Shown: one piece after another, positions 1-32,457 of the stretch
Layout: each line of letters starts with the position of its first letter
Numbering within the stretch: position 1 is the first letter of the stretch
Assembly: GCA_016207275.1 (NCBI GenBank)
Contig: JACQPY010000019.1
Location: 1 to 32,457 of the forward strand
DNA: 32,457 bases
From: Candidatus Kerfeldbacteria bacterium
GTDB lineage: Bacteria > Patescibacteriota > Patescibacteriia > SBBC01
Direction of reading: 5' to 3'
Notes under the pieces: generated by a model
Database searches by the model: none
What the model was told of the DNA's origin: nothing
What the model saw: only the letters and a program-made list of their open reading frames with translations
Translations under genes and position numbers: made by a program

Positions 1-81
1 AAGTAGTTCAAAATCACCCTTGGTTGTAAAGACTTCTTTCTCGGCTTCAATGAGTTTCTTGATATCTTGGTCCGTCAACAT
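1..81 (-). CDS. Partial small protein, N-terminus MLTDQDIKKLIEAEKEVFTTKGDFELL, running off the left edge
   Basis: Minus-strand ATG at 79-81 with open frame to position 1; lies downstream of and in the same orientation as the coiled-coil ORF at 196-531. Confidence 0.5.
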   Translation of the reverse strand, partial: MLTDQDIKKLIEAEKEVFTTKGDFELL

Positions 82-195
82 ACTACAGCCACCCTAGTCT
101 AATCATCGCGAAGTGTCAAACAAGGTGTACTTTTTCATCCTGAAATATTTTGAAGGCGATTCGAACGCCCCCTAAAATCCGGCCAGCGGAACCGA

Positions 196-531
196 TTACA
201 GCAGCGTTTCCTCTTTTGAGATAATCCCTCGTTTTACCAAAGAATCGCTAAGGCGATCATGACGCGCCTTTAGAATCACTTGTTCGTCATGCCAACTTTC
301 AGTCCGCTTCAAATACTCATCAATCGAAGATTGAAGGTTTGAAAACCTATTATTTTGACCGTCGAACTTGTCCTCAAGACTATCGAACTTGTTTTCTAGA
401 CCATCGAACTTTTCTTCTAAACCATCAAACTTGCCTTCAAAGCGACGAAAATCAGACCGAAGTTCTCGGACTTCCACTTTGAGTCCACCAATGGATGCTG
501 CTAATTCCTTCATGGTTAGACGTTTGGACAC
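196..531 (-). CDS. Small coiled-coil protein with KFDGLE-type heptad repeats
   Basis: 111-aa ORF with tandem FDGLEEKFDGLENKFDSLEDKFDG. Confidence 0.65.
   Translation of the reverse strand: MSKRLTMKELAASIGGLKVEVRELRSDFRRFEGKFDGLEEKFDGLENKFDSLEDKFDGQNNRFSNLQSSIDEYLKRTESWHDEQVILKARHDRLSDSLVKRGIISKEETLL
361..440 (-). repeat. In-frame ~21-bp tandem repeat encoding heptads of the coiled-coil protein
   Basis: Repeated (c/t)catcgaactt(g/t)tctt(c/t)taga units with 21-bp period. Confidence 0.7.
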
Positions 532-693
532 GGTGTACTCCTTTCAAGCCACCGTTTGTCTAAAAGCAGACTATCAAACCACGGACTAGTCGTCAATCGG
601 TAACGCACCTTGGTGCCCTCAAGAGTCCCGCACCATTCCCCTTCGACTTGCTCCACTCGCTCAGGGTCAGATGCGAGATCTCCGCGGAGTTTA

Positions 694-712
694 CCCCGTT
701 CTAATAACGGGG
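694..712. terminator. Short palindrome CCCCGTT-ctaat-AACGGGG
   Basis: 7-bp perfect stem, 5-nt loop; resembles the core of the TIR element family. Confidence 0.4.
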
Positions 713-744
713 CTCCGAGAATCGAACCGCTATCTTAGGATCCG

Positions 745-851
745 TCCAGCACCAGTTGGTGCCCCCCAGAGGAATCGAACCTCTATCACGAGATCCGGAA
801 TCTCGCGTTCTATCCGTTGAACTAGGGAGGCTGGCACCAACTGGTGCTGGA
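745..851. repeat. Perfect 19-bp inverted repeat flanking tRNA-Arg
   Basis: TCCAGCACCAGTTGGTGCC (745-763) and GGCACCAACTGGTGCTGGA (833-851) are exact reverse complements. Confidence 0.9.
757..831 (-). tRNA. tRNA-Arg (anticodon CCG), CCA encoded
   Basis: RC GCCTCCCTAGTTCAACGGATAGAACGCGAGATTCCGGATCTCGTGATAGAGGTTCGATTCCTCTGGGGGGCACCA; acceptor GCCTCCC/GGGGGGC, anticodon loop TTCCGGA. Confidence 0.93.
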
Positions 852-861
852 TATCCGTTGT

Positions 862-913
862 CCCGCGAAGCGGGATCCCGCCTACCTTTTACAATTAAGT
901 AATTGTGGCGGGA
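862..913. repeat. Composite two-hairpin palindromic element
   Basis: CCCGCgaaGCGGG (862-874) followed by TCCCGCC...ACAATTA..TAATTGT..GGCGGGA (876-913). Confidence 0.6.
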
Positions 914-941
914 AACTATGAGGGCATGTGGTGCGGGACGC

Positions 942-1643
942 TCACTTCGTCTGCAACGCGCGTTCAATCTTAGCAATATCCTCGGGCTTCGTCAGGTCCA
1001 GCCAGCGATCTTCTAGCTCAAATACGTTCACTGGTTCGCTTCCAGCCACCACGTTGACGGCATCAGTCAGCTCATACTCTCCCCGCGGCGACAGCCCGAT
1101 TGACTCAATCGCCTCAAAAATCTTCGGCGTAAACAAGTAGATGCTGGCGTTGACCAGGTCACCGACAAACGTGGTGGGTTTTTCCACGATTCGATCGAGT
1201 AAGCCGTCTTCCGTCAGCTTCAATATGCCAAACCCTTGCCAGGCCGCCGTCTTATAGCCGCCGACCCAGATACTATCCGAATCAATAGTCATTTTCCGTA
1301 AATCGTTGGCGCCGTAGAGATTGTCGCCGGCAATGACCGCAAATACTCGGTCGCCAACCAGGCTCTTCACCGTCTCAACGGCCGCCGCGGTGCCGTAGCG
1401 GTGGTGCAGCTGCTGTTGCTCGACCAAGCGGATGCCGGGCATCTGCTCGTACGGCGCAAAAGCGTGATTCTTGTGCCCGGTCACAATAATCGTTTCCCGA
1501 AAACCGGCGGTTCGCAGGCGGTCGAGCGTGTGGTCTAAAAACGGACGTCCGAGCACAGGCAGCAAGTGTTTCGGTCGATCGGCCGTCAACTCGCCCATCC
1601 GGGTACCGCGACCGGCGGCCATAATAACGACGGTCTCAGTCAT
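942..1643 (-). CDS. Sugar nucleotidyltransferase (NTP_transferase/GlmU-N-like)
   Basis: MTETVVIMAAGRGTRMGELTADRPKHLLPVLGRPFLDHTL signature; ATGA overlap with upstream gene. Confidence 0.85.
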   Translation of the reverse strand: MTETVVIMAAGRGTRMGELTADRPKHLLPVLGRPFLDHTLDRLRTAGFRETIIVTGHKNHAFAPYEQMPGIRLVEQQQLHHRYGTAAAVETVKSLVGDRVFAVIAGDNLYGANDLRKMTIDSDSIWVGGYKTAAWQGFGILKLTEDGLLDRIVEKPTTFVGDLVNASIYLFTPKIFEAIESIGLSPRGEYELTDAVNVVAGSEPVNVFELEDRWLDLTKPEDIAKIERALQTK

Positions 1644-2641
1644 CGGCCGACTAGTTTCTTGGCCGTCCGGTACGCCCAAAACCAGCGGCGTTGATAAATG
1701 TAGTTGAAGGCACCGGGATAGACATGGATAGTGCCGCCAAAGCCTTTCTTGAACCGAGTAACGCCGGCCCAACGATGATCGAGATCGTCCGCCGGGGCGA
1801 TGCCGTAGAAATCGTACACCGTGCGGCCGGCCTGCTTGACGCGTTGGATGATACGCCACTGCATCACGTGCGAAGCCATCAGCTCGTGGCGCTCGCTAGC
1901 CGAAGCGCCGTGCAGGTAGCTGGCGGTCGTGCCGAATCGAGCAACCAGGGCGCTAGCCAGCGGTTTGTTTTGATGACTAGCCACCGCTACTTCGATCGCC
2001 TGGCCGAGCGACGTCACCATCGTTCGATAATACGAGTCCGGAAAAATCCCAATCCCCTGCCGGTTAGCCGTCTGGTGCAGCAGTCCCAAAAACGTATCAA
2101 CCTCAGCCGCCGACCGGCCGAAGTTGACGGTCACCCCGTGCCGTTCGGCTAGCCGGATATTGTAGCGCGTCTTGGGGTGCATTTCGGCGAGCAGCTGCTC
2201 CTCGGACTTGGTTAGATCGAGCAGCAGGGTTTGCTCCGGATGCATTCCTGTGCCACGAACAAACCCAAGATCGGCTGGCGGCTTGACGTTCGGCTCAACT
2301 TTCAGAAACATCGTATCAACTCGCCGAACTCGGTCGAGCTCGTCGAGAAGCACCTGCCAAACTTGACGCTGCTCGTGGTCGTTCAAGCGAGCGTCAAGTA
2401 CCGGTCCGCGCGGTGCCAGCCAGAAAGATTTTTGCAGTCGTGTGGAGTGCGGCACAACTAAGGCCGCCGCGACCATCATGCCATTCTTGGTCACGGCCAA
2501 CCGTAGGATTGGCCTGCCAGCAGCCTGCTGAAACTCGCCCCAGACCCAACTTTGCAGCACTTCGTTCGGTTGCGTCGCGGAACGGACGAATGAATCCCAA
2601 GCCGCCGGATCGGTCGGGCGGCTAACCGCCACCGTGCTCAC
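1640..2641 (-). CDS. FemAB/FemX-like peptidoglycan bridge aminoacyltransferase (GNAT fold)
   Basis: Central GNAT/FemAB features (MHPKTRYNIRLAERHGVTV, YDFYGIAP); GTG start overlapping ruvA stop. Confidence 0.8.
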   Translation of the reverse strand: MSTVAVSRPTDPAAWDSFVRSATQPNEVLQSWVWGEFQQAAGRPILRLAVTKNGMMVAAALVVPHSTRLQKSFWLAPRGPVLDARLNDHEQRQVWQVLLDELDRVRRVDTMFLKVEPNVKPPADLGFVRGTGMHPEQTLLLDLTKSEEQLLAEMHPKTRYNIRLAERHGVTVNFGRSAAEVDTFLGLLHQTANRQGIGIFPDSYYRTMVTSLGQAIEVAVASHQNKPLASALVARFGTTASYLHGASASERHELMASHVMQWRIIQRVKQAGRTVYDFYGIAPADDLDHRWAGVTRFKKGFGGTIHVYPGAFNYIYQRRWFWAYRTAKKLVGR

Positions 2642-3192
2642 GGCTTCTTGCTCAAGGCTTTCAGCGCCGAGCGAAGTCGTTCGCGGACGTCGATGATGTC
2701 GCGGCCAACCTGCCGCAGTGCCTCGGCGGCCTCGCGGCGACTGTAGCCAAGTCGCTCCAGGGCATCCAGGACCTCATCCTCGGCTGGCGCCGTTCGCTGC
2801 GCCAGCGTGCCGGACAGCTCCAGGATAATCCGTTCAGCCGTCTTTTTGCCAATGCCAGCGGCGCGAGTCAACGGCCCCGGATCGCCGTCAATAATCGCCT
2901 GCCGCAGCTGGGTGGCCGGCGTACCGCTGAGAACCGCCAAGGCCGACTTAGGACCGACGCCCGCCACCTTAATCAGCGACAAAAACAAACCCAATTCGTC
3001 GGCCGTGGCAAAACCGTACAGTTCCAGGGTGTCGCCGAACAAATGCAGGTGAGTGAACAAGTCGACTGTCTCGCCGTCGGCCCGACCGAGCAACGCCGCC
3101 CCGACAAAAACCCGATAACCGACGCCGTTAACGTCAATTACCAGCGCCCGACTATCTCGGGTTTGAATGGTTCCGTGGAGCGACGCGATCAT
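2638..3192 (-). CDS. ruvA: Holliday junction helicase subunit RuvA
   Basis: MIASLHGTI...GVGYRV...AGVGPKSALAVLS...AGIGKKTAERIILEL. Confidence 0.95.
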   Translation of the reverse strand: MIASLHGTIQTRDSRALVIDVNGVGYRVFVGAALLGRADGETVDLFTHLHLFGDTLELYGFATADELGLFLSLIKVAGVGPKSALAVLSGTPATQLRQAIIDGDPGPLTRAAGIGKKTAERIILELSGTLAQRTAPAEDEVLDALERLGYSRREAAEALRQVGRDIIDVRERLRSALKALSKKP

Positions 3193-3220
3193 ACAGTACC
3201 TAAGTCCATCCGGCCCACGG

Positions 3221-4975
3221 TCAGAAGGAGGTGACGCGAATACCCTTTAGAAATCTGATGCTGAAAATATACGTCGGGTACGGGACAGTTAGCCGAGCGA
3301 ACTTCCCGTTAACGGGATTACGGGTAAAGACCCGTAGCCCCGGCAACCCTTCGGAGAAAGTCGCGGTCACCACTTCATCCTTGCCATCAAGGTCAACGTC
3401 AACCCCGGCCAGGTCAGCCCCGCCCCGGAAGCGACTGCTGCCGGCTAAGAACTTACCAAGTCGCTTGGTCGAATGGTTAACGTAGGTGAAGACCCGAACG
3501 TCGGTTACGCCGGGCGCCGGCGCCGTCACCAGCTCAGCGTTACCGTCGCCGTTGACGTCGCTGACGGCCGCTTCAATTCCGCCGTTGAACTTTTTGTCGT
3601 AGGCCGAAAAAGCGTGGCGCTTGACCATCCGATTTTTACTCAGGTCGTACTCGTAAATTTCAACGGTTGACCCCCGGCCTTTGGTCGCCGGTGCGACCAC
3701 CACCTCAGCTAAGCCGTTCCGGTCGATGTCACCAACGGCCAGGTTCACCCCACCTCGGAAACGCGAACCATGGGCCGTAAACTCTGCCAGTCGTCGGAAA
3801 CGCTTGTTCGACTGATCGTAAGTAAAGACCCGGACCAGCGACGAAAAACTTTGCGCCGGCGCCGTCACCAAATCAGCCGTGCCGTTACCATCCACATCGG
3901 CCACGCCCACATTCACGCCAGTCTTAAGCTTACTGGTGTACGGGTAGAAACGCAGCTGGGCGCGACCGCTAAGGTTGAACATTGAGACCTGCGGCGCGCT
4001 GCCGAGGCCAGTGCCCGTCAGCACCTCTGGCGTACCGTCATGGTCAACGTCGCCGCCAGCAATCGATAGGCCGCCCCGGTAGCTCTGTCGATAAGCTAAG
4101 AAGTCACCAACTTTTTTGCCGGTCACAGCATTATAGACTTTTACTTGAGGACGGCCGCTACGGGCCGGCACTGTTGCCAGGTAGGTCGGCGTGGGGTTTT
4201 CCGGCAGCGGCCCGCCGGACGAGCAGTCGAGGCTCGTGGCCGGCTTGTTGGTCGCGGTGCCGCAGCGCTCGAGGTCGGTACAGGCCCGCGTTCGGGTCCC
4301 GTCGACGCAGTCGGTCCACTCCGAGCACGACCACCGTTCAGTGCAGCTCGTCGGTTTTGGTTCCGGCGTGGTGCACGCCTGCTCCTCAATCGGCCGGTTA
4401 AAATTCGAGTTACACGATGGAACAGCGGTGTCGACACAAGATCGGGTCTGCAGGCCGTCGCGACAGACCGACCACTCAGTGCACGACCAGTCGGGTAGAC
4501 ACGACTTTAGCTCGGTCCGCTTCGAGGCCACGTTAGAGAGCGCTGATTCATTGCCGGCTTCATCCTTCGATTTTAGGGCGAAATAGTAGGTCGCCCCGGG
4601 ATTAAGTCCGGTCGCGATCGTCGACTGGGTGGTGCCGGCCGGCAGCGGCGTCGGCACGTTAGCGACTGCGGTGGCAGAGCTCCAGGTAGCCTCGGTAATC
4701 GATTCGGTGGCGTAACGGAGGGTGTAGCTGGCCGCCGTGCCGGTCAAGCCGTCGTCGCCCGGCGCGGTCCAAACCAAGGCCACGCTGTTGGTCGGGTCGG
4801 GAGCCGCCGTCACCTCGATCTCGCCAGGAAAAGCCAGCTGCAGGACGATGCCGCCGATAATGCTGACCAAGGCGATCGCCGAAATGAGGTAAATGCCAAC
4901 TGAGATCGCGTGGGCGATTTTGGTCGATGATCGAACTTCCACCTCGACGTTGGTCAGCTTCTTCGGCCCGTTCAT
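3221..4975 (-). CDS. Surface protein: N-terminal TM, fibronectin III, two thrombospondin type-1-like repeats, FG-GAP/VCBS beta-propeller
   Basis: WSCTEWSVCRDGLQTRSCVD and WSCSEWTDCVDGTRTRACTD; repeated DVDGNGTADLVTAPA-type units. Confidence 0.85.
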   Translation of the reverse strand: MNGPKKLTNVEVEVRSSTKIAHAISVGIYLISAIALVSIIGGIVLQLAFPGEIEVTAAPDPTNSVALVWTAPGDDGLTGTAASYTLRYATESITEATWSSATAVANVPTPLPAGTTQSTIATGLNPGATYYFALKSKDEAGNESALSNVASKRTELKSCLPDWSCTEWSVCRDGLQTRSCVDTAVPSCNSNFNRPIEEQACTTPEPKPTSCTERWSCSEWTDCVDGTRTRACTDLERCGTATNKPATSLDCSSGGPLPENPTPTYLATVPARSGRPQVKVYNAVTGKKVGDFLAYRQSYRGGLSIAGGDVDHDGTPEVLTGTGLGSAPQVSMFNLSGRAQLRFYPYTSKLKTGVNVGVADVDGNGTADLVTAPAQSFSSLVRVFTYDQSNKRFRRLAEFTAHGSRFRGGVNLAVGDIDRNGLAEVVVAPATKGRGSTVEIYEYDLSKNRMVKRHAFSAYDKKFNGGIEAAVSDVNGDGNAELVTAPAPGVTDVRVFTYVNHSTKRLGKFLAGSSRFRGGADLAGVDVDLDGKDEVVTATFSEGLPGLRVFTRNPVNGKFARLTVPYPTYIFSIRFLKGIRVTSF

Positions 4976-5009
4976 GCCCTTTTATTCTAGTGGTTTTGCC
5001 GCGGCACCG

Positions 5010-5096
5010 TCAACCCCGTTAGAGAATCGACTGACACGCTTCACGAATCCAAAAAAACCGCAAAAGATTCTTCGTGCGGATCTCTAACGGGGTCAA
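5010..5096. repeat. TIR element copy A (87 bp)
   Basis: TCAACCCCGTTAGAGA...TCTCTAACGGGGTCAAC. Confidence 0.8.
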
Positions 5097-5120
5097 CCTC
5101 TCTCCAGACTTACCGTCGTG

Positions 5121-5207
5121 GTGTACTCCGTACCACAACCGCGCATACGAGGATCCAAATTTTTCGGTTATCACATCATAGACTGACAGTTGTGGTACGG
5201 GGTACAC
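5121..5207. repeat. TIR element copy A' (87 bp), variant arm
   Basis: GTGTACTCCGTACCACAAC...GTTGTGGTACGGGGTACAC, 18/19 complementary. Confidence 0.75.
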
Positions 5208-5216
5208 TCAGACCGT

Positions 5217-7259
5217 ATGCCTGCCTTCAAACTCCACTCCCCCTTCAATCCAACCGGCGACCAGCCGCAAGCGATTGCCAGGCTGATTGAAGGACTGAAG
5301 CGCGGCAACACCGCTCAGACATTGCTCGGCGTCACCGGTTCAGGCAAAACGTTCACCATGGCGAACGTGGTGGCGGCGGTCAATCGACCGACCCTGGTCA
5401 TCAGCCACAACAAAACCCTGGCCGCTCAGCTGGCCAGTGAGTTCAAAGAGTTTTTTCCAGAAAACGCCGTTCACTACTTTGTCTCCTACTACGACTACTA
5501 CCAACCCGAAGCCTACATCCCCCGGACCGACACCTACATCGAGAAGGAAACCAACATCAACGAGGAGATTGACCGATTGCGTAACGCCGCCACCCGCGAC
5601 CTGCTGACGCGGCCGGACGTGCTAATCGTCGCCTCGGTGTCCTGCATTTACGGCTTAGGTAATCCAACGGAGTACCAGAAGACCGCGCTGACTCTGACGG
5701 TTGGTCAACGCACCAAACGGCAATCGATCCTGATCAAGCTTAACCGCTTACTCTACCTCCGTAACGACGTTGACTTTCACCGCAGCACCTACCGCGTCCG
5801 CGGCGATACCCTCGACATCTACCCGGCCTATGAAGAACGCGGCGTACGAATTTCCTTCTTCGGCGACAACATCGAGGGTATCACTATCTTTGATCCAATC
5901 ACCGGCCAAGAACTGGAAACGCTCAAGTCAATCGAGATTTTCCCGGGCCGGCACTTCGTCACCCCAACCGAACGCCTACCGCATATCGCGGCCGCCATCC
6001 GGGCCGAGCTCGCCGAACAGTTGGCTGAACTCAAACACCACGGTAAACTTCTCGAGGGGCAACGCCTCGAGCAGCGCACCAACTTCGATTTAGAAATGAT
6101 CGAGACGGTCGGCTACTGCAACGGTATTGAAAACTACTCGCGCTTCTTTGACGGCCGCCAGCCTGGTCAGCCGCCGTCCACGCTGCTCGACTATTTCCCC
6201 AAAAACTTCTTGCTCTTCATCGACGAATCACACATGAGCTTGCCGCAGATCCGCGGCATGTACGAGGGTGACCGCTCGCGCAAGCAAGTCTTGGTGGGGT
6301 ACGGCTTCCGTTTACCATCGGCCCTGGACAACCGGCCGCTACGGTTCGATGAATTCAAGCAGCGGATTGGACAGCGGATCTACGTCTCGGCCACGCCTGA
6401 GGAAGCCGAGATTCGCGAGTCGACACCGGTGGTCGAGCAGTTTGTTCGTCCAACCGGTCTGCTCGATCCGACGATCGAGGTGTTACCCACCAAAGGACAA
6501 GTTGATCACCTCCTCGAGGCGATTAAGCAACGCGTTAAGCAAAAGCAGCGTGTACTCATTACGACGTTGACCAAGCGCATGGCCGAAGAGTTGACCGACT
6601 ACCTCAAAGAGCTGGGTATTAAAGTCCAGTACCTCCACGCCGACGTCGAAACGTTCGCTCGCCTAGAAATTCTCCGCGATTTGCGTCTCGGCGTCTACGA
6701 TGTGGTGGTCGGCATCAACCTGTTGCGCGAGGGGCTCGACCTGCCCGAAGTCTCGCTGGTGGCGATTCTCGACGCAGACAAAGAAGGGTATCTTCGTTCC
6801 AAAACTGCCCTCCTCCAAACCATGGGTCGAGCCGCTCGCCACGTTGATGGTCACGTAATCATGTACGCTGATACCATCACCGGCTCAATGAAAAATGCCA
6901 TCGCTGAGGTTGAACGTCGGCGCAAAATTCAACAAGTTTACAATCAGCAGCATCACGTTACGCCAACGAGCATTGCCAAGGCCGTCCGCCAAGACCGCTT
7001 AGCCGGTTTGAAGTTGGTTGAAGAACAAACACCGAAGCTGTTGATTGATGAAATCCCGGCCATGGAAATCAATCATGTCATCGCCGATCTCACCAATCAA
7101 ATGAAACTGGCCAGTCAAAACCTTGAATTTGAAAAAGCCGCCATTCTCCGCGATCAGATCGCGGCGCTCAAGCAGCGTCAATCAATCAAGCCGGCCGGCC
7201 GGAAACGATCGACCCGGCGCCCCTTGCCGCGACCGTTCGGCAAACGTAAGAGAGCCTAG
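5217..7259 (+). CDS. uvrB: Excinuclease ABC subunit B
   Basis: [26 protein letters not shown], helicase motifs, C-terminal UVR motif; ATG at 5217 preferred over TTG at 5190. Confidence 0.97.
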
Positions 7260-7329
7260 AAAATGTTAACCCCGCCTTTCTGTCTTTCTTTGACGTACTC
7301 GGCGGGGAGAATATTGATCGATCTACTTT

Positions 7330-7749
7330 CTATCCTTCTTCTGTTTCTTGCTCCTCTGAGGAAGCTTCAAGGAATTGTAACTGCTCGTTGTTCAGCTTCC
7401 GACCACGTCGCCAGTCCCTCAAACCGCTGGCGAGAATCGTCATTGTATGTTCCGGACTGTGACCGAAACCAGACCAATCCTCGAAGTCATCGATAACAAC
7501 AGCCGCACCGGCCTTCCGCCGCAAAAAGGCTGCGTAGAGACTACCCGAGGTAATGTTCAGGAGATACCCTGGGTGGGTGGTTGCACGAACAACCACGATC
7601 AATGGACGTACACGACCTGCCCGTCGTCTGACCTCCCGAAGAAGTGCTGGCCTAACCGCCTCGGTTGCTCCCCTGGCTGCTACTTCTGCAAACTTTTCCT
7701 GATCGAGGTTGATAAATATAACCCTAGGCTTCGAGATCGACTTGCCCAT
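7330..7749 (-). CDS. Hypothetical protein (MGKSISKPRVIFINLDQEKF...)
   Basis: ATG with good SD (GGAGG) ~6 nt upstream; no recognised domain. Confidence 0.55.
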   Translation of the reverse strand: MGKSISKPRVIFINLDQEKFAEVAARGATEAVRPALLREVRRRAGRVRPLIVVVRATTHPGYLLNITSGSLYAAFLRRKAGAAVVIDDFEDWSGFGHSPEHTMTILASGLRDWRRGRKLNNEQLQFLEASSEEQETEEG

Positions 7750-7896
7750 GATCCCTCCAAAGAAAAAAGGCGATGACATGTTGTGAATGAACGACGAATA
7801 AACACCTAACATATTCAGTAAAAAGTGTCAAGTTTCTCGTCACTTTAATGTCTCAAACTATACCAAACTTGTTTCAAACAGAAACTCTATGGTTCA

Positions 7897-8235
7897 ATGA
7901 CGGTAATGAAGAAAACACGAATTCTTCGTCTCCTCCGCCAATTCGGTTTTACCCCAGCCCAAGCTCGGTTGTACCTGGCCGGGGTTATGCTCGGTCCAGC
8001 GCTGATGGCCGTGCTGTCGAAAGAGGCGGGCCTCCCCAGAAGCACCGCCTACTACCTTATGTCCGAGCTCAAGCGACGGGGGTTCTTTACGTCACGCATG
8101 ATCGGTCGCCGAACGTACTACGCAGCCGCGTCCGGACAGCGGTTGCTGCTCATGACGAAACGTCGCGAACTCCTCATCCGTCGCATGCTACCAATTCTTC
8201 ACACGATCCAACAGAACCGATTTGGACGTTCATGA
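7897..8235 (+). CDS. TrmB-like winged-helix transcriptional regulator
   Basis: LRQFGFTPAQARLYLAGVMLGPALMAVLSKEAGLPRSTAYYLMSELKRRGFF. Confidence 0.7.
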   Translation: MTVMKKTRILRLLRQFGFTPAQARLYLAGVMLGPALMAVLSKEAGLPRSTAYYLMSELKRRGFFTSRMIGRRTYYAAASGQRLLLMTKRRELLIRRMLPILHTIQQNRFGRS

Positions 8236-8675
8236 AACGCGCCGGTCGTAAAACGGTCCTGGTTTTCGGCACCTTTGACCTCCTCCATGCCGGCCATCGG
8301 TCGTTTCTGAAACAAGCCAAGCGGTTCGGCAAAAACCTCATCGTCGCCGTTGGACGCGATCAGGTTGTTGCCAAGCTCAAGCGCCAAAAGCTAATTCAAT
8401 CCGAACGGCAACGGCTCAAAGCTATTGCTTCTCTACCGTACGTGCACCGCGCAATCCTGGCCAGCAAAAACCCGTGGCATCGTTTCTCCTTCATCAAGAA
8501 GCTCAAGCCCGATATTATCGCCCTCGGCTACGACCAAATGCACTACACCACTAACCTCGCTAGCCAGCTCCGGCGTCGTGGCATCGTCTGTCGCGTCGTT
8601 CGCCTTAAACCGTATCGGCCACGGCGTTTCAAGAGTTCGCTCCTTCGAAAAAACCTTGCATCAGAAAAAAAATAG
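8232..8675 (+). CDS. Cytidylyltransferase/nucleotidyltransferase (HxGH family, FAD synthase/TagD-like)
   Basis: VFGTFDLLHAGHRSFLKQAK; ATGA overlap with the preceding regulator. Confidence 0.85.
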   Translation: MKRAGRKTVLVFGTFDLLHAGHRSFLKQAKRFGKNLIVAVGRDQVVAKLKRQKLIQSERQRLKAIASLPYVHRAILASKNPWHRFSFIKKLKPDIIALGYDQMHYTTNLASQLRRRGIVCRVVRLKPYRPRRFKSSLLRKNLASEKK

Positions 8676-8726
8676 TGCTAACGTTTCCTAACTCCTAATT
8701 CCCTAATACCTAACACCTAGTTCCCA

Positions 8727-8990
8727 ATGCCCATCAAACACGCCGCCGCCAAGGCCTTACGACAGAACAAGAAACACCGCGTCCGTAATCTCGCGCTGAT
8801 TGCTGGCCTGAGGAAAGCCGTTAAGGCGGTTCGTCGTGCCGCCACCGCCAGGGAAAAAGCTAAGGCTGGCGAATTCTTACAAAAGGCCATACCGATCATT
8901 GACCGCGCCCGGCAGAAGGGCACCATCAAAGCCAATACGGCCGCTCGGCTTAAATCGCGGCTTCACCGCGCCGTTCGCCGCCTAACCTAA
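8727..8990 (+). CDS. rpsT: 30S ribosomal protein S20
   Basis: MPIKHAAAKALRQNKKHRVRNLALIAGLRKAVK. Confidence 0.93.
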   Translation: MPIKHAAAKALRQNKKHRVRNLALIAGLRKAVKAVRRAATAREKAKAGEFLQKAIPIIDRARQKGTIKANTAARLKSRLHRAVRRLT

Positions 8991-9075
8991 CTCCGCCAGC
9001 AGGGATGAACTCAGCTCGCTTGATAAACCAAACGACCCTGAGCCCTGTCGAATGGGTCGCGGCTTCACCGAATCG

Positions 9076-10065
9076 TTACAAAACTCGACTCGGCGTAGCG
9101 CAGACCGAAAGCACAAACAGTTCGAGCAGCGCCCGGGGATTGGCCTGGGTGTTTTTGAGCTTAAAGTCGATTTCGACCAACTGGTCGTGGGCCGCAATCA
9201 GTTCGCGCTGCGAGAACGTCCGCACCTGCTGCAACGCTTTCTTTACGACAAACGGATGGAGCTTCAACCGACTAGCGATCGTCGCCGGGTTTGGTTCGTG
9301 CTGGACGATGTCGCCGACACTCAGCAAAATCCGCACTTGTCGCGCCAGCATCGTCAGCAAGTAGAGCTCGTTGGCGCCGCTGCGGAGCTGCTGCTCGAGC
9401 AAGGCGCTCGCCCGCTGGGTATCCTTGCGGCTGAGCGCGTCAGTGAAGGCAAAGATGTCGGCTTCCAGCGGCTCGCCGACGCTGGCCGCCACGTCAGCGG
9501 CGGTGATAGTCCGGCCATGGGCCAAGTACCGCAGCTTCTCCAGCTCGTTGGCCGCGGACCAAAGATTGCTTCCGACCGTGCCGGCCAACCGTTCAGCGGC
9601 CGCTCGCTCGATGCTCGAACCCAGCGCTTTGGCTCGCCGAATAATCCAACGCTCAACCTCGACCGGTTCGAGTGGGTCAAAAACCTCGTGGTTCTTGACG
9701 CCGCGAAGGACGGCGGCTAACGCGCTCGGCTCAGCGTCCTTGCGTTTCCGGGTCGGCGCTTCTTGATCCGTCCAAAAAACAACAATCGTCTCCTCGGGGA
9801 TCTGCTTCTCTCGAACGTACTGCGCCACGGCCTCCTGTGTTTTTTTGTCGGCGTCGTACGGCCGATCAACTACCACGAACCGCCGTGAGCTCAGAAAACC
9901 TTGGCTGGCGACTGCCGCTTGGAAGGTCTCAAGCTTCAAGCCATCGCCCTCCAGGTGCACAACGTTGATGCCCGACGGGTCGTACTTTTTAATAAAAGCT
10001 TGGCGAAGCGTTTTGAGGCGCTCGCGCGACCGGAATGTATCTTCACCGGAAAGGTAAATAATCAT
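9076..10065 (-). CDS. holA: DNA polymerase III delta subunit
   Basis: MIIYLSGEDTFRSRERLKTL...FVVVDRPYDADKK; HolA-like length and architecture. Confidence 0.85.
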   Translation of the reverse strand: MIIYLSGEDTFRSRERLKTLRQAFIKKYDPSGINVVHLEGDGLKLETFQAAVASQGFLSSRRFVVVDRPYDADKKTQEAVAQYVREKQIPEETIVVFWTDQEAPTRKRKDAEPSALAAVLRGVKNHEVFDPLEPVEVERWIIRRAKALGSSIERAAAERLAGTVGSNLWSAANELEKLRYLAHGRTITAADVAASVGEPLEADIFAFTDALSRKDTQRASALLEQQLRSGANELYLLTMLARQVRILLSVGDIVQHEPNPATIASRLKLHPFVVKKALQQVRTFSQRELIAAHDQLVEIDFKLKNTQANPRALLELFVLSVCATPSRVL

Positions 10066-10070
10066 GGGAT

Positions 10071-10155
10071 TGATCCCGTTAGAAAGTCCGCCTTAAAAAG
10101 CTAATACGCGGTGTCAATCTCGTTCCTGTTAAAGCAAACTTTCTAACGGGATTGA
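10071..10155. repeat. TIR element copy B (85 bp)
   Basis: TGATCCCGTTAGAAAGT...ACTTTCTAACGGGATTGA. Confidence 0.8.
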
Positions 10156-10243
10156 CAGCTTGGCTCGACAGTGCTAGGGTCCAACGTTATCGTACCAATA
10201 CTGCAAACGAAATACAAACACCAACCAACGGAGGGTTCTTCCT

Positions 10244-10477
10244 ATGTCCTTTCCCATCTGCGGCATCTGCGGCGTGGAACTCGGGCCAGATGTCTCGTGC
10301 CCGCACGTCGAAGCTTTCTTCGGACCCCGTCCGAAACTTACCCGGCGCGAACAGCTCGGGGCTTCGCGCATGACCGGCGCCGACTGGGCGCGGATGTTCC
10401 CGGCGGGAGTCGCGCTCCACTGGAAGCGCACGACCACGGGAATGACTTGTGTCGACCTTGATTCGGTCCTCCCCTAA
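10244..10477 (+). CDS. Small zinc-ribbon-like protein (CGICG...C..H)
   Basis: 77-aa ORF with GGAGG upstream; ICGICGVELGPDVSCPH. Confidence 0.6.
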   Translation: MSFPICGICGVELGPDVSCPHVEAFFGPRPKLTRREQLGASRMTGADWARMFPAGVALHWKRTTTGMTCVDLDSVLP

Positions 10478-10508
10478 GTCACGAACTTACCCCCACGAGG
10501 AGGTACCA

Positions 10509-10793
10509 ATGGATTTCTGTCCCCGCTGCCGGGCGGATCAACCGCTGTTCGGTATCGGCTGGTGCCTGGAGTGCGGCTTGACCCTCATCCCGGTCTGGGG
10601 CGGGTTTAACCCCATCAGCCCCTTCGCCGGTATCACCGTCCAGGCCCCCAAGCTCTTCGACCTTCCGGATGGATTCTACAATGAAGACTTCCCCGACTAC
10701 TGGCCGGAAGACGGAAATCCTTCGCCGGGGCTGACGGTCACTGCCGAGGAGATCGACACGCTCATTCGCGAATCGCTCTCTCCACGGCACTGA
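10509..10793 (+). CDS. Small zinc-ribbon protein (CPRC...CLEC)
   Basis: AGGAGG SD 5 nt upstream of ATG; MDFCPRCRADQPLFGIGWCLECG. Confidence 0.65.
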   Translation: MDFCPRCRADQPLFGIGWCLECGLTLIPVWGGFNPISPFAGITVQAPKLFDLPDGFYNEDFPDYWPEDGNPSPGLTVTAEEIDTLIRESLSPRH

Positions 10794-10817
10794 GCAAAAC
10801 TGCTCGTCCACCTCTAC

Positions 10818-10855
10818 CGCCGACCGGCATTCTCACGAGTGTCGGTCGGTTTCTA
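10818..10855 (+). terminator. Intrinsic terminator-like hairpin after zinc-ribbon genes
   Basis: CCGACCG...CGGTCGG followed by TTTCT. Confidence 0.65.
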
Positions 10856-11025
10856 ATGCGTACGTTTCCGAATCATCTGTCGGCCGAGCAAAGCGAGGCC
10901 GATTGTAAACAATCTGTCGTCTCCGAAGTGGCGAGGATCAGGGTGTCCGCAGGACGGGACCCTAGCCGAGCCACAAGGGACGACACCTCGCAAGGGAAAG
11001 GGAGGGTGTCGGAAGGGAAAACCGT

Positions 11026-13776
11026 TCAGGTTTTCCCTCCGAGAGGCTTTGTCTCCCCCCAACTCCGACCCGCCTCAACGTTCACCTCAAACGGCACCTT
11101 CAGCTTGTAGACGCCCTCCATCGCCTCCTGCACGGCCCGCGCCACTTTGGGCACATCCTTATCCGGCACTTCAAACACCAGCTCGTCGTGTACTTGGAGG
11201 ACCATCTTTGATTCCGGCGACAGCTTCGGCAGCAGCTGATCAAGCTTAATCATCGCCATTTTCATGAAGTCAGCTTGCGTCCCCTGGATCGGCATGTTAA
11301 TCGCCATCCGTTCGGCGGCCGCACGGATCATCGGGTTCGACGACTGCAGCTCAGGCAGGTAGCGCCGACGGCCGAACAGCGTCTCGGCGTACCCCCGCGA
11401 TCGCGCCAGTTCAATCGCCTCTTCGAGCCAGTCGTGCAGCTCGTGGTAGACGCTGAAGTACTGCTCAATGAAAGCCTGCGCTTTCTCCCGCGGAATCCCC
11501 TGCCGCTGCGCCAATCCAGACGGCCCCATGCCGTAGAGAACGCCGAAGTTCACTTCCTTTGCCGTGCTGCGAATTTCTTTAGTCACCTGATTCAGGGGAA
11601 TGCCGTGAATCTCGGCGGCGGTCCGGGCGTGAATGTCCTCTTTTTTTCGAAACGACTCGATCATCTTCTTGACCTCGGCGATCGAAGCGGCAATCCGCAG
11701 CTCGAACTGTGAGTAGTCGGCGGCCATGATTCGAAAACCGCGCTCGGCAATGAAGGCCTTGCGAATCTCCGCGCCGAGCTCGGTCCGAATCGGAATGTTC
11801 TGCAGGTTCGGATCAGATGATGACAGTCGACCAGTGGCCGCCACTGTTTGGTTAAAGGTGGTGTGCACCCGACCATCTACCGTGCTGACCAGTTCTGGTA
11901 AAGCGTCAAGGTAGGTTGACTTGAGCTTTGCGAGCTCGCGATACTCCATGATTTTCGGAATAATCGGATGCGCGCCCTGGAGCTTTTCCAACTGGTCGGC
12001 CGCCGTGGAAACGCCGGTCTTGGTCTTACCCAATCCCTTGGCCGACAACTTTAGCTTGTCGAACAGGATTTCTTTCAGTTGCTGCGGCGAGCCAACGTTG
12101 AACTCGATTCCGGCCATTGTATAGATGGCTTTTTCAATTGTTTCCAGCTTTCGCCCTAAGCGGCGACTCATCTCCTTTAGGAACGCCACGTCAACTTTTA
12201 CGCCGGCTTGCTCCATCCGGCCGAGCACCGGCACCAGCGGCATTTCAATAGTGCGGAACAGGTCGTCCAGCTGCTGCTCCTTCAACCGCTTCGACAGCTT
12301 GACGTACAGACGTTCGGTGTAGTCGGCGTCCTCGGCGGAGTACCACGACAGCTTCGGCACGGGCACGCTCTCCATCGGCAGTTGGTGCTTGCTGCGCGGG
12401 CCGATCAGCGCCTCGATCGGCATCATTTCGTAGCCGAACTCCTCGAACGCCAGCTGCTTGAGCCCGTGCGCTCGACTGCCGGGGTTCAGCAGGTACGAGG
12501 CGACCATCGAGTCAAAGGCGATCCCGCCGAGCTCGATGCCGGCGGTCTGCAACACGCGGTAGTCGAATTTAAGATTGTGGCCGTGCTTCTTGACCGAAGT
12601 TCGTTCGAGGATCGGCCGCAGCTGCTCGAGCCAGTCACCCTGCAACGAAACGAAGTAGGCCCGGCCGGCTTGCCAAGAGAAGCTGATGCCGAGCAGTTTG
12701 GCCAGCAATGGATCGAGGCTGGTCGTTTCAGTATCGAGCGTCAACGACTCCTGCGCCTTCAACGCTTTCAAAAACCGAGCCAGGGCGGTTTGGTCAGCGA
12801 TCAGCTCGTAGTCATGGCCGGGTTTTTTTGGCGGTGGCGCTGGCGCGGTCAGGTCGAGCTGCTGCACCACCGGCCGCGGACTGCCATCCTCGTTCTCCGG
12901 TAGCTTCGACAGCAGCGACGTGAACTCTAAATCCTGAAAGAGCTTAGCCACCTGTTGCCGATCGTAGCGTTGGCGCCCGGCCTGACTGAGGGTGAACTTG
13001 ATCGGCACCGCTCGAACAATGGTGGCCAACCGCTTCGACAAGAAGGCATTCTGCTTGTCAGCCAGCAGCCGCTGACGCAAACCGGGTTTCAGTTTTTTGG
13101 CTTTGGGTGTTTCTTTCGCCAAAGCTTCGTAGAGTTTTTCGACCGTCCCGAATTCCTGCAGCAGCTCAGCCGCGGTTTTTTCGCCGACGCCTTTGACGCC
13201 GGGAATGTTGTCAGACGGGTCGCCCCGCAAGGCCTTAAAGTCAACCAGCTGCTCCGGTGTAATTCCGAATCGTTCTTTGACCGCGGCCGGATTGAGGGTG
13301 ACTGTCTCTCCCAAGCCTTTCCTCAAGGTGTAGACGCTGGTTTCGTCATCAACCAGCTGCAGCGTGTCCATGTCGCCGGTGACGATGACCTTCTCCACTC
13401 CCGTAGCCTGTTTGGTGATCGTGCCGATCAGGTCATCGGCTTCGTAGCCGGCCTTTTCCAGCGCCGGAATGTTGAAGCTGTCGACCAGCTGCTTGACCAC
13501 GGGGATTTGGTCGTACAATTCTTGCGGCGCCTTGACCCTCGTGGCTTTGTATTCGGCATACTCTTTTTCCCGAAAGGTCTTTTCCCGACGGTCAAAACAG
13601 ACGACCACGTGCGTCGGCTTGAGCTCGCGGAACATCTTCAAGAGCACGGTCGTAAAGCCGTAGACGGCGTTGACTAGCTGGCCCTTCTTGGTCGTCAACG
13701 GCGGCAGCGCGTGAAAGGACCGGTGGATCAGAGCATTGCCATCGACAATGACGAGACGTTGTTTTGCACGAGGCAT
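11026..13776 (-). CDS. polA: DNA polymerase I (5'-3' exo, 3'-5' exo, polymerase)
   Basis: LDTETTSLDPL exo motif; KEVNFGVLYGMGPSGLA; VLQVHDELVFE. Confidence 0.96.
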   Translation of the reverse strand: MPRAKQRLVIVDGNALIHRSFHALPPLTTKKGQLVNAVYGFTTVLLKMFRELKPTHVVVCFDRREKTFREKEYAEYKATRVKAPQELYDQIPVVKQLVDSFNIPALEKAGYEADDLIGTITKQATGVEKVIVTGDMDTLQLVDDETSVYTLRKGLGETVTLNPAAVKERFGITPEQLVDFKALRGDPSDNIPGVKGVGEKTAAELLQEFGTVEKLYEALAKETPKAKKLKPGLRQRLLADKQNAFLSKRLATIVRAVPIKFTLSQAGRQRYDRQQVAKLFQDLEFTSLLSKLPENEDGSPRPVVQQLDLTAPAPPPKKPGHDYELIADQTALARFLKALKAQESLTLDTETTSLDPLLAKLLGISFSWQAGRAYFVSLQGDWLEQLRPILERTSVKKHGHNLKFDYRVLQTAGIELGGIAFDSMVASYLLNPGSRAHGLKQLAFEEFGYEMMPIEALIGPRSKHQLPMESVPVPKLSWYSAEDADYTERLYVKLSKRLKEQQLDDLFRTIEMPLVPVLGRMEQAGVKVDVAFLKEMSRRLGRKLETIEKAIYTMAGIEFNVGSPQQLKEILFDKLKLSAKGLGKTKTGVSTAADQLEKLQGAHPIIPKIMEYRELAKLKSTYLDALPELVSTVDGRVHTTFNQTVAATGRLSSSDPNLQNIPIRTELGAEIRKAFIAERGFRIMAADYSQFELRIAASIAEVKKMIESFRKKEDIHARTAAEIHGIPLNQVTKEIRSTAKEVNFGVLYGMGPSGLAQRQGIPREKAQAFIEQYFSVYHELHDWLEEAIELARSRGYAETLFGRRRYLPELQSSNPMIRAAAERMAINMPIQGTQADFMKMAMIKLDQLLPKLSPESKMVLQVHDELVFEVPDKDVPKVARAVQEAMEGVYKLKVPFEVNVEAGRSWGETKPLGGKT

Positions 13777-13800
13777 GCGTGCATTGTAGCACGCAGGTTA

Positions 13801-14242
13801 GTAGTTGAAAGTTGAAGGTTACCAGTAGCTGTCAACGGCGCTTGGTGCGCAACAGTGAGGCCTCAAGCCGGTAAAGCATTTTTGAACACTCTTCGTACTC
13901 TTGAGTAAGCGACGTACATGTTGAGAGTTCGAGGTAACCCTTCTTTAACGCAACGTGTAGGTGATGTCTCGTTTCTCTTATTTCCCCCTGGGCGCGACTT
14001 ATTCCTTCGGCGTAAATGTTAGTGTGCTTGTTTGCGAAACATTCGGCCAAATTGGCAGCGGCAGAATTTGACGAACGGCGCAATTGCGATCCGAGCTCAT
14101 AAAGTTCAAACTTAGGGAACAGCATTGTTAACTTGTGAACATCAAGGACAAGGTTAAAAAGCTTTTGATACACTTTCAGGTCTTCCAACCTCATAACTTT
14201 CAACTGGTAACTGATAATTGGTAACTGTCAACTCACAACTAC
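13801..14242. mobile_element. Free-standing 23S-IVS-like cassette with 24-bp imperfect terminal inverted repeats
   Basis: GTAGTTGAAAGTTGAAGGTTACCA vs RC of right end GTAGTTGTGAGTTGACAGTTACCA (20/24); contains only the four-helix-bundle ORF. Confidence 0.65.
13832..14203 (-). CDS. Four-helix bundle protein (23S rRNA intervening-sequence protein family)
   Basis: LEDLKVYQKLFNLVLDVHKLT..FPKFELYELGSQLRRSSNSAAANLAECFANK signature. Confidence 0.9.
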   Translation of the reverse strand: MKVMRLEDLKVYQKLFNLVLDVHKLTMLFPKFELYELGSQLRRSSNSAAANLAECFANKHTNIYAEGISRAQGEIRETRHHLHVALKKGYLELSTCTSLTQEYEECSKMLYRLEASLLRTKRR

Positions 14243-14244
14243 CT

Positions 14245-16680
14245 CTACTTCACGCCTCTCTTCCACCACCCCACGCCGGCGCCCCCGACGACCGCCGCCG
14301 CTACCAACAGGTACATCCACCACGTTGGGCTGGCCTTTTTAGCAACGTTCACCGGCGAAGCCGAGGTGGTGTGGAGAATTGGTTCAACCACCCGAATATC
14401 ATCTTTCATGCGCGGCAGTAAACGCAGACCGCTCGAGGTCCGACTCAGAATTCCAGAAACTCCCACTCGGTCGCCAGAACGCATCGCCGGGCGCTTGAAC
14501 CCGGTTGACGCTCGCACGTAGACGGCCAGTTCGCCGCTGCCGTCATCAACGGTAAATCGGCTGCCGGACAGCGTCGTGACCTCGCCGGTTACCCGAACCA
14601 GCGAACCGACCCGCTCGTCAAGATCAGCCGCCTGGACATCGACGATCGCTGGCTCCTGTCGTTCGCCGCGGAGCACGACATCAACCGCACGTTCCACCAG
14701 TACGTACGGCTCGCTGTACTTCGTTCGACGTTTGCCAGTGATCTTGACCACATCGCCAATGGAGAGCTTCGGCAGCGGTTCATTCGAACGGATGGCAATG
14801 CCGCCGCGGCCGTCGCTGACGTAGAAAACCCCGTCCCCGAGCATACTCGGCGGAACCGTCACCCAGCCCTCGACCGTCGCCACGGTCGAAGAATCTGCAG
14901 TCTGTGCCTCAGCAATCGTCCGCACGGTCGCCGCTCCCTTGACCGTTCCCTTCTTGGTCGCGCTTTTCTTCGATCGGGAAGGGTTTTTGAGCGGCGGACG
15001 AACGGTGAATTCACGGGTGGCGCTGTCTTCCAAGCCGGTCGCATCACGAACGGTAAGCTGGACGACAACCGGTCCTTCCTCGCTGAACCGATGCTTGGCC
15101 GTTCGTCCGGTTCCGTGTTCGCCGTCGCCGAAGTCCCAAGCGAATGACCGAACGTCGCCGTCGACGTCAGTGCTATCCGAGGCGTCGAAGGTTACCGGCT
15201 CGCCAACGCGGCGAATCTTGCTAACGCTGAACTTCGCTTCCGGCGGGTGGTTTGGCTTGACGATTTCATTCGCGCTGCCGGGCGTCGGTTTCGTCGTCCA
15301 TTGCCAGGTACTTCCATCCCAGGCGTACGTCGAGTTTTCTTCAACGTCGCTGTAGTGCACCTCATGAACGACCGTACCAGCGGCGTTCTTCAATCGCACC
15401 GTATCACCATCGTTGTTGAGGGCGATCTTGCTCTGCTCCCTTTTCAGCACCACAAACGATCCGTTCGTGATCTTCGTTCCGCCCGGAAACTTGTACGTCG
15501 TTCCGCTTTCATCACTAACGCTCCAACCGCTAAGATCAACATCGCCGCCGCTGGCGACGAATTCAATAAACTCACCGTCATCCGCGCCATCCGGATTCGG
15601 GAACAATTCATTGATGGTTAACGAACTGGTGCTCGGCGTCGGGTTGTTCAAGGGCGGAGGTGAATCGGGTACCGGCGGCGGCGAAACGGTGACGGTGAAA
15701 TTCACGCTGGTACTCCCCGTTCCGTCGTCAACGGCTAACGTCCCCACGTACGAGCCCGCCGAGAGGTACACGTGCGTCGGCGCCACCGCCTGGCTGGTCG
15801 CGCCATCGCCAAAAGCCCACCAAAACTGAAGGGTATCGCCATCGGGATCGTGCGCATCCGAACCGTCGAAAGTCACGGTCACACCAACCGCCGCCTGCTG
15901 ATCGCTGACAATCGGTACAACCGGCGGCACGTTGTCGTTCTGGCTGCGCGGCGTTCCCAGCACGATTGAACCGCTCTTCAAATTAACGGCTATAGTGGAA
16001 GTGTGCCACGATTCTTTTTTCGTACCGTCTCCCGGAAGGCCGTTCCGCGCCATTGAGCCGTATGTTTCGCCGCTGACGTATTTCCCGGCCAGCGGCGTTC
16101 CACTTCCATCGTCAGCAATATCTACCAACACACCACTCGCATCATATAGTTTCACTTCCAAACCTGAGTTCAACAACGACACGGCGGTATCAACGACGTC
16201 GGGTTCCACTGCTAGATGCGTGCTCGTCGAACTGGCGGCGAAATTCGAAATCAAGAAAAAACCGCGCGGCTCGATTGACCTGCCGCTGGGAATCGTCAGT
16301 ATTGCCACTTCTTGACCGGACGACTTCCGGGTCAATTTCCATCCGCTCAAATCAACGGTGGTTTCACTCAGATTTCTAAACTCAATCCACTCATCGGCTG
16401 CCGAGGCTGGCGAGCCCATCCACAAGAGCTCGTTGATGACGACGCTCGGTATTTGACCGTCAACCCGCACGCCAAGACCGACCGGGAGTACCAGCGCCAC
16501 TACCGTTACCAGCAGCACTCCCCTCCTTCCAAAGTTCTTCAGAAGAGGAAATAAGGAGGGGTGCCGCGAAGCGCGAAGCGGCTTACGTGGGGTGAATCCC
16601 CTCCTTTCAGGCGAAACAAACAAGGAGGGGTGCCCGGAGGGTGGGGTGGTAACAAACATAACCGGTGGCCTTTCTGCCAC
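14245..16680 (-). CDS. Surface protein: lamin-tail domains, PKD domains, OB-fold-like regions, C-terminal TM; start may be GTG at 16518
   Basis: VVINELLWMGSPASAADEWIEFRN, WAFGDGATSQAVAPTHVY, LTINELFPNPDGADDGEFIEF, WWMYLLVAAAVVGGAGVGWW. Confidence 0.85.
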   Translation of the reverse strand: MAERPPVMFVTTPPSGHPSLFVSPERRGFTPRKPLRASRHPSLFPLLKNFGRRGVLLVTVVALVLPVGLGVRVDGQIPSVVINELLWMGSPASAADEWIEFRNLSETTVDLSGWKLTRKSSGQEVAILTIPSGRSIEPRGFFLISNFAASSTSTHLAVEPDVVDTAVSLLNSGLEVKLYDASGVLVDIADDGSGTPLAGKYVSGETYGSMARNGLPGDGTKKESWHTSTIAVNLKSGSIVLGTPRSQNDNVPPVVPIVSDQQAAVGVTVTFDGSDAHDPDGDTLQFWWAFGDGATSQAVAPTHVYLSAGSYVGTLAVDDGTGSTSVNFTVTVSPPPVPDSPPPLNNPTPSTSSLTINELFPNPDGADDGEFIEFVASGGDVDLSGWSVSDESGTTYKFPGGTKITNGSFVVLKREQSKIALNNDGDTVRLKNAAGTVVHEVHYSDVEENSTYAWDGSTWQWTTKPTPGSANEIVKPNHPPEAKFSVSKIRRVGEPVTFDASDSTDVDGDVRSFAWDFGDGEHGTGRTAKHRFSEEGPVVVQLTVRDATGLEDSATREFTVRPPLKNPSRSKKSATKKGTVKGAATVRTIAEAQTADSSTVATVEGWVTVPPSMLGDGVFYVSDGRGGIAIRSNEPLPKLSIGDVVKITGKRRTKYSEPYVLVERAVDVVLRGERQEPAIVDVQAADLDERVGSLVRVTGEVTTLSGSRFTVDDGSGELAVYVRASTGFKRPAMRSGDRVGVSGILSRTSSGLRLLPRMKDDIRVVEPILHTTSASPVNVAKKASPTWWMYLLVAAAVVGGAGVGWWKRGVK
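16520..16650. repeat. Two tandem copies of the CCCCTCCT..AGGAGGGG palindromic element
   Basis: CCCCTCCTT (16520) / AAGGAGGGG (16553); CCCCTCCTT (16598) / AAGGAGGGG (16622) then TGCCCGgagGGTGGGGTGGT. Confidence 0.75.
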
Positions 16681-16697
16681 CGTTTTTGTCTGTTGTC

Positions 16698-16725
16698 AGT
16701 ATAATACCTAAAATTCACCTGTCAA
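16698..16725 (-). promoter_or_regulatory. Sigma70-type promoter for the lamin-tail gene
   Basis: RC TTGACA-16 nt-TATACT. Confidence 0.65.
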
Positions 16726-16735
16726 GAATATGTAC

Positions 16736-16762
16736 AGGGACACCGAGAAACAGTGTCCCTGC
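16736..16762. repeat. REP-like hairpin CAGGGACAC..GTGTCCCTG
   Basis: 9-bp perfect stem with 9-nt loop. Confidence 0.65.
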
Positions 16763-17034
16763 CTGACCAGCTTATCGTTTCTTTGTGTCGAACTGCCAGT
16801 CCGGACCCCGCCTGGCAGCTTTTAAACGTCGAGCGGATTCTTCCTCGCTGGCGTCGTGGCCCGCGCCTTCCCTTACTCTCCCCATACTCATTTGCCTTCG
16901 GCGACCGGCCTGGCTCAAAACTTGCCTCATCAACCGCTCAGCTGGTCTCATGGAACAACCCTCCCCGAAAAAGTGGCCGACGCGACCCGAGCCTAGCAAA
17001 CCCTTTGCATTGGAGTCAATGCCTGGATCGCCGA

Positions 17035-17712
17035 TTAAAACGGAATATGGTACGAATCAGTGTATGTGCCGTCCGTAAGCACTCTTGAAAAATCCGTCCG
17101 CAGTTCATTTGGCAAGGTGGCGCAGGTACCCGTTGGCTCGACGCCAGGCACGCACTGGGCGACCACGCTTCCGGCGGCGTCGTAGTAGACTGTGGAAATC
17201 CCGTCGAAGGCTAAGTAGAACCGTTCCGCTGTAGCCGTCGACAGACCAGAACTGATGACTGACACGTCTTCAACTTGTGCGTTCAGCGTACTGACCAGGC
17301 CGAGGTCAACCATGCGCACGCCCGCGCCATCGTTACGCGGCTCGTAGCCGTTGCTCACTTCCTCGCCGTCGCTGAAACCGTCGCTGTCCGAGTCATCCTC
17401 GGTGGGCTTTGTACCATACAGCGCTTCCAGTTCGTCGGCCAAACCGTCTTCATCGGCATCCTTCGGACTGCGGCTGCCCAGGACGGTGCGGCCTGGCTGG
17501 CTCGTCTCCGCCGTGGCAGCCGCGCTATCCGCAACCGCCACGTGGCTGGACTGATCAACCGGCCGGCTGTACCACCACCAACCCCAGCCCAGCGCGGCGA
17601 CGGCCAAAACAGTCAACGCCGTCCACGCCCATGGCCGGGTTTTGCGCGGCTGCCGCCGAGGCACTGCCTGCGCCGGGGGTAACGGAACCTCATGCAGTTT
17701 GTCGAGAAACAT
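17035..17712 (-). CDS. Single-TM protein with thrombospondin type-3-like Ca-binding repeats
   Basis: TM WAWTALTVLAVAALGWGWWW; DADEDGLADELE, DSDSDGFSDGEE. Confidence 0.75.
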   Translation of the reverse strand: MFLDKLHEVPLPPAQAVPRRQPRKTRPWAWTALTVLAVAALGWGWWWYSRPVDQSSHVAVADSAAATAETSQPGRTVLGSRSPKDADEDGLADELEALYGTKPTEDDSDSDGFSDGEEVSNGYEPRNDGAGVRMVDLGLVSTLNAQVEDVSVISSGLSTATAERFYLAFDGISTVYYDAAGSVVAQCVPGVEPTGTCATLPNELRTDFSRVLTDGTYTDSYHIPF

Positions 17713-17783
17713 ACGACTACATTCTAGCGCAGCGTGCCAAGCTTTGACAGGTGCGCTATTATCACACACAATGGGACGTTCGG

Positions 17784-17865
17784 GGGCGGGTGGCGGAATT
17801 GGTATACGCGCATGCCTTAGGAGCATGTTCCGAAAGGATTGAGAGTTCGAGTCTCTCCCCGCCCA
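17784..17865 (+). tRNA. tRNA-Leu (anticodon TAG), CCA not encoded
   Basis: Acceptor GGGCGGG/CCCGCCC; anticodon loop CTTAGGA; GAGAG TTCGAGT CTCTC T-arm; 3' ACCC. Confidence 0.92.
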
Positions 17866-17988
17866 CCCTTAGTACGGGACGGGAGCAATCCCATGGGGGT
17901 TCGAGTCCGACCGACGGCACCACTTGGGCGGGATGCTCGCAAGGGATTGCCCCGCTGAGCGAGGTCCGTGGCACCAGTCAGAACATCT

Positions 17989-18564
17989 ATGAACCCACGA
18001 GTTGTGCTCACCATCGCCATCGCGCTGATCGTCGCCGGAGCCGCGTCGTTGATGTTCGCGCGACATCAAACCAATGAGGCGTCTGTTGTATCAACTGCGA
18101 ACAACACAAACCGCGCTGTCAACACTAACAGCGGTCTTGTTCCCCGGACGCTCCCGCAAAAACCGGCCCACGCGACGGTACCGCCCGGCAATGATCCGCA
18201 CGTTATTAGTGTGAAATTCATGGATGACCTCGATATCAAAATTAGTCCGAACGGATACCCCGTCGGCCGCACAGACACAGTACTGCAATCAACCGAAGCT
18301 GCCTCGCTTATGGAATTAATAAAGAAGGCCGGAGGAAAATGGCTCCCTGCATCGTCAACACTCGAGCAGGAAGGAAAGATCGACGACCTCCGCGCAGAAG
18401 CGGAAAAGTCAGGACACGCGATCGCCGACCTCAATAACTACTTCACGCTCATCATGCCCGACAGGGAAGAAACGACGAAATGGATGGACCTCCTGAACGC
18501 GCTCCCCGAGGTCGAGATCGCAACACCGGCCGTATTGACACAAACTGCGCCGGCGAAAAAATAA
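17989..18564 (+). CDS. Membrane-anchored subtilisin-propeptide-like protein without a catalytic domain
   Basis: N-terminal hydrophobic segment; SGHAIADLNNYFTLIMPDREETTKWMDLLNALPEVEIATPAV resembles S8 protease N-terminal regions. Confidence 0.55.
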   Translation: MNPRVVLTIAIALIVAGAASLMFARHQTNEASVVSTANNTNRAVNTNSGLVPRTLPQKPAHATVPPGNDPHVISVKFMDDLDIKISPNGYPVGRTDTVLQSTEAASLMELIKKAGGKWLPASSTLEQEGKIDDLRAEAEKSGHAIADLNNYFTLIMPDREETTKWMDLLNALPEVEIATPAVLTQTAPAKK

Positions 18565-18626
18565 ACTGACACACGACAGTAAGAATGGACCTCGGTCAAT
18601 TCGACTAGATCCTCTTCGTATTGGCT

Positions 18627-18678
18627 CCCCTCCTCAGATGAGGAGGGGTGTCCGGTCGAATGACCGGACGGGGTGGTC
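18627..18678. repeat. CCCCTCCT..AGGAGGGG two-hairpin palindromic element
   Basis: CCCCTCCTcagatgAGGAGGGG-TG-TCCGGTCgaatGACCGGA-CGGGGTGGT. Confidence 0.8.
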
Positions 18679-19107
18679 TTAGTACACTACCCCTCTCCGA
18701 TAATTCCGTATTGCCTTCTCGCTCGGTACATACATTGGGCGCGGCAATTGATCAAGCGGAAACCATTCCCACCTCGTGATCTTTTCCGGTTCCATCACCT
18801 TCGCCTCGCCTTGAAAATCTGTGCAGAGAAATCCGATTGTCACGTAGTGCGCGTCGTACACGATGTCGTCGCCGACCCGCGCGATCGTTATTGCACCGAG
18901 CGATATCCCCGTCTCTTCCAAAACTTCGCGCCGCACGCACTGCTCAAGCGTCTCTCCAAAATGCAGCTTCCCGCCCGGCATGGTCCAGGTTCCTTCGCCG
19001 TGCAGCTCGCTCCCCGCTTTCTTGTAATCGGGGTTGCGAAAACCAAGCAGGACCTTCCCATGCCGAAGCTCGTGGCTTTCGCCACTGAACTTCCGCTCAA
19101 CAACCAA
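18679..19107 (-). CDS. NUDIX hydrolase (paralog 1; TTG start or truncated 5' end)
   Basis: Nudix box GGKLHFGETLEQCVRREVLEETGI. Confidence 0.82.
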   Translation of the reverse strand: MVVERKFSGESHELRHGKVLLGFRNPDYKKAGSELHGEGTWTMPGGKLHFGETLEQCVRREVLEETGISLGAITIARVGDDIVYDAHYVTIGFLCTDFQGEAKVMEPEKITRWEWFPLDQLPRPMYVPSEKAIRNYRRGVVY

Positions 19108-19297
19108 AACAACCCCGAGCCTTCACTGACTAGGGTCGTACTTTAATACCACAACTGTTCATAACAAAACGCCTCCACCCCAAGGGTCGTTTGACGCCAC
19201 GTGGCTTAAGTATATCATTAAGGAAGCGGGGGGTACAAAACTCAACAAAAATCAATCGTTTAGCTAGATTTCAATAAGTCACTAAGGGAGGTTTCCC

Positions 19298-19978
19298 ATG
19301 ATCGACCTACAAGCAGCGACCCAGGCTCTGACCGCCTCGTTCCAGACGCTGTGGTTCAATTTCATAACCGCCGTGCCGACGTTCGTCGTCGCGCTCGTCG
19401 TCTTCTCACTCGGGCTCCTCGTCGCCGGGGCGCTCGGCAGCATCGCCACGAAGCTCATCAGGCTGACAAAACTCGATGCGCTGGTGGAGAAAGCCGGTGC
19501 CATCATCAAGCTGCAGACGCTGGGCGTGACATTCAACTTCTCCCGCACCGTTGGCTGGATCGTGCAGTGGTTCTTCGTGGTGGTCGTCCTGATTGCGGTG
19601 GCTGACATCCTCAACCTGACACAGGTGACGGACTTCCTTAAGAGCGTGGCCCTCTACCTCCCGAACGTCGTGGTGGCTGTTGTCATCCTGACCCTCGGTC
19701 TGATCCTCGGAAAGTTTGTCCATGACGTCGTCGAGCGGGGAATGAAGTCCTCGAACATGCCGGCCGCCGCCGGCAGCGTCGCCACCCTCGCGCAATGGGC
19801 GGTGGTGGTCTTCGCCATCATGGCCAGCCTGGCCCAACTCGGTATCGCGGCGCGGCTGATTGAGATTCTCTTCGCCGGACTGACGCTCGGCGTCGGCCTG
19901 GCCTTTGGCCTGGCCTTTGGGCTCGGCGGCAAGGAGAAAGCCAAGGCGTGGCTGGAAAAAATGTCGGGACGCCAATAG
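19298..19978 (+). CDS. TM-helix-repeat membrane protein (small-conductance mechanosensitive channel-related, PF05552-like)
   Basis: Repeated VVALVVFSLGLLVAGALGSIATKLI / VVVAVVILTLGLILGKFVHDVVE; AGGGAGG SD. Confidence 0.72.
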   Translation: MIDLQAATQALTASFQTLWFNFITAVPTFVVALVVFSLGLLVAGALGSIATKLIRLTKLDALVEKAGAIIKLQTLGVTFNFSRTVGWIVQWFFVVVVLIAVADILNLTQVTDFLKSVALYLPNVVVAVVILTLGLILGKFVHDVVERGMKSSNMPAAAGSVATLAQWAVVVFAIMASLAQLGIAARLIEILFAGLTLGVGLAFGLAFGLGGKEKAKAWLEKMSGRQ

Positions 19979-20021
19979 CAAGAAGTAGAACCTTCTATTC
20001 CACTCTCGATTCACCGAACGA

Positions 20022-20061
20022 CCCCGGGTCTTCACTGATTCGGGGGTCGTGTCTTTTTTAT
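20022..20061 (+). terminator. Intrinsic terminator after the TM-helix-repeat gene
   Basis: ACGACCCC...GGGGGTCGT followed by GTCTTTTTT. Confidence 0.75.
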
Positions 20062-20066
20062 CTAAA

Positions 20067-20507
20067 TCAGTAAATCTTTCCCGCCAAAAAATTATCAATC
20101 ACTCTTTTACTCGCAGAAAACAACGGCTGTGGCAAATGTTCTGGGTCGAACCATCGCCACTCCGTAATCTTTTCCGGTTCCATCACTCTCGGCTCTCCAC
20201 GAAACTCTCGACAAACAAAACCAATGGTCACGTAGTGCGCGTCGTAGACAATATCATCGGCCACGCTTACAATTTGCAGCGGTCCGAGTGTCAGTCCCGT
20301 CTCTTCCAGCGTCTCACGCCGCGCGCACTCATCGAGCGTCTCTCCGAAGTGAATTTTGCCGCCAGGCAGCGTCCATGTCCCTTCGCCATGCAAAGCACTG
20401 CCGGCTTCCTTTGCGTCGGGATGGCGTCTGCCGAGGAGAATCTTTCCATCCTTTTCCAGGATCACCCCAACTCCGATTCCAGCGCTCTTGTTTTGTGCAT
20501 TCTCCAT
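20067..20507 (-). CDS. NUDIX hydrolase (paralog 2)
   Basis: GGKIHFGETLDECARRETLEETGL. Confidence 0.9.
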   Translation of the reverse strand: MENAQNKSAGIGVGVILEKDGKILLGRRHPDAKEAGSALHGEGTWTLPGGKIHFGETLDECARRETLEETGLTLGPLQIVSVADDIVYDAHYVTIGFVCREFRGEPRVMEPEKITEWRWFDPEHLPQPLFSASKRVIDNFLAGKIY

Positions 20508-20606
20508 GGTCTTCCCCAGCAGTCAAATGTCAAAAGTCAATTGTCAAATGTTCACTCATACCTCAACGCTCCCGTCGTTTCCTGCGGTCCAGTACACGGC
20601 CAGCTA

Positions 20607-21152
20607 TCATCTATTGTGATTTTTCCCGATCCAATCCTCAATAATCTCGCGCAGCAGCTCGGACTGAGACATGTGCCGGCGCCTGCTCTCACGATTGAGG
20701 ATGTCCTTCACGCGCGTCGTCGCGATGAAGTTGAATTTTTCGAGACGATCGGTCCGCGCATCCGCGAGCTCCCGCCGCAGCTCGGACTCGAGCTCCTTGC
20801 CGTCCGCATAATAAATGAAGCGGACGTTCGACACGCGCATTCCCTTAAGGAACGAATGGTTCGACTTTCGTTCGAGCTCTTTCCGCATACAGAGAAACAC
20901 GGGCTTTTTGCACTGGATCGCATACGATATCTGCAGTCCTAGGCCGGTTGATCCGGAGGAGCTCTCGGCAACAACGATATCCGCTTCGCGGATCGCGCGA
21001 AGCGACCTTCGATGGATCTCGTCGGGCAATCTCCCCTCGCCAATATCGAACCAACGATACGGCACGGCAAATCCGCACCGTCGTTCAACGAGATCGATAA
21101 GCCGAACGTAGCCGCCGGGGTTAACGTGAAACGCTTTGCTCGAAAACGTCAC
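20607..21152 (-). CDS. Nucleoside 2-deoxyribosyltransferase-like protein with C-terminal RHH-like segment
   Basis: READIVVAESSSGSTGLGLQISYAIQCKKPVFLC; C-term RRRHMSQSELLREIIEDWI; GTG start with AGGAAAAG upstream. Confidence 0.6.
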   Translation of the reverse strand: MTFSSKAFHVNPGGYVRLIDLVERRCGFAVPYRWFDIGEGRLPDEIHRRSLRAIREADIVVAESSSGSTGLGLQISYAIQCKKPVFLCMRKELERKSNHSFLKGMRVSNVRFIYYADGKELESELRRELADARTDRLEKFNFIATTRVKDILNRESRRRHMSQSELLREIIEDWIGKNHNR

Positions 21153-21292
21153 AAACGCTTTTCCTGCTGACGTTTTTTGCCGTCGGTGCGCCACGCTTCC
21201 GGTATACCATAGCACCGGACGGGTACACAATGGCGCGCTGCGTTGATCGTCTGCTACAATGATTCCATTATCTACTAGATACCGTAACCCAC

Positions 21293-21889
21293 ATGTCGAC
21301 GAACATCGCTGACCATGAGGTCGAACTTCGCGCCATTCTGACGAACGCACAACGTCACCGAGTCGTTCGCGCGCTCCGGTCGATCGGGGCGACACAACGC
21401 GGCGTCGAAGCACTGACCGACGTATATTTCTGCCCGCGTTCCGTCCGATCATTCAAGGCGATCGAGATGGACGAGATCGGTTCGTTCAGTCTGCGCTTAC
21501 GCACAAGACGCGCGGGAGGAATCTCGACGAGCAACCTCAACATAAAAGTCATTACCCGCCGCGGCGACCACCACGCATGGGAAGAACATGAAAGCGGGGT
21601 TGGCTCATTCGACGAGATGAAGCACATTCTCACAACCGTCGGTTTCAAACCGTTCTTTACGATGAAAAAACAGCGGCGGACGTACGTACGGGGCCGGTTC
21701 ACTGCGGTCGTCGAGGATATCGCCGGATTCGGTCCGATCATCGAGGTCGAAGTGCTGACGTCGAAACGTGATGCGCCTCGTGCGAAACTCCGTATCCATG
21801 CCTTCCTTGAGTCGATCGGCGTACAGGCATCCCAAATCGTACCGAAAAGCGTCACCAACCTGCTGATGCACAAGATGACAAAATTCTAG
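21293..21889 (+). CDS. CYTH domain protein (class IV adenylate cyclase/thiamine triphosphatase-like)
   Basis: EVELRA N-terminal motif, SFSLRLRTRR, NLNIKVITRRGDHHAWEEHE. Confidence 0.75.
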   Translation: MSTNIADHEVELRAILTNAQRHRVVRALRSIGATQRGVEALTDVYFCPRSVRSFKAIEMDEIGSFSLRLRTRRAGGISTSNLNIKVITRRGDHHAWEEHESGVGSFDEMKHILTTVGFKPFFTMKKQRRTYVRGRFTAVVEDIAGFGPIIEVEVLTSKRDAPRAKLRIHAFLESIGVQASQIVPKSVTNLLMHKMTKF

Positions 21890-21904
21890 ACACCGCGCGT
21901 CCGC

Positions 21905-23686
21905 TTAGAGAACGGCGAGAGCGCGCGGTTGATCCGTCCTGCTTCCAGTCCGATAAATCGTGATGCCCTTGAGCCCAAGTTCGTATGCGCTGCGATAAAT
22001 GTCCGCCACGTCTGCAGCCGTCGCGTTCGTCGGCATATTAATCGTCTTCGAGATCGATTCGTCAACGGCGTGCTGCATGGATGCTACGGCCAATAAATGC
22101 CCTTTCGGGGAAATTTCAAGCGCGGTTCGATAGACCTTCCGTAGAACCGCCGGCAGATCCGTCAGGGCGCCAATCCTCCCGGTAGAGGCGATCGCGCGGA
22201 GCAGCCGCGGTTTCAGCAATCCGAGCATCCTCAAGTCTTTTCGAAGAGACGCGTTAATGCCTATTTCAGGGTCAAAGAGCGTGAACAGGGGTTCGACGCC
22301 GGTCGATGCGTCAATGATAGGCCCGCTGCGACCGGTTGGCGGCAACGCGACGGTCGTTACATTGCGCAGCGTTCCCGTCGTGCGTATGGCCGATGAAAGT
22401 TCTTTCCATGCAGCCGACGTGACGAGTGAAGTGGAATACGGGGCATACTTCTGCTCAAGGTACCCGGGGGTATTGAAGTAACGGTTGCCTGAACGAAGAC
22501 GCATCGCGCCGCACGAACCGCGTTGCCGTCCCAGATCGTACGAGGCGCGTTTCGATGCAAAGTTGATGAACATGACGAGTTCCGATGAAACCTCTCGCGC
22601 ACGGTCGCTGTCGTACGGAATGCGCAGGCGCACAAGAAGGTCAGCGAGGCCGCAGAGTCCGACGCCGATCTTCCGCTTCATGCGCATCACCTTCCGTGAC
22701 CCGGAATTCTGGTAGCGCGCGATGCTGATATCGAGGGCATTGTCGAGCACCCTTGTCATCAACATCGTTGCGCACTCGATTCCTGTGTAGTCCACCCAGG
22801 GTACCCCGTACGGATCATCGCGCACGAACTGCCCGACGTTGAGATACCCGAATTGGCATGTTTCGCCCGGGAGCAGCCCGACCTCTGCGCACGGGGCTGT
22901 ACTGACGTACGCGCCGACGGCGGGCGTCGGGTTATCCTTATTCATGCGGTCAAGGAAGATGAGTCCTGGGTCGCCGCCTTCCTGGGCGCGCCGCGTGATG
23001 CGATGGAACACCTCGCGCGCATCGAGCCGCCGTCCATCATGGAGCCCGTAGGAAGTTCCTCGCGCCACGGCGTGCATGAATCCGTCCGTCGCGTCCACCG
23101 AGATGTTGAACTTCCAGATCTCACCGTTGGACTCTACACCGGCTTTTGCATCGATGAAGTCGAGAATCCGCGGATGGTGGACCGATAACGTCGCCATGTT
23201 ACCGACCGGACGGTCCTCGATACCGCTCGCGACCCCTTGCACCGCGACATGGTTGAGGAATCGGAGCATTGAAACGGGATCGTCGGTGTCGTCAAGGTTG
23301 AAACCCGTGCCCATGCCGTCGGCATGGTAACGGTCGATCGTCTTTTTGACCGCGCGAAGGTCGCCTCGAAGGTTGACGGGGGGCACCGAACACGCCGACA
23401 GCGGCTTTCCGAGATGGCGGCCGGCGTTGTTGAGGATCGGCGTGCTCATCACGACCTTTTTCGCATCAAGAAGGTGCCCGAGCTCATCGGCAAGCACACG
23501 CCGTTCCCGGACGCCGGTGCCGAACCGGCTCTCGACATCCGTCAACGCCGCGACAACCCGGTCGACCATATCCCGCGGCGTTTCGTGCGACGCAAGAATG
23601 CGCCCGTCGCGCATGATTCGACGCGCGTTACGGGAAGGAGTGAAAGACGAATGGTAGCGTTCTTTCGAGAATCGAAGGTGTTGCAT
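21905..23686 (-). CDS. Class II (B12-dependent) ribonucleotide reductase-like protein, divergent active site
   Basis: MGTGFNLDD, GEIWKFNISVDATD, TAPCAEVGLLPGETCQFGYLNVG, PPTGRSGPIIDASTGVEPLF, SISKTINMPTNAT, GLKGITIYRTGSR. Confidence 0.82.
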   Translation of the reverse strand: MQHLRFSKERYHSSFTPSRNARRIMRDGRILASHETPRDMVDRVVAALTDVESRFGTGVRERRVLADELGHLLDAKKVVMSTPILNNAGRHLGKPLSACSVPPVNLRGDLRAVKKTIDRYHADGMGTGFNLDDTDDPVSMLRFLNHVAVQGVASGIEDRPVGNMATLSVHHPRILDFIDAKAGVESNGEIWKFNISVDATDGFMHAVARGTSYGLHDGRRLDAREVFHRITRRAQEGGDPGLIFLDRMNKDNPTPAVGAYVSTAPCAEVGLLPGETCQFGYLNVGQFVRDDPYGVPWVDYTGIECATMLMTRVLDNALDISIARYQNSGSRKVMRMKRKIGVGLCGLADLLVRLRIPYDSDRAREVSSELVMFINFASKRASYDLGRQRGSCGAMRLRSGNRYFNTPGYLEQKYAPYSTSLVTSAAWKELSSAIRTTGTLRNVTTVALPPTGRSGPIIDASTGVEPLFTLFDPEIGINASLRKDLRMLGLLKPRLLRAIASTGRIGALTDLPAVLRKVYRTALEISPKGHLLAVASMQHAVDESISKTINMPTNATAADVADIYRSAYELGLKGITIYRTGSRTDQPRALAVL

Positions 23687-23892
23687 TTGGCTTTATGTGG
23701 CGCCATGGCGCCATAAGTACTTTTACACAGCATATACGGGTGTAGTTGTTATGTCAACAAGGCGCAAAAGCGGCATCCCCCACTTGCCAACAATAGCCGT
23801 TTTCAGGTAAGGTTTTGCCGAAACTGAGGAGGGCGTTTCAACTGCTCTCTCACACTGACCGACGACAACCGACAAGCGCAAAGGAGAACGCC

Positions 23893-24468
23893 GTGACGGA
23901 TTCAACGCAGGTTACGCCAGGGGGGCCGTATGTCTTCCTCGCCGGGCTCCCGGGATCGGGAAAGGGAGAACTCGTAACCGTGGCATCCCGCCTCGGCTAC
24001 CGGATCGTCTCGATGCGGGACATCGTCTATGCTGAGGCGACCCGGAAAGGAATTCCGCACGACGAGTCCGCACAGCTCATGTCGCTCGAGGAGCGGAAGC
24101 TCCACGGCTACGGCGTCTGGGCGGAACGCACGTTGCCGACGCTGACGGATGCGCCGACGGTCATCGATGGTATCCGCGGCATCACCGAGTTCGACGTATT
24201 CCGCCGCGCGCTCGGCGACCGTCTCGTGGTCATCGCCATTACGGCACCCTTCGAGCTCCGTTTCGAACGGATCAGGCGCCGCGGCAGGGCCGACGACTTC
24301 TCCGTACCGGACGACCTGCGTCGAAGAGACCGGCGCGAGCTCGGGTTCGGCGTCGCCGAGATGATCAAGGTTGCGAACTACACGATCGCGAACGAAGATG
24401 CGCTCGCTGATTTCCTCACAGAAGGAGAGCGTGTACTCCACAAACTCCTTAAGCGCCGGGGAGCGTGA
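23893..24468 (+). CDS. P-loop kinase, UPF0200/dephospho-CoA-kinase-like
   Basis: VFLAGLPGSGKGELV...VIDGIRGITEFDVFRR...RRRGRADDF...RDRRELGFGVAEMIKVANYTIANE; AAGGAG SD before GTG. Confidence 0.75.
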   Translation: MTDSTQVTPGGPYVFLAGLPGSGKGELVTVASRLGYRIVSMRDIVYAEATRKGIPHDESAQLMSLEERKLHGYGVWAERTLPTLTDAPTVIDGIRGITEFDVFRRALGDRLVVIAITAPFELRFERIRRRGRADDFSVPDDLRRRDRRELGFGVAEMIKVANYTIANEDALADFLTEGERVLHKLLKRRGA

Positions 24469-24676
24469 ACGTCGCGTACAATGTGGAGGATGGGCGTCCG
24501 GCAGAGTTTGTCGGGCGCCTTCACCTTTTTCTTAAGACAACATGGTAGCGCGGCTGCCCCGAATCAATGAACTTGATTTTTAAACAGGGGTGGTGTAAGG
24601 TGCCATGAACTTTAAACAACCGAAAAACCAACATCCGTGAGCTCGTTCCGAGTTCGTAACGAAGGGAGGCCCGGCA

Positions 24677-25162
24677 GTGGGCTACATGTTCTTGAAGAAG
24701 GACTTGGACGCCCTTCGGGGCAAGGTGACCGAGCTGGAAGGCAAGGTACGCAAGGCCGGGAGGGACATGGCCGGCAGCATTGCCGACGATCCGAACGTGT
24801 GGCATGACAACCCGGCCTATGACGAGGCGCAGCGCGAGCAGGGCATGTGGAACGGCGAGCTGGAGCGGTATCGGAAGATGCTCCGAGAATCGCAGGAGGT
24901 CCCCGTCGAGGCCGCGCCCGACACGGTCGGCATCGGACGAACCGCAATCGTCATGAACATGACGGAGAGCGGCAAGCTTTACAAGTACCTGATCGGAAGC
25001 TTCATGGTCCTTGTCCCGACCGAAGGACTCGCATCGGACGTCCAGGAGGTATCCTACGGCTCGCCGATCGGAAGAATCCTGATGGGCGCGAAGGGCGGCG
25101 ACTTCAGGAAGGGCGTGGTCACCGGCAAGGAAGTGACGTTCTTCATCGCAAGGGCCGAATAG
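24677..25162 (+). CDS. GreA/GreB-family transcript cleavage factor-like protein
   Basis: N-term coiled coil with DNPAYDEAQREQGMWNGELERYRKML; C-term VSYGSPIGRILMGAKGGD. Confidence 0.7.
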   Translation: MGYMFLKKDLDALRGKVTELEGKVRKAGRDMAGSIADDPNVWHDNPAYDEAQREQGMWNGELERYRKMLRESQEVPVEAAPDTVGIGRTAIVMNMTESGKLYKYLIGSFMVLVPTEGLASDVQEVSYGSPIGRILMGAKGGDFRKGVVTGKEVTFFIARAE

Positions 25163-25234
25163 GCCAAGGCGGACCCGAAAACAAGGCGCGCGGGACCGGT
25201 CATAGACCGAATCCCGCGCTCCGTCCTGCACGCG

Positions 25235-25987
25235 TCAGACGAAGCGGAACTTTTCGATAAGCAGGTCTGCCTGTTCCCGAAGCCACATGCGACGCGATTC
25301 TTGATCTTCAATGCGATGGTTTTCGAACGGTAGAACCGTCACCTCGCCAGTACGCGGAAGTTCAAGAACCTGCGATTCGGCCGACTGTTCAGCGACGATC
25401 CTACGACGCACGTCCTCGACCGACGTTGGGTCGTATTTGCTATGGTACAGTCGTTCCGCGAGGTTGCCCCACGCATCCTCCGCCGGTACCCGCATCAGTA
25501 TCCGGTTTCCCGCCCATCGGCGGTGCGTCAGCGTCCCGTCACGCAAATAGCCGAGTCGCCGTTCGACGTCGGCTTCGTTACCGTGCTCAATGGCAAACCG
25601 GAGCAGGTCGATTTCCGAACGGTCGACAACCACAATCTTCCCGCTGTCGAGTGCCGGCACAACCTCTTCGCCATAGGATCGATTCACGGTCGCTGCAAAC
25701 ATCCCGTCGATCTGGCGCGGCGATAGCGTTTCATTCCGCATCAGGTCGCCAAGGCGTTCTTGCTGCGTCCCGCCGATGAAATTGTTGACGTTTACGAGCG
25801 ATATGCGGTCCGAGCCGAACTTCGCGCCGAGACGATCAGCAAGCGTGTGCGAAAACGTCGTTTTTCCAGCACCATCGACGCCGTCGATCGTAACGAGTCG
25901 CGGTTCCGCGGCAAGCAGCGGACGCTCACGCTCAATTCGATGTTTCCGTTCGATGAAATCACCCAGCGATCCGTGACGTTCTGGCAT
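25235..25987 (-). CDS. Thymidylate kinase-like P-loop kinase
   Basis: LVTIDGVDGAGKTTFSHTLADRLGAKFG; VVVDRSEIDLLRFA. Confidence 0.72.
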   Translation of the reverse strand: MPERHGSLGDFIERKHRIERERPLLAAEPRLVTIDGVDGAGKTTFSHTLADRLGAKFGSDRISLVNVNNFIGGTQQERLGDLMRNETLSPRQIDGMFAATVNRSYGEEVVPALDSGKIVVVDRSEIDLLRFAIEHGNEADVERRLGYLRDGTLTHRRWAGNRILMRVPAEDAWGNLAERLYHSKYDPTSVEDVRRRIVAEQSAESQVLELPRTGEVTVLPFENHRIEDQESRRMWLREQADLLIEKFRFV

Positions 25988-26115
25988 AACGATAGAGATC
26001 TAATAGACGGGGCTTAAGACAAACGGTACTCAGTAACAATCGCCCGACATCCTGGTCTATCATCCCTCAACGCCCCTGCCCCGTACCCGAGAAGCAAGGC
26101 GACGAGTGGTGCGGG

Positions 26116-26202
26116 TCAACCCCGTTAGACGGTGGCGCGAAGCATGGATTTTCGTTGGTTATGGCAACAGATTTTTTTCTTGGATCCGTCTAACGGGGTC
26201 AA
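26116..26202. repeat. TIR element copy C (87 bp)
   Basis: TCAACCCCGTTAGACGG...CCGTCTAACGGGGTCAA. Confidence 0.8.
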
Positions 26203-26278
26203 TCGGATCTTTCCGCGCGGCGCGGATGGCCGGTAGCAGTCCAAAGATAATGCCAACTCTCATAGCTGGTTTACTCAT
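26203..26278 (-). pseudogene. Remnant of a MacB-type permease C-terminus
   Basis: Minus-strand MSKPAMRVGIIFGLLPAIRAARKDPI matches intact GVVFGLLPAIRAARKDPIEALRYE at 26615-26690; fused to TIR copy C. Confidence 0.7.
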
Positions 26279-26622
26279 CGAAACGCCAAAATGAAGAAGG
26301 CGATGATGGCGAGCGTGACGCCGATGTACGCATTCAGGGTTAGCACTTCTTTCAGGACGAGCCAGCCGAGAACGTTGGAAGCGACTATCGAACCAGCTCC
26401 AAAGATTGCTACTGTCCGACCCACCTCGACCTGAGATAGAACGTACAGTTGTCCGAACGTTGCCACAATACGAATCAATGTATACGCTAAGAACCAGCCG
26501 CTCAGGAAAGCATCCAGCGTAAATCCAGTTTTTACCATGTTCAATCTACCGAGCAGGTCAGAAACTGTAAACAGCAGTTGCGAACCGATCAGAACCAGAA
26601 TCGGGGCGGACACGCTACTCAT
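26275..26622 (-). CDS. 4-TM EamA/SMR-like (DMT) transporter protein
   Basis: 115-aa hydrophobic ORF overlapping the macB stop codon. Confidence 0.65.
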   Translation of the reverse strand: MSSVSAPILVLIGSQLLFTVSDLLGRLNMVKTGFTLDAFLSGWFLAYTLIRIVATFGQLYVLSQVEVGRTVAIFGAGSIVASNVLGWLVLKEVLTLNAYIGVTLAIIAFFILAFR

Positions 26623-27841
26623 ACCTCAAAGCTTCTATGGGATCTTTCCGAGCCGCCCGAATCGCCGGCAAGAGTCCAAAGACTACACCGACCCCGAGTG
26701 AAAAGCTCGTCGCAATCACAACCGAGTTCAAGTTTACCACAATCGGCAATCCGGCCTTCGCTTCGGTGAAAATTCCAGCCACGGTCACGAGCCCGACGCC
26801 GATCGCCCCGCCGATCAACGAAATCACCGCTGACTCAGTCAAAAACTGGACCATGATGTTGCCGCGCGTCGCACCGAGTGCCTTGCGCAAGCCGATTTCC
26901 TTCGTCCGTTCGGACACGGCTACCAGCATGATGTTCATGATGCCGATGCCGCCGACGATCAGTGAAATCGAAGCTAAGCCAACAATGGCCGTGGTTAGAA
27001 TACCAAGAACCTGATCGATTGTTTTCAGCAGGTCGTCTTGGGTGAAAACCGTAAAATCCTCGGTTTGGTCGTGCCGATTGAGCATCAACTCTCGTAGCTC
27101 CTCGGCCACAACTTTGACGTCGGCCGTTTCCTCCGTTTGGAAGATAATCCGGAAAATTTGGGTGTTGGGAAAATCGGCCTTAGCCGTCTCGAAGGGAAAC
27201 AAAATCAAATTTTCGAATGACGGCGCGCCAAAGCTTAACGCCTGTGCCGGTGACTCCATCACGCCAACGACCTCGTACGACTGGCGGCCGAACTTAATCT
27301 TCTGTCCGACAATCCGGCCGGCGTCAACGCCCGGAAATAAGACTTTTCGGGCGCCTTTGTCAATCGTCACCGCTCGTCGTTTTTCAGTCTGATCGTCCTG
27401 GTTCAGCTTGCGCCCGGCCACTAACTCGGCGTTGTAAGCCAGCTCATAGTAGCTCGGTTCGACCGCGGCGTTCAGCGCCGCCGGAAAGCTCCGTTCGCCG
27501 ACTGACGGCAGGCCGGCCAGCAGCGAGACCACCGAGCCGTCAGTAATATCGGGCAGGGCGCGGATAGCTTGGTAGTCGCCTTCGGTCAGCGTCGAGGCAC
27601 CGACGGTAGCGGCCGGGTTGAATCCGCCGTTTTCCGTATCGAATTTTCCCGGCAGGATGAAGAGAATGTTCGAACCGAGGTCGGTGATCTGCTTAGCCAC
27701 CGCATCCTTAACGCCCTGCCCCAACCCGATCAAGGCGATAATCTGCGCCACGCCGATGATGACCCCGAGCATGGTCAGGAATGACCGGACTTTCTTCGAC
27801 CAGATCGATCTCAACGCGATCAGGAATGCTTGGCTGAACAT
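26615..27841 (-). CDS. MacB-type ABC transporter permease (FtsX/MacB_PCD)
   Basis: SIWSKKVRSFLTMLGVIIGVAQII; ASISLIVGGIGIMNIMLVAVSERTKEIGLRKALGATRGNI. Confidence 0.92.
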   Translation of the reverse strand: MFSQAFLIALRSIWSKKVRSFLTMLGVIIGVAQIIALIGLGQGVKDAVAKQITDLGSNILFILPGKFDTENGGFNPAATVGASTLTEGDYQAIRALPDITDGSVVSLLAGLPSVGERSFPAALNAAVEPSYYELAYNAELVAGRKLNQDDQTEKRRAVTIDKGARKVLFPGVDAGRIVGQKIKFGRQSYEVVGVMESPAQALSFGAPSFENLILFPFETAKADFPNTQIFRIIFQTEETADVKVVAEELRELMLNRHDQTEDFTVFTQDDLLKTIDQVLGILTTAIVGLASISLIVGGIGIMNIMLVAVSERTKEIGLRKALGATRGNIMVQFLTESAVISLIGGAIGVGLVTVAGIFTEAKAGLPIVVNLNSVVIATSFSLGVGVVFGLLPAIRAARKDPIEALRYE

Positions 27842-27842
27842 T

Positions 27843-28532
27843 TTAGACGATTCTCCCGTCCTTCAGCCGGATGATCCGGTTTGCCGCCGATGCGAGTTCT
27901 TCGCTGTGCGTCACCATCAGCAGCGTCGTGCCCTGACGATTCAAGTCGGCCAAAATCTTAATGACCTCTTCCCCCGACTTTGAATCAAGATTGCCGGTCG
28001 GCTCGTCGGCCAGCACGACTTTCGGGTTATTCGTTAACGCCCGCGCAATCGCCACGCGTTGCTTCTCGCCGCCCGAAAGTTTACTCGGGCGATACCTGAG
28101 TCGGTGGCCAAGGCCGACTTTTTCGAGTAGTTCTTTAGCACGCCCCTTCCTATCGTAGGAGGGGTGCTCCGAGCTTCGTCGAGGAGCGGGGAGGTACATC
28201 CCGGGTAACGCCACGTTGCTGATGACGTCAGCATTCGGCAGCAGGTTGAAGTTCTGAAAAATAAAACCAATGAACTCGCTGCGCAGTCTAGCCTGTTCAC
28301 GGTCGGACATTTTCAACGACACGGGCTTGCCTTCCAGCACGTACGTCCCGCTGGTCGCTCGATCAAGCAGGCCGATGATGTTCATCAGGGTCGACTTGCC
28401 CGAACCCGACGGTCCCATGATGGCTACGAACTCACCAGGTTCGATTGATAGGCTGACGTCATCGAGCGCCTTAAATTCACCCTCTCCGACCTCGAAGGTT
28501 TTGGTGATGTGCTGGAGTTCAATCAAAGGCAT
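27843..28532 (-). CDS. MacB/LolD-type ABC transporter ATPase
   Basis: Walker A GPSGSGKST, LSGGEKQRVAIARAL, ADEPTGNLDSKSG. Confidence 0.94.
   Translation of the reverse strand: MPLIELQHITKTFEVGEGEFKALDDVSLSIEPGEFVAIMGPSGSGKSTLMNIIGLLDRATSGTYVLEGKPVSLKMSDREQARLRSEFIGFIFQNFNLLPNADVISNVALPGMYLPAPRRSSEHPSYDRKGRAKELLEKVGLGHRLRYRPSKLSGGEKQRVAIARALTNNPKVVLADEPTGNLDSKSGEEVIKILADLNRQGTTLLMVTHSEELASAANRIIRLKDGRIV
28143..28196. repeat. Palindromic element inside the ATPase coding frame
   Basis: CCCCTTCCTAtcgTAGGAGGGG-TG-GCTCCgagcttcgtcgaGGAGC-GGGGAGGT; encodes PAPRRSSEHPSYDRKG on minus. Confidence 0.75.
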
Positions 28533-28579
28533 GCGGCTTTAGTTTACCATGACCACTGCTTAAGGCCGCTAAAATGGCC

Positions 28580-28608
28580 TTGACACCCCGCCAAAACCCT
28601 TCTATACT
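28580..28608 (+). promoter_or_regulatory. Consensus sigma70-type promoter TTGACA-17-TATACT
   Basis: TTGACA at 28580-28585, TATACT at 28603-28608, spacer exactly 17 nt. Confidence 0.8.
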
Positions 28609-28614
28609 GTCTGT

Positions 28615-28761
28615 TGCAATCGATTTTTTGTGGAAATCCCTTTGAAAATCGATTTAACCCTAACCTTAGCAAAATTCCCTATGACCACCCTTACCACTAA
28701 CCAAAACATCGGCGGCTAGCCACGATTTTAGCGTGCGCAGACCGCCGTACGGCGGTTTTTT
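28615..28761 (+). ncRNA. Candidate short stand-alone transcript (sRNA or leader/attenuator)
   Basis: Stem AATCGATTTT/AAAATCGATT (28619-28654), mini-ORF MTTLTTNQNIGG* (28681-28719), terminator at 28741-28761. Confidence 0.5.
28741..28761 (+). terminator. Intrinsic terminator
   Basis: ACCGCCgtacGGCGGT followed by T-run. Confidence 0.85.
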
Positions 28762-29490
28762 GTTCTCGCCAACCTTAAAACCTCAAACGACCAAAGGCGG
28801 GAACAACCTCGAGCGAAGCGCAGCGGAGTCGAGAGGTCCCCGCTGCTACAGTCCAAGCTCTCTAACAACGTGATCATTTGAAGCCCAACGCAGTTCCGGT
28901 TTTCCAAAACGGAATCACGCTGTGCTTCAAAAAAATTGCGCCGATCTAGACCTGTCCGGCAGTTAACCAGTCCGACTCTTGGACGCTCGGGTCCTAGGCC
29001 CATCGGTCGGGCGTAGGTCAAAGACGGCGCACCCCTCTCGGGGACTTCTGAGGAATGTGTTGGCGCGGGGGTACGACCACGCCGATGCTCTGATCGCAAG
29101 GTCTGGACACTGAGAAGTCCCCATCCATTTGTCTTCGCTCCGCTGTAGGGGGCGCCGGTACACACTCTGCAGAACACTAGCTAGGGGATGTGAAGTTTTG
29201 CAGACCACGTTCGTGTACGGCGCCCCGTCTCCGAGGGGAAAAACACTAAAGATTGATCGTTTAATCATTATGGGCGCCTCTGGCAATAATTCCGACCTCG
29301 GATCCGTCAGTCCGCCGAGGAAGGCATGCGCTGCCCGCTGGCCCACCACTCACCCTGAACCTGAGCGCAAGCGAATGGTTCGGGGCTGCTCCGGGACGGA
29401 GCGTTCGTGAGCCTTGCGGAGCCACGACGTTTCTCAGCTAGATCCTGGGACCGTCTAAGCGCCGTCACGACGCTCCGTTCTCGGGGCAAT

Positions 29491-29581
29491 CCCCTCCTGA
29501 ATCCAGGAGGGGTGGCGCGAAAGCGCCGGGGTGGTCATCTCACCTTGCTAAGGGGAGATGTCACGAAGTGACAGAGAGGTA
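29491..29581. repeat. Tandem pair of palindromic elements
   Basis: CCCCTCCTgaatccAGGAGGGG-TG-GCGCgaaaGCGC-CGGGGTGGT followed by TCTCACCTTgctAAGGGGAGAT-G-TCACgaaGTGA-CAGAGAGGT. Confidence 0.75.
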
Positions 29582-29584
29582 AAT

Positions 29585-29673
29585 GGGGGCGCCCGTCGCC
29601 ACCGGCTCCAATCGGTGTGAGAGCGCCAGTCCCTCGAGGACGTCAGCTCCGCCGGCGGTCTCCGCCCCCACCA
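29585..29673 (+). other. Structured tRNA-like segment (GGGGGCG...CGCCCCC-A-CCA), not a canonical tRNA
   Basis: 7-bp closing stem plus ACCA end, internal CACCG/CGGTG and GTCC/GGAC hairpins; no TTCGANTC T-arm. Confidence 0.35.
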
Positions 29674-30229
29674 CTGCTCTTTTCTCTCAACACCACTGAA
29701 TGGCGCATGACCGAGAATTCATGCTTCTACCAGTGTTGTTGATCCCGAACGTTGACAACTGAATAGCATAGGTTGAGCATCAAACTAGTGTACCGAAGCT
29801 TCATGCGTCGGTACACAATCGTCCATTCCGTAATCGTGTCCCGATTCCTCATCCGTCGCCGAGGAGGCTGAGCGTCGAACTTGCTTCGCGCTAGGCCGAC
29901 GACAGCGACACCATGAAGGGAAAGGGGGAGCTGGGAAGGCCCCGCACCGAGCGCTTCGCTCTGGTGCGCGGGCACCCGAACTCCATCTTCGCGATTACGG
30001 TTGAACAACATAAGGGCGTACGGTGGATGCCTCGACATCGCGCGGCGATGAAGGACGTAGGAGCCTGCGATAAGCCTCGGGGAGGTGGCAACCGACCTGT
30101 GATCCGGGGATGTCCGAATGGGGAAACCTTCTGCCCGGAAGGGGCAGAGCCGGCGGCTGAACACATAGGCCGTCTGGAGCGCACCTGGCGAATTGAAACA
30201 TCTTAGTAGCCAGAGGAAAAGAAAATAAC

Positions 30230-30305
30230 GCCTCCGCTATAGCTACGGCGTACCAGCGTTCTTGCAATAATGCAGGAACTCGTGTGCCGGAGCTTTAGCG
30301 GAGGC
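30230..30305 (+). other. 23S insertion 1: 76-nt long hairpin
   Basis: GCCTCCGCTA...TAGCGGAGGC 10-bp stem between GAGGAAAAGAAA and ATTCCCGTAGTAGTGGCGAGCGA. Confidence 0.75.
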
Positions 30306-30426
30306 ACATTCCCGTAGTAGTGGCGAGCGAACCGGGAAGAGCCAAAACCTCTAGAGCTTTCTCCTGCAAAGGGGAATAGGGTCCAAGCCCATATGCTGTA
30401 GGGGCGTTGCGAGAAGTAACGTCTAA

Positions 30427-30625
30427 AGCTTGTCCCCGTGCAAACGGGGACCCAGCAGGTCTGTCATCCTGAAACTGTTTCAGGATCTGACAGGACCCCG
30501 CATCAAGTGCGGGGTCACCCTGCGGGTGACTTTAGGAGTAGAGCGCATGTTCGACCGCTCCCCCTGCCTCCCCCTCTCCTTACATAAGGAGAGGGGGACG
30601 GGGGGTGAGGTCAGACCAGCTCGTA
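30427..30625 (+). other. 23S insertion 2: ~200-nt arm made of serial palindromic modules
   Basis: GTCCCCG/CGGGGAC; CTGTCATCCTGAAAC/GTTTCAGGATCTGACAG; GACCCCGCA/TGCGGGGTC; TCACCC/GGGTGA; CCCCCTCTCCTT/AAGGAGAGGGGG. Confidence 0.75.
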
Positions 30626-30787
30626 GCCGAACGGCCTGGAACGGCCGGCCATAGACGGTGATAGCCCGGTAGGCGAAACGAGCCCTCAAAAGCTTTACTG
30701 GTTACTTTCCTCGAGTAGCACGAGACCCGTGAAATCTTGTGTGAAACTGGGAGGACTAGACTTCCAAGGCTAAATACGCGCGACGTT

Positions 30788-30824
<37 letters not shown>

Positions 30825-30884
30825 CACCCCGGTGAGGGGAATGAAATAGTATCTGAAACCGTATCGCCTACAAGCAGTGGGAGC

Positions 30885-30986
30885 CTGTGCTTCGCACAGT
30901 AGTTATCAGTTGTAAATTGTAAGATTGAAACAACTCATCTCTTACAACTTTAATCTTTAATCTGACAACTACCGCGCGGAGCGCGG
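30885..30986 (+). other. 23S insertion 3: IVS-like insert in the helix 25 region
   Basis: Lies between CAAGCAGTGGGAGC and GTGACCGCGTGCC; CTGTGcttcgCACAG, TAGTTATCAG...CTGACAACTA, CCGCGCggaGCGCGG. Confidence 0.8.
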
Positions 30987-31096
30987 GTGACCGCGTGCCT
31001 ATTGAAGAATGAACCAACGACTTCGATCCGTGTCGTTCGGCTAATCCCGCGAGGGAGGAGCCAAAGTGAAAGCGAGCCCGAATAGGGCGACCGCCC

Positions 31097-31138
31097 AGCA
31101 CCATTTGAATCCTTCTGGATTCAAATGGTGCTGGGCAG
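31097..31138 (+). other. 23S insertion 4: perfect 19-bp hairpin
   Basis: CCCAGCACCATTTGAATCC-TTCT-GGATTCAAATGGTGCTGGG. Confidence 0.8.
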
Positions 31139-31532
31139 ATGGCACGGACGAGACCCGAAGCCGGGTGAGCTACCCATGGCCAGGATGAAGCGCAGGTAAC
31201 ACTGCGTGGAGGTCCGAACCCATACGTCGTGCAACGCGTTGGGATGAGCTGTGGGTAGGGGAGAAATTCCAATCGAACTCGGCGATAGCTGGTTCTCCTC
31301 GAAATAGCTGTTGGGCTAGCCTCGTAAACCTTGTGACCGGAGGTAGAGCACTGAATGGGACTGGATGGCGCGAGCCTACCTGTTCCAACCAAACTCCGAA
31401 TGCCGGTCCTCGAATTACGGGAGTCAGACTGTGAGGTCTAAGCTTCACCAGTCAAAAGGGAAAGAGCCCTGATCCTCAGCTAAGGCCCCTAAATTACCGC
31501 TCAGTGTAAAGGAAGTGGAGTGACTCAAACAA

Positions 31533-31594
<62 letters not shown>

Positions 31595-31645
31595 TGCTCT
31601 GCGCCGACAATGTATCGGGACTTAAGCGGTGTGCCGAAGCTAGGA

Positions 31646-31745
31646 GCTGCGCGTTGCGCAGCAGTTGTCAGTTACAGGTTAACAGTTGTCAGCACACACT
31701 GATAACTAACAACGTACAACTGGTAACTACTGCGCAGCGCGCGGC
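31646..31745 (+). other. 23S insertion 5: IVS-like insert in the helix 45 region
   Basis: Between GTGCCGAAGCTAGGA and GGTAGAGGAGCGTTC; GCTGCGCgttGCGCAGC + CAGTTGTCAGTTACAGG...CAACTGGTAACTACT + TGCGCAGCGCGC. Confidence 0.8.
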
Positions 31746-32025
31746 GGTAGAGGAGCGTTCGGTATGCGCCGAAGTCCCGCCGGAAGGCGGGGTGGAGCGT
31801 ACCGAAGTGCGAATGTTGGTATAAGTAGCAAAAATCCCGATGAAAACTCGGGACACCGAAAACCCAAGGTTTCCTGGGCAACGCAAATCGTCCCAGGGTG
31901 AGTCGGTCCTAAGGCGAGGCTGAAAAGCGTAGCTAATGGACAGCTGGTTAACATTCCAGCACTACCGTGTGGTTATCGGTCTGGTGCGCATTGTTTCGGA
32001 TCGAGCGCGTTTTGGTTATACGCGT

Positions 32026-32135
32026 CCCTGTACCACTCACTTCGCTTCGCTGCGTTCGGGTACAGGGCAAGGGATTTTAGTAAAGAACCCTTGCCCCATA
32101 CACGAGCGGAGTGGAACGGAGCGAGTGGTATGGGG
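32026..32135 (+). other. 23S insertion 6: three consecutive hairpins
   Basis: CCCTGTACC/GGGTACAGGG, GCAAGGG/CCCTTGC, CCCCATAC/GTATGGGG. Confidence 0.65.
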
Positions 32136-32457
32136 GCCGGCAAAGCCGCAAGGCCGCGCCAATTCGATCTCCCGCAGTGCCGAGAAAAGCCAGACTGTTA
32201 CGTCGCGCGGTAACCGTACCGGAAACCGACACAGGTGGGTAGGCAGGTAATCTGCCAAGGTGGACGAGAGAACCATCGCTAAGGAACTCGGCAAAACAGT
32301 AGCCGTACCCTCGGTATATGGCTTACCCTCGCGCAAGCGAGGGTCGAAGTTAATGACGTCAAGCGACTGTTTACCAAAAACTTAGGTCCCTGCGAAACCG
32401 TAAGGTGATGTATAGGGGCTGATGCCTGGCCAGTGTCAGAACGTTAAGGGGAGAGGT

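Follow-up and report, generated by a model that had tools for sequence, protein, structure and literature searches.

Between an LTD/PKD gene and polA, the stretch of DNA analysed here (32,457 nucleotides; hereafter, the window) carries a small four-helix-bundle gene bounded by inverted repeats, and the 23S rRNA gene of the same window contains gene-less inserts that share words with those repeats. A sequence-only reading of the window had proposed that the gene with its flanks (the cassette) and the rRNA inserts belong to one element family, with the cassette as the autonomous or helper copy. The locus therefore raises the question of what the cassette is, and how it relates to the inserts.

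The cassette occupies positions 13801-14242. Its arms were located as claimed at 13801-13824 (plus strand) and 14219-14242 (minus strand), with 20 of 24 positions identical, and a search of the genome for the 24-bp arm pair found this pattern at the window locus only. What had been missed is that the arms are arrays of tandem heptamers, YAGTTRN, in register and both directed inward, and that the rRNA inserts have the same architecture. The parts of the cassette are as follows.

13832..14194, minus strand: IVP/S23p four-helix-bundle ORF (PF05635), with its ATG at 14194-14192.
14193..14241, minus strand: 5' arm, read on the coding strand as the seven heptamers TAGTTGT, GAGTTGA, CAGTTAC, CAATTAT, CAGTTAC, CAGTTGA, AAGTTAT.
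13802..13829, plus strand: 3' arm (inverted), TAGTTGA, AAGTTGA, AGGTTAC, CAGTAGC.

The ATG at 14194 is a likelier start than the listed TTG at 14203, which falls within the arm. The 5' arm follows the LTD/PKD stop codon immediately and runs into the IVP ATG, and the 3' arm stops just short of the promoter-like tgctacaatg of polA. The cassette thus sits between two protein genes and not inside the 23S gene, which sets it apart from 23S intervening sequences (IVSs) proper. RNA folding of the whole cassette gave a z-score of -0.08, no better than shuffles; in contrast to the rRNA inserts, the full-length hairpin thus has no exceptional stability as RNA.

The cassette ORF matches PF05635 with an E-value of 1.6e-26 (93 bits against a curated cut-off of 33.8) and TIGR02436 with 87.6 bits (curated cut-off 24). 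Its AlphaFold model is a four-helix bundle (pLDDT 93) whose best PDB match is 2gsc, XCC0516 of Xanthomonas (TM 0.83), with 2rld also near; the Avd protein of DGRs (8ub7, 4dwl) is a more remote fold match, with a TM of about 0.77-0.80. We know of no catalytic site in IVP, nor of any description of it as a transposase.

The two inserts of the 23S gene lie in helices 25 and 45, as named after the flanking E. coli sequence.

30897..30973, plus strand: ORF-less heptamer hairpin in helix 25, RNA fold z -7.1; left CAG, TAGTTAT, CAGTTGT, AAATTGT, AAGATTG; right (reverse complement) TAGTTGT, CAGATTA, AAGATTA, AAGTTGT, AAGAGAT, GAGTTG.
31659..31733, plus strand: ORF-less heptamer hairpin in helix 45, RNA fold z -8.8; left CAG, CAGTTGT, CAGTTAC, AGGTTAA, CAGTTGT, CAG; right (reverse complement) CAG, TAGTTAC, CAGTTGT, ACGTTGT, TAGTTAT, CAG.

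Each is an extra long-stem hairpin in an rRNA loop, as expected of a 23S IVS, and each is built of the YAGTTRN heptamer of the cassette arms in identical polarity. The word CAACTGGTAACT from the cassette flank does recur in the helix 45 insert, ACTGATAACTA is common to both inserts, and the arm word GTTACCAGTT (at most one mismatch) has 8 matches in the window against 1.1 expected. The proposal of one element family stands in that cassette and inserts share one architecture of inward YAGTTRN arrays, and ORF-less relatives of IVP cassettes were found both in this genome and at the same Nostoc plasmid site as an IVP copy. It does not extend to this cassette as the parent of the two inserts, since the YAGTTRN class recurs in other phyla (for example at L197), and a helper role of the IVP protein in moving them is putative. 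Among relatives, about six genomes with IVP have heptamer arrays inside their 23S genes; seven genomes without IVP have none there, and some of these seven contain other 23S insertions. With p at 0.17, this link to IVP is only suggestive. The window 23S gene seemingly contains further, non-heptamer hairpin inserts at 30200-30320, 30430-30620, 31090-31140 and 32000-32150.

Arms of this kind are a property of the IVP gene family. Inverted arms that match each other lie no more than about 80 bases from the ORF in all five PF05635 genes of this genome (G000), with flank inverted-repeat scores of 15.5-21 (16 for the cassette ORF), against a maximum of 13 among 248 ordinary genes of the same genome, none of which has such arms. 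Each copy has its own unit: TAGGGGTT, GGGTAAG, TAGCTTR, TTTGACA and YAGTTRN. Of 74 IVP loci of this class of bacteria, 63 had their own flank pair within the top 5% of mismatched pairs; the best period was 7, followed by 8 and 9, and both arms had the same period in 40 of 41 cases. A wider set of 80 loci, taken from a named genome collection, spans many phyla (other CPR lineages, Bacteroidota, Nostoc, Proteobacteria, Treponema, Clostridia, Chloroflexi, Verrucomicrobia and ANME-1 archaea); here 57 exceeded the 95% level and arm periods were equal in 41 of 44. The units also have a polarity, with YAG three times at spacing 7 in 59 of 154 upstream arms (4 in the reversed control) and the complement, CTR three times, in 50 downstream arms (controls 4-8). 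The common anatomy is thus one IVP/S23p gene between two inverted, inward arrays of a 7- to 9-base unit, often of consensus YAGNNNN, which is matched inside a copy and different between copies.

Arms that are alike within one element are unlike between elements whose proteins are 55-70% identical; arm sequence turns over fast, while both arms of one copy remain matched. A strict code linking protein to arm was rejected: arm likeness is gone at 55-70% protein identity, and below 70% the unit period tracks the protein clade only weakly. Related IVP cassettes with period-8 arms lie right before rnc (RNase III) at L003 and L024 (in G000 and the sister genome G001), with a similar one at L047 (in the sister genome G004), so that this cassette is long-resident, unlike the one at polA. 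IVP cassettes of different clades lie just past the end of a comM-like gene in two distant genomes (L004, L019), and at L058 a cassette separates a ruvC-like from a ruvA-like gene; insertion may favour gene ends.

Heptamer arrays also occur without an IVP gene. About one third of this genome was surveyed, as stretches, and the dominant short period there is 7. Compared with the arms of the genome's own IVP copies, the ORF-less arrays had a mean score of 12.9, whereas 60 random sets of five foreign IVPs gave a mean of 10.0 and a maximum of 12.3. Two such arrays lie in the window.

20522..20551, plus strand: solo array of TTTGACA type, upstream of a NUDIX-like gene, matching the arms of IVP copy L006 (G000:C16).
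8686..8733, plus strand: solo heptamer array of CCTAATT type, without a cognate IVP found in this genome.

The score of the former against the L006 arms was 20.5, equalled by none of 200 random sets of five. Arrays of TTTGACA type were seen at five or more positions and those of TAGCTTR type at no fewer than four, and several array types in the genome are without a cognate IVP. Complete inverted pairs of about 80-115 bases with no gene between them were found at L088:11782-11870, L091:11775-11852, L090 about 5245-5359 and L014:2763-2843, and a YAGTTRY hairpin lies in frame within an IleRS gene (L085, G000:C16:17041-37040, at 9128-12691, minus strand). Arm-like sequence at many unrelated positions had been named as grounds for doubting a common family. 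Heptamer arrays are indeed scattered over many positions, yet between genomes their occurrence follows that of IVP, and within this genome their type follows that of the IVP arms.

Several of these sites have further peculiarities. The IleRS gene of L085 also contains a whole histidine-phosphatase domain (PF00300), matched at residues 515-678 of the synthetase. At L091 (G000:C6:62139-82138, 11743-11900), an ORF-less TAGCTTR hairpin is flanked on both sides by the first ten codons of ychF (MSLHIGIVGL and MSLQIGIVGLPNV), which looks as though the target gene had gained a fresh 5' end with the insertion. Just upstream of polA at L168 (G001:C17), a similar pattern is seen, with the polA 5' end doubled (MVAKKDKLVIVD, then MVKQRQRLVIVDGN) around a GC-rich hairpin.

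The link between arrays and IVP presence was followed across genomes. Arrays of period 7-9 were counted in sampled stretches that lie almost wholly off IVP genes, although some such genes fall within the G000 sample and one G024 stretch: the density per 100 kb was 8.5-23 across eight genomes with IVP and 0-4.3 across eight without. Genome-wide within this class of bacteria, TAGG three times at spacing 7 occurs in 21 of 44 genomes with IVP and in 0 of 13 without; when the reversed motif, itself a heptamer repeat, is added, the counts become 34 of 44 and 1 of 13 (p 9e-6). In one Bacteroidota order, sampled with 50 genomes, a run of five in-register YAG units is present in 21 of the 23 that have IVP and in 2 of the 27 that lack it (p 8e-10); limiting the set to genomes of 1.5-3.2 Mb gives 9 of 11 and 2 of 20 (p 1e-4). 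The exceptions in this order are two IVP genomes without arrays and two IVP-less genomes with them. Control genomes, E. coli included, had no IVP (0 of 14). Heptamers are reported to characterise Xanthomonas, not other gamma-proteobacteria, and Nostoc (PMC4692102), and in keeping with this distribution IVPs exist in Xanthomonas (XCC0516) and Nostoc. This genome-level link is a correlation in which kinship is only partly controlled.

Direct comparison of filled and empty sites was possible in cyanobacterial plasmids. On Nostoc conjugation-type plasmids, a TraM-domain gene and its successor form a shared pair whose flanks reach 94.5% identity. The gap between the two genes is 52 bases, and empty, in p057_K and p057_A of C057, and is filled by an IVP gene with AGGGAAC arms in C052 and CCNP1411, whose right arms are one unit apart. 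ATCC 53789 has a near-identical left junction followed by an ORF-less unit with AGGGAAC arms, and retains the native right flank; in p057_H the site holds another ORF-less unit, with AATTCAA arms. Between cmr2 and cmr3, where pAQ6 of Picosynechococcus PCC 7002 has 12 bases, Picosynechococcus PCC 7003 carries an IVP cassette, one arm of which provides the cmr2 stop codon. Filled and empty alleles in close relatives, the mark of a mobile element, are thus on hand for members of the class in Nostoc and Picosynechococcus plasmids. No target-site duplication was seen at IVP insertions, and 27-40 bp of target were replaced at the Nostoc site; the joining chemistry is therefore unlike that of the usual transposases. 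A candidate duplication of 3 bp, TCA, accompanies the ORF-less insertion in p057_H as compared with UHCC 0926. An IVP cassette also lies between cas6 and cas4 in Anabaena sp. 90, so that in cyanobacterial plasmids (L302, L303) IVP genes are seen inside CRISPR operons of type III-B (cmr2/cmr3) and type I-D (cas6/cas4).

For the window copy itself, the evidence at polA is presence and clade difference within its family. The corresponding position in sister genomes G001 and G004 is also occupied by an IVP cassette, with other arms and a protein of another clade, and G002 has no IVP cassette adjoining polA. The window IVP is 69% identical to a copy in G007, of another family, and only remotely like those of G001 and G004, while polA is 85 and 76% identical to theirs, respectively. 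Because IVP clade and arms differ while polA is alike, a separate acquisition or exchange is the likeliest origin of the window copy. Two other lines were dropped: the twin copies of Calothrix NIES-22 lie within a larger duplicated segment and are not a case of cassette transposition, and phages as main carrier were set aside after the L016 query found no match in 50,697 phage records. In IMG/VR, 18 contigs carry IVP, many of them with arms.

On this evidence, the cassette probably represents a class of small, widely distributed mobile elements, of which this genome's 23S IVSs, its ORF-less hairpins and, probably, many of its solo arrays would be gene-less derivatives. Behind this reading stand direct observations: the anatomy, its near-universality for IVP genes, the filled, empty and ORF-less plasmid alleles, and the genome-wide link of IVP with arrays. 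The arms would be the ends of the element and the putative binding site of IVP. As DNA or RNA they would fold back, with an Avd-like IVP pentamer holding the stem and promoting pasting at gene ends and in hairpin loops; host enzymes would do the joining, with no regular target duplication, and unit number would afterwards drift via slippage (compare C052 with CCNP1411, and Coxiella strains). In 23S, the stem would be cut out by a putative RNase III activity, and a copy could survive in rRNA because RNase III can excise it. A broader proposal, which we put forward tentatively, is that IVP with heptamer arms constitutes a mobile-element class without a known recombinase, present in many phyla and in ANME archaea, that it is the source of tandem heptamers and 23S IVSs, and that its two arms change together by an undescribed form of copying.

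The same arrays might instead be sites of IVP acting as an RNA- or DNA-binding regulator, a pentamer on tandem 7-mers that controls itself and a regulon or mRNA ends; nothing would then be mobile, and loss of the protein would be followed by loss of the sites. This would account for the link with IVP presence across genomes and for arrays that adjoin stop and start codons. It would agree with MacGregor's suggestion of translational regulation for TAACTGA repeats (PMC4679880) and with the related Avd pentamer being part of an RNP (8ub7). It is hard to square, however, with a private unit sequence for every IVP copy, even inside one genome, with empty inverted pairs in 23S loops and IleRS coding sequence, or with whole units present or absent at orthologous plasmid sites, and we regard it as rather unlikely. 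We give a little less credence to an unrelated enzyme in trans (a RAYT/Y1 transposase, a reverse transcriptase or the replication fork) that moves cassettes and arrays with IVP as cargo or accessory. In its favour, no catalytic residues are known in IVP, whose fold resembles that of Avd, the partner of the reverse transcriptase in DGRs, and this genome has two Y1_Tnp genes; yet neither Y1_Tnp match has adjoining heptamer arms, and reverse transcriptase genes, present in 24 of 57 genomes, are absent from many IVP-rich ones (G020, G021, G024, G034, G038). Reverse transcriptase as a necessary helper was rejected, as 33 of the 57 genomes have none.

It is very improbable that the arms are ordinary slippage repeats at hairpins, associated with IVP by coincidence or through tolerated flanks. 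Heptamers are over-represented in many bacteria and slippage has been proposed for them (PMC4692102), and the one-unit difference between C052 and CCNP1411 is of the expected kind. Slippage alone, however, does not account for one gene family being flanked, in phyla far apart, by inverted arrays that match, leaves unexplained why IVP-less genomes are without arrays, and runs against the finding of inverted heptamer flanks around 0 of 248 ordinary genes here.

With the cassette read as a mobile-element copy, three old puzzles are joined: the nature and origin of 23S IVSs, the role of the S23p/four-helix-bundle protein, and the seven-base repeats in intergenic DNA of cyanobacteria, xanthomonads, Bacteroidota and CPR bacteria, many of which, where unexplained, may have originated as gene-less arrays of IVP elements. 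Given the common anatomy and the presence/absence link, all three become testable with one protein and one DNA substrate.

Among known systems, DGRs resemble the cassette in the four-helix fold of Avd; they differ in that the cassette locus has no DGR parts and the sole reverse transcriptase of its genome is on another contig (G000:C6), and by genome distribution IVP elements need no reverse transcriptase. MITEs and REP/REPIN, which are moved by transposases in trans, likewise comprise short gene-less inverted units beside a gene-bearing form in one genome. The ORF-less arrays share arms with IVP copies as MITEs share ends with an autonomous transposase element, but IVP is no known transposase, and IVP elements lack a terminal sequence common to all copies, a transposase and a consistent target duplication. 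Nor do repeats flank a Y1_Tnp gene as in REP/RAYT, the two Y1_Tnp matches being without arms.

Taken singly, IVSs, the IVP family and heptamer repeats have all been described before. In the searchable literature, which leaves out most subscription papers and all preprints, no paper was found that ties IVP genes to the known heptamer repeats; because of that coverage, priority for the link is uncertain. The nearest system is the helix 45 IVS of Coxiella burnetii, 428-444 nt with an S23p/IVP ORF and terminal inverted repeats, in which tandem heptamers (GACAGAT repeats) of strain-variable number precede the ORF and whose stem is cut by RNase III in vitro (PMC4990558). An earlier proposal of a transposon-like IVS origin is cited in PMC4990558. 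The Coxiella IVS and the cassette are alike in protein family, size, terminal inverted repeats and heptamers ahead of the ORF, and the ORF-less inserts of the window are at the classical IVS sites, helices 25 and 45. In contrast to Coxiella, where the heptamers were handled as a local detail (PMC4990558), the gene copy of the window is free-standing between protein genes and its rRNA copies have no ORF. The STRR, TAACTGA and GGGNATC heptamers of cyanobacteria, Xanthomonas and Beggiatoaceae have been described without a link to IVP or IVSs, mostly as direct repeats, regulators or G-quadruplexes; they too form intergenic arrays with the unit length of the cassette arms, and TAACTGA is the complement of the YAGTTRN unit of the cassette.
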